Source: Prochlorococcus sp. AG-363-J23 (GTDB taxonomy: Bacteria > Cyanobacteriota > Cyanobacteriia > PCC-6307 > Cyanobiaceae). Taken from it: a stretch of DNA of 60,333 bases. Positions 1-60,333 of the stretch are shown piece after piece. How positions within the stretch are numbered: the first letter of the stretch is position 1; every line of letters starts with the position of its first letter. Location: NCBI GenBank assembly GCA_003280245.1, contig QCFN01000005.1:1-60333 (forward strand), given 5' to 3'. The notes under the pieces were generated by a model. That model ran no database searches, was not told the origin of the DNA, and was given only the letters and a program-made list of their open reading frames with translations. Both the position numbers and the translations under genes were made by a program.

Positions 1-1
1 A

Positions 2-763
2 AGAGGAGGACCTGAAAACCTTGTATATCGAGCAGCTCAAAGAGTCTGGAAAGCAGCTGGTCTTGAACCAGTAGGTCTAGAAGCAAGAGTAAGACTAGCG
101 GTTCCTCCTGCTAGAGGATTGGGAAGCAGCGCTACAGCAATTGTTGCTGGTCTGGTGGGAGCAAATGCACTCGTAGGAGACCCACTAAGCAAAGAAAAGC
201 TTCTAGAACTGGCTATTGATATTGAAGGTCACCCGGACAATGTTGTTCCTTCCTTGCTAGGAGGTCTATGTATGACTGCCAAAGCTTTATCAGAAAGATG
301 GCGGGTTGTTAGATGTGAATGGGTTGATTCAGTCAAAGCAGTTGTCGCTATACCCTCTATTCGCCTAAGCACCAGCGAAGCTAGACGAGCAATGCCCAAA
401 GCTATTCCTACAAAAGATGCAGTTTTAAACCTAGGGGCAATAACACTTCTTCTTCAAGGCCTTAGGACTGGCAATGGCGAGCTAATAGCAGATGGAATGC
501 ATGATCGACTTCATGAACCTTATCGATGGAAATTAATCAAAGGAGGCAAAGAAGTTAGAGAAGCTGCTATTCAAGCCGGGGCATGGGGATGCGCAATAAG
601 CGGAGCAGGACCAAGTGTTATAGCCCTTTGCTCAGAGGACCGTGGAGAAGCCATCAGCAATGCAATGGTGAGAGCTTGGGAAGCCACAGGAGTAGCAAGC
701 AGAGCTCCAATGCTTAATCTCCAAACCGAGGGCAGTCGCTGGATCCCTGGAGTCGATGAGTAG
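2..763 (+). CDS. thrB: Homoserine kinase, 5' end cut by window edge
   Basis: Phosphorylates L-homoserine in threonine synthesis; a cytosolic GHMP-family kinase. The reading frame is open from base 2, and the upstream codons give the family signature PPARGLGSSATAI, the glycine/serine-rich ATP loop, so the TTG at 119 is an internal codon and not the start. A later GHMP motif, AISGAGPSVIAL, lies near the C-terminus. About 50-60 N-terminal residues lie outside the window. The stop is 57 bases before ndhD. The call is firm from both motifs. Confidence 0.93.
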   Translation, partial: RGGPENLVYRAAQRVWKAAGLEPVGLEARVRLAVPPARGLGSSATAIVAGLVGANALVGDPLSKEKLLELAIDIEGHPDNVVPSLLGGLCMTAKALSERWRVVRCEWVDSVKAVVAIPSIRLSTSEARRAMPKAIPTKDAVLNLGAITLLLQGLRTGNGELIADGMHDRLHEPYRWKLIKGGKEVREAAIQAGAWGCAISGAGPSVIALCSEDRGEAISNAMVRAWEATGVASRAPMLNLQTEGSRWIPGVDE

Positions 764-820
764 TTTTACTTACACGCTGAGCCTATGGGCTGATAAATTC
801 AATGGGGTTCTTCCGTCCTA

Positions 821-2380
821 ATGGACGCAAATATGCTCCAATCCGCCAGTTTCCCCTGGCTATCGCTGATTGTCCTGCTTCCGTCAGCAGGGTCTCTTTT
901 AATGCCATTGCTCCCCGGGAGCGAAAGCAATAATTCAAATGCAGCAAGAAATCTTGCGCTAGGAGTCCTTTTTATTGACTTCTTATTAATGATATTTGTT
1001 TTCGGAAAACTTTTTAATACTCATCAAAGTGGCCTACAACTAATTGAAAGAGTTAACTGGATACCATTTATCGGACTTGAATGGTCTCTAGGTGCTGACG
1101 GAATTTCTACTCCTCTTGTTCTCTTAAGTGGCTTAATCACACTATTATCAGTTGCGGCAAGTTGGAAAATCCAAAGCAAAACAAGGCTATATTTTGCTCT
1201 TCTCTTACTTCAGGCTTCTGCTCAAGCACTAGTTTTTCTATCTCAAGATTTTCTACTTTTTTTCCTGGCTTGGGAGTTAGAACTTGTTCCTGTATATCTA
1301 TTAATTGCAATTTGGGGTGGCAACAGACGTCTATATGCAGCCACTAAATTTATTCTTTACACCGCGCTTGCTTCTCTGTTAATACTAATAAGTGGTCTTG
1401 CACTAGCACTATCAGGAGCTGAATTCACATTAAATCTTACTGAACTTGCAAATAAATCACCTTCATCAAATATCTCGATTCTTTGTTACCTTGGATTCCT
1501 AATTGGGTTTGGAGTAAAGCTGCCAATCTTCCCTCTTCATACTTGGCTTCCTGATGCACATGGAGAGGCTAATGCACCTGTTTCAATGCTACTAGCAGGG
1601 GTACTCTTAAAAATGGGCGGATATGCCCTAATAAGATTCAATGTGGAAATGCTTCCAGAAGCACATATTCAACTTGCACCAGCTTTAATAGTAATAGGAA
1701 TAGTAAATATCCTATACGGAGCTCTTAATGCCTTTGCTCAAGACAATGTAAAAAGGCGCATAGCATGTAGCTCTGTTAGTCATATGGGATTTGTATTACT
1801 TGGAATTGGAGCAATCAATGCACTAGGAATAAGTGGTGCAATGCTTCAGATGATTAGTCATGGATTAATTGCCGCAGCAATGTTCTTTATCACGGGGACT
1901 TTCTACGAGCGAACGAATACTTTATCAATCCCTAATATGGGCGGACTAGCAAAAGTATTGCCTATAACTTTTGCATTTTTCCTGACAGGTTCACTCGCAT
2001 CTCTTGCGCTTCCAGGTATGAGTGGATTTATTAGTGAAATAACTGTCTTCTTAGGAATTACAAGCCAGGAAAGCTTTACTTCACTTTTTAGAGCTGCGAC
2101 AATTTTACTCTCTGCAATTGGGCTAGTACTTACTCCTATTTACTTACTATCAATGTGCAGAAGAGTATTCTTTGGACCAAGGATTCCTGCATTGGCCACT
2201 GTTGCAGATTTAAATACTAGGGAATTAAGTATTGGTCTAACACTTTTAGTCCCAACATTAGTAATTGGCTTTTGGCCAAGAGTAGCAATTAATATATACG
2301 AAGCATCAACAGACCTTCTGTCAGAAAAATTAGCCGCCTATAGTTTTGCTATAACACAAAATATTCAGAATCTTTCATAG
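821..2380 (+). CDS. ndhD: NAD(P)H-quinone oxidoreductase chain 4 (NdhD)
   Basis: Proton-pumping antiporter-like membrane subunit of the cyanobacterial NDH-1 complex, which serves cyclic electron flow and respiration in thylakoids. The 519-residue protein is almost wholly hydrophobic, with about 14 predicted membrane segments. It carries typical chain-4 motifs: [20 protein letters not shown] near residue 150, [14 protein letters not shown]-like sequence (here [14 protein letters not shown]), and the lysine-containing [19 protein letters not shown]. The length is normal. The M3 peptidase gene follows directly with no spacer. Several ndhD paralogues (respiratory or CO2-uptake types) exist in cyanobacteria; I cannot assign the subtype firmly. 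Confidence 0.95.
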
Positions 2381-4519
2381 ATGTCATTCCAAGAAAAAAA
2401 TAGCAAAATCCAAATTCTTTTAAATGGAGAAGGGTTGCCTAATTATGCAGAGATAAGTCCAGAGAATATCAACGAAGAAATACCAAAACTTCTTGAAATT
2501 CTGAATGAACAATTAATAGAATTAGAAAAAAAAATCAGCGAAAAGCTTCATAAAGAGAAAGCATTAAGCTGGAAAGATGTAATGCCTCGCCTATATGATA
2601 TAGAAGAAAGAATGAGATGGAGCTGGGGGGCGATTTCCCATCTCAACGGAGTCTCTAACACTGAATCTTTAAGGGCTGCTTATTCAAAACAACAACCTGG
2701 AATTATTCGTTTTCAAAATCAAATCGGTCAGAGTCAGATAATATATAACGCATTAAAATATATAAATGATGACGGCAAAGCTAACTTAAATAATACGCAA
2801 AAAAGAATATTAAATTCTAAATTAGTTTCTATGGAGCAACTAGGTATAGGTCTTAACGAAAAAACTCAAAAGGAATTTAATAACACTAGTGAAAGAATTG
2901 CAAACCTATCAACGACTTATAGTAATAATGTTCTTGATTCAACTCAAAAGTGGAGCTTGTTAATCAACGATCCGGAAGAAATCAAAGGACTTCCTGAACA
3001 TGCTCTTGGATTACTTGCTGAAGCCGCAAAAAAAGCTGGTGACCTTACCGAAAATGGAGAGAAGCCAACAGCAAAGAATGGTCCTTGGAGACTTGGTCTT
3101 GATATGCCAAAGTATCACGCTTACATGACTTATGGTGAAAATAGAACTATTAGAGAAAAAATTTACAAGGCCTTCGTAAGTCGTGCAAGCGAGGGAGAAC
3201 TAAATAATCAACCTTTGATCAAAGAAATCCTTCAATTAAAGCTAGAACAAGCAAATCGTCTTGGCTATTCAAGTTGGGCAAATTTAAGCCTAACAACAAA
3301 AATGGCAAGAGACGTAAAAGAGGTAGAAATACTATTAGAAGAGCTACGTTCAGCTTCATACCCAAAAGCACAGGAAGAACTCAAAGAACTTCAAGTCTTT
3401 GCTCAGAAAAGTAGTTCTTTAGCAATTGAAGATTTCAGCCCATGGGATCTCAATTTTTGGAGTGAGAAACTACTAAAAGAAAAGTTTGATCTAAACCAAG
3501 AAGCTCTCCGTCCCTGGTTCCCAATGCCTCAAGTTTTAGATGGCCTTTTCAATTTATGTCAACGTCTCTTCGGAATAACTATTGAAAAAGCTGATGGAGA
3601 AGCACCTATTTGGCATAAAGATGTACGTTTTTTCAAAGTTTTTAATTTAAATGGATCACACTTAGCTTCTTTTTATCTTGATCCATATAGCCGGCCTGAA
3701 AACAAAAGAGGTGGCGCATGGATGGACGAATGTGTTAATCGCAAAAAGAAAAAAGATGGAACAATAGTCCTCCCAATTGCTTACTTGGTTTGCAATCAAA
3801 GCCCACCTATTGGTGAAACACCTAGCCTGATGAGTTTCGAAGAAGTAGAAACACTTTTCCATGAATTTGGACATGGTCTTCAACACATGCTGACAACCGT
3901 GGATTATCCACAAGCAGCAGGTATCAATAATGTTGAATGGGATGCTGTAGAACTTCCCAGTCAATTCATGGAGAACTGGTGTCGCGATCGCAAAACCCTA
4001 ATAGGCATAGCCAAACATTGGAAGACGAAAGAGGCCCTACCAGAAGAAGAGTTCAACAAGTTAATTAAGTCTCATACTTTTAACTCTGGTTTATCAACAT
4101 TAAGGCAAGTACACCTAGCTCTAACCGATCTAAAACTTCATAGCGAATGGCACAAAGACCTTGGATTAAGTCCGGACGAAATTAGGAGGAGCATATCCAG
4201 AACAACCTCTGTTTTTACTCCTATAAAAGAAGATAATTTTCTTTGCTGCTTCAACCACATTTTTTCCGGCGGTTATGCAGCTGGATACTACTCTTACAAA
4301 TGGGCTGAAGTACTAAGTGCTGATGCATTCGCGGCTTTCGAGGAAGCTGGATTAGACCAGCCAGACAAAATAAAAGAAACAGGAAAACTATTTAGAGAGA
4401 CCATACTCAGCCTAGGAGGAAGCCTTTCTCCAGGAGAAATTTACAAGGCTTTTCGAGGTCGGTCACCAAATACAAGCGCACTTATAAGACATTATGGCTT
4501 AAAACAAGTTAGTCTTTAA
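2381..4519 (+). CDS. M3 family zinc oligopeptidase (oligopeptidase A / PrlC type)
   Basis: Cytosolic metallopeptidase that degrades short peptides. The 712-residue length fits the oligopeptidase A family. The zinc site HEFGH lies at residues 494-498, with the downstream glutamate supplied by the ELPSQFMENW segment; a C-terminal motif FSGGYAAGYYSYKWAEVL is also typical of M3 enzymes. The N-terminal half is helical and rich in Lys and Glu. The ATG follows the ndhD stop without a gap, so the two are probably co-transcribed. The last 11 bases overlap the convergent lipase-like gene. Confidence 0.93.
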   Translation: MSFQEKNSKIQILLNGEGLPNYAEISPENINEEIPKLLEILNEQLIELEKKISEKLHKEKALSWKDVMPRLYDIEERMRWSWGAISHLNGVSNTESLRAAYSKQQPGIIRFQNQIGQSQIIYNALKYINDDGKANLNNTQKRILNSKLVSMEQLGIGLNEKTQKEFNNTSERIANLSTTYSNNVLDSTQKWSLLINDPEEIKGLPEHALGLLAEAAKKAGDLTENGEKPTAKNGPWRLGLDMPKYHAYMTYGENRTIREKIYKAFVSRASEGELNNQPLIKEILQLKLEQANRLGYSSWANLSLTTKMARDVKEVEILLEELRSASYPKAQEELKELQVFAQKSSSLAIEDFSPWDLNFWSEKLLKEKFDLNQEALRPWFPMPQVLDGLFNLCQRLFGITIEKADGEAPIWHKDVRFFKVFNLNGSHLASFYLDPYSRPENKRGGAWMDECVNRKKKKDGTIVLPIAYLVCNQSPPIGETPSLMSFEEVETLFHEFGHGLQHMLTTVDYPQAAGINNVEWDAVELPSQFMENWCRDRKTLIGIAKHWKTKEALPEEEFNKLIKSHTFNSGLSTLRQVHLALTDLKLHSEWHKDLGLSPDEIRRSISRTTSVFTPIKEDNFLCCFNHIFSGGYAAGYYSYKWAEVLSADAFAAFEEAGLDQPDKIKETGKLFRETILSLGGSLSPGEIYKAFRGRSPNTSALIRHYGLKQVSL

Positions 4520-5114
4520 GAATAGCTTTTACCAAAATATCTATAGATTTCGGATGAGTAATTAATTCACGATGAGTTATTACAGGCATTGAATAACATT
4601 TACCTACAGGAAGAGTGGCTTCCCATCCTGGGCAAACCATTAAATCCCAAGCACAAAAGAAACTACTACACTTCAGCGTTTCCAGCATTGCATATTCATT
4701 ATTTAAATTTTCTATAAGTGAACTATCTCTGCGCATTTCTGATACGCCATCTAGTAACCTTGAAGGCAGAAAATGAGCAGTAAAAGTCCCACGATGAGGA
4801 CTTCCCACACTGAAAAATCTACATGTTCTTTTAAAGCCTCCAAGTTTCTGAATCCAAATTCTGCCAATTATTCCTCCCATAGAGAAACCTAATAAATCAA
4901 TTTTTTTATTAGATCCAAATCTGTTAAAAATAAGCATTTCCAATTCATTAGCAAGTTCTTCAAGTGATTTACGTCCAAAATTATGCGGAAGTCTAGGCGT
5001 ATAAATATTTAAGTCTTCTTGTTCCAATTTTTTCAATAATCTCTGAAATACAAGCGGAGTATCCCATAACCCATGGACAAGAATCAAAGGACACTTCTCT
5101 CCTCTCTTATACAT
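4509..5114 (-). CDS. Alpha/beta-hydrolase, lipase-like
   Basis: A small 201-residue alpha/beta-hydrolase. It has the N-terminal oxyanion-type LILVHGLWDTP segment and the nucleophile elbow GFSMGG (family GxSxG), followed by GSPHRG, as in triacylglycerol lipase/PGAP1-like esterases of cyanobacteria. A candidate catalytic His lies in the VITHRELITHP segment near the C-terminus. No signal peptide is visible. It starts exactly where folB ends and overlaps the end of the peptidase gene by 11 bases. The substrate is unknown. Confidence 0.85.
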   Translation of the reverse strand: MYKRGEKCPLILVHGLWDTPLVFQRLLKKLEQEDLNIYTPRLPHNFGRKSLEELANELEMLIFNRFGSNKKIDLLGFSMGGIIGRIWIQKLGGFKRTCRFFSVGSPHRGTFTAHFLPSRLLDGVSEMRRDSSLIENLNNEYAMLETLKCSSFFCAWDLMVCPGWEATLPVGKCYSMPVITHRELITHPKSIDILVKAILKD

Positions 5115-5501
5115 CTATACAATCCAATTTCTATACTTTTCAACTGATATAGTACCGCTAAAGCCATCAACAGGAACCTTGCATTTCCGAAGGATAACTC
5201 TCATCGGCAACGGTCCATAAAGTGTTTCCAATGCATTTAAAATATGGTCACTAAAACACTCTACTGTCAAGCACCTTGCCTTCATTGAGAGTTCATGTAT
5301 AGCTTTAATTCCATACGAATAATCCTCAGAAAATTCTATTTTATCTTCTTTAGAAGCTTTATCTAGATCAAGCCATATACTGAAATCGATGTCAAACCAT
5401 TGACCATATATTCTTTCAGATTCAAAGACACCTACATGTGCCCATATTCGAATATTGTTGACATGAATGGCGTCTTTATATGATTGGTTAGAAAGGGTCA
5501 C
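5115..5501 (-). CDS. folB: Dihydroneopterin aldolase
   Basis: Cleaves dihydroneopterin to 6-hydroxymethyl-dihydropterin in folate synthesis. The 128-residue size is normal. Diagnostic segments are the N-terminal [19 protein letters not shown] (family xIxGhGhxE-like start), [10 protein letters not shown], and the C-terminal VRKPKVP-like stretch, here [10 protein letters not shown]. The start ATG overlaps the proA stop in an ATGA arrangement, so translation is probably coupled to proA. Confidence 0.92.
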
Positions 5502-6808
5502 AAATCAACATGAGTAAAGTTTTTAATACCAGAAGCATAATCAGCAGCAATATGTCCATCACCTTGTAACTGATATCGATAAGTAACCAAACCCTCCAAG
5601 CCTACAGGTCCCCTAGGTGGCAAAGTTTGCGTACTTATTCCAAGTTCTGCTCCAAATCCATATCGGAAACCATCTGCAAAGCGAGTCGAACAATTATGGA
5701 ATACACCTGCACTATCTACCGATTTAATAAATACTTTGGCTATTTCAGGATCTTCTGTAACTATTGCTTCAGTATGACGCGAGCCGTAACGTGAAATATG
5801 GTCAAGTGCTATCTTTAAATCTGGAACAATCTTAATGGATAATTTTAAGTCAAGATACTCTGAAGACCAATCATTATCACAAGCTGATTCGGAAACTCCA
5901 TATTTTTGGCTTAAGCCATCTCCTAATAAATAAACGCCTAATTCTTCAAGTTTAGGAACCGCAATATTTAAAAATGATTTTGCGATCTTTTGATGAATAA
6001 GTAACGTCTCTACTGCATTACAGGCTGCAGGATACTGAGTTTTACTATCAATAAGAATTCTTAAGGCCTTATCAAGGTTTGCTTTTTCATCAACATACAA
6101 ATGGCAAATTCCATCTGCATGGCCAAGAACAGGAATTCTCGTATTATCCTTAATATACCTAACCAATTCATTGCTACCCCTAGGAATTATCAAATCAACT
6201 AATCCATCCAAGTGGAGTAAGCCCATGCTCTCTTGACGTGTAGTCAACAAACCAACTGATTTGTAATCAATATCTGATTTTAAAATACCCTGATGTATCG
6301 CTTTAACCAATATTTTATTTGTCAAGCTAGCTTCACTTCCTCCCTTAAGCAGAACCCCATTCCCCGAACGAATAGCTAGCGAAGCGATCTGAATTAATGC
6401 ATCAGGACGGGCCTCAAATATCACTCCAATAACACCCAAAGGGACTGAAATCCTTTCCAAAACCAATCCCATATCAAGCTCTCTATGCAAATCCCTTTTC
6501 CCTAATGGGTCAGGAAGAGCTGCAACTGTTCGAACTCCTTCTATAGCATCCCCTAACTTAATCAAATCAAGCTTCAATCTTGACATTAAAGCAGGAGAAA
6601 GACTCTCGCTTTCAGATCTTTCAAGGTCCTCTAAGTTTGCAGCAACAATTTCATCCTTAAAAGATTCGAGCGCTTCGGCAACCTTGAACAAAGCAAGTTG
6701 CCTTTGCTCATTAGTTGCCTGACCAAGAAAAGAAGCCGCCTTTCGAGCATCAGCAACCAACCGAATCAACTCATCAGAAGGACTGGGTATAGAAGAGAAG
6801 TTGGCCAT
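5498..6808 (-). CDS. proA: Glutamate-5-semialdehyde dehydrogenase (gamma-glutamyl phosphate reductase)
   Basis: NADPH-dependent reduction of gamma-glutamyl phosphate in proline synthesis. The catalytic cysteine lies in the [14 protein letters not shown] segment. The [20 protein letters not shown] and [24 protein letters not shown] signatures are near-consensus for ProA. I chose the ATG giving [15 protein letters not shown] (436 residues), because the 25 residues encoded further upstream overlap the ROK remnant and do not resemble ProA. The 3' end overlaps folB by four bases. Confidence 0.95.
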
Positions 6809-6833
6809 TTCGAAAATCAGTTGTTTATCGTAA

Positions 6834-7295
6834 TTAGTCTCTAAAAGAACTATAAGAAAAACCTTGGAAGCGCTTAAACGCAAGAAAAGCTACTTTCAAG
6901 CAGTCAGAGCTAAAACCTAGTTGCATGAAATCTAATTCTGCCATTAAAGAGATATCTTGAAGATTAGCAAGTGTAACTTTTCTTTTAATCCTCAATTCCA
7001 GCCATTCTGAAAGAGGCACTTCATCCCAACCCGAAAATTGTTGCGCAGTTTTTACAACTCTTCCTAAGGAATCAATGGTTGCTGGAAGAACTATCCCAAC
7101 CATTAGTGCTTGAGAGTCAGAGTCAATTTCTTCTATAATTTCACAAAGCTGTACAGTAACTGCTCCAGGCATTAAAGGTGGTGTAAAACCTGTTTCCACC
7201 ATGCTTAAAAGCTCACCATTTTCATCAAAGCGAGCTGCCTTGATAAGACTTCCACACAAATCAATTCCTATTACCTGAGACAAGCATTTATTCAA
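6834..7295 (-). pseudogene. Truncated ROK-family sugar kinase (glucokinase-like) remnant
   Basis: The N-terminal part resembles ROK/polyphosphate-glucokinase-type proteins: VIGIDLCGSLIKAARFDENG corresponds to the family phosphate loop GIDLGGTxIK, but the second Gly of the GG pair is Cys. Further homology runs through MPGAVTVQLCE, VGIVLPATIDSLGRV and SGWDEVPLSEWLE. After VTLANLQDISLMAELDFMQLG the frame loses similarity and stops, so the second kinase half (catalytic Asp, second ATP motif and zinc motif) is missing. Only 25 bases separate the stop from proA, leaving no room for it. No ATG sits at the expected start; TTG at 7295 is possible. Longer reading to 7373 is open but overlaps the TamB-like gene. 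A non-catalytic protein cannot be excluded. Confidence 0.7.
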
Positions 7296-7299
7296 TTTT

Positions 7300-10200
7300 C
7301 TAGAACCTAAAGAATAGCTGTAATTGACTCTGCCAAGTACCTTCTCTATCCAAAGAACCAACAAATCCAGCATTAGGACTTATCTGGAAGTTAAAAGTAC
7401 CTTGTGGAGGAATATCTTTCCGATTAGGAGTAGCAAGAACCGAAAAGTTAAACCTTTCAGTTAAATCTATTCCAACCTCAGTTACCCAAGCTTGCTGAGG
7501 GGAAGTAGAAGCAGGACCAGAGTGCCCAGATGATTGATTATCATCTGTCTTATCAGTTGTTTCCGCGGTTAAGTAAGCTGGATAAAGAGCTACATGCAAT
7601 CGATCACTAAACGATTCCGAAATACTTCCTAAAACAGGCGAAAGGACAGATTGGCCTAATACACTAGCTAAAACTTCGCTTTGCGCTCCTCCTAAAAGCT
7701 TTTCAAAGGAATTCCCTCCGATCAATCCAAGAAGCTGCGCTCGTGGCATAGTTGGAGAGCTACGTAATTCAATAGTTTCGAGAATTCGATCAGCAGGTCC
7801 ACTAGCCTCAACCATCACCTTTACCAATCGAAAACCACTAGCAAAGCCAAAATTACCAGAACCATTTGTTGAGAATATATTAGGAGATGATGTAGTTGCA
7901 TCATCTACAACATTTTCCGAAACTCTGCTAGTCATAGCTATATCAACAAAAGGAACAAAACCTAAAGAAGGTGTAAAAATTGCCACATTCGATGCTCGCC
8001 TATCAAGAGTAAATGTAGTAGTAAAAAGATTAATTCTTCCAGTCAACAACCTAATAACACCACTAGCTTTAAGAGTTGAATCCAATGGACCATTAAGACG
8101 TAAAAAACCTGTGGTTCTAAAATTTGCTAATGGTTGAGATGTGATTCTCAGATCAGGACCTAATCGAAGCATTAAATCATCAAATTTTATATAAGAAAAG
8201 TTAGGGATAGATGCACTTAGGTTTTTACTTTTAGATTCTTCCATGTTCTGTCCAAGAAAAAGAATTGGCTCATAAAAATCCCAGTTTTGCTCTGGTAAAA
8301 CTTCAAGATCTTGTTCTACACTATTTCTTGAAATTTTCGGCTTTCGCTGAAATCTACTCCTACGATGAGAAATAGTTCCTTTGTCAAGGGTTACATTGCC
8401 GCTAAAAATTGGGCTAATAAATGCTCCCTCTACCTGTAAATCGCCATCGATATCGACATTCGCAACCTCCTGTTTCAATCTAACGCGATTTATCTTCAAA
8501 GATAAAGGTTTTGATTCTGATGTTGAATGTCTAATACCAATAGAACCATCTGCATATATACTTCCTTGAGATTCAATATTTGCCTTTAGACCAAGTACTT
8601 CGAGTCGATTAAAGTCAAACAAAATAGATGTTTCCAGATTGCTTACAACTTGATCCTTAAATATAAATTTACCATCACTTACAACCAAAAAACCATTAGC
8701 TTTTGGGTCTTCTAGAGTTCCAGAAATAAACAAACGCAAATCAGAAGTACCAGAATTCCATCTAATAACTCCATCAGTAACTCCTGTTAAGAAATCAAGT
8801 CCATCTCCATGGCTCTCAACTCTTAAATCAATAGGCAAAGAAGATTTAAATGGTACACTTCCAATTAATTTTACAGGCTCTTTAGATGTAAGACTTCTCA
8901 ATAAAATATCAACGTTCAAAGATGAGTTTGCAAAAATGAGCTTACCTCTCTGAAGTTCCAAAGCATTATCTGCTAACCTTGCATCTTCAAAAGATAAATC
9001 AGCCGTAATTTCCTGGCGACCTTTTCTTAATAAATAATTACCTGAAAGGCCTAAAGAGCCATTAAATGAACTCGGCAATGGCGCCAACAAAGAAAGCAAA
9101 GAGAACGGAATATTCAACAATGAAAAGTTTCCTTCTCCTCCTTTAATTGGACCTGTAAGCGATGCAATAAATGGTTTTTGTTTCAAAAGAACTTTCTCGC
9201 TTTGACCTTTACGCCAAAGTTTTCCTTCTGCTTGAAGGTTCACTTCTAATCGATTCAAATCTGGTCCTTGAACCTTAAACAAAAAGTCGATATCTCCTCG
9301 AAGATCATCAGGGTTCAAAAATTCTCTCTTTTTTTTAATTAACTCAATTGCATTTATTGAGTTCTTGGCTGTCGACAAAGCATTGAACTGACCATCAAGA
9401 GAGCCTTTAAAAGGTTGCACCCAAAAAGATCCTAAATCCCCAGCTTTGCCTTTTGCTAAAATATTTTCAGGTCTAATCTGAGGGAGGAATTTTAAAGTAC
9501 TTAACGTGAGCCATCTAGCACTTACTTTTTGGCCCTCTCCTTTTATCTTCAACTTACCTCCAAGAATCCCATCAACCGAAAGGGCAATCTGACCATTTCG
9601 GCTTGGCGAAAGGTTTCCATTAATCATATAGTTCTTATCACGAAAGCTTCCTTTCAGCTCAGCCTTTTTAAGTTGAATCCCCATAAAACGTAGAGAACGC
9701 ATTGCTATCTCGCCATTCACAGATAATTTCTTTAAATCCAAAAGACCTTTACCACTTAAGAACCCATAAATACCTTCGAATCTCCTCTTAGGAGGCAATG
9801 CTAATTCAACACCATCAAGGCTAAATTCATCTGCTTCTAAATGATATTTTTTATTTCTCTTTTTAAGAGATATAGTACCTTCTCCACGTTTAATCAAGAT
9901 CTTTTTCAGCATCCAATCACGATCCAACTCGGCAGCAAAAGAACCTATATTTCTTTTACCTAGTGAATTCATTTTAAGAACAGTTCCTCCATCTCTATAT
10001 CCAACAAATTTACCCTTCCAGTCCTCCCTTAATCGTATTCCATTGAACTGTGGATTAGAAATACTCAAATTAAGATCTGGTTGTAAATTTGATAGTGATC
10101 CATTGATTTGTCCATCTACACTAAAAACGCCTGCAAAAGAATTACCAAATATACTGGAAGCCCTAGACAAAGGAAAAGACTTGAGACTAATTTCAGATTC

Positions 10201-11256
10201 GACTTTACCAAGGTTCAATCTACCATTATTAAACTTAAGAGGAAGTTCGACGCTTAAATTTAATACAGATTCCTTAAAACTTTTCAAGCCAACTATGCTA
10301 GAAATACCTAAATCAAAACCAGAGGAGTTTGACCTAATCCCGCGACCTTCAAGTGACCCAGTCCAAGCCCCATAATTCCATTCACTTAGAGGCAAGTTTA
10401 GCTTTCCATTATTACAATTTAAATTAACTTTTGATGTTGTTAGCTCTTCTTTAACAGCTCCTCCTTTTAAATAAAAATCTCTTAAATTCATCCCACCTCT
10501 ACAACTCATACGACCCTTCCAAAAAGTTAATTTCAGATCACCAAACAACTGTCCTTTAAGATCAAAAGAAGAAGCCCCAGGAATTAATTTTTTCAATGAA
10601 TTAAGTCTTATCTTCTTCAAGCTTGCACTGGCTTGCATTTCCAAGAGATCCCACCTGCTTTTTCCCTTTAGCCGTAATCGACCTCGATTAGGCAATCCAA
10701 CAAGAATATTCCCTACAACTGTTTTTGAAGAAAAGTTCAATAATGTATCACCCGTTGCAGTAACAGTAATATTTGCCTGCTCAAATCTAATCTGAGCAGG
10801 CTCTATCAACTTAATTTGCACAGCAAATTTTGGAGTTGCAGCCGTCTTATTTGATACTCCTAATGTCCAATAAGACCCATTTTCATTTTTTGCGAGGGAT
10901 ATATTTGTTCCACGTGGGTTAATGCTGAGTACTGGACGCCAATTTCTCAAGCTGGCAATAGGCGCAAAAGCAATCTTCAAGCTTGCAAAAGTTGCCTTAG
11001 ATTTATCATTAACGCCTTCAAGGACTTCTGTTGAACCTACAGAAAGACCCCAAGGTCTCAATCCCTTGTAAGGTCCAACTCGAAGCGGATGCCCCAAAGA
11101 AACTGATAAATCTTTTTCCAGACTGGATCGAAGTCCTTCGAACCTTGAAGAAACTACACGGTCTACACCGTACAAACCCAGGGCACCGCCAATAATAATG
11201 ATCCCTCCAGTCAACCACCATTTGGTTTTGACTAAGGGTTTAAGCCTTACTCCCAT
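7300..11256 (-). CDS. TamB/DUF490-like outer-envelope assembly protein
   Basis: A 1318-residue protein with one N-terminal membrane anchor (WWLTGGIIIIGGALGLYGV, about residues 13-31) and then a very long beta-rich stretch of repeating short strands, as in TamB/YtfN and the chloroplast Tic236 homologues. The C-terminal 400 residues carry the conserved TamB region, including SSPTMPRAQLLGLIGG and the terminal aromatic beta-signal LQLFFRF. It probably bridges the inner and outer membranes for lipid or outer-membrane protein transport. The length is within the cyanobacterial range. Several low-complexity antisense frames inside it are shadows. Confidence 0.88.
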   Translation of the reverse strand: MGVRLKPLVKTKWWLTGGIIIIGGALGLYGVDRVVSSRFEGLRSSLEKDLSVSLGHPLRVGPYKGLRPWGLSVGSTEVLEGVNDKSKATFASLKIAFAPIASLRNWRPVLSINPRGTNISLAKNENGSYWTLGVSNKTAATPKFAVQIKLIEPAQIRFEQANITVTATGDTLLNFSSKTVVGNILVGLPNRGRLRLKGKSRWDLLEMQASASLKKIRLNSLKKLIPGASSFDLKGQLFGDLKLTFWKGRMSCRGGMNLRDFYLKGGAVKEELTTSKVNLNCNNGKLNLPLSEWNYGAWTGSLEGRGIRSNSSGFDLGISSIVGLKSFKESVLNLSVELPLKFNNGRLNLGKVESEISLKSFPLSRASSIFGNSFAGVFSVDGQINGSLSNLQPDLNLSISNPQFNGIRLREDWKGKFVGYRDGGTVLKMNSLGKRNIGSFAAELDRDWMLKKILIKRGEGTISLKKRNKKYHLEADEFSLDGVELALPPKRRFEGIYGFLSGKGLLDLKKLSVNGEIAMRSLRFMGIQLKKAELKGSFRDKNYMINGNLSPSRNGQIALSVDGILGGKLKIKGEGQKVSARWLTLSTLKFLPQIRPENILAKGKAGDLGSFWVQPFKGSLDGQFNALSTAKNSINAIELIKKKREFLNPDDLRGDIDFLFKVQGPDLNRLEVNLQAEGKLWRKGQSEKVLLKQKPFIASLTGPIKGGEGNFSLLNIPFSLLSLLAPLPSSFNGSLGLSGNYLLRKGRQEITADLSFEDARLADNALELQRGKLIFANSSLNVDILLRSLTSKEPVKLIGSVPFKSSLPIDLRVESHGDGLDFLTGVTDGVIRWNSGTSDLRLFISGTLEDPKANGFLVVSDGKFIFKDQVVSNLETSILFDFNRLEVLGLKANIESQGSIYADGSIGIRHSTSESKPLSLKINRVRLKQEVANVDIDGDLQVEGAFISPIFSGNVTLDKGTISHRRSRFQRKPKISRNSVEQDLEVLPEQNWDFYEPILFLGQNMEESKSKNLSASIPNFSYIKFDDLMLRLGPDLRITSQPLANFRTTGFLRLNGPLDSTLKASGVIRLLTGRINLFTTTFTLDRRASNVAIFTPSLGFVPFVDIAMTSRVSENVVDDATTSSPNIFSTNGSGNFGFASGFRLVKVMVEASGPADRILETIELRSSPTMPRAQLLGLIGGNSFEKLLGGAQSEVLASVLGQSVLSPVLGSISESFSDRLHVALYPAYLTAETTDKTDDNQSSGHSGPASTSPQQAWVTEVGIDLTERFNFSVLATPNRKDIPPQGTFNFQISPNAGFVGSLDREGTWQSQLQLFFRF

Positions 11257-11320
11257 GAGAGTTCATCAATTTTCAGGGAGTAGGTGAAATATAAGAAATC
11301 CATTTGGAATTAACCAGCCA

Positions 11321-11932
11321 ATGCCTTTTCCTGAGCTACTTCAAACATCTACAAAATGGCTTTTATGGTCAGGTATTGCTTTTACTGTAATCACCTTGAT
11401 CTCTTTCCTGGTCAGGTGGAAACAAAGCTTCCGATTAATTGGTATTTCAAGTTTCACTCTTCTTCTTGCCGCAAGTAGCTGGGCATTCTCTGCAAGCTAT
11501 ACCCCTCGAAAAGCCATTGAAGGAGGCTTGTATCTACCTGTTGTTTTTGACAATGGTGAAGATCTTGTTATTGCTCAAGCACCTATAGATTTTCCGGAAA
11601 CCGCGATATCCCCAACACTTGAACAACTAGCTGAGAACCTACAAGGTAGGAAGAGAAATGGAGGGGAAGTAACTGTGCGAATAAGAAAACTTGAATCAGT
11701 TAGTCCAGGCATTAGTAGACCTGTAGTACTAGGAGAAATAACCCAAGATCTTAAGAGGAATACTCGATCAATAGTACTCAGTCAAAATCCTGAAAACCTT
11801 CAAGCTTCTGAACCACCTCTAGACCAAAACGCTGAAAACCTTCAAGCTTCTAAACCACCTCTAGACCAAAACGCTGAAAACCTTCAAGCTTCTGAACCAC
11901 CTCTAGAAGATCAAGATGGAAACCAGGCATGA
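11321..11932 (+). CDS. Ycf51-like (DUF2518) membrane protein with tandem-repeat tail
   Basis: Conserved cyanobacterial/plastid protein of unknown role. Two N-terminal hydrophobic segments (about residues 14-29 and 38-54) are followed by a soluble domain with PVVFDNGEDLVIAQAP and SVSPGISRPVVLGEIT, which match my recollection of the DUF2518/Ycf51 family. The C-terminal approximately 45 residues are unlike the family: three near-identical 14-residue units containing ENLQASEPPL. The gene overlaps the next reading frame by 17 bases, suggesting coupled translation. Confidence 0.82.
   Translation: MPFPELLQTSTKWLLWSGIAFTVITLISFLVRWKQSFRLIGISSFTLLLAASSWAFSASYTPRKAIEGGLYLPVVFDNGEDLVIAQAPIDFPETAISPTLEQLAENLQGRKRNGGEVTVRIRKLESVSPGISRPVVLGEITQDLKRNTRSIVLSQNPENLQASEPPLDQNAENLQASKPPLDQNAENLQASEPPLEDQDGNQA
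11783..11908 (+). repeat. Three tandem 42-bp units in the Ycf51-like gene
   Basis: Units begin at 11783, 11825 and 11867, each 42 bases and in frame, encoding a 14-residue Pro/Glu/Gln-rich unit. The copies differ by only a few bases (aatcct against aacgct; one gaa/aaa change; last base), so the expansion is recent. Each unit contains the 19-base core gaaaaccttcaagcttcta or its single-base variant. Confidence 0.95.
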
Positions 11933-12332
11933 CCTAAAAAAACTCAAAGATCTACCCAAAAACTTGATTAACGAATATAATAGTCTTCTTAAAGAAGGCA
12001 TTAATACTTGGAATGAGGTAAAGAAACTCGAGGACACAGACCTGAACAACTTGCTGAAAATTAGCAAAAATTTAAGTCTCAGGAACCTTAAATTTATTAG
12101 AGGAATGGCAAGTCTTATAGATGAATTAGATCTTCCTCCAAAAGACGCAGCATTACTTATGCATTCTGGGGTTTCAACGGTTTCATCATTAGCACTATTA
12201 AATCCTAATGATCTATTAAAACGAATAGGCAGATTAGAGCGACAACTCCATACTCATAGAAATAATCCTATAAATCTTGCTTCAGCAAAGAGTTTGATTA
12301 ACCGAGCCAGAAATAGGCAGCTTCTAAACTGA
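11916..12332 (+). CDS. DUF4332-like helix-hairpin-helix protein
   Basis: A 138-residue all-helical, soluble, basic protein. The second half, LPPKDAALLMHSGVSTVSSLALLNPNDLLKRIG, split here by helix-hairpin-helix turns, resembles DUF4332 proteins, whose HhH motifs are often linked to DNA or protein binding. The function is unknown. The ATG lies inside the end of the Ycf51-like gene (17-base overlap). Confidence 0.7.
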   Translation: METRHDLKKLKDLPKNLINEYNSLLKEGINTWNEVKKLEDTDLNNLLKISKNLSLRNLKFIRGMASLIDELDLPPKDAALLMHSGVSTVSSLALLNPNDLLKRIGRLERQLHTHRNNPINLASAKSLINRARNRQLLN

Positions 12333-12395
12333 CCCAATGAATAACCTATCCAACCTGAATAGACTTGAAATAAAATAAAGCTAATTTTAAAAATA

Positions 12396-12662
12396 ATGCG
12401 ATACATTGCGACCCTAGCCTTAATAGCTCTTTCCTTTGGGGCTGATGCCAAGGCCCAATCCAAGTTGCTCGAAAGCGTTAAACGCAATCCTAAGGAAGCC
12501 AAAGCTATATGTGAAAGATTTCGAGTACTTAATCAAACTGGGATATCAGCCTTATCAGAACAATCAATTGCTGAAATAGCAACAAAGAAAAATCTCAGCG
12601 AAACAGATGCAGAGATACTTTCCACTTATGTTTTAGGTCTTAATTGCCCAGATGTTCGTTAA
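12396..12662 (+). CDS. Small exported protein of unknown function
   Basis: An 88-residue protein with a signal peptide (MRYIATLALIALSFGADAKA, likely cleaved after AKA or AQS). The mature part is charged and helical, with two cysteines (in AICERFR and LNCPDV) that could form a disulfide in the periplasm or lumen. I do not recognise the family, though the coding character is good. The last 11 bases overlap the CocE-like hydrolase gene, so the two are probably translated together. Confidence 0.7.
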   Translation: MRYIATLALIALSFGADAKAQSKLLESVKRNPKEAKAICERFRVLNQTGISALSEQSIAEIATKKNLSETDAEILSTYVLGLNCPDVR

Positions 12663-14280
12663 TCAAAAATTTAAATCAGCAAAAATTACCTGGAGAGACC
12701 AAAACCTTACCCTTCGGGATGGGACCAAGCTAATTGCAAGGTTGTGGATCCCTAGCAACGGTGGTCCTTGGCCCACACTTCTTATGAGACAACCGTACGG
12801 AAGAAGAATTGCCTCAACGGTGACGTATCTTCACCCAACCTGGTGGGCAAACCACGGCTACCTAGTCATAGTGCAAGACGTTAGAGGGCAAGGAGATTCT
12901 GAAGGGAACTTCAAAGGCTTTACGCAAGAAGCAGCAGATACTAGTGACACCCATACTTGGGTGAGATCATTGCCTGAATGCAATGGCCGATTAGGTACTT
13001 ATGGCTTCTCCTATCAAGGATTAACCCAACTTCTTGCAGAGGAAGGAAGCCTCCCTCCTGATTGCATGGCTCCTGCTATGACAGGCTTAAATGAACGAGA
13101 TCATTGGAGTTGTGAAGGAGGTGCATATTGGTGGCATCTTGGAATGGCATGGGGTATTCAACTGGCAGCACTAAAAGCCCAACGACATGGAAACCATCAA
13201 GCTTGGATAGAACTAAGAAATAGCCTAGAAAATAAAAGTTATCTAAGAGAAGGGCAACTACTTCTTGAAAAGTATGATCCAAAGGGAATAACTCTTAACT
13301 GGCTAAGAGAATCGAACAAAACCGAACAAAATTGGCTTATTCATAAACCTTTGAGAACATGGTTAAAAAATCCATTACTACTAATTGGAGGATGGTGGGA
13401 CCCTCATTTAAGGGGATTAATTGATCTTTTTGCCAAATCATTACAAGCTGGAGGTAGCCCAGAACTTCATATTGGTCCTGCTACACATTTGAATTGGTGG
13501 GAAGAAGTACAACAAATTCATTTAGACTTTTTTGATAGAAATCTAAAAAAAACAGAACTATCAAAAAGCCAAGATTCAATGCAATTGATAAAGATATGGA
13601 ACATAACATCCGAAGAATGGGAAGAAAGTAACAACACTAAGTCAATTCCTTTTTGGGGCCTAGTGAGCCAAGGAGGAGCATGCCTACAAAGCAAAGAAGG
13701 CGTTCTACAAAAGGAAATAGAAGGCAATGGATTTATCTCTTTAGTACACGACCCATGGAGACCAGTACCAGCAATAGGAGGCCATCTGAGCCCTGAACCT
13801 GGCCCAACAAACAGAATCGAAATAGACCACCGAGCAGATGTAGCTACTTTTACAAGTGAGCGATTTGATCACTTTCTTAGAATTGAGGGAATTCCCGTTT
13901 TAGAAATATCAGCCAAAGCTGATCAACAAAGCTTTGACTTGTGTGTGGCCATTTCAACATTGAACAAGGATCAAACAAAAGCCACTCAGATCTCAACAGG
14001 ATTTCTTCGCATTGGAGCAGAAAGAGCAATGACAACCAATAAACATTTCGTCACTATGCAGCCCCTTCTTTGCAACATAAATCCAGGGGAATGCTTAAGA
14101 GTTTCGATTACAGGATCAGCATGGCCGGCCATTGGAGTTAATCCAGGCAATCCGAGAACAGTAATTGGCGCTCCTTCTACCAATTGTCTTCAAACAACTA
14201 TCTCAATGAGCCTCATTGGTTCAAAAATTTATTTCCAACCTCTAATTCAAAACCAAACTTTGCAAGACAACCATCTGTAG
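12652..14280 (+). CDS. CocE/NonD-family alpha/beta-hydrolase (X-Pro dipeptidyl-peptidase fold)
   Basis: A 542-residue serine hydrolase. It has the N-terminal [12 protein letters not shown] and [14 protein letters not shown] segments, the nucleophile elbow GTYGFSYQG (Ser in GxSxxG), an Asp/His region ([19 protein letters not shown]) and a C-terminal jelly-roll-like domain with [15 protein letters not shown]. This is the CocE/cephalosporin-acylase-related architecture; the substrate (ester or peptide) cannot be told. No signal peptide is visible. Confidence 0.88.
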
Positions 14281-14314
14281 GCCTAAGCTCACTCAACAAA
14301 ATCGCTCTTTAGTT

Positions 14315-16576
14315 ATGTCAACCAGTATTTCCCTCGACTGGATGGCAGAAGAAGGGCTGAAGCTAGCCAATTGTCTTCATCCTGATCCTTTCGCAATACT
14401 CGGCCCTCAAAAGCTCTCCAACGAATGGGTGATTAGAGCGTGGTTACCTGAAGCAAACGAAGTCGAAATGCTTCTTGATGGCGCTCCAGTAGCCATGACA
14501 AACACTAACCATCCCTGGGTATTTGAAACTCAACTTAAAAAGAGCCCGGGGACTTCTTATAAGTTAAGGGTTCAAAGAGGTGGAATTCAGCATGAACAAT
14601 ATGATCCCTGGAGCTTCAGAGATGAATGGATGGGAGCAGTTGACTTTCATCTTTTTGCAGAAGGAAATCATCACCACATATGGCAAAAAATGGGGGCCCA
14701 CTTAGTTAGTCGGCAAGGTATTAAAGGAACTATTTTTTGTTTGTGGGCTCCTAATGCAAGAAGTGTCTCCATTCTGGGAGATATGAATTCATGGGATGGT
14801 CGTCATCATCCAATGCAACAACGCAAAGGGGGAGTTTGGGAATTATTTATTCCAGAATTCGAGGAAGGTTCTCTTTACAAGTATGAAGTTCATACACAAG
14901 AAGGGCATTGTTATCAAAAAGCCGATCCATATGGCTTTCATCATGAAGTCAGACCAGCCACAAGTTCAATAGTTTCAGATATAGATAACTACAAATGGCA
15001 AGACCAAAACTGGATATCTCAAAGAGATCGCACAAATCCACTAGACAAACCAATTTCTGTATATGAAATGCATTTAGGGAGCTGGATGCATGCTTCTACA
15101 GATTCTCCTTTTATAGATTCTGAAGGTAATTCCAGAATGCCAGTCATTGCTGCAGAAATGAAGCCTGAGGCTCGACTACTTACTTATTCAGAATTAGCAG
15201 CAAAACTCATTCCTTATGTAAAAGCTAGAGGGTTTACCCATATCGAATTAATGCCCATCTCTGAGCACCCATTTGATGGTTCTTGGGGTTATCAAGTAAC
15301 GGGCTGGTATGCACCAACAAGCAGATATGGAACACCAAATGAATTCAGAGAGTTTATAGATCTTTGCCATAACGAAGGTATAGGTGTAATCCTTGACTGG
15401 GTCCCAGGTCATTTTCCAAAAGATGGCCATGGACTTGCCTTCTTTGATGGAGAACATGTATATGAACATGCGGATCCACGCATCGGTGAACATAAAGAAT
15501 GGGGAACATTAATATTTAATTACAGCAGAAATGAGGTGCGCAACTTTTTAGTCGCAAACTTGATTTATTGGTTTGAACAATTTCATATTGATGGAATTCG
15601 TGTTGATGCAGTTGCGTCAATGCTATACCGAGACTATCTTCGCCCAGATGGTGAATGGATTCCAAACGAAGAAGGTGGTCGTGAAAATACAGAAGCTGTT
15701 AAGTTTCTTCAGCAAGCAAATCATGTGCTTTTCCAACACTTTCCTGGAGCGTTATCTATAGCCGAAGAATCAACAACTTGGCCTATGGTTACTCAACCTA
15801 CAGACATCGGAGGACTGGGATTTAACCTTAAATGGAATATGGGTTGGATGCATGACATGCTCGATTATTTCGAGTTGGATCCTTGGTTCCGACAGTTCCA
15901 CCAAAACAATCTAACTTTTTCAATTTGGTATAACTATACTGAACAGTTTATGCTTGCACTTAGTCATGATGAAGTTGTTCATGGTAAAAGCCATTTACTT
16001 CACAAAATGCCTGGTGATGACTGGCAAAAATATGCAAATACTCGAGCATTACTTGCCTATATGTGGACACATCCTGGCAAGAAAACGATTTTCATGGGGA
16101 TGGAATTTGGTCAACGATCAGAATGGAATGTATGGGGAGATTTACAGTGGGAATTATTAGATTTTGAACCACATAAAGGCATTCAACTATTAGTAGATGA
16201 TTTAAATAATCTTTACAAGTCTGATCCCGCTTTATGGAGAGATGATTTTAATGAATTTGGGTTCCAATGGATTGACTGTAATGACAATCGTCATTCAGTT
16301 ATTAGCTTCATGCGACGAGAGGAAAAAGAAGGAAATTGGCTCATCATAGTGGCAAACCTAACTCCTCAAAGTCATTCAAGCTACAAAATTGGGGTGCCAA
16401 AAGCTGGATACTATGAAGAGATTCTCAATACCGATGCTTCAAGATATGGAGGAAGCAATCTAGGCAACATGGGAGGCAAAAAAACTGAGCAATGGGGAAT
16501 ACATGGTTACGAGAATTCTCTAAACCTATGCTTGCCACCTCTTAGTGTATTGGTATTCCGGTATAAAGAAGATTGA
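14315..16576 (+). CDS. glgB: 1,4-alpha-glucan branching enzyme
   Basis: Introduces alpha-1,6 branches into glycogen. The 753-residue protein has an N1 carbohydrate module ([11 protein letters not shown]), a CBM48 module ([20 protein letters not shown]), a GH13 barrel and a C-terminal beta-domain. Catalytic residues are visible: nucleophile D431 in [12 protein letters not shown], acid E484 in AEESTTWP and D552 in [13 protein letters not shown]. The length and motif order are normal. hemE follows after about 110 bases with its own likely promoter. Confidence 0.97.
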
Positions 16577-16689
16577 GGCTTATGGAAAGAAAATTCCAAA
16601 TTGGTGTGACGAAGAAGTTCATTAATGTCGACTTTTCACACTTTTCTGGTTCACCCTCAAGTAAGTTTCTCGCTTGATCAGCCTTCATA

Positions 16690-17736
16690 ATGAGCGACTC
16701 ACTACCTCTATTGCTCCGCGCGGCTCGCGGCGAATCAGTTGATCGTCCACCCGTGTGGATGATGCGACAAGCTGGACGCTACATGAAAATATATCGAGAT
16801 CTTCGTGACCGACATCCAAGTTTTAGAGAGCGTTCTGAAAACCCTGACCTCTCTTATGAAATCTCAATGCAACCCTTCAATGCTTTCAAGCCTGATGGGG
16901 TAATTCTTTTCTCGGACATACTTACCCCTCTTCCAGGAATGGGGATTGACTTTGACATTATTGAAAGCAAAGGACCAATTATCCAATCTCCAATTAGAGA
17001 TCTAAGTCAAGTAAAAAGCTTGAAGTCTTTAGATCCAAGCTCATCAATGGCTTTCGTTGGGGAAGTACTTGGTCGCCTTAGAGAAAGTGTCGGCAATGAG
17101 GCAACCGTACTTGGCTTCGTAGGAGCACCATGGACACTTGCTGCATATGTAGTAGAGGGCAAAAGCAGCAAAAATTACGCAATTATCAAAGCCATGGCGT
17201 TCCAAGAGCCATCTCTTCTACATCAATTGCTAGATCATTTTGCAGAGTCAATTGCAGTTTATCTGCGTTATCAAATTGACTCTGGAGCTCAGGTAGTCCA
17301 AATGTTCGATTCTTGGGCTGGGCAATTAAGTCCAATTGACTACGACACATTTGCAGCTCCATATCAAAAAAAGGTTGTTGACCTTGTCAAGCAAACGCAT
17401 CCTGATACTCCCATAATTCTTTATATATCAGGCAGTGCTGGAGTTTTAGAACGCATGGCGGAAACGGGGGTTGACTTTATTTCTCTAGATTGGACAGTTG
17501 ATATATCAGAAGCATGTAAACGCTTACCTAAAGATATCGGAATCCAAGGGAATATAGATCCAGGTCTATTATTTGGTACGCCAAAAGCCATTAAAGAAAG
17601 AATTATCGACTCAGTAATTAAAGCGAAAGATCGTCGTCATATTCTCAATCTTGGGCACGGAATACTGCCTGGTACTCCAGAAGAGAATGCAAGAGTATTT
17701 TTCGAAATAGGGAAAAATATAAATCAATTTATTTAA
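16690..17736 (+). CDS. hemE: Uroporphyrinogen III decarboxylase
   Basis: Decarboxylates uroporphyrinogen III to coproporphyrinogen III, on the shared path to heme and chlorophyll. The 348-residue protein carries both family signatures: [14 protein letters not shown] near the N-terminus and [16 protein letters not shown] in the middle, plus the C-terminal [15 protein letters not shown]. The normal size and the ATG at 16690 are well supported. It is followed after six bases by the epimerase-like gene. Confidence 0.97.
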
Positions 17737-17742
17737 AAAATA

Positions 17743-18765
17743 TTGAAAAAGCCTAATAAAATACTCATTACAGGGGCCAGCGGATGTGTTGGGCAATATA
17801 CGGCTGCTTGGTTATTGGAGAACTCAAACGCTGAACTTTTTCTTTGGCTACGAGATCCCAAAAAGTTAACCTCTATATCCCCACAACATCCTCGAGTAAA
17901 CCTTCTAATAGGTGATCTTAGAGATTCTGAAAAATTTAGAGCAGAACTCTCTATAATAACTCGGGTTATACATACAGCAACTGCATGGGGAGACCCTCAA
18001 CGGGCTTATGAAGTGAACGTAGTAGCAGTTAAAAATCTATTAGCAATGCTCAATCCTAAGTTAATTGAACAAATAACATATTTCTCAACTGCAAGCATTC
18101 TCAATAAATCCCTAAAGCCTTTACCTCAAGCTCTTTCTTATGGTACAGAATATATACAAACAAAGGCACAATGCCTTAAAGAGCTTGAGACCCACTATCT
18201 AGCAGAAAAAATTGTTGCTGTATTTCCAACACTGGTTTTTGGAGGAAGAGTTGATAACAAATCCAAGTTTCCATCTAGTTACTTAACTGACGGCTTAACT
18301 CAAGCATTTAAGTGGCTTTGGCTGGCCAGGTTTTTAAGGCTCGATTCTCGTTTTCATTTTATTCATGCAGCAGATATTGCCTTTATATGTGGCCACCTAG
18401 CAACAACTCCCCACTTCATCAATAATCAGACTAATCCTGGAACATTAACAAAATTTGTCTTAGCACAACCAGAAATCAGCATAAACACAGCAATCCAAAC
18501 CTTGTGCAAATGGAAGGGCCTCAGGGAAACCCCTTCAATTACTCTTTCAAATTTGTTGATTAAAATATTAATAAAAATTCTTCCTATAGAAATAACTGAT
18601 TGGGACCGATTCAGCATTCATCAAAGACACTTTGTTCACTCTCCAATCACCTCACCTGAGAGCTTTGGAGGGGAAAGTCATGCTTCTACGCTAGAAGATG
18701 TACTTCAAATTTCTGGCATCCCAAAATTAAAGCGCTATAAGTCACCCAAAAGCGCTAAAGTGTAG
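17743..18765 (+). CDS. NAD-dependent epimerase/dehydratase (extended SDR)
   Basis: A 340-residue extended short-chain dehydrogenase. The Rossmann motif ITGASGCVGQYTA lies at the N-terminus, followed by LIGDLRDSE and VIHTATAWGDP. The active-site tyrosine region is diverged: a YGTEYIQTKAQ segment supplies a Tyr and Lys about where YxxxK is expected. The substrate is unknown. It starts with TTG six bases after hemE, so it is likely in that operon. Only 18 bases separate it from petE. Confidence 0.82.
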   Translation: MKKPNKILITGASGCVGQYTAAWLLENSNAELFLWLRDPKKLTSISPQHPRVNLLIGDLRDSEKFRAELSIITRVIHTATAWGDPQRAYEVNVVAVKNLLAMLNPKLIEQITYFSTASILNKSLKPLPQALSYGTEYIQTKAQCLKELETHYLAEKIVAVFPTLVFGGRVDNKSKFPSSYLTDGLTQAFKWLWLARFLRLDSRFHFIHAADIAFICGHLATTPHFINNQTNPGTLTKFVLAQPEISINTAIQTLCKWKGLRETPSITLSNLLIKILIKILPIEITDWDRFSIHQRHFVHSPITSPESFGGESHASTLEDVLQISGIPKLKRYKSPKSAKV

Positions 18766-18783
18766 ATAGAGATATAGACAACC

Positions 18784-19143
18784 ATGCATTCCATGCTTCG
18801 ATCAATCGCAGCAGCGTGCTTTTCCCTCCTTTTAGTTCTCGGCCTAGCCATCCCATCAGTACATGCCGCCACTGTTGAGGTCAAGCTGGGGACCGACGAT
18901 GGCATGCTTGCCTTTTCACCCAGCACAGTAACCATTAGCGCTGGAGACACAGTAAAGTTTGTAAATAACAAACTTGCTCCCCACAACGCCATATTCGATG
19001 GCCATGAAGATCTGAGTCATGCTGATCTAGCATTCGCTCCAGGCGAATCTTGGACCAAGACTTTCAGCACTGCAGGGACTTATGACTTCTACTGTGAGCC
19101 CCATCGTGGTGCTGGCATGGTTGGGCAAGTGGTAGTTCAATAG
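18784..19143 (+). CDS. petE: Plastocyanin precursor
   Basis: Copper electron carrier between cytochrome b6f and photosystem I in the thylakoid lumen. The signal peptide runs through IPSVHA with cleavage after residue 28. The copper ligands are H67 (KLAPHNAIF), C104 and H107 ([10 protein letters not shown]) and M112 (GAGMVGQV). The mature length of about 91 residues is usual. A second in-frame ATG (MLRSIAA) at 18793 is an alternative start. The gene sits very close behind the SDR gene, so its promoter may lie within that gene. Confidence 0.97.
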
Positions 19144-19214
19144 TTACCAACTTTACTTTTAAGATTTCTTCTTACACGGCAATAAGACACAGAAGAAATT
19201 AAATCCACCTTTAT

Positions 19215-19252
19215 CAAGCCAGGGAGATGTTATTTAGCATCACTCTGGCTTG
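19215..19252 (+). terminator. Hairpin downstream of petE
   Basis: An imperfect inverted repeat: caagccag pairs with ctggcttg and gatg with catc, with a G-U pair and one mismatch between, and a roughly 8-base loop. It is followed by ttaattat rather than a long T run. It is the likely transcript end of petE or an mRNA-stabilising stem. Confidence 0.55.
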
Positions 19253-19339
19253 TTAATTATGAGCAACTAAAACCAAAAGTTCCAAAAATTGCAGAGACAT
19301 CAATCGAAATTTACACTGCAAAAAAGATTGCCGAAAAAA

Positions 19340-19558
19340 ATGTCAAGGGAAGGCCTTTCTAATTTTGTTCGTGCTATTGAGCACAACTCTTCTCTCAGAA
19401 GAGAGCTTATGGAATGCACCTGTATCAACTCCGTCATCTCACTTGCTCAGTCCTATCACTTTAATGTCACAATAGAGGACATTAAAAATGAAGAAAAACT
19501 TGCAAAAGTAGAAAATTGGTTTAAATCAAGCAAAATTTCACCATTAAAGAGCCTATAA
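19340..19558 (+). CDS. Small Nif11-domain protein
   Basis: A 72-residue protein starting MSREGLSNFVRAIEHNSSLR, with a central INSVISLAQSYHFNVTIEDI stretch; this matches the Nif11 domain (residues 1 to about 50), known from nitrogen-fixation-associated proteins and from leader peptides of cyanobacterial lanthipeptides. There is no double-Gly leader cleavage site followed by a Cys/Ser/Thr-rich core, so it is not an evident prochlorosin precursor. The reading frame is open 17 codons further up, but the ATG at 19340 fits the domain edge. The function is unknown. Confidence 0.7.
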   Translation: MSREGLSNFVRAIEHNSSLRRELMECTCINSVISLAQSYHFNVTIEDIKNEEKLAKVENWFKSSKISPLKSL

Positions 19559-19746
19559 AGTTAATTCATCAATCTTCAGAGAAAGCATATGATTATTTTT
19601 TAACCCTCAATAACAAAATTCCATTTCTAATCGAAAAGCCATAGTAAATACCGAACACTTAAGGGAAGTCCGAATTCTTTGATCGGATTTCCATATATGC
19701 AAAAGTATTTCCAATGCATAAAGTTCTTATAGAAATATGAATACTA

Positions 19747-22344
19747 ATGCAACCTACATCAGATAAATTCACAGACAAAGGATGGGAATCAATAATCACT
19801 GCTCAGCGAATTGCAAAAGAGTACATGCACCAAACGCTTGAAACAGAACATCTCCTTTCGGCAATATTAAAACAACATGAAGGACTAGGAGTAAAAATCC
19901 TTCAGGAATCTGGGATATGCTTAGATTCTCTAGAAAAAAATTTAAATCAATTTATACTAAAACAACCAAAACTAAAAGGAAGATTTGAGGAAATTTATAT
20001 TGGAAGATCATTAAATCAAACTTTTGATCATGCAGAAAAGATTAAAGAATCTTTTCTCGACGAATTTATTTCTATCGAGCATTTATTAATTAGTCTTACC
20101 AAAGATGCTAGGTGTTGCAAAGATCTCCTACAAAAAGAAAATATCACGCAAAACACTCTAAATGATGCTATTAAACAAATACGAGGGAATCAAAAAGTGA
20201 CTAATCAGAATCCTGAAAGTACTTATGAATCACTTAAAAAATACGGAAGAGACCTCACCGCTGCTGCTCTTGAAGGGAAGCTTGATCCAGTAATAGGAAG
20301 AGATGATGAAATCAGAAGAACTATTCAGATCCTTAGCAGAAGAACAAAAAATAATCCTGTTTTAATAGGAGAACCTGGGGTAGGAAAAACCGCAATTGTT
20401 GAAGGCCTTGCGCAAAGGATTGTAAATAGTGATGTTCCTTCAGCTCTCCAAAAAAGGGAATTAATAGCCTTAGACATGGGGGCGTTAATTGCAGGGGCTA
20501 AATATCGAGGAGAATTCGAAGAGCGTCTAAAAGCAGTACTTAAAGAAGTAATGCATTCTGAAGGAAAAATTATTTTATTTATAGATGAAATTCATACCGT
20601 TGTTGGAGCAGGAGCATCAGGTGGATCTATGGATGCAAGCAATTTGTTAAAACCAATGCTTGCTAGAGGTGAACTTCGTTGCATAGGGGCCACAACACTT
20701 AACGAGCATCGTCAACATATAGAAAAAGATCCTGCATTAGAGAGAAGATTTCAACAAGTCATTGTTGATCAGCCCTCCGTAGAAGACACCATATCAATAC
20801 TCAGAGGTTTAAAAGAGCGTTATGAGGTTCATCATGGAGTTCGAATTTCTGACAATGCAATTGTTTCCGCTGCATTGCATAGCAATAGGTATATTTGCGA
20901 CCGATTTCTCCCAGACAAAGCAATTGATCTAATTGATGAGTCCGCTGCAAAATTAAAGATGGAAATCACATCTAAGCCTGAAGATATTGACGAAATAGAC
21001 CGTAAAATTCTTCAATTTGAGATGGAGAAGCTTTCTTTAAAAAGAGAATCTGATTCCATAAGTAAAGAACGCCTGGAGGGAATCGAAAGAGAGCTCTCTG
21101 AGCTTACGAAGCAACAAGAAGTACTAAATTCCAAATGGGAAAGCGAAAAAAGTTTCATTGAGGAAATCTCAAAGATCAAAGAAGAAATTGAACGTGTACA
21201 ACTACAAATTGATCAAGCCAAACGTGACTATGATTTAAATAAAGCAGCAGAACTAGAATATGGAACCTTAAATGAGCTGCAAAATAAACTTGCAAACCAA
21301 GAGAAAGCTTTATTAGATCAAGAAGAAAAAGAAGGGGAGAAATCCTTACTTCGCGAAGAAGTTACTGAAGAAGATATTGCCGAAGTTATTGCCAAATGGA
21401 CTGGTATTCCTATTTCTAAGGTAGTGCAATCCGAAATAGAAAAGCTTCTAAATCTAGAGAACCAATTAAAAGAAAGAGTTGTAGGGCAGGAAGAAGCAGT
21501 CAAATCAGTTGCGGAAGCCATACAAAGATCAAGAACTGGAATGTCAGACCCAGAAAAGCCAATAGCCTGCTTTTTATTTCTAGGCCCTACAGGTGTAGGA
21601 AAAACAGAATTATCAAAAACCCTAGCCTTTCAAGTCTTTGATAGCGAAAAAGCACTAATACGAATAGATATGTCGGAATACATGGAGAAACACTCGGTAA
21701 GTCGCCTAATAGGAGCTCCTCCAGGGTATGTAGGTTATGAAGCTGGTGGTCAACTCACAGAAGCTATCCGCAAACAGCCTTACGCAGTAATTCTTTTCGA
21801 TGAAATAGAAAAGGCTCACCCTGATGTATTTAACTTGATGCTCCAAATCCTTGACGAGGGACGTGTAACCGATGGTCAAGGTCGAACAGTAAATTTTACC
21901 AATACAGTAATAATTATTACAAGCAATATTGCAGGAAAAGATATGACAGAAATCGGTCATTATGATGAAAACTCTTCCGAGTCAAAAGATTACGTCAATA
22001 AAGAATTGGCATTATATTTTAGACCTGAGTTCCTAAATAGGCTAGATGAAATTATTATCTTTAAGAGTCTAAAGTTAAATAGCCTCAAAGATATTGCAGA
22101 AATTCAGATTAATCGCTTAAGAGAAAGGCTTAAACTCCAACAAATAAATCTATTATTAAGTGATGCAGCTATAGAATTCCTTGCAAAGTCATGTGAGAAC
22201 TCAATATATGGAGCAAGACCTATAAAAAGAGTAATCCAAAAAGAGCTTGAAACACCTATATCAAGAGCAATATTATCTAAAAAGTATAAGAATCACCAAA
22301 CCATAAAAATTGAAAAAAAGGATGAGAAATTAATTCTTTACTGA
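19747..22344 (+). CDS. clpB: ATP-dependent chaperone ClpB (Hsp100)
   Basis: A disaggregase working with DnaK. The 865-residue protein has an N-terminal Clp repeat domain (residues 1-145), a first AAA module (Walker [10 protein letters not shown]; Walker [10 protein letters not shown]), a coiled-coil middle domain (about residues 410-530, Glu/Lys-rich), a second AAA module ([22 protein letters not shown]) and the small C-terminal domain. The middle domain separates it from ClpA/ClpC. Cyanobacteria often have two ClpB paralogues; which one this is cannot be told. The final residues KKDEKLILY are diverged. Confidence 0.95.
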
Positions 22345-22648
22345 GATTTTGATACCAAAAAGTCCAACAAGAAATAAAAACCCTATTCAACTCATCTCGC
22401 AAATATTATTCTCCTAAAAATAACTTAATAGTTTAAATACGATAAAAATAACCAACACCTCTGATGCGAAACAGATCAGGAAAAAATCACAGACCAAGGT
22501 CAGCTTAATCATTTTGCAATCAAGTTTTTATAGGTTTAAAGAAGAAAGTTACAAGAAAGGACTCCAGCAGATACAAGCAACCCAAAGCCAACAGCTCTTT
22601 TGGAATGTCTTTATAAAACCTTCTGAAAGAAGGAAGATTCTTATAAAT
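22345..22648. other. Intergenic stretch between convergent clpB and queD-like genes
   Basis: AT-rich. No convincing gene, RNA or terminator was seen. A TTG-initiated frame at 22514-22774 overlaps the queD-like gene and lacks coding character. Confidence 0.5.
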
Positions 22649-23137
22649 CTACCCTCGTTCAGCTGGACGGGAAGAAAACCACTCTGGTGTCAATTCAAAA
22701 CAAGCCGCATTAAAATCATTCTCACGAGCTTCAACTCGCCAACAACAAGATCTACCACCATCTCTATCATTTAACAGTTCATTACTCCATTTCCACACCA
22801 ATTCTGCACTCGATTCCATTCCTACATTTTCCATAACCCTTAAATCCAAAGCTTGCAACTGATGAAGCTTTTTCCATTCAGGTAAAAGTGGATCATCAGA
22901 ATTAACCAAAAACGTATGGTCAAATTGATCTCTAAGTCTTTTCTCAAGAGTTCTCAAACTCGAGAAATCAACTACAAAACCATTCTGATCTAGCTTCTCG
23001 GCAGCAAAGAAAACTAAAAAACTTCGGCTGTAACCATGAACAAACCGACAATGACCAGGATGCCTCCACTGTCTATGGGTACAGGGATATCCTTGAAATA
23101 ATTTGGAACAACTATAAACAAAGGGGTTGATGGACAT
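22649..23137 (-). CDS. 6-pyruvoyl-tetrahydropterin synthase / QueD family protein
   Basis: A 162-residue T-fold enzyme. Zinc-binding histidines appear in FVHGYSRSF (family HGHxY/W position; first His replaced or shifted: GHCRFVHGYS) and the upstream CTHRQWRHPGHC. LDQNGFVVDFSSLR and the FDHTFLVNSDDP segment are typical. The function is either queuosine-precursor 6-carboxytetrahydropterin synthase or a pterin synthase; sequence alone does not decide. It ends convergently to clpB and is divergent from hisIE. Confidence 0.83.
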   Translation of the reverse strand: MSINPFVYSCSKLFQGYPCTHRQWRHPGHCRFVHGYSRSFLVFFAAEKLDQNGFVVDFSSLRTLEKRLRDQFDHTFLVNSDDPLLPEWKKLHQLQALDLRVMENVGMESSAELVWKWSNELLNDRDGGRSCCWRVEARENDFNAACFELTPEWFSSRPAERG

Positions 23138-23201
23138 GAAAACCTACATGGAGGAAACTAGAAATAGAACCACTCTCAAATCCTAAAAGCTGGAGAACCG
23201 A

Positions 23202-23867
23202 ATGCAGCCCTGGAACACTGCCTTCATTGAAGATCTTCGTTTTAATGAAAACGGTCTTATCCCTGCCATAGCTCAAGACTGGCTTGATGGAACAGTTTTA
23301 ATGTTCGCCTGGATGAACCGAGTTTCTATTGAAAAGACTCTTAAAAGCAAAGAAGTTCATTATTGGAGCAGATCAAGAAAAGAAATTTGGCATAAAGGTG
23401 CGACAAGTGGACATACCCAGATTCTTAAGGAGCTTAGATATGACTGTGACGCCGATGTTATCCTCCTTCGCATTAAGCAAACTGGTTCAATAGCTTGCCA
23501 TACAGGTGCACGTAGCTGTTTCTTTTCTAATTCAAGTAATTATGCTAAAGAACAGGGAGACGTTTCTTATGCAAGTGACACATCTAGTGAGTTATTTGAA
23601 GTAATTAAAAATAGAGTAAATAATCCAGAAGAAGGGAGTTATACAAATAAATTATTAAGAGAAGGTGACAATAAGATCCTAAAAAAAATCGGAGAAGAAA
23701 CTGCTGAATTCATAATGGCCTGTAAAGAGGATTCAAAAATCGAAATCGCCAATGAAGCTGCAGATCTTATTTTTCACCTTCAAGTAGCCCTTGCTCATCA
23801 TAAAGTCAATTGGAGAGATGTCCTTGAAGTTCTTGCTAATAGGCGTAACGGACCTAGGCGAGAATAA
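23202..23867 (+). CDS. hisIE: Bifunctional phosphoribosyl-AMP cyclohydrolase / phosphoribosyl-ATP pyrophosphatase
   Basis: Catalyses the second and third steps of histidine synthesis. The N-terminal HisI half has [35 protein letters not shown] and the metal-binding [12 protein letters not shown], with TGARSCFF. The C-terminal HisE half from about residue 125 has [16 protein letters not shown] and [13 protein letters not shown]. The 221-residue length fits the fused form. Confidence 0.96.
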
Positions 23868-24446
23868 TATTCATTAACTTCATCAAATGGTTCATCTTGA
23901 ATAAAATCCTTGATTTATTTTGTTATTCCTTAAATTTAAAAAACACTACACATTCAAAAAAGATGAGAAAGTAGTATGCCTAGTTGTTTAAGAACTTTTC
24001 TTGATAAGATCAGAAGAAATCAGCTCTTAAAACATGAGCAAGAGCTCATTATGGAAACCAAGTTCAAGCCATGATTACTATTGCGACTGATGAAAGCACT
24101 CAATCTGGATGGCATATGCTAAATCTAAGTCAACGAATGATCCACTTGAAACTATCCAGATGGAGAACAAGCAAATCACAGGTTGATAATGTAAATTTGA
24201 TTTAAGAAGGCCTGATTATTATTTAGCTGAGATTCGACATGAACCAATCCGGAAAATGGAAATCCCTTACAGAAATTTCAGGGCAAATGAATTGTAGTCC
24301 TGCATACATACAAACATGTAGTACAACAAACCTTGCGAAAGCTTCTCAAAGCTGTTATCCAGAGTGGGTTAAAAGAAAAAGTTCTTATAGTTAAAAAAAT
24401 CTTTTATCCCTTTTTATTTTATTTGATTACTTCTAAGTTTAACTCT
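23868..24446. other. Gene-poor 579-bp stretch with tiny reading frames
   Basis: No recognisable gene. On the plus strand a 32-codon frame begins at ATG 23976 (MPSCLRTFLDKIRRNQ) and its TGA overlaps the ATG of a 44-codon frame (MITIATDESTQSGWH) in an ATGA arrangement. A third frame of 51 codons runs 24239-24394 (MNQSGKWKSLTEISG). None has a family I recognise. They may be short proteins, decayed gene fragments or chance. A low-confidence upstream extension of the next gene also lies here. Confidence 0.35.
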
Positions 24447-24821
24447 ATGGATTATCAGAAATCATCTAGTAATAAAACCGTTGATACGGAAGTAGTTGAC
24501 AGCTCAGTCATTGATCAAAGTCTCCTCAAGAAAATACTTATCAAAGCTGGCAGATCAATTGCATTGCCAGCACTGGAAGCTTTGGAATTAATGCTTGACA
24601 CCTCAACTCCTATGCAAGCAAGGCTAAGCATGCTTGCCGCATTAACCTACTTAATAATGCCAATTGACCTTGTTCCTGATCTAATTCCTATCACAGGATT
24701 TAGTGATGACCTTGTTGCTCTAACTGCAGTCATAACTCTATGGAGTAATCACATAACTCCTGAAATTAAAAATCGTGCTAGAAAAAAGCTTGACTCATGG
24801 TTTAGCTTAAATCACTTATGA
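24447..24821 (+). CDS. DUF1232 (YkvA-like) membrane-associated protein
   Basis: From the ATG giving MDYQKSSSN the protein has 124 residues. The central segment ARLSMLAALTYLIMPIDLVPDLIPITGF, split by PIDLVPD, is the DUF1232 signature: a helical hairpin around PxDLIPD. The function is unknown; YkvA family members are small membrane proteins. An in-frame extension to 24333 exists but is Lys/Phe-rich and unlike the family. The stop overlaps the next ATG (ATGA). Confidence 0.8.
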   Translation: MDYQKSSSNKTVDTEVVDSSVIDQSLLKKILIKAGRSIALPALEALELMLDTSTPMQARLSMLAALTYLIMPIDLVPDLIPITGFSDDLVALTAVITLWSNHITPEIKNRARKKLDSWFSLNHL

Positions 24822-25153
24822 AAACTTGGTCCGAAAAAATTGAAGAAGAACTAACAATTCTTTTAAAAGATTGGCTTAAGCAACATGGACGCACTCAAGC
24901 TGACTTACGTAAAAGTTTAGGGGCCATTTCTACAAGAATGCCTTCTTTACTAGAGGTTCTTGAGAATGAATACAACAAAGGAGGTATGCCTAGGCTCGCA
25001 GCGCGTTTATGTTCAATAGAAAAAGAATGGACTACATCTAAGGTCGAATCAAAACTAGAACTCAAAAGTCAAGATCCATTTGGACAATTAGATCTTCTAC
25101 TGCAGGCAATTCGTGATGACTGTCCTGAAGAAAACAAACATTCTTCTTATTAG
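24818..25153 (+). CDS. Conserved-looking hypothetical protein, coupled to the DUF1232 gene
   Basis: A 111-residue charged, helical soluble protein, MKTWSEKIEEELTILLKDWL at the start and then KQHGRTQADLRKSLGAIS, which could fold as a helix-turn-helix-like unit. I do not recognise the family. Its ATG overlaps the preceding stop by four bases, a sign of translational coupling and of a joint role. Confidence 0.6.
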   Translation: MKTWSEKIEEELTILLKDWLKQHGRTQADLRKSLGAISTRMPSLLEVLENEYNKGGMPRLAARLCSIEKEWTTSKVESKLELKSQDPFGQLDLLLQAIRDDCPEENKHSSY

Positions 25154-25200
25154 GGGCTTTTTCTTCGCAAAAGATTTGGCGAGAAGAATTCCTTTGCGAT

Positions 25201-25722
25201 TTACAGCCAGGTCAAAGCCAACCAAGCTGTTCCAGGAGCAGAATCAGTTCTCAAAAGACGATGAGGTCTATTAGGAATTAAATGCAAGTGACTACCAACA
25301 CTTAAATCAATTACCTCATCAGGACTCTTAAGCATCATGGAGGCACTACCTCTTAAAAGTAATATCCACTCATCTTCAGGTTGTTGATTCCAAAAATTTT
25401 CATCATTAGAGAGAGCGCAAGAAACAATCAACTCCAAACGCCAATTCAAAGCTCTTTGGATCAAATATCTTCTCTCTTCTCCTGATGGAGGAAAAGAGCA
25501 GCTGAGAAGATTTTCTCGAACCGATGATTTAGTAACAAGGTCAGGCTCACCCCATCGACGTCCAATCTCAAAACCCCATTTCTTAGCCAAGCTAACAACT
25601 TGATTGTGATTGCTACATGCCGATAATTCATGTCGTCTTTCAGGGAAAGACTCCAAAGATTGGACTAATTGTTGAAGCTGTTCAACTTTATGAAGGAATC
25701 GCAAAAGATCAGCATCAGCCAT
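25201..25722 (-). CDS. Nif11-domain / cupin fusion protein
   Basis: A 173-residue protein in two parts. Residues 1 to about 55 (LLRFLHKVEQLQQLVQSLES, then NHNQVVSLAKKWGFEIG) resemble a Nif11 domain. Residues about 85-173 form a beta-rich cupin-like barrel (EDEWILLLRGSASM; LSVGSHLHLIPNRPHRLL), with His residues in HLHLIPNRPHR available as metal ligands. No substrate can be inferred. It stands alone on the minus strand between two plus-strand units. Confidence 0.75.
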   Translation of the reverse strand: MADADLLRFLHKVEQLQQLVQSLESFPERRHELSACSNHNQVVSLAKKWGFEIGRRWGEPDLVTKSSVRENLLSCSFPPSGEERRYLIQRALNWRLELIVSCALSNDENFWNQQPEDEWILLLRGSASMMLKSPDEVIDLSVGSHLHLIPNRPHRLLRTDSAPGTAWLALTWL

Positions 25723-25969
25723 CCGGTCCTCCTAATCAAAGAAAGTGACTCTCAAAAATAAGCTTAAAAAAGCAAATCATCGAAAGCAGGGAATTATTTC
25801 AAAACCAATGGATTCTGACTGCTTCACCAATGTCTACAAGAATGAAATATGCCATATACCTGTGATGAAAAACAAAGTTTAAATTTTAGATTATCCACTA
25901 TTTATTAACAAAGCAAAGACAACGGAAGAAAGGTTCAATATATTTTATAGATATAGTGAGGCTTAGCTA

Positions 25970-26326
25970 ATGCTCTTCTTAATCAAAAGTTTTCGGCTAT
26001 TAGCTCTACTAATCTTGACTACTGTCTTAGCATTAAGTCCAATTAAGACCAATGCGCTAAATAACAACCCTACTGGTGAGAAACTTTTTCTCGAACACTG
26101 TTCTGGATGTCATATTAATGGTGGAAATATAGTTCGCAGAAATCGCACTCTTAAGCTGCCTGCTTTAAACCGACAAGGATTAGATAGTCCAGAAGCTATC
26201 GCAAAAGTTGCCCGTGAAGGTATAGGTTCAATGTCAGGATATGAAGAGGTTCTTGGGCAAGGTGGAGATGAGCTTGTTGCTAAATGGATATGGAATAAGG
26301 CTCAAAATGCTTGGACCCAGGGATAA
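25970..26326 (+). CDS. petJ: Cytochrome c6-type protein (cytochrome c553) precursor
   Basis: Lumenal electron carrier alternative to plastocyanin. The N-terminal signal peptide (hydrophobic core LLALLILTTVLALS, cleavage near TNA) precedes a mature c-type cytochrome with the heme site CSGCH (C44, C47, H48) and axial M88 in GIGSMSGY. The C-terminal VAKWIWNKAQNAW is c6-like. The total of 118 residues is usual. A c6-like paralogue remains possible. The last 25 bases overlap the convergent YCII gene. Confidence 0.9.
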   Translation: MLFLIKSFRLLALLILTTVLALSPIKTNALNNNPTGEKLFLEHCSGCHINGGNIVRRNRTLKLPALNRQGLDSPEAIAKVAREGIGSMSGYEEVLGQGGDELVAKWIWNKAQNAWTQG

Positions 26327-26571
26327 ACCTCTAAAGAAGTCCAAATCCCCTCTTTCCAATAAACGTCGTCTTCAAGTAATTCTCTAACAAGCTGAAGACT
26401 TTCAGATTCAAAGATCCCAAATACATAGCTACTACATTTTGTTGGACCCAGAGTGATCAAAGTTCCTTGCTTCTTAAGAGTTGCCAGTCTATTTAGGTGC
26501 CTCTCACGAAAAGGAACACGCTTTTCAAGAGCATTATCACAGTATCTCCCCCAAAGAACGAATCGTGTCAT
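26302..26571 (-). CDS. YCII-family protein
   Basis: An 89-residue YciI-like protein. FVLWGRYCDNALEKRVPFRE and RHLNRLATLKKQGTLITLGP, followed by YVFGIFESESLQLVRELLEDD, fit the YCII ferredoxin-like fold with its conserved His in REAH (here RERH). The function is unknown. It converges on petJ with a 25-base overlap. Confidence 0.82.
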   Translation of the reverse strand: MTRFVLWGRYCDNALEKRVPFRERHLNRLATLKKQGTLITLGPTKCSSYVFGIFESESLQLVRELLEDDVYWKEGIWTSLEVYPWVQAF

Positions 26572-26670
26572 AACAAGATTTGGATAGATTGTGATAATTT
26601 AACTCACAAAAAATCACACAAATCGGTTAATAAACGCTATGTTACTGAAGTAGATATTTAGTTACTCATC

Positions 26671-27039
26671 ATGCTCACTGGTAGCGATCTTCTCACAAAA
26701 GTCAAAGAACTAGGAGATGTCAGCAAATCCGATCTAGTTCGTGCTTGTGGTTATGTCTCAGACAAGAAGGCTGGTGGCGAAAGACTCAACTTCACTGCTT
26801 TCTACGAAGCGCTCTTAGAAGCTAAAGGTGTCAACCTAGGTGCAACAGGTGTAGCAGGCATAGGAAAAGGTGGACGGAAGTTAAGCTATATAGCAACAGT
26901 TCAAGGCAATGGCAATTTGTTGATTGGTAAGGCTTATACAGCTCTGCTAGATCTGAAACCAGGTGATGAATTTGATATCAAGCTTGGTCGTAAACTAATA
27001 AGGCTTACACCAGCTGGTGCAGGCGATGATGAAGATTAG
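26671..27039 (+). CDS. AbrB-family transcriptional regulator (cyAbrB type)
   Basis: A 122-residue regulator of the cyanobacterial AbrB group: an N-terminal helical part with SKSDLVRACGYVSDKKAGGE and FTAFYEALLEAKG, then the DNA-binding C-terminal AbrB-like beta region with GKAYTALLDLKPGDEFDIKL and GRKLIRL. Family members in cyanobacteria regulate carbon/nitrogen genes. A bidirectional terminator follows. Confidence 0.93.
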   Translation: MLTGSDLLTKVKELGDVSKSDLVRACGYVSDKKAGGERLNFTAFYEALLEAKGVNLGATGVAGIGKGGRKLSYIATVQGNGNLLIGKAYTALLDLKPGDEFDIKLGRKLIRLTPAGAGDDED

Positions 27040-27100
27040 TGATTTATCTTAAATGGTCCTAGTAAGTAAAATCGACTTTAATTTAAGAGACACAAATAAA

Positions 27101-27130
27101 AAAAGCCTCGGATAAAATCCGAGGCTTTTT
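27101..27130. terminator. Bidirectional intrinsic terminator
   Basis: A 13-bp perfect stem (aaaagcctcggat / atccgaggctttt) with a three-base loop aaa, followed by T on the plus strand and an equivalent T run on the minus strand. It serves the AbrB gene from the left and trpA from the right. Confidence 0.93.
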
Positions 27131-27175
27131 CATTTATACAAAAACTGTTGATTAAATAATCACTTGAAATCAAAA

Positions 27176-27991
27176 TCAACCTGCAGCTTCACGGAGCTTA
27201 ATGCAAAAATGTTGTGCTTCCTGAACTTCACTTCCAGGCTTAGCTAAAGCAATCCTATTGACAAGTGCACTTCCTACTATTACGCCATCAGCACCCCAGC
27301 TTCTTACTTTAGTGACTTGTTCTGGGCCTGAAATACCAAATCCAACTGCAACTGGGCTAGGACAATATTTCTTGAGATCTTTCACAAGGTCCTCAACTCG
27401 ACCTTCAACTGCTGATCGTTCACCAGTAACGCCTGTGACACTAACCAAATAAGTAAAACCTCGGCTGCTATTTGCAATTCTCTTCATCCTGTCATAAGGA
27501 GTTGTTGGAGCAGTTAGAAGTATCAGATCCAAACCTCTTTTAGCAGCAATTGGAGAAAGTCTTTCTGCCTCCTCAAGAGGGAGATCAGGTACAACAAAAC
27601 CAGAAGCTCCTACTTTTGCCGCTTCTTCACAAAAAGATTCCATGCCAAACTTAAGCAAAGGATTGCTATAGGTAAAAAGAACAACTGGAACAGTTAATCT
27701 ATCTTGCAAATTATTCAAGAGCTCTAGTACTTTTAAAGGTGTAGTTCCACCTTTCAATGCCCGAGCTGCTGATGCCTGAATTACTGGGCCATCTGCTAGA
27801 GGATCACTATAAGGTATGCCTAATTCAATAATATCTGCACCGGAGTCTTGAAGCATAAGTAAAAGCTGTTCAGAGGTCCCTAAATCAGGATCCCCTGCCA
27901 TAAGAAATGGCATTAATGCAATCCTCCCCTCTTGCTTCAATTGTCTAAAACGAGAGCTGATATCAGCCTTTGGGCATGAATTAGAAGTCAA
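27176..27991 (-). CDS. trpA: Tryptophan synthase alpha subunit
   Basis: Cleaves indole-3-glycerol phosphate to indole and glyceraldehyde 3-phosphate; partner of TrpB. The 271-residue TIM barrel has the signature [20 protein letters not shown], which carries the catalytic Glu and Asp, and phosphate-binding [10 protein letters not shown] and GVIVGSALV segments. Length and motifs are normal. It is downstream of the ndhL/DUF3007 pair, about 75 bases away. Confidence 0.97.
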
Positions 27992-28065
27992 GGAATCATT
28001 CTTGTCGAATATTAGTTAGAAATATAAAAGAGAAGAATTCTAGAGGGGTATTAAGTGGCAAATAT

Positions 28066-28431
28066 TTAATCGGATGTTTTATTCGAACTCGATCCACCTT
28101 GCAGATCTTCCATTAATCGAATTTGCTCTTCTTCTGAAAGAGCATCAAATCTCTTACTAAGTTCAGTTTCTGTCAATTTTTCATAAGCGTCTCGATATCG
28201 TTTACGTTGCTCTATGAAAGTCATTTTTCCGGTAACTACTCGCAACAAATAAGACCCAATCCAAGCAAGTACAACAAATACCAAAATCCCAGCGGAGGCT
28301 ATTCCTGCAAAAGGTTCATTCAAGCCACCTGCTAAAAACCCCCAGTAGCCAATCGCTCCTAGAAGAAAAACAACTAATCCAAGTTGAAGAACCCTTGCCC
28401 TTGTCAATGTCTTAGCCCTCACCCTGTCCAT
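28066..28431 (-). CDS. DUF3007 membrane protein
   Basis: A 121-residue protein with two hydrophobic segments ([37 protein letters not shown]) and a charged C-terminal tail containing [15 protein letters not shown] and [13 protein letters not shown]. It fits DUF3007, conserved in oxygenic phototrophs, including chloroplast-targeted plant homologues. The gene overlaps ndhL by 20 bases, so it is probably translationally coupled to it and may act with NDH-1 or thylakoid assembly (inference). Confidence 0.82.
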
Positions 28432-28663
28432 TCAAGCGGAGGTTTAAAAAGGGTGCGAACACTATCAGGCCTGGGAAAAACAAGAAAACCATTCCATAAA
28501 CTGTCAAACGTTCGTATTTCCCCATAATGTGCCATCTCCGACTCATCCAAAAGTAAAGAAACAATGGGACTAATACTAAATACAGAAAGCCCAAAGCTAG
28601 ATATAGAGAAGGTACCAGCAAGGAACTGGTATCAATTTGACCACTTAAAGCGTTCAAAATCAC
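28412..28663 (-). CDS. ndhL: NAD(P)H-quinone oxidoreductase subunit L
   Basis: Small membrane subunit of cyanobacterial NDH-1. The 83-residue protein has two or three membrane segments ([37 protein letters not shown]) and the typical link [20 protein letters not shown]. The size is as expected. It overlaps the DUF3007 gene by 20 bases. Confidence 0.92.
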
Positions 28664-28725
28664 ACTGGCCAGAATTACTCGCTTAAATCTAGGATGTAAT
28701 TATGGGTATTAGCCCAACAAAATGC

Positions 28726-28811
28726 GGGAGCATGGCGGAATTGGTAGACGCAGCGGACTTAAAATCCGTAGGTCGTAAAAGACTGTGGGGGTTCAAGTCC
28801 CCCTGCTCCCA
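28726..28811 (+). tRNA. tRNA-Leu (anticodon UAA), intronless
   Basis: The acceptor stem GGGAGCA pairs with TGCTCCC before discriminator A. The D arm is GGCGGAATTGGTAGACGC-like, and the anticodon stem GCGGA/TCCGT encloses loop CTTAAAA, giving anticodon TAA. There is a long class II variable arm and a T arm of GGGGG/CCCCC around TTCAAGT. The 3' CCA is not encoded. The anticodon loop is uninterrupted, so the group I intron common at this site in cyanobacteria is absent. Confidence 0.96.
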
Positions 28812-28923
28812 TAAACCTTCAAAAATACATTCTTAACCAATCTCAACTTCCAAACCTTTATCAAAACTGCTCTCTACTCAATAGCAAGAGGCATCCACTA
28901 TCAATAATTGCAGTGGTTGATTT

Positions 28924-29985
28924 TTACTCAAGCTCCACCATCCAAGTCAGATAGTCTCCGGCATGGAAAGGAACAAGTTGTTCGACTAGATCACCTCTCG
29001 GATTTCTAATCTCAATAGTATCTCTTACTAAATGCCTAGTCTTTATTAAGCTTATCGTTTTAGTATTTAGGGACAATCCATAAAAATCTGCCCCATTTTT
29101 ACTCGCAAAAGATTCAAGTTTATCTATAGCCCCCTCCTCCTCAAAAACTTCTGCATAACTCTCCAAGGCATGAAGCGCGTTAAAAATACCAGCACACCCA
29201 CATGCATTTTCTTTAGCACTTCTTACATGTGGTGCCGAGTCAGTGCCAAGAAAGAAAGAAGATTTTCCACTAGTCGCAGCTCTTCGTAAAGCAAGGCGGT
29301 GATGTTCTCTTTTAGCAACTGGAAGACAATAAAAGTCACTTCTAAGTCCACCATTGAAAATTGCATTGCGATTAATATGCAAATGGTGGGGAGTAATAGT
29401 GGCCCCAAGTTTGGAATGACTAGCTTCTACAAATTGAACAGCTTCTTCCGTAGTTATATGCTCTAAAACAACTCGAAGATCAGGAAAATCTCTTATTAAT
29501 GGTTCCAGGTACCTCTCAATAAATATCTTTTCTCTATCAAAGATGTCAACCTCTATATCATTAATTTCACCATGAATTAGCAAAGGCATACCAATTCTTT
29601 CCATGGTTTCCCATAAAGAATTAATAGCCCTTATGTCAGTAACACCATCATTAGAATTAGTTGTAGAGTTGGCCGGATAAAGTTTAGCCGCAGTAAAAAC
29701 CCCCTGAAGAAAACCAGCCTCTAAGACCTTAGGAGAAATCTCATCAGTTAAATAAGCAGTCATGAGAGGTGTAAATGCAATCCCCGGTGGGACAGCATTC
29801 ATGATTCTCTGACGGTATTTCAAGGCTTGATCAACACTCGTAATAGGAGGGTGAAGATTAGGCATTACAATTGCCCTTCCAAATACTCGAGCTGTTATTG
29901 AAGCAACAGCAGAAAGAATTTCACCATCTCTAAGATGAACATGCCAGTCATCAGGCTGGATTATGGTCAATCTGTCAATAGACAC
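28924..29985 (-). CDS. pyrC: Dihydroorotase
   Basis: Zinc amidohydrolase closing the dihydroorotate ring in pyrimidine synthesis; the PyrC class I-like (E. coli type) enzyme. It has metal-binding PDDWHVHLRDG at the N-terminus, TAAKLYPANSTTNS with the bridging Lys, LLIHGEI, VLEHITTEEA and FFLGTDSAPH. I prefer the GTG at 29985 (353 residues), because the E. coli-type protein begins about ten residues before the metal motif. An in-frame ATG at 30051 adds 22 residues without family resemblance. Confidence 0.94.
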   Translation of the reverse strand: MSIDRLTIIQPDDWHVHLRDGEILSAVASITARVFGRAIVMPNLHPPITSVDQALKYRQRIMNAVPPGIAFTPLMTAYLTDEISPKVLEAGFLQGVFTAAKLYPANSTTNSNDGVTDIRAINSLWETMERIGMPLLIHGEINDIEVDIFDREKIFIERYLEPLIRDFPDLRVVLEHITTEEAVQFVEASHSKLGATITPHHLHINRNAIFNGGLRSDFYCLPVAKREHHRLALRRAATSGKSSFFLGTDSAPHVRSAKENACGCAGIFNALHALESYAEVFEEEGAIDKLESFASKNGADFYGLSLNTKTISLIKTRHLVRDTIEIRNPRGDLVEQLVPFHAGDYLTWMVELE

Positions 29986-30334
29986 TTCAAAGGAATCGCC
30001 CTTACAAGAGGATTTTAATAAGTTGAGCTCAAAGGAAGCAAGGGCCCACACTTACTCCTAAAAGTCCCGAAATTCAACTTCATCTCTCTAACAACCACTA
30101 TTTAAAAAAAAGCAGCATCACAAATAAAGTGAAAATCATAAAATTATCACTAAGTCTATTTACTATGATCTGGATTTAAGTAAAGAGACTACAAAGAACG
30201 ATAAAATAGTTGAGAGGAATTTAAAATCTTTCTCAAACTATAAAAGTCTCTATGAAAATGAAACCCCACTTTTCTGTAATTCCAAGGGAAGGATCCTTTT
30301 CAAAAAAGTAAAGATGATCAATTTCTAAACTCGC
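29986..30334. other. Divergent promoter region of pyrC and the cation exchanger gene
   Basis: AT-rich and without a convincing gene. It must hold the promoters for both flanking, divergently transcribed genes. I could not place -10/-35 boxes with confidence. The right-most 66 bases at the pyrC side are an open in-frame extension of pyrC. Confidence 0.4.
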
Positions 30335-31435
30335 ATGCCAACATTTATTCTTTCAATCCTAGAAGTACTTTTAGGAATAGTGCTCTTATTTTTCGGAGGC
30401 GAGTTATTCGTTCAAGGATCAGTTGCTATTGCTTTGATTTTTGGAATACCTCAGCTTGTAATAGGTCTCACGGTTGTATCATTAGGAACTAGTGCTCCGG
30501 AGTTATTTGTAAGTCTTCGCTCAGTTATTGCTGGATCTGATGCATTAGCTGTTAGCAATGTTATAGGCAGCAATATATTCAATGTAATGGTAGTACTTGG
30601 CAGCAGTGCACTAGTACTACCCCTCAAGGTAGAAAGTCGCCTAGTACGTAGAGACGTTCCTGTTCTTTTAGCCGTTTCAACAGCAGTTTGGGGGATGGCC
30701 TCCACAGGTCGCTTAACTTGGCAATCAGGATTGGCCCTCTTCGTTGCTTTAATCATTAACTCAGTTTGGGAAATACGAACTGCCCGAGAAGAGCCTGAAG
30801 AGGTAGAAGATGCAGAGCCTGAAATTAAAAAGGAATCTGCAAATTTAGGATTCTCAAAAGCAACTTTTTTTCTTTTAAGCGGAATTCTAGTATTAACTAT
30901 TGGTTCAAATTTACTTGTTAGTGGTGCCAGCTCAACCGCAACATTTCTAGGAGTTAGTGAAGCCGTAATCGGTCTTACTATTGTTTCTGCAGGGACATCA
31001 ATGCCAGAGCTGATCACCTCATTGGTAGCAGCTTTGAAAGGAAGAACAGATCTAGCAATTGGGAATGTTGTAGGCAGCAGTTTATTAAACCAACTTCTGG
31101 TTCTGGGAAGTAGCGCTATCGCATCAGGTATTAATGGCCTAACAGTTGAAAAAATACTTATTCAGAAAGATTTACCAATAATGGTACTAACTACTCTGGC
31201 TTGTATGCCAATTTTCTGGACGAGAGGACGAATTAGCCGGGTAGAAGGTGGAATTCTTCTGACTCTTTATCTCTTATACCTAATAGATCAAGTCCTTCCT
31301 GAAACTCTACCTACTTGGCAAGACGAATTTAGATTGATAATTATATGTATAATTATTCCATCAGTAATTATTTTAATGTCCATTCAAATGTTAATTTACT
31401 GGAAACATTTGAAAAGAACCTCCAATAAAAATTAG
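30335..31435 (+). CDS. Calcium/sodium:cation exchanger family protein (CaCA, YrbG-like)
   Basis: A 366-residue inner-membrane antiporter with ten or more hydrophobic segments. The two inverted alpha-repeats are clear: VSLGTSAPELFVSL with SNVIGSNIFN in the first half and VSAGTSMPELITSL with GNVVGSSLLN in the second. An acidic cytosolic loop (EEPEEVEDAEPEIKKE) lies between. The probable role is Na+/Ca2+ or Ca2+/H+ exchange; the ion is not determined. Confidence 0.93.
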   Translation: MPTFILSILEVLLGIVLLFFGGELFVQGSVAIALIFGIPQLVIGLTVVSLGTSAPELFVSLRSVIAGSDALAVSNVIGSNIFNVMVVLGSSALVLPLKVESRLVRRDVPVLLAVSTAVWGMASTGRLTWQSGLALFVALIINSVWEIRTAREEPEEVEDAEPEIKKESANLGFSKATFFLLSGILVLTIGSNLLVSGASSTATFLGVSEAVIGLTIVSAGTSMPELITSLVAALKGRTDLAIGNVVGSSLLNQLLVLGSSAIASGINGLTVEKILIQKDLPIMVLTTLACMPIFWTRGRISRVEGGILLTLYLLYLIDQVLPETLPTWQDEFRLIIICIIIPSVIILMSIQMLIYWKHLKRTSNKN

Positions 31436-31473
31436 ATGAAATTTATAATATAAAATATTGTCCGCCAATAAGA

Positions 31474-32832
31474 TTAATTCATCGTCACAAATTCTTCTGA
31501 AATTGTAGGGTGGAGAGCCATTGTACTATCAAAATCCTTCTTGGTTGCTCCCATTTGCAGAGCAATAGCTGCCATTTGAATAATTTCCGCAGAATGCTCA
31601 CCAAGCATATGGCAACCAATTATCCTTTCCGAGTCTTTATCAACTAATAGTTTCAAGAAGCAACTTGGACCTTGCTTCGACAAAGCATGTGACATTGGCC
31701 TAAATTTTGTTCTATGTATATCAAGATTTTCCTTCCCATAAGCTTGTATTGCCTCCTCCTCTGAAAGCCCTACCATAGCAATTTCAGGCTGACTAAATAC
31801 AGCCTTAGGCACAAAATCATAATTCACATTCCTAGGTTTGTTTCCATAAAATCTATCTGAAAATACGCGTCCCTCTTCAATTGCAACAGGGGTTAGATTT
31901 ATTCGATCAGTAACATCTCCTATAGCAAATATTCCTTGGGAATTTGTCATATTATTGGAATCTACTGAGATTTTCCCATTCAAAGTCAAAACCCCTGCAT
32001 CTTTTAAATTTAGTCCATCAATAAAAGGCCTCCTACCTGTCGCAAGAAGAATTGCATTACATGAAAAATCTTCCCCAGAATCAATTTTAACGGAAAGTTC
32101 TCCATATTTACCATCAATCCTAACTGGATTACCCTCAAAAATAATACTAATATTTTTATTTTGCATTTCTTTTTGCAAAACAGATGAAACCTCCTTATCA
32201 AATCCTCTCAGAAGGTAATTTCGACGAACAATCTGAACAATCTTAACTCCAAGAGAATTCAAAATACATGCGAACTCACAAGCAATAAATCCTCCCCCAA
32301 CAATGACAATCTTTTCCGGGAAACTTTTTTGAATAAAAACATCATCACTTATCCAAGCTTTTTCTGATCCTGGTATATTAAGCCTAACAGGTTTACCTCC
32401 AACAGCTATCAAAATTCTTTTGGCTCTAATATTTTTAATGACCTTTTTGTGTTCATCTAATATAGAAATAGTATTAGAGTCACAAAATCTTCCCCAACCA
32501 TAAAAAAGCTCAACTCCGGACTTGGATAAAAAATTAACATGAAGTTCATTTAAACGTGACACTTCCTTTCTTACATTCTCCAACAACTTTTGAACGTTAA
32601 TTTGAGTATTAGAAAGATTTACACCAAAACTTTCTGCTTCATCTAAATTATCATAAAACTGAGAGCCATAAACCAGAAGTTTCTTAGGAACACAACCTCT
32701 AATTACACATGTACCACCCACCTTATCACCTTCAACAACTGCAACTCGGGCCCCATAAGAAGCAGCCCTCTTAGCAGCAGCCAAACCACCTGATCCAGCC
32801 CCTAAAACTATCAAGTCATATTCGTCTTTCAA
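31474..32832 (-). CDS. gor: Glutathione-disulfide reductase
   Basis: NADPH-dependent flavoenzyme of 452 residues. The FAD motif is GAGSGGLAAAKRAA, and the redox disulfide is C42-C47 in GGTCVIRGCVPKKL. The NAD(P) motif VGGGFIACEFACILNSLG is followed by a region (VRRNYLLRGFDKE) with arginines fitting NADPH. The C-terminal catalytic His-Glu pair is in MALHPTISEEFVT. A GST-like gene lies next to it on the other strand, so the region seems glutathione-related. Confidence 0.94.
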   Translation of the reverse strand: MKDEYDLIVLGAGSGGLAAAKRAASYGARVAVVEGDKVGGTCVIRGCVPKKLLVYGSQFYDNLDEAESFGVNLSNTQINVQKLLENVRKEVSRLNELHVNFLSKSGVELFYGWGRFCDSNTISILDEHKKVIKNIRAKRILIAVGGKPVRLNIPGSEKAWISDDVFIQKSFPEKIVIVGGGFIACEFACILNSLGVKIVQIVRRNYLLRGFDKEVSSVLQKEMQNKNISIIFEGNPVRIDGKYGELSVKIDSGEDFSCNAILLATGRRPFIDGLNLKDAGVLTLNGKISVDSNNMTNSQGIFAIGDVTDRINLTPVAIEEGRVFSDRFYGNKPRNVNYDFVPKAVFSQPEIAMVGLSEEEAIQAYGKENLDIHRTKFRPMSHALSKQGPSCFLKLLVDKDSERIIGCHMLGEHSAEIIQMAAIALQMGATKKDFDSTMALHPTISEEFVTMN

Positions 32833-33058
32833 AATAATTACCTCGAAATGAATACTACTAATTCTCGACTAATAAATTAAAAAAGTCTAGAAATTTTAGA
32901 AAATTTTCAATTGTATCTTCATAGATAATCATTGATTATCTAAATTTGTATGAAATACAAAGGAATATATATGGTTTTTATGACATAGTTTAGAATTAGG
33001 AGTGAAAGCAATCCAAGCGCAAGCCTTTTAGGTGAAAATTTAAATTCTAAAGTTTCCA

Positions 33059-34324
33059 ATGAAATTCCAACAAACTACAAACACTGCAATGAGCTGGGAA
33101 GAGTTGAGAGACTTAACTAAAGATATAGAAGAAAATCGAACGAATGGTCCCAACAACCCCCACAGCACATTAAGACTTTTTGGAAAATCAGAAGACGAGT
33201 TAAGAATTACTTTGTATAGAGATCATCATGCATGGTGCCCCTACTGTCAGAAAATCTGGCTTTGGCTTGAATGCAAAAGAATCCCGTATAAAATCAAAAA
33301 AGTAACCATGCGTTGCTATGGCCGAAAAGAATCGTGGTACACAAATAAAGTCCCATCAGGAATGCTTCCTGCATTAGAAATAGATGGCTTATTAATTACA
33401 GAGAGTGATTTGATTCTTCAAAAATTGGAGCAAGAGTTTGGCCCCTTAGGAAAGGATTTTAATAGCCCTGATTCTATAGCTTTAAGGAAAGTTGAAAGAA
33501 GACTTTTTCAAGCATGGTGTCAATGGTTATGTAATCCAATACAAACAACAAGTCACAATCAATCTGCCAAAAATAAAATTCTATTTATTTTTCAAGAAAT
33601 CGAAGATCAGTTGAAAGATTCTAAAGGTTACTGGCTCCTAGAAAATAGTTCGAACTCACAACCAAATCAAGAATTACCAGGAACTATTGATATTATTTTT
33701 ATACCTTTTTTGGAAAGAATAAATGCATCTCTAGCTTATTACAAAGGATTTAATCTTCGCAAAGAATATCCAAACATCAACAATTGGTTTAATTGTCTTG
33801 AAAAACTTGACGTTTATAGAGGAACCCAAGGAGATTTTCATACACATGCACATGACTTACCACCTCAATTGGGAGGTTGTTACTTATTCCCCTCAAGTGT
33901 CCAGCAAGAAATCAGCACTAGCATTAATTCTGGACAAGGCCTAGGAAAATTTGAAACTTCCTGGGAGCCAGAATCCAATTCTCAAGTAGAAAAAATTGCC
34001 CTTTATAGAGTGATTAAACATCATGAAAAGCTTTTAAGATTAAATCCTCTTGGTCCTAAAGATTTTGATCAACCATTAAGAGTGGCATTAACAAATATGA
34101 TAACCGAAGATCATTGTTCACCTAAAAAAAATACAGCGGCAGGACTCCGCTATCTAAGAGATCGCATCTCTGTACCGAGGGATATGCCCTTACTATCAGC
34201 AAGAAAATTACGTCAATCTCTTGAAAAATCAGCCTCTATGGATAGCAAAAAAGAAGGTCCTGCTCTCGCAATCCATAATCGCCTTGATCAAAATCCTGAA
34301 CCTTTTTTTAATTCATCGTCTTAA
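33059..34324 (+). CDS. Glutathione S-transferase-like protein with long C-terminal extension
   Basis: A 421-residue protein. Around residues 55-135 lies a thioredoxin-fold GST N-domain with the redox motif CPYC in HHAWCPYCQKIWLWLE, then VPSGMLPALEIDG with the cis-Pro loop, and ITESDLILQKLE. A GST C-domain of helices follows. The last 140 residues or so (from about FETSWEPESNSQ) form an unusual tail with conserved-looking RYLRDRISVPRDMPLLSA. It may be a glutathione-dependent reductase rather than a classical transferase. The start ATG gives MKFQQTTNTAMSWEE. Confidence 0.83.
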   Translation: MKFQQTTNTAMSWEELRDLTKDIEENRTNGPNNPHSTLRLFGKSEDELRITLYRDHHAWCPYCQKIWLWLECKRIPYKIKKVTMRCYGRKESWYTNKVPSGMLPALEIDGLLITESDLILQKLEQEFGPLGKDFNSPDSIALRKVERRLFQAWCQWLCNPIQTTSHNQSAKNKILFIFQEIEDQLKDSKGYWLLENSSNSQPNQELPGTIDIIFIPFLERINASLAYYKGFNLRKEYPNINNWFNCLEKLDVYRGTQGDFHTHAHDLPPQLGGCYLFPSSVQQEISTSINSGQGLGKFETSWEPESNSQVEKIALYRVIKHHEKLLRLNPLGPKDFDQPLRVALTNMITEDHCSPKKNTAAGLRYLRDRISVPRDMPLLSARKLRQSLEKSASMDSKKEGPALAIHNRLDQNPEPFFNSSS

Positions 34325-34374
34325 CAACCAATTAATAAAAACTAAATTACTCTATTTTAATCAAAGTGAATCGA

Positions 34375-35772
34375 CTATTTAGACTTTCTTGAATCAATTT
34401 GAAGAAGATCTTTTATTTTCTGAACTTGACTCGCAATCTGAGGATCACTAGAAAGTTTCTTCTCAACTTGTTCTATTGCATACATGACAGTGGTGTGATC
34501 TTTCCCTCCAAAAACATCACCAATTCTAGGTAAGCTCAGGTCAGTTCCTTGCCTCATTAAATACATTCCAACTTGACGGGCTTGACTAACTGGACGCCTC
34601 CTACTACTGCTTCTCATTTCATCAGGAGTAACTTCAAAAACTTCTGAGACCTTCTCTAAAACTTGCTTTGGAGTCACCTGAACACCTTGACTATTCGGAT
34701 CAAGCATTGGAGCTACCGATTCAACGGTCATTGGAAGACCTGTAATTGATGCAAAAGCTACGGCTCGAGTCAAAGCTCCTTCTAGCTCACGAATATTTGA
34801 AGTAAATCGACCAGCTATAAACTGGATTAAATCACGAGGAAGTCTCATTCGTTCCTGTTCAGCCTTCTTCTGAAGAATGGCCATTCGTGTTTCAAGATCT
34901 GGCGACTGAATATCCGCTATCAGCCCCATAGAGAACCTCGATATCAACCTCTCTTGAAGTCTTGGAATTTGACTAGGTGGCCTATCACTAGCGATAACAA
35001 TCTGCCTACCAGCCTCATGAAGCGCATTAAATGTATGGAAAAATTCTTCTTGAGTATATTCTTTTCCTTCTATAAATTGAATGTCGTCAATCAAAATTAA
35101 ATCGGCAGCACGATATCTATTACGAAAAGCCTGCATACCATCCTTTCTAATTGCCAATATCAAATCATTAGTAAAAGTTTCTGTCGAAACATATGTAACT
35201 TTCGCCGCTGGATCAATCTCCAATCGATAATGACCAATAGCTTGCATCAGATGTGTCTTCCCTAAACCCACACCTCCACAAATAAAAAGAGGATTAAACT
35301 CTCTGCCAGGGGACTCTGCAACAGCCAAAGCGGCTGCATGAGCCATTCGACTATTTGGACCAACCACAAATCTATTAAAAACATAACGACGATTCAGACC
35401 CGTTTTTTTCTGATTGACTTCAGGAGTAGATTCTTGCTGTAAAAGAGAAGGATTTGATCTAATAGGAACTTGATAACCTTGAGTTCCCCCAGAAAGGTCT
35501 TCTGACGAATCAAGCTTATTTTCTTGCTTAACTTGAACTATTACTTCAACCTTTTCTCCATAGATTTCATAAGCCACCTTTTCAATAGTTTGAACGTAAT
35601 TCTTTCGAAGCCAATCACTAGAAAAATCATTTGGAGCCAATAGCCTTAGTACTCCATCAGAAAATTCATCGCATACGGCTGGCCTAATCCAAGTTTCGAA
35701 GGTTGGTTTGCTTAAGTTGCTTTTCAGTGTTTGCTGAATCTTGCTCCAAAGCTCGCTTCCAGCCGAGGCCAC
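34375..35772 (-). CDS. dnaA: Chromosomal replication initiator protein DnaA
   Basis: An AAA+ initiator with the N-terminal domain I ([20 protein letters not shown]), Walker [14 protein letters not shown], Walker [13 protein letters not shown], sensor regions, and a C-terminal domain IV with the DNA-binding signature [18 protein letters not shown] chose GTG at 35772 (465 residues) with an AGGAA sequence shortly before it; the frame is open up to TTG 35817, which would add 15 residues. No origin features (dense DnaA boxes) flank the gene. Confidence 0.96.
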
Positions 35773-36016
35773 ATCTTTTACTTCCTGGAAATTAAATTTT
35801 CGCACCTCCTGGACCAAGGTGATTAATTACTTCAAACCTGAAAACATAACTTCTTGCTCATTAAAAACGACTTAGCTTGCAAAGACAGTGAAGTTATTGA
35901 TTCAACAGCCTTCGCCAAGCAAAAATCATGAATCAATCGATACTTTCGCGCAAAGAAGAGTTACTTAAAATGATTTTCGTTTCCAGAAAAAAACCTCTAT
36001 ACCAAGGAAAGACTGA

Positions 36017-36661
36017 ATGTTTCGGCCAGCCCTTGTAGTTTTGAGCCGTTGGCCTGGCCCTGGGCGCTGCAAAACCCGCCTTGGGGCCAAAGTTGGCCAT
36101 GTAAAAGCCGCATGCATCCAAGATCAACTTCTAAGACATACACTTAGCGTGATAAAACCACTAGAAGAAAAATCTTTAGTTGAAATAAAGCTAGCAATTT
36201 CAGGAGTAGGTCCCCGTGCGGCATCAAGGCTTGCTAATTGTTATGGAATAAAAAAAATCACGAACCAAGGAGAAGGAAATTTAGGAATGCGGATGCGGCG
36301 TCAATTCCTAAAAGCACAAACAAACAAGTACCCAACTAAAAATCAAGGTCGTCCTACTATTTTAATTGGAACAGATGTTCCCACTCTGTGCGAAAGAGAC
36401 CTAATTGAAGCTATTATTGCCTTGAAAACTTCTGAAATGGTAATTGGCCCTGCAAGTGATGGAGGCTATTGGCTGATTGGACTTTCCCAAAGATTAGTTC
36501 ATCCTGTCATCACTTGGCCATTCAGCGATATTCCCTGGGGTACAAATTACGTACTAAATAAAACTCTTGCAAAGGCTAAGTCAGCCAAAGTATCAATAAA
36601 ATTAATTCAGGAGAAAAGCGATCTTGACCATATTGAAGACTTAAGCTCTTGGGCTGTATGA
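36017..36661 (+). CDS. TIGR04282-type glycosyltransferase-like protein (DUF2064)
   Basis: A 214-residue GT-A fold protein. The N-terminal VLSRWPGPGRCKTRLGAKVG and central ILIGTDVPTLCERDL, then GPASDGGYWLIGL, are the DUF2064/TIGR04282 signature (named after proposed arsenosugar biosynthesis glycosyltransferases). The DxD-like D of GTDVP is the likely metal/nucleotide ligand. Its stop overlaps the next ATG in ATGA form, so the two act together. The acceptor is unknown. Confidence 0.85.
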   Translation: MFRPALVVLSRWPGPGRCKTRLGAKVGHVKAACIQDQLLRHTLSVIKPLEEKSLVEIKLAISGVGPRAASRLANCYGIKKITNQGEGNLGMRMRRQFLKAQTNKYPTKNQGRPTILIGTDVPTLCERDLIEAIIALKTSEMVIGPASDGGYWLIGLSQRLVHPVITWPFSDIPWGTNYVLNKTLAKAKSAKVSIKLIQEKSDLDHIEDLSSWAV

Positions 36662-37359
36662 ACAATAAAATAACTCTAAGTATAATAATACCAACCCTTA
36701 ACGAAGCAGACAGATTGCCTTTACTATTAGCAGATATTTCTGTTTTAAAGTCAAATGTAGAAGTACTAATAATTGATGGAGGGAGCAAGGATGTAACCAT
36801 GGAAATTGCGAAGTTATCAGGAGCAAAGGCTATAAACTTTAATCGGGCAAATAGAGGGGCTCAACTGAATTATGGTGCCTCAATATCTAAAGGAGAATGG
36901 ATCCTCTTCCTTCATGCTGACAGCAGACTTCCAAATGAATGGACTAATTTTTTAAAACCTATTATTCAAAACCCAATAGAAGAAAATAATGCTTGGTACT
37001 TTGACTTTAAATTATCAGAAAAGGGCTTTTTAAACCGCTGCATGGAGTTTCTAGTTAATATTCGCAGCATCTGGCTTCAAAGGCCGTATGGGGATCAAGG
37101 TCTACTAATAAGAAAAGATTTGTATAATTCAATAGGTGGCTACAAAGATCTTCATATTATGGAAGATCTAGAATTTATTGAAAGAGTTTCGAAGACAATT
37201 AGGCTAAAAAGGATTGGAACATATATTTATACGAATTATCGCCAATGGAAAAAGCATGGAGTAATTAATCAGGCATGGACAAATCTTCTTCTTAGAAATG
37301 CATGGAGAAGAGGGGTTAAAGCAGAAATTCTCTCCAAGAAATACTACAAAAGCAAATAA
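36658..37359 (+). CDS. TIGR04283-type glycosyltransferase family 2 protein
   Basis: GT2-family transferase with the N-terminal LSIIIPTLNEADRLPLLL, VLIIDGGSKDVTMEIA, the DxD motif in ILFLHADSRLP and the GGYKDLHIMEDLEFIERV signature of the TIGR04283 group. The ATGA overlap with the upstream gene favours this ATG (MNNKIT) over an upstream start. There is no membrane segment. It is the usual partner of the TIGR04282 gene; the true sugar or lipid acceptor is not known here. Confidence 0.87.
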   Translation: MNNKITLSIIIPTLNEADRLPLLLADISVLKSNVEVLIIDGGSKDVTMEIAKLSGAKAINFNRANRGAQLNYGASISKGEWILFLHADSRLPNEWTNFLKPIIQNPIEENNAWYFDFKLSEKGFLNRCMEFLVNIRSIWLQRPYGDQGLLIRKDLYNSIGGYKDLHIMEDLEFIERVSKTIRLKRIGTYIYTNYRQWKKHGVINQAWTNLLLRNAWRRGVKAEILSKKYYKSK

Positions 37360-37459
37360 TATAAAAGCTTATACGTAATAAAAAAATCTCAATCATTAGC
37401 AAAGAGCATCAAAAGTTTATAAATAAACATCAAACAGTTGGCTTCAAAATGAAAATATT

Positions 37460-37966
37460 TTATTGAGTTGAATACCAAAATGCACAGCGATTACCAGAAG
37501 GCTCAAGCAACCATCCTTGCCGCAAATAAAAGTCAACCACTCCAGGATCTGCAAATAAAGTAACTTCCTCTATACCCATCTTGGATAATTCTTCAAGAAT
37601 GTAATTCATCAACTGCTTTCCTAAGCCTGTGCCCTGATAAAGAGGATGAACAGCAACATCCCAAACTGTGGCCTCCAAGACTCCATCGCCAGTACAACGA
37701 GCAAATCCAACCAATCGAGGAAACTTTGGATCATGTCTCCATAATCCAACCTTTAGAAGACTGTTTTCAAGTGCCCTTCTAACCCGACGAACTGGTCTTC
37801 TGCTCCAACCAACTGATGCAAGTAACTGTTCAAGCTCAACAAGGTCAAAAGGCTTGGCTTGACTAAAAACAAGAGAGACTTGATCGTTTGGAGAAGGACA
37901 CTGACGAGCACCCCTGCCATAAAGCTCTTCAAGTATTTCTGGCGTTAAGGAGCAGAAGCTAATCAA
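37460..37966 (-). CDS. GNAT family N-acetyltransferase
   Basis: A 168-residue protein. The C-terminal half holds the acetyl-CoA-binding motif A, VWDVAVHPLYQGTGLGKQLM (Q/RxxGxG/A type), followed by VTLFADPGVVDFYLRQGWLL. The N-terminal part is less characteristic. The frame starts with TTG (MISFCSLT); no better in-frame start is near. The substrate is unknown. Confidence 0.86.
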   Translation of the reverse strand: MISFCSLTPEILEELYGRGARQCPSPNDQVSLVFSQAKPFDLVELEQLLASVGWSRRPVRRVRRALENSLLKVGLWRHDPKFPRLVGFARCTGDGVLEATVWDVAVHPLYQGTGLGKQLMNYILEELSKMGIEEVTLFADPGVVDFYLRQGWLLEPSGNRCAFWYSTQ

Positions 37967-38026
37967 ACCTCTTAAATGAACTATTCTGATCCTGCCTCAC
38001 CACGATCACTTAGTCATCAAATTAAA

Positions 38027-39829
38027 TCAAAGTTTCGCGAGGCCACGCTCTTGAAGATCAGCCAAATGGGAATAAAGACCACCTCTAGAACGGAGGTCCA
38101 AATGGGTTCCCTCTTCAACAATTTTTCCTCTCTGTAAAACCAATATTCGATCAGCAGATTCAACCGTAGCAAGGCGATGAGCTATCACAACAGCTGTCCT
38201 TTTAGTTAAAAGCCGTTCCAAATCTTTCTGCAGAGTTGCTTCTGTTGAAGGGTCCATAAATGCCGTTGCCTCATCCATAATCAAAACATCAGGATCACGA
38301 ATTGCGACTCGCGCAACTGATAGCAGTTGTCTTTCTCCAGAGGACAAGTTCCCCCCTCTTTCTCTAAGTTCTGTTTGCAAACCTTTGGGAAGTCGCCTTA
38401 GTAATGGATTGAGGCCAAGATCACTACAAATATCCTTAAGATCCTGATCATCGACTGACAAATCAAGACGAATATTATCAGCAACATTACCGCTAAACAA
38501 AAAGGTGTCTTGCAAAACAACACCAAGTTGTTTTCTTAAACGCACAATAGGAATATCTCTTAAATCTTCACCATCAAGAAGAATTCTTCCATTTTGGGGC
38601 TCATAAAGTCTACACAAAAGCCTAATTAATGTAGTCTTTCCAGAGCCTGTTGGTCCAACAAGTGCAATATTTTCTCCAGGTGTAATCCTTAAGTTAAGGT
38701 TTTCTATAATTGGCTCATCAGGACGATAATAAAAACTAACATTATCAAAAATCACCTCTCCACGACTACTGGAAGGACGAAAATCATCTCCAGATATTTG
38801 CTCATTAGAGTTTTTCTTTGCGGAGTCAACAATTTCCAAAGGCTGCTCTAATAGCTCTCCAATGCGCTCAACAGCAGTCAAACCTCCTTGAATCTGAGTA
38901 AACCGCTCAGCTAATTGCCTAAGAGGGTCAAATAAACGCTGCGAATAGAGAATAAAAGTAGTCAATGTACCTAATCCCATAAAACCAGTTGAGACCATCC
39001 AACCTCCTAGAGAAAGAACCAAAGCAACCGCAAATAATGAAATCCATTCTATAAATGCAGATATGCTGCTATCAAAGAAGATCGTTCCATTAACAGCACT
39101 TCTATAGGAAAGTCCTACACGATTAAAATTCTCACTATTTAGATTTTCGCGTCGAAACATCTGAACGACCTCAAGTCCTTGGAGATTTTCTTGGAAATCT
39201 GCATTTAACTGAGAAAGTTCTTCTCGAACACGATAATTTGCCCTTCTATATCTTTTTTGAAGCCAAACAACAAAGAAAGTAACCGGAACCTGAGCGAGCA
39301 AAAGAAAAGCCCCTAAACGCCACTCGATTAGAAGCATTGTGATAGCAATAACTAAAAGAGTTACTAAATCAGCAAGCACCCCTACTGCACCACTTCCAAA
39401 AACTTCAGCAAGAGCATCTACATCACTAGTAAGTCTTGTAAGTAATTTTCCTACGGGCATTCGGTCATGAAATCTTAGAGATAGTGACAATGCATGATCA
39501 AAAAGATCATCTCTAATGCGAGCCGTCAGCCTTTGACCAACTGCCTGAATAGTAAAAGACTGGAATCCTTGCAAAAACAGCCTCACTAATACAGAAACAA
39601 GAAGGATTAAAACCAAAAATCTCACTGCAGCGGCCATAGGAAGAGTTTCCAGCCATGAGAATGTTGGTTCGCCCCTGAGGATGCTTATGGCTTGGCCAAC
39701 CAAAAGAGGCTGAATCGCTCCTGCAAAAGCAACTGGAAGAAGGATCAAAAAAACTATCCCCAAGCTCTTCCTATCTCTTTGCAAATAGCGTCCTAAGCGC
39801 TTAACACGTTTAAGGTCGTTAACTAGCAT
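38027..39829 (-). CDS. ABC transporter, fused permease/ATPase (MsbA/LmrA type exporter)
   Basis: A 600-residue half-transporter: a six-helix membrane domain (residues 1 to about 320) and a C-terminal nucleotide-binding domain with Walker A GPTGSGKTTLIRLL, signature LSSGERQLLSVAR, Walker B DVLIMDEATAFMDP and switch His in VIAHRLATVES. It is likely an exporter acting as homodimer; the substrate (lipid, peptide or drug) is unknown. The start overlaps the hisG stop by one base (ATGA-like), so the two are probably co-transcribed. Confidence 0.93.
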   Translation of the reverse strand: MLVNDLKRVKRLGRYLQRDRKSLGIVFLILLPVAFAGAIQPLLVGQAISILRGEPTFSWLETLPMAAAVRFLVLILLVSVLVRLFLQGFQSFTIQAVGQRLTARIRDDLFDHALSLSLRFHDRMPVGKLLTRLTSDVDALAEVFGSGAVGVLADLVTLLVIAITMLLIEWRLGAFLLLAQVPVTFFVVWLQKRYRRANYRVREELSQLNADFQENLQGLEVVQMFRRENLNSENFNRVGLSYRSAVNGTIFFDSSISAFIEWISLFAVALVLSLGGWMVSTGFMGLGTLTTFILYSQRLFDPLRQLAERFTQIQGGLTAVERIGELLEQPLEIVDSAKKNSNEQISGDDFRPSSSRGEVIFDNVSFYYRPDEPIIENLNLRITPGENIALVGPTGSGKTTLIRLLCRLYEPQNGRILLDGEDLRDIPIVRLRKQLGVVLQDTFLFSGNVADNIRLDLSVDDQDLKDICSDLGLNPLLRRLPKGLQTELRERGGNLSSGERQLLSVARVAIRDPDVLIMDEATAFMDPSTEATLQKDLERLLTKRTAVVIAHRLATVESADRILVLQRGKIVEEGTHLDLRSRGGLYSHLADLQERGLAKL

Positions 39830-40482
39830 CAGACTGTTTCTCTTACCATTTTTGTGTTTAAACGCATTTCTTCAGTAATCGAGTTTAAGGCGCCGCTATC
39901 CAACCTCAATGAAAGAGGATTTCCTATTAAACGAGCTGATGATTTAAAAAGGTCTTCAACAGCAACCAATCCATTCTCTTGAAGAGTGCGACCAGAAGCC
40001 ACAAGATCAACGATTGCCTCTGCAATCCCTGTTAAGGGTCCTAATTCGACAGAACCTGTCAAATGTACAAGTTCAACGGGAAGATCTAAAGCATCGAAAA
40101 ATTCTCTCGCGCATCTAGTAAATTTGCTCGCGACTCTGCAATGTGGAGGCAAATCAGAGGCTCTTTTGTAACCACTACTCTCCTTCACAGCAACAGACAT
40201 ACGGCACTGCCCAAATCCAAGGTCAAGCAAATGTGCTACAGGCATCTGATGCTCTCTAAGCACGTCATAGCCCACAACTCCCAACTGAGCTTGTCCATAT
40301 GCCACATAAACAGGAACATCACCATTCCTGACCAAAAGAGCGCGAGCCCTCCCACAAGAGGAAGGAACCATTAACTGTCGATTATTAGAAACAAGCACTG
40401 CAGAAAAATCAAGCCCAGCGGCAGCAAACTGAGTCACCGAATCTTTAAGCAATGCTCCTTTTGCTAGTGCAACGGTAATCAT
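39829..40482 (-). CDS. hisG: ATP phosphoribosyltransferase, catalytic subunit (short form)
   Basis: First enzyme of histidine synthesis. The ATG giving [16 protein letters not shown] is chosen (217 residues), because the 23 residues further up do not fit the family. Signature segments include [29 protein letters not shown] and [19 protein letters not shown]. It lacks the C-terminal regulatory domain of the long form, so it should need a HisZ partner encoded elsewhere. The stop abuts the ABC transporter start. Confidence 0.94.
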
Positions 40483-40511
40483 AGAAAAATCACTCAAAAT
40501 AGACTTTACCG

Positions 40512-41294
40512 ATGTCCCCACATTCGAAAGAAATTTCGACCTGCGAAACAAGCACCAGAATTGATGGACTGCCGGTATTAGAAGACAACATCATCTGGAT
40601 TTGGATCCATGGGGGCAATGCTGTGGTAGTTGATCCTGCAGTGAGTGAGCCTATTCAACAATGGCTGACAGCTAGAGGACTCAATCTTCTTGCAGTTCTA
40701 CAAACACACCACCATTCTGATCATATTGGCGGAACAGAAGGCTTACTCCAAGCATGGCCAAAAGCAGAGGTAATTGCTGCAAAAGCTGATCTAGAACGAA
40801 TTCCTTTCCAAACTATTTCCGTTAAGGATGGCGACATCATCAAATTAATGGATCACCAAATCAACGTAATAGAAGTTCCTGGACACACAAAAGCTCATAT
40901 TGCTTATTTTGTTAATAGTAATCAAGGTAAAGGTGGTACAAGGGCGCTTTTCTGTGGAGACACACTTTTCAGCGGTGGATGCGGTCGACTATTTGAAGGT
41001 TCTCCAGTAGACATGTTTCTTTCTCTAAAAAAGTTAAATACACTTCCTGAAGAAACACAGGTTTTTTGCGCTCATGAATATACAGAATCTAATCTATATT
41101 GGGCCAGATCAATTAATCCGAAAAACAATTCAATCAAAAAAAGGCTAAAAGAAGTAATAAAGCTAAGGGGCAAAGGTTTATTGTCACTACCAACCACTAT
41201 TTCACTAGAAAGATCAATAAATCTTTTCCTTATGGCAAAAAGTCCCAAAGAATTAGGAGAGTTACGTAACCACAAAGACAACTGGAAAGGCTAA
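40512..41294 (+). CDS. gloB: Hydroxyacylglutathione hydrolase (glyoxalase II)
   Basis: Metallo-beta-lactamase-fold thioesterase that hydrolyses S-lactoylglutathione. Metal ligands lie in [24 protein letters not shown] and [17 protein letters not shown], with the C-terminal [13 protein letters not shown] typical of GloB. The 260-residue length is normal. It starts just upstream of, and divergently to, hisG. Confidence 0.94.
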
Positions 41295-41392
41295 TATTGC
41301 CCATAAAAGATCATAGAAAAACCTTTAGAAAGCCAGAAATGAGTAAGATCTTAGAAGAACACTTTCACAAGAGACTTCTTCACTAAGAAACC

Positions 41393-41791
41393 ATGAGCAA
41401 CTCTTCTATAAAAGCAATCAAAACTTTATCCGCACCTGCTCCAGTTGGACCTTACAACCAAGCTGTTATCGCCGGTGACTGGCTTTATTGTTCCGGCCAA
41501 ATTGCATTAGACCCAAAAACAGGAAATATGACTGGCGAAGGACAGATAGACGCAGAAACTATGCAAGTGCTTTCCAATCTAAAAGCTGTTTTAATTGCAG
41601 CAGGGGCTACCCCAGAACAAGTAGTTAAGACAACGATATATCTTGTCGATCTCAAGGATTTTGACGACGTCAACAAAATATATTCGGAAACTTTCGGAGT
41701 AGGCATAAGTCCTGCGAGAGCTTGTGTCGAAGTGTCAGCACTCCCTAAAGGTGGACGAGTTGAAATCGAATGCATTGCATGGCTGGGGTAA
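41393..41791 (+). CDS. RidA family reactive-intermediate deaminase
   Basis: A 132-residue trimeric YjgF/RidA protein. PAPVGPYNQAVIAGDWLYCSGQIALDP, here split, is the N-terminal signature, and the active-site Arg lies in SPARACVEVSALPKGGRVEI. It hydrolyses enamine/imine intermediates from PLP enzymes. No operon partner is obvious. Confidence 0.94.
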   Translation: MSNSSIKAIKTLSAPAPVGPYNQAVIAGDWLYCSGQIALDPKTGNMTGEGQIDAETMQVLSNLKAVLIAAGATPEQVVKTTIYLVDLKDFDDVNKIYSETFGVGISPARACVEVSALPKGGRVEIECIAWLG

Positions 41792-41890
41792 TTGAGAACT
41801 TCAAAAAGCCTGCAGAACTCATCAAAAAGCTGACCTAGCTGACAACGGGAACAGCAATTGTCTAAATTAAGTCTTGAACTGCGACCGATC

Positions 41891-42130
41891 ATGTCCGCAG
41901 CAAAACTAACTATTGGTGAACTAGAGGCAGGCTACCCTCTGTACTGCAAGGCTCTTCGGCGACTGCTGCAGGAAGGTCGTAGCCCAAAAGAAATTCAACG
42001 AACCGTGTGTTGGGGCCACCTTGAAACACTAAACAGATGTCTTCCTGGGAGATATAAGGCTCCCTCTTATTTACTTGCGCTAATCAAAAGAGACCTTGAA
42101 CAACCCAAAGGAGAAGAACCTTCTTACTAA
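41891..42130 (+). CDS. DUF3136-like small protein
   Basis: From ATG 41891 the protein has 79 residues, MSAAKLTIGELEAGYPLYCK at the start and CLPGRYKAPSYLLALIKRDL further on; it resembles what I recall as the DUF3136 family of marine picocyanobacteria. The frame is open to a TTG at 41858. It is helical and basic, with no known role. It sits on the plus strand at the edge of the carboxysome cluster, convergent with cbbX. Confidence 0.65.
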   Translation: MSAAKLTIGELEAGYPLYCKALRRLLQEGRSPKEIQRTVCWGHLETLNRCLPGRYKAPSYLLALIKRDLEQPKGEEPSY

Positions 42131-42152
42131 ACAAGGAAAACAATAGAAGCCT

Positions 42153-43040
42153 CTAATCAGACTTTTCTACTTCTCCTTGAAAAACCCTACTAGACAATAT
42201 ATCCATTTCTTCAATCGTCATTAGTTCATCTCTTGTCAGAAGCTCACCCATACGATTAAATAGTCTATTAGCATGCCTTAAACGTGTTCTATCCAAAGCA
42301 TTTCTAATTGATCTTGCATTAGCAAAAAAAGGCAACTTTCTCCTCTTTTCTATATATTCTTCAAATACCTTTAATGCTCTAGGATTAAATTTATAACCCT
42401 GCTTTTTTAGAAATAATTCTGCAATTTGAATTAATTCTCCATTAGTATAATCAGGAAAATCAATATGATGAGCAATCCTTGAAGAAAGTCCCGGATTAGA
42501 TTCATAAAAAGTATTCATTAAATCTTTATATCCCGCAAAGATAATGACAAATTCATCTCTCTTGTTCTCCATATCTTGAAGCAAAATTTCTATTGCTTCT
42601 GCACCATAATCTCTTTCATTTCCCTGTTTATGTAAATAGTATGCTTCATCAATAAAAAGAACACCTCCCATTGCTCGCTTTATCATTTCTTTTGTTTTTG
42701 GCGCAGTATGTCCCACATACTGACCAACCAAATCATCTCTAGTTACAGTTACTAAATGACCTTTTCGCAAATAGCCAAGTTTATACAAGATCTGTGAAAT
42801 TCTCTCTGCAACTGTAGTCTTTCCTGTCCCTGGTCTCCCAGTAAATGACATATGAAGTCCTGGCATAGTCCTTGGTAATTCAAGTCGAGTCCTGGCCTTT
42901 TCGACAAGCAATAAAGCCGCGATTTCCTTGATTCTTTTCTTGACCGGCAAAAGGCCAACCAGATCACACTCCAGCTGCTCAAGTACTTTTCCTACTCCAG
43001 ACTCCTCATATTCAGCTGAAAGGTCAATCGAGAAGCTCAT
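42153..43040 (-). CDS. cbbX: CbbX-type RuBisCO activase (AAA+ ATPase)
   Basis: A 295-residue AAA+ protein of the CbbX family, which removes inhibitory sugar phosphates from form I RuBisCO. Walker A is [16 protein letters not shown], Walker [21 protein letters not shown], and the pore-type segment [20 protein letters not shown] is CbbX-like, with sensor [14 protein letters not shown]. It overlaps the acRAF-like gene by 17 bases at its start and closes the carboxysome operon, which supports the assignment. Confidence 0.93.
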
Positions 43041-43272
43041 CTATCTCTCTAGCGAAATGGTGATCAACATCAGACAAAGAGTCATCAACATCACTTTCTG
43101 GGCGAAGTGTGATATTGACATATGTTCTACCAAAACTTATGTCAGGAAAACGCTTTAATTTTTCACTATGATCACCCAGACGATCAAGAAAATTTCTTGT
43201 CTCCTCATATGTTTTAAATTCGAACCTCTTTTCTAGGCGGCATGGACGGTTACGCAGTTGCCAATTTTCCAT
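43024..43272 (-). CDS. acRAF-like protein (pterin-carbinolamine dehydratase fold)
   Basis: An 82-residue protein, [19 protein letters not shown] at the start and then [20 protein letters not shown] with [17 protein letters not shown]. This matches the PCD-like alpha-carboxysome RuBisCO assembly factor family (acRAF), encoded next to cbbX in alpha-carboxysome clusters. The dehydratase-style His residues are largely absent here, consistent with a chaperone rather than an enzyme. It overlaps cbbX by 17 bases. Confidence 0.83.
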
Positions 43273-43360
43273 AGCTTTAACAAATTAAGTTTATCGAACT
43301 TAGATTAAAGCCTTCACTTTGGACCTGCTCAAATAGGCCAAAAAACAAGCTTAAAAGAAT

Positions 43361-43927
43361 TCATCGACGAGTCTGATTAGTAGAAATCAATACTGGCTCT
43401 ATTTCATTATGAGGCCTAGCAATTATATGTGCAGCAACAAGTCCATCACCAACTCTTTCACATGCATCTGCACCTGCCCTAACAGAAGCATTGACCGCTC
43501 CTGTCTCACCACGAACCATAACTGTCACATAACCACCACCTACATATTCTCTCGCAACAAAACTCACTTCAGCAGCTTTAGTCATTGCATCAGCAGCCTC
43601 AATAGCAGGAACGACACCTCTAGTCTCAATCATGCCCAAGGCAATTCCAGCCAAGAATGAATCATATTTCTCCAAAGAAGTTGAAGATCCTTTACGACTG
43701 CCAACATTCCCATTAGATGAGTTTTCATGAGAAAGGCGCCTTACACGGGTGGAATTTAAAGGTGAAGAAGAACCTACCTTTGATTCCACATCTACAGAGG
43801 AAACATCAATCGCTGGTTGTTCTCCTTTTGCAGATGAAGACATTCTTGATGCGGATGATTTCCTCCCTGATGATTGCTTAGCAGCATTGGTGGGAGAAAT
43901 TTTTCTAGGAGAAGGTGTTTCAGCCAT
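43361..43927 (-). CDS. csoS1E: Carboxysome shell BMC-domain protein with long N-terminal extension
   Basis: A 188-residue protein. The first 93 residues are basic, Ser-rich and probably disordered. From residue 94 (GIALGMIETRG) it is a hexamer-type BMC domain that is nearly the same as CsoS1 elsewhere in this window: 76 of 87 aligned residues agree through VAAHIIARPH. The extended form corresponds to the CsoS1E shell protein reported in picocyanobacteria. It lies between csoS4B and the acRAF-like gene, so it belongs to the operon. Confidence 0.88.
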   Translation of the reverse strand: MAETPSPRKISPTNAAKQSSGRKSSASRMSSSAKGEQPAIDVSSVDVESKVGSSSPLNSTRVRRLSHENSSNGNVGSRKGSSTSLEKYDSFLAGIALGMIETRGVVPAIEAADAMTKAAEVSFVAREYVGGGYVTVMVRGETGAVNASVRAGADACERVGDGLVAAHIIARPHNEIEPVLISTNQTRR

Positions 43928-43966
43928 TAGTTAATTGGATATTCAGTCAATAAAGTCAAAGACCTA

Positions 43967-44218
43967 TCAATCAGGAGGCCAATAATCAATTATTCCTCCA
44001 ATTGTTAAGTCAGTTTGAACAGAAGGGTTAGGGCATGCAAAACGAGCAGCAGAACCACTCGCAGTAAAAACCCAGTTACCTTCTCGAGCGCCAACAGGAT
44101 CTACAGCAACTAAGTCCTTCCCCTTGTTATTTCTCAAAATTCTTAAATGCATATGCCCCAATCCTTCCACTCTTTGTGTACAAACAAGACGGCCTTTAAC
44201 TTGCATTATTTCCATCAA
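43967..44218 (-). CDS. csoS4B: Carboxysome shell vertex protein CsoS4B (BMC-P)
   Basis: Forms pentamers at the carboxysome vertices. The 83-residue protein has MQVKGRLVCTQRVEGLGHMH, LVAVDPVGAREGNWVFTASG and LTIGGIIDYW, as in the CcmL/EutN fold. Two more upstream Met codons (MMEIM) make the exact start uncertain; the longest frame overlaps csoS4A by four bases (ATGA). Confidence 0.92.
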   Translation of the reverse strand: MMEIMQVKGRLVCTQRVEGLGHMHLRILRNNKGKDLVAVDPVGAREGNWVFTASGSAARFACPNPSVQTDLTIGGIIDYWPPD

Positions 44219-44487
44219 CCTGCTCCCCCAGAAGACTTCGCATTTTCAGGATCCCAATGATCAATAATTCCAACAATTGTCAAATCACTTGGGTAAGACT
44301 TACTTCCAGCGGCCTCTCTAGCCGCAGAGCTGCCTACACATATAACCCAATCATCTGGCTTGCAACCCACAGCATCTACAGCGACTTTTTTTGAACTTCC
44401 ATCAAGAACAACTTGCAAATGTTTGTGTTCAAAGCCAGGTATTCTATTCGTAGAAACCAAGGGTTTTAGAACCTTGCAAATCAACAT
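44215..44487 (-). CDS. csoS4A: Carboxysome shell vertex protein CsoS4A (BMC-P)
   Basis: Pentameric vertex protein of 90 residues: MLICKVLKPLVSTNRIPGFE, VAVDAVGCKPDDWVICVGSS and LTIVGIIDHWDPEN give the CcmL/EutN-type fold. The C-terminus is Ser/Gly/Ala-rich. One base separates it from csoSCA; its stop overlaps csoS4B. Confidence 0.94.
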   Translation of the reverse strand: MLICKVLKPLVSTNRIPGFEHKHLQVVLDGSSKKVAVDAVGCKPDDWVICVGSSAAREAAGSKSYPSDLTIVGIIDHWDPENAKSSGGAG

Positions 44488-44488
44488 G

Positions 44489-46027
44489 TCAGTGCTCCTC
44501 CTGTAAAACAGGATCGAGAGAAGATCCTAATACTTCAGCAGGTCCTTTTTGATCTCGATCTCTAATAGTAAGGAAAGTGTATAGCATGCCATCATCCACT
44601 AATTTTCGATATCTTGATAGAACTGCACTATTAACTCTTTGGCAATCAGCTATTGCTCTTTGTTTTGCCTCAGGAACTCTTCCCGAATAATCAAACCTAA
44701 TTACTATTGGTATAGGTAAATCCTTCGAAACATTTAATCCCTTAAAAATTTTTACGCCTACATCAAGGTCAGGCGCACCTTCTTCAACAGTATCAAGATG
44801 AGCAAAATAAGTAAGATTCCTCAAATGAACCTCTTTAAAACCAATTCCTACTCCAATAAATCTCTCAGCATGACCATTATCGGCATAAGCTCCTCCATGA
44901 AATTCACGGACGTAATCAATTTGTGAGATGTTATTAACAAGAATCCGAGTAATAAATTCAACCATTCCATGCTCTATTCTCCCAGAAGAACTACTCTCAA
45001 CCTTTCTTCTAATTGCTTGAACAGCCAGGTCTTTCTCAAGATTTTTAGTCTCTTCATAAATTTCCAAAGCAGATATCCATTTATTAAGATCAACATTCCC
45101 ATCATTTGAAGGGACATGAACACGTATTGAATCTGTATCGGTATCCAATCCTATTAAAAGTAAATCTACCGAAGCACCACAACAGAAACTATTTTCCACT
45201 GCTTGCCTAAAATCCATAAGTCTCCTAAGACCTTCCAAAGCAGCAACTGAATCATCACTGCCATGAGCTGCACAGCCTTGATGAGAAGGATCAACAGAAC
45301 TGAAATGATAAACAACTGTTTTTAAATATCGAGTATTAGATGTAGGAACATTTGGCGAGCCTTCTCTATATCTCCTATGCTCTGTCTTCACCCATCTATT
45401 AACTGTCTTTTCTATATCAAAAAGAGCCCCAGCATGTGATCGCCTCCGAACCATACTAAAAGGAATCCTAAGTGCATACGCAATGGTGTGCGCAAGTCTT
45501 CCATCGGCACATGGTGTGACGTCCAAAAGGTGAAAACCACAATCACTTAAGAAAGTTTCGAATTGACTTGACTGCTCACTTTCCTCTGCTCCTCCAAGAG
45601 GGTCTAAATTAAAAAACTCTTCACTAAATTGCTGATAAGTCTGAAATACACACCAAGCGAATAAAGCCCGCATATCAAGAGGTCGCACCCAAACATTCTC
45701 AATTAAATGTTTAGGCAATTCAAAACCAAGTTCTGAGAAAGCTATTTCTCCAGCCTTTTCAACAAAATATTCTTCATTCTGGAAAGTTGAAATTTTCTTT
45801 AAAACTGGAACAATTCTTTCAAACTTGCCCTTAACATCAGATTCATAATGATGAAGAGAAGTATTAGCCGACAAATTACTAAGAGAATGTCTTGGACTTG
45901 AGACGCCTCTCCTCATAGAAATATTAGTCCGAGGAGTTACTATTTCCTCACTAGTTTCGAAACGTTTTCTGGGTGCTGTAGGCCCAAGAAAACGTTTCGT
46001 GTTTTTGGCCAGATTTCTATAGGCCAT
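44489..46027 (-). CDS. csoSCA: Carboxysomal carbonic anhydrase (epsilon/beta-like, CsoSCA)
   Basis: Converts bicarbonate to CO2 inside the carboxysome. The 512-residue protein has a basic N-terminal region with Arg-rich repeats (residues 1 to about 60), probably the RuBisCO/shell attachment part. The catalytic region has C173, D175 and R177 in DVTPCADGRLAHT, and zinc ligands H241 (VVYHFSS) and C252 (HQGCAAHG), the same spacing as in the H. neapolitanus enzyme. It is also known as csoS3. Eight bases separate it from csoS2. Confidence 0.95.
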   Translation of the reverse strand: MAYRNLAKNTKRFLGPTAPRKRFETSEEIVTPRTNISMRRGVSSPRHSLSNLSANTSLHHYESDVKGKFERIVPVLKKISTFQNEEYFVEKAGEIAFSELGFELPKHLIENVWVRPLDMRALFAWCVFQTYQQFSEEFFNLDPLGGAEESEQSSQFETFLSDCGFHLLDVTPCADGRLAHTIAYALRIPFSMVRRRSHAGALFDIEKTVNRWVKTEHRRYREGSPNVPTSNTRYLKTVVYHFSSVDPSHQGCAAHGSDDSVAALEGLRRLMDFRQAVENSFCCGASVDLLLIGLDTDTDSIRVHVPSNDGNVDLNKWISALEIYEETKNLEKDLAVQAIRRKVESSSSGRIEHGMVEFITRILVNNISQIDYVREFHGGAYADNGHAERFIGVGIGFKEVHLRNLTYFAHLDTVEEGAPDLDVGVKIFKGLNVSKDLPIPIVIRFDYSGRVPEAKQRAIADCQRVNSAVLSRYRKLVDDGMLYTFLTIRDRDQKGPAEVLGSSLDPVLQEEH

Positions 46028-46034
46028 TACCTAT

Positions 46035-48377
46035 CTAACCTCTTGCTCCGCCAGAGAAAGTAACCAACTGGCCATCTCTAGTATTCCCACTAGATCCTGT
46101 TATTAAGAAATTTGGCTTTGCAAGCTCTTCATTCCGCTTTGGCTCAAAGGCAGGCATTGCACCCATATGGCCAGGGCGAGTTGGATTTCGTCTTCGAGCT
46201 GATGTACCTTCTGTACCTGTCACTGTTTCTCCTCGGTCCCAGTCATCTCCAGTAATATTTAAACCGGATGATTGACCTTCTCCAGTAATCCTTGAGACTG
46301 GTCTTGAAGTAGCTTCTTCAGTCATCTCTTCGTTCAATGCAACAGGCTTAAAATGCCTCTGTCTTGAATCAAATCGAAATTGCTCTGTACCTGTAACTTT
46401 ATTATCTGCCATATCAAATGGACCCGTTATTCTTGAACCTTGTTCATAGCTTATTCCAGTCACCGCTGAAGATTTTTCACGTTGAATCTGAGCTGATCTA
46501 GCAGGGGACTGAACAGTAAATTCAGTTCCAAAAGAATTATTTTGCGAAGTAACACTTTCAACTGTCGCTTGATTCCCACAAGCCTCAGCCAGATGGTCTC
46601 CTCCAACATAAGGAGTGCCTGTCAACACTTCGCAAGCTCCTTTGTCTGCACCAGTCATACTTCCACCCAATCCTGGTTGCTGGCCAGTCATACGAGGACC
46701 AGGAGTGCCCATTTTTTGAGGTGTTCGCTTAAGGACTTCTTCTATCGATGGCTTATCACACCATTGATTAGATTGTTCAACTCCTGCATATGGGGTCCCT
46801 GTTACTGCCTTACACGTACCAGGCTCATCTCCTGTTACCAAGCCTGAGCGTCCAGTGAGAGTTCCACTTACTGTTTGAGACTTGTTTGTAAGACTCAAAC
46901 CAACCTTGGCCGCCTCAGGTGAAGGACTTCCACCACAGAAAGATTGAAACTGCTGGGTACCAACGTATTCGTCACCTGTTACTCGTTTACAACTTCCAGG
47001 CTCATTTCCAGTTACTGACGATGCTCGAGACACATTTGTACCTGTAACAGAAGAACCTCGAAGAGTACTAAATGAGCCGACTTTTTCAGCAGGTCTACCA
47101 TCTGGTAGTGGATCAGACCCGAGATACTGATCTCCAGTCAATTCACGATTAGCACCAGCCTCATCGCCAGTAACATGGCCAGAGCGTCCTACCATCACCC
47201 CGCTAACCTTTCTTCCATCCAAAGTCAAGCTATGACCAACTTTGCGTGGTGATGGATTTACACCTCCACAAAATTCAGTCGATTGATTAGCAGAAATATA
47301 TTCAGTGCCTGTAAGAGACTTACAAGTTCCAGGTTCATCTCCGGTGACTTTTTCGGATCGTCCTACTTCATTTCCTGTGACCTTATTTCCATGAGTGGTA
47401 TTTGTGACTCCAACCTTTGATGGTTGGCTAGGAGATGGGGAAGACTGACAAAAAGTATCAAAAACTTCTGAACCTAAGTACTGAGTCCCTGTTATCGAAC
47501 GACATGTACTTGCCTCATTCCCAGTAGTTTTTATAGATCTATTAGCTTGAGTTCCTGTAACAACCTGGCCAGAGCTAGTTTCACTAACACCAACTTTCCA
47601 AAAAGCATCAACGTCAGTCTGCTTGGATCCATTCCTATTTGGTCCGCAAGGACGTGCAGTTGAACCCTTCTTATTGGTTGCACCACTTTTACTGCGAAGC
47701 TCTCGAACTCTTTGCGAAATTTCTCTACTTGTTAAATCAGGATCACCTTGACGAGCAACAGATGCTGCTGATGTTGGTTGTTTTCCAGCGGTCTTCCCAT
47801 GTTTAGACAATGCTTCTCTGCGAGCCAATACAAGAGCTCTGCTTGGATTTTGAATTGATCGACGTTTAGAAGTTGTCCTGCGAGAACTACTTTTGTTGTC
47901 TGATTTTCTAATGCTTTTAGAAGATAACGAAGATAAAGGAGAAGTTGAAGAGGAAGAGCTAACACCATCCCTTTCTTGGCATTCATCACAACAATACTTA
48001 GTTACTGAAGACGTTCCTGAAGTAGAAGGAGACATCTTTTTCTCAACGTCTACTCTTGTACGGTCTTTAGTTGTATCAGCCGACTTACCTCTTCGTGACA
48101 ATGCATCCCTACGAGCTAAAACAAGGTCTCTACTAGGTTGACTTACTCGCTTTACTTCCCGAGTAATAGGAGCAGAACTTGAAACAGAAGAGGAGAAGGA
48201 ATTTGAGGAAGTCTTTGAAGGCTGGACAAACGAAGCTTCAGTTCTAGTGGCACGTGCATCAGAAGCTGAACGAACCCTATTTGGGGAAGCACTGTCTAAA
48301 ACAGCAGCTTTCTTTCCACCTTGACTGAGAGCCTTCCGGCGCTCAAGGACTAACTCTCGACTTGATTGTTTTGCCAT
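46035..48377 (-). CDS. csoS2: Carboxysome assembly scaffold CsoS2
   Basis: An intrinsically disordered scaffold binding RuBisCO and shell. The 780-residue protein has four N-terminal helix repeats (R-E-L-V-L-x-R-R-x-A-L-S type near residues 6, 82, 179 and a degenerate one at 217), then six M-type repeats (from 261, 321, 379, 432, 491 and 555) with VTGxE and LTGTxY elements, and a C-terminal part with SAVTGISYEQGS, VTGTEQF and the final FSGGARG peptide that docks to the shell. The repeats show high similarity without being identical. Confidence 0.95.
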   Translation of the reverse strand: MAKQSSRELVLERRKALSQGGKKAAVLDSASPNRVRSASDARATRTEASFVQPSKTSSNSFSSSVSSSAPITREVKRVSQPSRDLVLARRDALSRRGKSADTTKDRTRVDVEKKMSPSTSGTSSVTKYCCDECQERDGVSSSSSTSPLSSLSSKSIRKSDNKSSSRRTTSKRRSIQNPSRALVLARREALSKHGKTAGKQPTSAASVARQGDPDLTSREISQRVRELRSKSGATNKKGSTARPCGPNRNGSKQTDVDAFWKVGVSETSSGQVVTGTQANRSIKTTGNEASTCRSITGTQYLGSEVFDTFCQSSPSPSQPSKVGVTNTTHGNKVTGNEVGRSEKVTGDEPGTCKSLTGTEYISANQSTEFCGGVNPSPRKVGHSLTLDGRKVSGVMVGRSGHVTGDEAGANRELTGDQYLGSDPLPDGRPAEKVGSFSTLRGSSVTGTNVSRASSVTGNEPGSCKRVTGDEYVGTQQFQSFCGGSPSPEAAKVGLSLTNKSQTVSGTLTGRSGLVTGDEPGTCKAVTGTPYAGVEQSNQWCDKPSIEEVLKRTPQKMGTPGPRMTGQQPGLGGSMTGADKGACEVLTGTPYVGGDHLAEACGNQATVESVTSQNNSFGTEFTVQSPARSAQIQREKSSAVTGISYEQGSRITGPFDMADNKVTGTEQFRFDSRQRHFKPVALNEEMTEEATSRPVSRITGEGQSSGLNITGDDWDRGETVTGTEGTSARRRNPTRPGHMGAMPAFEPKRNEELAKPNFLITGSSGNTRDGQLVTFSGGARG

Positions 48378-48435
48378 GTCCGCCTATAGAAACGTCGTAA
48401 AAAGAGAAAAGATGGATCCTCTCCAAGAAAACTAA

Positions 48436-48461
48436 ATAGCCTCGATTTTTTTCGAGGCTAT
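48436..48461 (-). terminator. Hairpin downstream of cbbS (possible attenuator)
   Basis: A 10-bp perfect inverted repeat (atagcctcga / tcgaggctat) with a six-base loop. Read as minus-strand RNA, it is followed by ttagttttc, a weak U-rich tail. It lies between cbbS and csoS2, so it could reduce transcription into csoS2 or protect the upstream message. Confidence 0.7.
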
Positions 48462-48476
48462 AAAACACGAAGCTGA

Positions 48477-48818
48477 TCAGCGACCTTCGAATACAACGAA
48501 CGCTGTTCCCTGACTTTGGGTATAAGCGTCGTAGCCAACCATACGAACATGGTGATCAGGATAAGCTCGATGACAAGCCTCAAGCTCACTGACAACAACA
48601 TTCAGATCTTTCTCTCCGAAGAAAGGTAGCTTCCAATAAGACCAATAGGTCTGCATAGAGCCACTTGGATGAACGTGCTCGATGACAGGGCTCCAACCCT
48701 GAGCAATGATGTAGGCAATTTGATCGTAGATTTCGTCCTGGGTCATCGGCGGTAAAAAGCCGAAGGTTTCCAGGGTGGCGACTGTTTGATAGTCACCAAC
48801 TGTGCTCTGGAAAGGCAT
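48477..48818 (-). CDS. cbbS: RuBisCO small subunit, form IA
   Basis: The 113-residue small subunit starts MPFQSTVGDYQTVATLETFG, with TQDEIYDQIAYIIAQGWSPV, SYWKLPFFGE and the C-terminal YDAYTQSQGTAFVVFEG. The ATG at 48818 is picked because the 27 codons further up do not resemble the family. Also known as rbcS. It follows cbbL after a 99-base spacer carrying two hairpins. Confidence 0.97.
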   Translation of the reverse strand: MPFQSTVGDYQTVATLETFGFLPPMTQDEIYDQIAYIIAQGWSPVIEHVHPSGSMQTYWSYWKLPFFGEKDLNVVVSELEACHRAYPDHHVRMVGYDAYTQSQGTAFVVFEGR

Positions 48819-48847
48819 GGTGAACCTGGGATTAAGAATGTAGGTAA

Positions 48848-48867
48848 AGTCGGAATAATTACCGACT
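48848..48867 (-). other. Small inverted repeat in the cbbL-cbbS spacer
   Basis: A 6-bp stem (agtcgg / ccgact) around an 8-base AT-only loop. It can fold in the message between cbbL and cbbS; too weak alone to be a terminator. Confidence 0.45.
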
Positions 48868-48890
48868 AATGAAATTAAGTAAATAAATGG

Positions 48891-48915
48891 AGGAGGCAAA
48901 AAGCCTCCTTTTTTT
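48891..48915. terminator. Hairpin just after the cbbL stop, in terminator form on the opposite strand
   Basis: A 7-bp perfect stem (aggaggc / gcctcct) with loop aaaaa, followed by six T on the plus strand. Read in the direction of cbbL, the stem is preceded by an A run and lacks a T tract after it, so it is more likely an RNA-processing or stability element for cbbL, and a real terminator only for antisense transcription. Confidence 0.65.
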
Positions 48916-48917
48916 CA

Positions 48918-50333
48918 CTATGACTGAACGTCTAGCTTGTCTACTGTGTCGAATTCGAACTTGATCTCCTTCCATGTTTCAAGTGCAATTGCTAGCTCAG
49001 GGCTATGCTTCGCAGCTTCCATAAGGATGTCGCGACTTTCTTTTTCTATCTCGCGACCTGCATTACGTGCTTTCACGCAAGCTTCTAGCGCTACTCGGTT
49101 AGCAGCGGCTCCAGCAGCAGATCCCCATGGGTGCCCATGAGTACCACCACCAAACTGCAAGCAAGAGTCGTCTCCAAAAATTGCAAGCAACGCTGGCATG
49201 TGCCAAACATGTATACCGCCAGAGGCAACTGCAAATACACCAGGCATAGAACCCCAGTCTTGGTCAAAGAAGTTGCCACGAGAGCGATCTTCCGGGACAA
49301 AAGATTCACGCAAGTTATCGATATAGCCAAGGGTCGTCTGACGATCACCCTCAAGCTTTCCAACAACTGTTCCTGTATGGAGCTGATCTCCACCTGACAA
49401 GCGTAAACACTTGGCAAGCACCCGGAAATGAATACCATGCTTAGGATGGCGGTCAATTACAGCGTGCATTGCACGGTGTATATGAAGAAGCATTCCATTC
49501 TTACGACACCAATTAGCTAAACCTGTGTTAGCTGTAAAACCACCAGTGATGTAATCGTGCATGATGATTGGCATGTCGAGTTCTTTGGCGAACTCAGCAC
49601 GCTCATACATCTCTTCAGGAGTGGTTGCAGTGCAATTGAGGTAATGACCTTTTACCTCTCCTGTTTCTTGTTGAGCAAGCTTGACAGCTTCAGCAACAAA
49701 TTCGAAACGCTCACGCCAACGTTGGAATGGCTGGGAGTTGATGTTTTCATCATCCTTAGTGAGGTCAAGACCACCACGAAGGCATTCATAAACAACTCGT
49801 CCGTAGTTCTTACCAGAAAGACCTAGTTTTGGCTTAATAGTGCAACCAAGTAAAGGGCGACCATACTTATTTAAGCGGTCACGCTCAACCACGATGCCAT
49901 TAGGAGGGCCTCCGCAGGTTTTAATGAAAGCCATTGGGAAGCGAATATCTTCAAGGCGCAGATGACGGAGAGCCTTGAAACCAAATACGTTTCCGACCAA
50001 AGAAGTCAGAACGTTAGTAATAGAGCCTTCCTCAAAAAGATCTAGAGGGTAGGCAATAAATGCATAAAAGGACTCCTTATCTCCGGGGACATCCTCTATG
50101 CGATAGCAACGACCTTTGTAAAATTCAAGGTCAGTCAACAACTCAGACCATACAGTGGACCAAGTACCAGTTGAGGATTCAGCCGCAACAGCAGCTGCAA
50201 CTTCCTCTCTAGGAACTCCTTCCTGACCTGTACATTTGAAACATGCTAGAAGGTCTGTGTCGAGGGGAACGTAATCAGGAGTCCAGTAGGTGTCTCTGTA
50301 CTCCTTTACGCCAGCGTCATACTTTTTACTCAT
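48918..50333 (-). CDS. cbbL: RuBisCO large subunit, form IA
   Basis: The CO2-fixing enzyme of the carboxysome. The 471-residue protein has the catalytic [14 protein letters not shown] (K168) and the carbamylated lysine K193 in [14 protein letters not shown], loop 6 in [16 protein letters not shown], and the [20 protein letters not shown] segment. An AGGAG ribosome-binding site lies seven bases before the ATG. Also known as rbcL. The close relation is to the alpha-cyanobacterial/proteobacterial form IA rather than the plant-like IB. Confidence 0.98.
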
Positions 50334-50405
50334 TAGATAACTCCTGTGGGTCGGTATTAGGAAATTGAGATAGCGACAACCTTATAAAAGGATTCGCGGA
50401 ACCTC

Positions 50406-50717
50406 TCAGTCCTTTTGACCAAGGAAGTTGCCATTACCTAATGCAGGCTCAACTTCACGATGAGGACGAGCAATTATGTGAGCGGCAACAAGTCCATCGC
50501 CAACACGCTCACAAGCATCTGCTCCTGCTCTAACAGCAGCATTAACAGCGCCTGTTTCTCCACGAACTAAAACTGTTACGTAACCGCCGCCTACGAATTC
50601 GCGACCGATCAAACGTACTTCTGCTGCTTTGGTCATCGCATCAGCAGCTTCGATTGCGGGAACAAGGCCCCGTGTCTCAATCATGCCGAGAGCGATACCC
50701 ATAGTTTCGTTAGCCAT
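50406..50717 (-). CDS. csoS1: Major carboxysome shell protein CsoS1 (BMC-H)
   Basis: Hexamer-forming facet protein, 103 residues, starting MANETMGIALGMIETRG, with EFVGGGYVTVLVRGETGAVN and VAAHIIARPHREVEPAL. It is the first gene of the carboxysome operon, ahead of cbbL. The frame is open upstream to 50783, but that part is unlike the family. The core is 76/87 identical to the csoS1E product. Confidence 0.97.
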   Translation of the reverse strand: MANETMGIALGMIETRGLVPAIEAADAMTKAAEVRLIGREFVGGGYVTVLVRGETGAVNAAVRAGADACERVGDGLVAAHIIARPHREVEPALGNGNFLGQKD

Positions 50718-51040
50718 TGCCTGCCTAAATAAAGGGATGGAATGTTCGCAATGGACAATGATCGTTAGCCCCCATCCCGTCAAGCAAAATTTGCCAAAAT
50801 CACTATCACCGTCATTACTAGCTTACATAAGGTCTGCTTATCATCCTTGGTACCACTGTTTTAAAAGACTGTTGTCACTTTCGTCAGTGCCTCAAAACAA
50901 ATCACCTAAGGATTACTAGAAACATTTATCTTTGTACTTGAGACGGGTCCCAAGCCTTTGCTTAGGGATGGAATGTTCAACCTAAACCTGTCTCAAATTT
51001 TCTCTCAATCCAAATATAGATTTAAGCTGCATAGCACTTT
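50718..51040 (-). promoter_or_regulatory. Upstream region of the carboxysome operon
   Basis: A 323-bp spacer between csoS1 and the divergent rdgB. It must hold the operon promoter and the 5' leader. A TTGACG sequence is present on the minus strand (about 50775-50780), but its downstream partner is a poor -10, so I do not fix a promoter. A 15-bp direct repeat lies within it. No coding region was seen. Confidence 0.5.
50733..50978 (-). repeat. Pair of 15-bp direct repeats upstream of csoS1
   Basis: The sequence agggatggaatgttc occurs at 50733-50747 and again at 50964-50978 in the same orientation, 231 bases apart. The proximal copy sits about 15 bases before the csoS1 ATG. They may be an operator pair, a duplicated leader fragment, or chance. 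Confidence 0.85.
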
Positions 51041-51649
51041 TTGGAATATGCCCCTCTTTTGTCTAGGCCAAAACTAATAATCGCCAGCAACAACCCTAAT
51101 AAAGTTGCTGAAATACAAAGCATGCTTGGACCTTTACCACTCCAAGTCGAAAATCAACCAAGCCAACTAGATGTAAAAGAAACAGGATCTACTTATCTCC
51201 AGAACGCCTTGCTCAAAGCCCAAGCAGCAGCAAAATTAACAAACTGCTGGACAATTGCAGATGACTCAGGCCTAGAGGTAGATGCATTAAATGGAGCTCC
51301 TGGAATTTTCTCGGCTCGTTACGAAAAATCCAATGAAGCGAAAATAACAAAAATCCTCCAAGCTCTTGAAGGCAACCCATATAGAAGCGCAAGGTTTCGC
51401 AGTGTGATTGTCTTATCTGATCCAGAAGGAAATCTCATTAAAGAAGCAGAAGGAATTTGCTGGGGAGAAATCCTCAAAGAGCCTGCATACCAAGGAGGGG
51501 AGTTCGAATCTCTTTTCTGGGTAAGAGAAGCAAATTCTGTCTATGGCGAATTAAGCCAAGAGCAACTTACAAGGCTGGGTAGCAGAGGAAAAGCCGCTCG
51601 TGCTATGGCACCTTATTTACGAAAAGCATTGAAGATAGATATTAATTAG
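51041..51649 (+). CDS. rdgB: XTP/dITP diphosphatase (Ham1/RdgB)
   Basis: House-cleaning nucleotide hydrolase that removes inosine and xanthine triphosphates. The 202-residue protein has [38 protein letters not shown] with SARYEKS, and the C-terminal [15 protein letters not shown]. It starts with TTG at 51041 or, six codons further in, TTG at 51059; no ATG fits. It lies between csoS1 and csoS1D. Confidence 0.93.
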
Positions 51650-52443
51650 CGATTTATTTGATCTATAGCTCTCATAGCGGCAGCAGCAGCCTCCTCCACA
51701 TCTCCTTCTCTACCAGCAAGAGTCAATCTTCCAAAAGCACCAACCCCTTTGACATCTACGACGGTAATATTCGAAGCCTTCTCTGCTTCGTTAGCAGCAA
51801 TGAGCACATAGCCAGCAGGCTCAGTTTCAAGAATAAACATACTCATGCCAGCCTCAATCATCGAACCCCGTCGATTTTGACGATTAATCAACACAGCATG
51901 ATCTGGAGTAATTGCTCGAATCACTTCTGTCCAACTCACTTCACAAGAACTTCGTCGATCAACACGGCTTCCTATAGCGTCTAAAACTACATCGCCAGAA
52001 TGTAGGACTGTACTTTGATCTCGGTGATATAGGGCCAACGAGCCAAAAGCTCGCTCGACAACCATTTGCCCAAGCCTGACATTACTAGCTTTAAGAGCGA
52101 TATCCGTAACCCTATGCACTGCCATGCCAGGTGAAACCTCCATCCACAGACATGCATCGCCAGGAATAGGCAAAAAGCCTTGGCTGACCGTGCCCATATA
52201 TGCAGCCAACTGTGGCTGAAGGGAATCAAGAAAAACGTATGTTCGAAGTTCTATTTGCTGAACATGACTGTTTTGTCGAACTAATCGAGAAGCCTCCGAA
52301 TCAGTTGTTATGACACAACTAGCCCCTGAAGTACTGGGTTCTTGAACCTCAGTACCTGTAACCAGCGACCTTCCATTAAGTCGTCGCTCTCTAATTTCTA
52401 AGCTAGAGAAACTGTTCATTCGGCGGATAATACTGGAAAGCAT
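51646..52443 (-). CDS. csoS1D: Tandem-BMC shell protein CsoS1D (BMC-T)
   Basis: Pseudohexameric trimer with two stacked BMC domains and a gated pore. The 265-residue protein has a 55-residue flexible N-tail, then the first BMC domain ([20 protein letters not shown]) with the conserved pore pair Glu-Arg at about 130-131 in [12 protein letters not shown], and a second domain ([31 protein letters not shown]). The tail contains [11 protein letters not shown] second in-frame ATG (52419) fits better the length of the N-tail that I recall for relatives. The stop overlaps rdgB by four bases convergently. Confidence 0.93.
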
Positions 52444-52519
52444 GCCCAGCCAAACAAATCCACAAAACTTGCAAGCTAGTCAAGAGCCGATAACTTCTAC
52501 GAAATAGGTATGCTTAAGA

Positions 52520-52891
52520 ATGTCTACTTCCAAAGACTCAACAGCCCAATCGCCTGCTCTATCAAGCGAACTGAAAGCAGAACAAGCACTTGGTTTAATC
52601 GGTCTTGGACTAATGCAAAAGATCTCACGTGATGGTGAGCCTGGTTGGGATTGGTCCACTCGAGAAGATAGTGAGAAAGCAGACCTTCTTGCTCTCCGAC
52701 AAAGACTTGAGCTAACAGCTTTGGCCATAGAAACAGGTGCTCCCTTAACTACATCTGAAGTCACTCATCTCCTTGGAGCAAGACCAGGTTCTGCAAAAAC
52801 AGAAAGAGGTGGTCTTGTAGCTCGACGAATAAGCAGGAATGTTTGGAAATTAAATCGAAATGACAAAGATTCCAATTATTGGAGAAATTAA
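52520..52891 (+). CDS. Hypothetical protein, DNA-binding-like C-terminus
   Basis: A 123-residue protein, MSTSKDSTAQSPALSSELKA at the start, helical thereafter. The C-terminal part, TTSEVTHLLGARPGSAKTER with GGLVARRISRNVWKL, could be a helix-turn-helix-like unit. The start of the frame has normal codon use, and the protein composition looks coding. I do not recognise the family. It is located between csoS1D and chlN, divergent from the first. Confidence 0.65.
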   Translation: MSTSKDSTAQSPALSSELKAEQALGLIGLGLMQKISRDGEPGWDWSTREDSEKADLLALRQRLELTALAIETGAPLTTSEVTHLLGARPGSAKTERGGLVARRISRNVWKLNRNDKDSNYWRN

Positions 52892-53096
52892 ACTCTATTC
52901 TTAAATCAAGCATCCATCTAAGGAATATTCTCGAAATTAATTTGAAGATAAAAATTATTTTTTTAAGCTCATCAGCAAAAAACCAAAGTCGATCTCCTGA
53001 AAGTCAGCAAATTCCTACATAACTGCAACAAAAAATACCCAATTCCAAAGAGTTTCCGTTGCTAATGGTTCTTTAGTTAAAAAACGACCAATTTAA

Positions 53097-54374
<1,278 letters not shown>

Positions 54375-54376
54375 TC

Positions 54377-55972
54377 ATGGAATTGACACTCTGGACATAT
54401 GAAGGCCCTCCCCATGTAGGAGCCATGAGAATTGCTTCCTCAATGGAAGGTGTTCATTACGTCTTACATGCTCCCCAAGGCGATACATATGCAGATTTAC
54501 TTTTCACAATGATTGAGAGAAGAGGGCGCCGTCCTCCAGTTACATACACAACTTTTCAGGCAAGAGACCTAGGAGGAGATACCGCAGAGCTTGTAAAAGG
54601 ACATATCCAAGAAGCAGTAGACCGATTTCAACCCGAAGCTCTATTAGTAGGAGAAAGTTGTACTGCTGAATTAATTCAAGATCAACCAGGATCACTAGCT
54701 CAAGGTATGGGTCTAAATCTTCCCATTGTCAACCTGGAACTACCTGCTTATAGCAAAAAAGAAAACTGGGGTGCAGCAGAAACTCTTTATCAGTTAGTTA
54801 GGGGGCTTCTACACGAGCAACCTCGTCCAGAAAAACCATTTTTTCCAACTGAATGGAAAGCTACTGGCAGAAGACCAAGGGTCAATCTATTAGGACCTTC
54901 CCTGCTTGGCTTCCGATGTCGTGATGACGTAATTGAGATAGAGAAACTATTAAAAAATCACGACATTGAAATCAATGTTGTTGCTCCTCTAGGAGCAACC
55001 CCTGCAGATCTAATTCGTATACCAAAAGCTGATTTGAATATTTGCCTCTATCCAGAAATTGCTGAAAGCACATGTATTTGGCTAGAGCGAAATTTCGGAA
55101 TGCCCTTCACTCAAACAATCCCAATTGGTGTAAATGCTACTCAAGATTTTCTAATTGAACTGCATAACTTATTGGAAAAGGAGCCTCCAAAAAAGAACGA
55201 GTTAATAAACGAATCAAGGCTGACATGGTATTCCCAATCTGTTGATTCCAACTATTTAACAGGAAAGCGTGTTTTTATTTTTGGAGATGGAACTCACGCA
55301 ATAGCTGCAGCAAGAATTGCGAAAGAAGAACTAGGGTTCGAAGTCGTTGGACTAGGAACTTATAGCCGTGAGATGGCAAAAAAAGTTCGAAGTACTGCAA
55401 AAGAGCTTGGCTTAGAAGCTTTAATCACCAACAACTACCTTGAAGTAGAAGCCGCAATGAATGAAACATCTCCAGAACTTGTTCTAGGGACTCAAATGGA
55501 AAGACATAGTGCAAAACGTCTTGGTATTCCTTGTGCTGTTATTAGTTCACCGATTCATGTACAAGACGTACCTGCGCGTTATAGCCCCCAAATGGGATGG
55601 GAAGGAGCAAATGTGATCTTTGACGATTGGGTACATCCTTTAATGATGGGCCTTGAAGAACATCTCATTGGAATGTTCCGGCATGACTTTGAATTTATTG
55701 ACGGACACCAAAGTCATCTAGGCCATTCAGGAGTATTGCAAGATCGATCAGATAATCAGCCAGAGAAAATCTCAATGATTTCATCTGACAAAGTTTCTTC
55801 AGATGAAGCCACGCCTATTTGGACAGAAGATGGGAAAAAAGAGCTAGCTAAAATTCCATTTTTTGTTAGAGGAAAAGTACGCCGGAACACAGAAACTTAT
55901 GCGCGTAAAGCAGGATGTAAAAATATTAATAGCGAAACCCTTTTCGATGCAAAAGCTCATTTCAGCGGCTAG
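54377..55972 (+). CDS. chlB: Light-independent protochlorophyllide reductase subunit B
   Basis: Catalytic NB-protein partner of ChlN. The 531-residue protein has the fourth cluster ligand D36 ([11 protein letters not shown]), [17 protein letters not shown], the substrate-site segment [20 protein letters not shown] and the C-terminal PIF domain ([19 protein letters not shown]). The length is normal. The 185-base gap before chlL may hold a separate promoter. Confidence 0.97.
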
Positions 55973-56157
55973 GAAGCCAGTAAGTCCCAAACTTTCAATA
56001 GAATTAAGTATATTTTCCTAGTGAAGCTAATGAATTTGTTTGCCTAACCGCAGATTTACAACAAAAAACACAGGCTATGTGTCGAATTTCGCAAACAATC
56101 TGCAAGGCAACATTTTAAGGCCTTAAATGAAAATACTTACCAAACCTTGGGACATAA

Positions 56158-57045
<888 letters not shown>

Positions 57046-57073
57046 CTAAGTTAATTAAACTTTACTGTCTACA

Positions 57074-58087
57074 TTATTTCAATCCTACCAGCCTCATTGA
57101 TAAGTCCCAAACTCGATTTGAAGTAACAGGATCAGTCACTCTTTCAGACAATTCTTGAGAAAATTGTCTTCGATTTTTTTTCTGTCGATTACCCCAACTC
57201 CAATGAACTCCAGAGAGTCCAAAATCTGGATCCGAAACAACTTGAGCAACTCTTTTCCCAGCAAGAGTTTCACTAACATAACCACCTGTAATAAGTTTTT
57301 GAAACCAAGGAAACAGAATCTGAAAAATTCTAGGAGTGTTTCTAAATAGTTTTGTATTTGCAACGCAGCCTGGATAAAGAGAACTAAATAAAATTGGGGA
57401 ATCCTTATATCTTCTATGTAATTCTTGAGTCGTAATCATATTACATAGCTTACTATCTTTATATGCCTTACCTGGCTTAAATTTCTTTCCATTAGCCATA
57501 CTTATTGGCGCAGAAAAACCACTTTCAAAGCCTGACAAATCACCCAAATCTGCTGGGGCTGGAATAGGAATTTTCCCTCCTAATTCTTTATAATTTGCTG
57601 TTACTGTACCAAGAATAACAACTCTTGGGTTTTCCTTCCCCCAAGAGGAGCCCTGCCAAACAGGGCGCCTAGAATTGCGCAAATTATCCAAAAGAAGATG
57701 AATTAAAAGAAAATGGCCAAAATGATTTGTAGCCATTGAAATTTCATATCCTTGCGCCGAACGAATAGGAGATTTCAGCCTAGGTAAATAAACAGCTGCA
57801 TTACAAACAAGTGCATCCAAAGGCTCTTCTAAAATATCAAATAGTCTTAACACCCCTTCTTTAACACTTTCAAGATCACCCAAATCCATATAGAGATGCT
57901 GCAACTGCCTCGGACATCCTGACGGCAATCCAAGTTTGATAGCGGCGGCTTCTGCGCGCAAAGGACTCCTATTAGCAGTTATGACCCTCCAACCAAGTTC
58001 AACAAGTGCCTTAGTGGCATACAATCCAACTCCTGAAGTGGTACCGGTTATAAGAACTGTACCTGGAGCAGCTTGAGAAGATGCCAT
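57074..58087 (-). CDS. por: Light-dependent protochlorophyllide oxidoreductase
   Basis: NADPH-dependent, light-driven reductase of the SDR family. The 337-residue protein has the Rossmann motif [26 protein letters not shown], and the catalytic Tyr-Lys pair in [11 protein letters not shown]. CysX segments such as [14 protein letters not shown] and the C-terminal [18 protein letters not shown] match POR. It is next to chlL, so both routes of protochlorophyllide reduction are encoded here. Confidence 0.97.
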
Positions 58088-58124
58088 TGAATCACAGATG
58101 CAATAGGTTGATATTGTTAATCAA

Positions 58125-58538
58125 CTATTTCCAAATTACTCTGAGGCGATTGGGGGCTATCAACTGATCTTGCTCATCCATAAGCCTGTGGCCACCGCCA
58201 ATAGTGAAAAGATGATCGAAGCGTTTGTTCAGTGAATTTAACTTAAGTGACTCAACCTCTAAGACTGCTGCCAATTCACTATGTCTTACTAGTCTCTGAG
58301 AATAGGCAAAAGACAATTTAATCAAGCTGACCGCCCCTAGGGATAGCAATCCTAATTTAAGGAAAAAAGCTAAACAGCTATAAATCAACTCCCTTCGTTG
58401 CTCTTGCAACTGGAATGTTGATGCAATAGATGCAGCAGCAACCCTTTTATTAGAGGGAAAGCTCCGTTTTTTTGGTTTCATGCGAGGTCTAGGGCTTCTT
58501 AAAGCTCCGGACCTGGCTTGAATCAATGAGGGAGTCAA
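58125..58538 (-). CDS. Hypothetical single-pass membrane protein
   Basis: A 137-residue protein. The first 35 residues are Arg/Lys-rich. The hydrophobic segment near residues 53-73 (YSCLAFFLKLGLLSLGAVSL) is followed by a helical, possibly coiled-coil part with RLVRHSELAAVLEVESLKLN. This topology recalls FtsL/FtsB-like division proteins, but I found no real family motif. The start could also be at the inner Met 20 (MKPKKRSF). Confidence 0.6.
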   Translation of the reverse strand: MTPSLIQARSGALRSPRPRMKPKKRSFPSNKRVAAASIASTFQLQEQRRELIYSCLAFFLKLGLLSLGAVSLIKLSFAYSQRLVRHSELAAVLEVESLKLNSLNKRFDHLFTIGGGHRLMDEQDQLIAPNRLRVIWK

Positions 58539-58606
58539 GGCCTACTAACATTTCTCTGCTTGTATCGCAGAGAAGATGAATTGCCAAGCCCCCTTACATG
58601 AAAGAA

Positions 58607-58705
58607 TTAAGCTCTTTCAAGAGTTACTCCAAGACGAAGAGCAAGTATCCCTGCATGAGCTACCACTACTAAGAGCATGCCAGCGAGATCAATAGTGGAA
58701 TCCAT
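58607..58705 (-). CDS. psaM: Photosystem I reaction center subunit XII (PsaM)
   Basis: A 32-residue one-helix PSI subunit. The frame starts MDSTIDLAGMLLVVVAHAG and ends ALRLGVTLERA, as in picocyanobacterial PsaM, with a single membrane helix. It precedes por in the usual picocyanobacterial order. Confidence 0.9.
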   Translation of the reverse strand: MDSTIDLAGMLLVVVAHAGILALRLGVTLERA

Positions 58706-58958
58706 ATTTTGAGAAAGCCAAAAGCAAACTTATTCTCCTAGCAAAACCACTAAATAGTCACTCTTTTGCAAAACCCTGTCACACCTGTAAATAAGGGCTT
58801 CGATAATTCGACCAACCATTTCTCGGAAAACCCTTGCAAATACTTGCCTTAATCAAAAACCTCCAGAGAACAATCTTAATGAAATACTAAAGATGGTAGA
58901 AATTTTCAACCAAAATCACCTAGCTATACAGTCATAGAAAGAAAATCAAGCTTAAGCG

Positions 58959-59750
58959 TTGAACGACACAAGAGAAGGTTTATTAATTCCTTCACTGGAG
59001 CTCATAGGACCAGAGCAAATGGCGTTAGACATGTTTTTACTAAAGAAATCAGTCTGCACAAAAAATCAATCCCCAATTCTGAGATTTTATTCCTGGAAAG
59101 GAGTTTGGTTATCAATAGGTCGAAATCAAAAAAATATTCCAAAACATTGGAAAAAATTAGCACATGAAAAAAAAATAAATCTTGTTCGTCGACCCAGTGG
59201 AGGAGATGCTGTACTACATGGAAATAATTTAACTTACTCTCTAATATGGCCAACTCCTCCAAGAAGAAAGCATGAGGCCTATATTAAGATTAGCGAATGG
59301 TTAATAAAGGGATTCCTAGAACTAGGTATTAGCCTACATTTTGGAAATCAGTCAATAAAGCCAAGAGAATCAAACTGCTTTGCTACATCATCAGCCGCAG
59401 ATTTAGTAGATAAAAGTGGACAAAAGCGAATTGGTAATGCTCAAAGATGGCTTAAAGGTCAAGTTCTCCAGCATGGAGAAATTCTTCTAAATCCTCATAT
59501 GAAGTTATGGGAAGAAATCTTTCATAGTCCTGTCCCATTAAATACAAAAATGCCAATCCAACGTAAAATACTAGAACAGAAATTATTAGGAGCATTAAAG
59601 TCAGAGTGGTCAAACATTTCCTGGTCAACAGATAATCTAACTGACATGGAGTTTGATGTTATCAGGGCTGAAGCCTCAAATTATGAAGTCTCTTTAAATC
59701 TATCCGGCAATTCAATTATACGTGATGCCAACATTGCATCAACAACTTGA
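58959..59750 (+). CDS. Lipoate-protein ligase A-like protein
   Basis: A 263-residue protein of the biotin/lipoate A/B ligase family. It has WLSIGRNQKNIPKHW, LVRRPSGGDAVLHGNNLTYS (the RRxSGGxxVxH motif) and GNAQRWLKGQVLQHGEILL with the catalytic Lys. It starts with TTG. The final 70 bases overlap the convergent M50 protease gene. A lipoate or octanoate transferase activity is likely, but the acceptor is not known. Confidence 0.85.
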   Translation: MNDTREGLLIPSLELIGPEQMALDMFLLKKSVCTKNQSPILRFYSWKGVWLSIGRNQKNIPKHWKKLAHEKKINLVRRPSGGDAVLHGNNLTYSLIWPTPPRRKHEAYIKISEWLIKGFLELGISLHFGNQSIKPRESNCFATSSAADLVDKSGQKRIGNAQRWLKGQVLQHGEILLNPHMKLWEEIFHSPVPLNTKMPIQRKILEQKLLGALKSEWSNISWSTDNLTDMEFDVIRAEASNYEVSLNLSGNSIIRDANIASTT

Positions 59751-60333
59751 GGCAATGCCATCCCTAATAGATATATATTTTGAATTCTTGCAGAATTAAT
59801 AATTGGTTCTGGAATAGTTAAGCCTAGCTTTTTCAAAACAGCCTTACTTAAATCAACCCTATCTAAAGTTCCGCAGGGAAGACCCGCAAGATTAAAAACC
59901 AAGAGTCTTCCATCAGAAGACCTTTCTAAAGCAATCACTGCCTCCCAAAGAGGGGCTTTCTCTCCAATCGATGGCAAATCCGAAATTGGTAAAACAAATT
60001 CTGCTAGAAGCCGCTCATCCCATTGTTGAACTGGAATTTCATTAAGAGGTTGATCATTTATGTATCCAATCCAACGTCCTGATCTACAAACTAATACCCA
60101 CTCAGCCAATTGTTTATCAGAAGCCGACACCACTCGCATTTGACTAAGTCTTCTCAAGCTTTCATCTTCTTCTAGGACTCGAAAACGTCGGCCACTAGCT
60201 TGACTCACAACCAAATCACACAAAGTCTTTTGCAAAATCAACATTTGATTCTGAGACCTTGATGATGCGAGTCCAAACCAACCAAGCATTAAAAGCCAAA
60301 GCCCTCCAAACCCTCCTCCCTTTATGCAAATCC
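59681..60333 (-). CDS. Site-2 protease-like membrane protein, C-terminal part, cut by window edge
   Basis: The frame continues through the window edge: codons upstream of the internal ATG at 60289 give IKGGGFGGLWLLMLGWFGLA, a membrane segment that fits the last helix of an M50 peptidase. A CBS-type domain follows (SLRRLSQMRVVSASDKQLAE, then VLVCRSGRWIGYINDQPL). Site-2 proteases with C-terminal CBS domains are common in cyanobacteria. The HExxH active site lies beyond the window, so the family call is indirect. Confidence 0.7.
   Translation of the reverse strand, partial: ICIKGGGFGGLWLLMLGWFGLASSRSQNQMLILQKTLCDLVVSQASGRRFRVLEEDESLRRLSQMRVVSASDKQLAEWVLVCRSGRWIGYINDQPLNEIPVQQWDERLLAEFVLPISDLPSIGEKAPLWEAVIALERSSDGRLLVFNLAGLPCGTLDRVDLSKAVLKKLGLTIPEPIINSARIQNIYLLGMALPQVVDAMLASRIIELPDRFKETS

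Follow-up and report, generated by a model that had tools for sequence, protein, structure and literature searches.

A conserved short M-repeat without a cysteine pair in the carboxysome scaffold protein CsoS2 of Prochlorococcus sp. AG-363-J23

Why does one of six M-repeats in the scaffold protein CsoS2 lack the two cysteines that the other five carry? Alpha-carboxysomes are carbon-fixing compartments of marine picocyanobacteria, and a gene for their scaffold protein lies on a 60,333-nucleotide stretch of Prochlorococcus sp. AG-363-J23 DNA, here called the window. A preliminary description of the window, made from the sequence alone, had read the third repeat as one that had lost both cysteines and had taken their joint absence to suggest that the two residues work as a pair and that this repeat has a different job. 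Here, we ask how widespread and how old the cysteine-free repeat is, whether the cysteines are coupled, and what a repeat without them might do.

The csoS2 gene and its six M-repeats

The open reading frames adjoining csoS2 resemble genes for both Rubisco subunits, large and small, and for BMC-type (shell) proteins. The Pfam family CsoS2_M (PF12288) matched residues 178-600 of the csoS2 product with 703.2 bits, and the NCBIfam model for cyanobacterial CsoS2 (NF050159) matched with 1259.5 bits, above its curated cut-off of 1100. The protein has both the M-region and a C-terminal end, in which GGARG is present, and its nearest solved chain, PDB 8wxb_Y, aligned across residues 2-780. The gene was single copy in the genome to which the window belongs (55 contigs totaling 1.31 Mb, 69% complete). 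Its features are as follows.

46035..48377, minus strand: csoS2, alpha-carboxysome scaffold protein CsoS2, 780 amino acids (family matches and open reading frame)
47382..47561, minus strand: M-repeat 1, residues 273-332, Cys292/Cys310
47208..47381, minus strand: M-repeat 2, residues 333-390, Cys352/Cys370
47049..47207, minus strand: M-repeat 3, short form, residues 391-443, no Cys
46872..47048, minus strand: M-repeat 4, residues 444-502, Cys463/Cys481
46692..46871, minus strand: M-repeat 5, residues 503-562, Cys522/Cys540
46578..46691, minus strand: M-repeat 6 up to its second Cys, residues 563-600, Cys582/Cys600

A script listing placed the cysteines of CsoS2 at residues 129, 130, 133, 244, 292, 310, 352, 370, 463, 481, 522, 540, 582 and 600, which confirmed the five pairs reported earlier in repeats 1, 2, 4, 5 and 6. 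The members of each pair are 18 positions apart as described, but 17 residues, not 18, lie between them. The third repeat had been placed at residues 379-431, which correspond exactly to 47085-47243 and do lack cysteine; as a range for the repeat they start about 12 residues early, because repeat 3 spans residues 391-443 when counted from its first [VI][TS]G triad.

Repeat 3 otherwise resembles its neighbors. It has the three triads eight residues apart (VSG, VTG and LTG) and the tyrosine of the long form of the M-repeat (Tyr418), and it keeps the KV motif, but it has neither cysteine of the long form's pair about 18 positions apart. By register, counted by hand on the sequence, the two cysteine positions are occupied by Asn410 and Arg428. 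Moreover, repeat 3 has a linker of 25 residues between its tyrosine and the following repeat, versus 32, 30, 31 and 32 residues in repeats 1, 2, 4 and 5, a feature absent from the preliminary description. Repeat 3 thus has each property of the short form of Cai et al. 2015 (PMC4499774), namely shorter length, lack of the cysteine pair and the third position.

A separate cysteine cluster, CCDEC, was observed in the N-region (residues 129-133, window 47979-47993). Such clusters were frequent: of the N-regions compared, 140 of 179 from cyanobacteria and 102 of 136 from proteobacteria had one, and 64 of those from proteobacteria carried the form CGCGC.

Occurrence and age of the cysteine-free third repeat

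Homologues were collected by a cyanobacterial family search, which gave matches in 363 of 400 genomes, 180 of which were read, and by proteobacterial searches, which gave matches in 78 of 210, 6 of 248 and 72 of 369 genomes, of which 50, 6 and 70 were read, respectively. Proteobacterial loci were drawn from records as well as genomes. Removal of 25 duplicates or contained copies from 345 loci left 320 distinct proteins, of which 180 came from cyanobacteria and 140 from proteobacteria. Repeats were found with a position-specific score that ignores the cysteine column, and candidates that scored below 18 or lacked an aromatic residue, His or Leu at the tyrosine position were discarded. A simple regular expression was replaced, as repeats whose gaps were 7 or 9 residues long escaped it. 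A faster version of the score failed to find repeats whose first triad was weak; counts come from the final, full parse, while repeat identities and tree row labels come from the faster one, and some tree rows labeled TTTTT or TTNTT are TTNTTT in the final parse.

Among the 1,900 repeats of the 320 homologues, 1,593 had both cysteines, 297 had neither and 10 had one. The pattern of the window, with pairs in every repeat but the third, is written TTNTTT, and the letters a and b denote the first or the second cysteine alone. TTNTTT was the pattern of 172 of the 177 cyanobacterial proteins that were complete, so its presence in the window is not due to chance; the others were TTNTNT (two proteins), TTNTT, aTNTTT and TNTTT (one each). 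The third repeat was cysteine free in 176 of the 177, the exception being a protein whose start is cut off and whose cysteine-free repeat is its second (L111). A C-terminal end was present in 134 of the proteobacterial proteins; 67 of these were TTNTTT, 14 were TTNTTTTT and 32, including the incomplete L158, had no cysteine-free repeat. The median inner linker was 31 residues in repeats with cysteines, and 25 (cyanobacteria) or 23 (proteobacteria) in repeats without them. In several small proteobacterial proteins (L216, L222, L236 and L242), repeats 2 and 3 were separated by a long stretch in which a short repeat, since lost, may once have stood.

The motifs of the cyanobacterial third repeat were conserved. 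In 176 six-repeat proteins the first and second triads, the tyrosine and KV were each kept in all 176, and the third triad was kept in 168. Mean identity for cyanobacterial repeats 1 to 6 was 0.89, 0.92, 0.77, 0.74, 0.85 and 0.78. The residue at the first cysteine position of repeat 3 was most often Gly (88) or Asn (51), followed by Ser (11), Asp (10), Gln (7) and His (4). In 62 six-repeat proteobacterial proteins, repeat 3 was the most variable (0.68 versus 0.72 to 0.80), which argues somewhat against strong constraint there. As the repeat retains its shell-binding motifs, it is a conserved short module and not a decayed one.

The cyanobacterial third repeat was on average nearest to proteobacterial position 3 (identity of 0.62 versus 0.59 for position 4), and individually so in 120 of 176 cases, with another position nearest in 56. 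A tree of the C-terminal region, built for 167 of the 320 proteins by a quick search and with many open forks, shows only where cysteine-free third repeats occur; it placed the cyanobacteria on one side of a branch with support of 95 and cysteine-free third repeats on both sides. The short form is therefore probably older than the split between cyanobacterial and proteobacterial proteins.

The title of the preliminary description implied that two functional cysteines were recently and jointly lost in this lineage. Nothing beyond the window sequence itself spoke for such an event, and the pattern was present in nearly all cyanobacterial and half of the proteobacterial homologues and had been in print since 2015. 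On the basis of the homologue tabulation we reject a recent loss, to which we assign next to no probability. We conclude that what was called a loss is instead an old short form that is shared with proteobacteria.

Coupling of the two cysteines

The preliminary description proposed that cysteine pairs be tabulated across CsoS2 sequences. Independence at the observed frequencies would give about 500 single-cysteine repeats in 1,900 (arithmetic), compared with the 10 observed, a comparison that is too generous because most cysteine-free repeats are one inherited third repeat. Seven of the 10 were seventh repeats of a single proteobacterial group (L211, L212, L213, L163, L219, L161 and L224), the cysteine of which lies in a different, often cysteine-rich loop, and one (L158) was unreadable. 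Just two were readable and in register: in L254 the second cysteine of repeat 1 was replaced by Tyr, where L278 and L070 retain Cys, and in L154 the first cysteine of repeat 3 was replaced by Tyr. Cai et al. 2015 list single-cysteine repeats in two proteobacteria, Bradyrhizobium BTAi1 and Thermithiobacillus, neither of which was knowingly included in our 320 proteins. Repeat 7 was itself atypical in L163, L219, L161, L224 and others, having no pair and often being followed by a cysteine-rich loop such as CGCACGG.

Repeat 3 alone amounts to one event and is weak evidence for pairing, as its second cysteine position lies within the shortened loop. The fifth repeat of the cyanobacterial proteins L062 and L246 (from genomes G003 and G060, of one genus) shows joint replacement: Asn and Gly, encoded by AAT and GGA, stand where the two cysteines stood, and the loop is not shortened. 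One further case of a cysteine-free repeat 5 was that of L219 and L221, within a proteobacterial clade with a short loop, and relatives of these (L211, L220, L161, L224, L217 and L163) carried a short-loop repeat 5 with a cysteine pair at a spacing of 14. Thus, a short loop alone does not forbid the pair. The double replacement in repeat 5 and the pairs at a spacing of 14 give better support for pairing than repeat 3 does. Counted as independent events, a single clean double replacement is set against two single losses, both in register and each found in one genome. We conclude that joint loss is strongly supported by the count of repeats and thinly supported by independent events; the proposal that the cysteines act as a pair is supported by the rarity of single losses, but independent double losses were also few and the repeat that prompted the proposal contributes little.

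Published work bears on what such a pair might do. Turnsek et al. 2024 (PMC11365436) list the cysteine pairs among four conserved features in 1,662 repeats from 272 sequences, report that the M-repeat region has low confidence in AlphaFold, and describe each M-repeat as appearing to bridge neighboring hexamers. According to the same authors, both cysteines of any one repeat sit next to each other in the shell structure of Prochlorococcus MED4 and may form a disulfide. Gel mobility of CsoS2 shifted with redox state, and the shell was immobile in oxidized condensates and recovered in reduced ones; mutant carboxysomes could not be purified from Escherichia coli.

An alternative is that the pairs act mainly between CsoS2 molecules, through disulfides or metal binding, and that repeat 3 was spared to limit cross-linking. 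Intermolecular disulfides were proposed by Cai et al. 2015, and cysteines also cluster in the N-region. Against this, the cysteines are adjacent within each repeat, and upon oxidation a single homogeneous CsoS2 band gives way to a smaller one, which fits bonds within a chain (Turnsek et al. 2024). Moreover, a fixed spacing, which was 18 in 1,546 of the 1,593 pairs, fits a bond within the repeat. We consider a mainly intermolecular role very unlikely.

A short repeat among putatively lockable repeats

In H. neapolitanus, mutants in which cysteine was changed to serine grew normally in air (Turnsek et al. 2024), indicating that a disulfide is dispensable in the laboratory and arguing against a strong role for one. 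Such growth is consistent with repeat 3 being a neutral relic, in which an old loop deletion removed the second cysteine, the first drifted, and the repeat was inherited without function because the remaining repeats suffice. The varied residue at the first cysteine position in the 176 cyanobacterial proteins also points that way, and some proteobacteria are without the cysteine-free repeat, several having a long degenerate stretch in its place. In opposition, the short form sits at a fixed position in all but one of the complete cyanobacterial proteins, the tyrosine and KV are invariant in the cyanobacterial third repeat, and a repeat in a proteobacterial clade retained its pair despite similar shortening. 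We regard a neutral relic as somewhat unlikely.

We favor, with a probability of roughly 60%, the reading that repeat 3 is a conserved short form of the M-repeat that binds the shell and has no cysteine pair, while the other five repeats can be locked by a putative disulfide. Our data contribute to this reading the sequence pattern and how well it is conserved, together with the kept motifs and the coupled behavior of the cysteines; shell binding by M-repeats, proximity of the cysteines and the redox effects are taken from the papers. From its kept motifs, repeat 3 is predicted to attach to the shell's inner face, as the other repeats do, through its three triads and tyrosine. The other five probably fold as triangular units where three hexamers meet, and the two cysteines of each long repeat may form a disulfide there that stiffens the mature shell. 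Because the loop that follows its tyrosine is shorter and the pair is missing, repeat 3 would have a fold that cannot be locked by an intrarepeat disulfide, and it may act within the array as a spacer or joint that stays unlocked. Of the preliminary interpretation, the pairing of the cysteines is supported and the different job of repeat 3 is hypothetical; the shell-binding motifs are retained. The short form would have arisen before cyanobacterial and proteobacterial alpha-carboxysomes parted.

A more specific version is that selection has kept repeat 3 as a redox-blind joint midway along the array, remaining flexible between repeats lockable by oxidation, for example, where the chain passes from facet to facet. 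We think this version unlikely. If it were true, a repeat would have been unlocked naturally for a second time in one cyanobacterial genus, by the double replacement in repeat 5. The natural double replacements in repeat 5 offer a ready comparison for the disulfide idea. According to Li et al. 2024 (PMC11481516), CsoS2 determines the size and shape of alpha-carboxysomes; they attribute shell size to the number of M-repeats and leave differences between repeats out of account.

The cysteine-free third repeat was already known. Cai et al. 2015 described the third repeat in all their cyanobacterial CsoS2 proteins as a short form, about 10 residues shorter and without the pair, and their Table 1 gives TTNTTT for MED4, MIT9313, H. 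neapolitanus and T. nitratireducens; between their short-form motif and repeat 3 of the window we found no difference. What is new here is small, namely the tabulation, the natural double replacement in repeat 5 and the pairs at a spacing of 14, the latter two of which were not found in the literature searched, a scope outside of which most subscription journals lie. The CsoS2B protein of Halothiobacillus neapolitanus (PDB 8b12 and 9ly8) likewise has a short, cysteine-free third repeat but differs in having seven M-repeats as counted by Turnsek et al. The CsoS2 protein of Prochlorococcus marinus MED4 (PDB 8wxb chain Y), which aligned over the full length, is like that of the window in having pairs in repeats 1, 2, 4, 5 and 6 but not in repeat 3, and differs in that its N-region is without the cysteine cluster found as CCDEC in the window.
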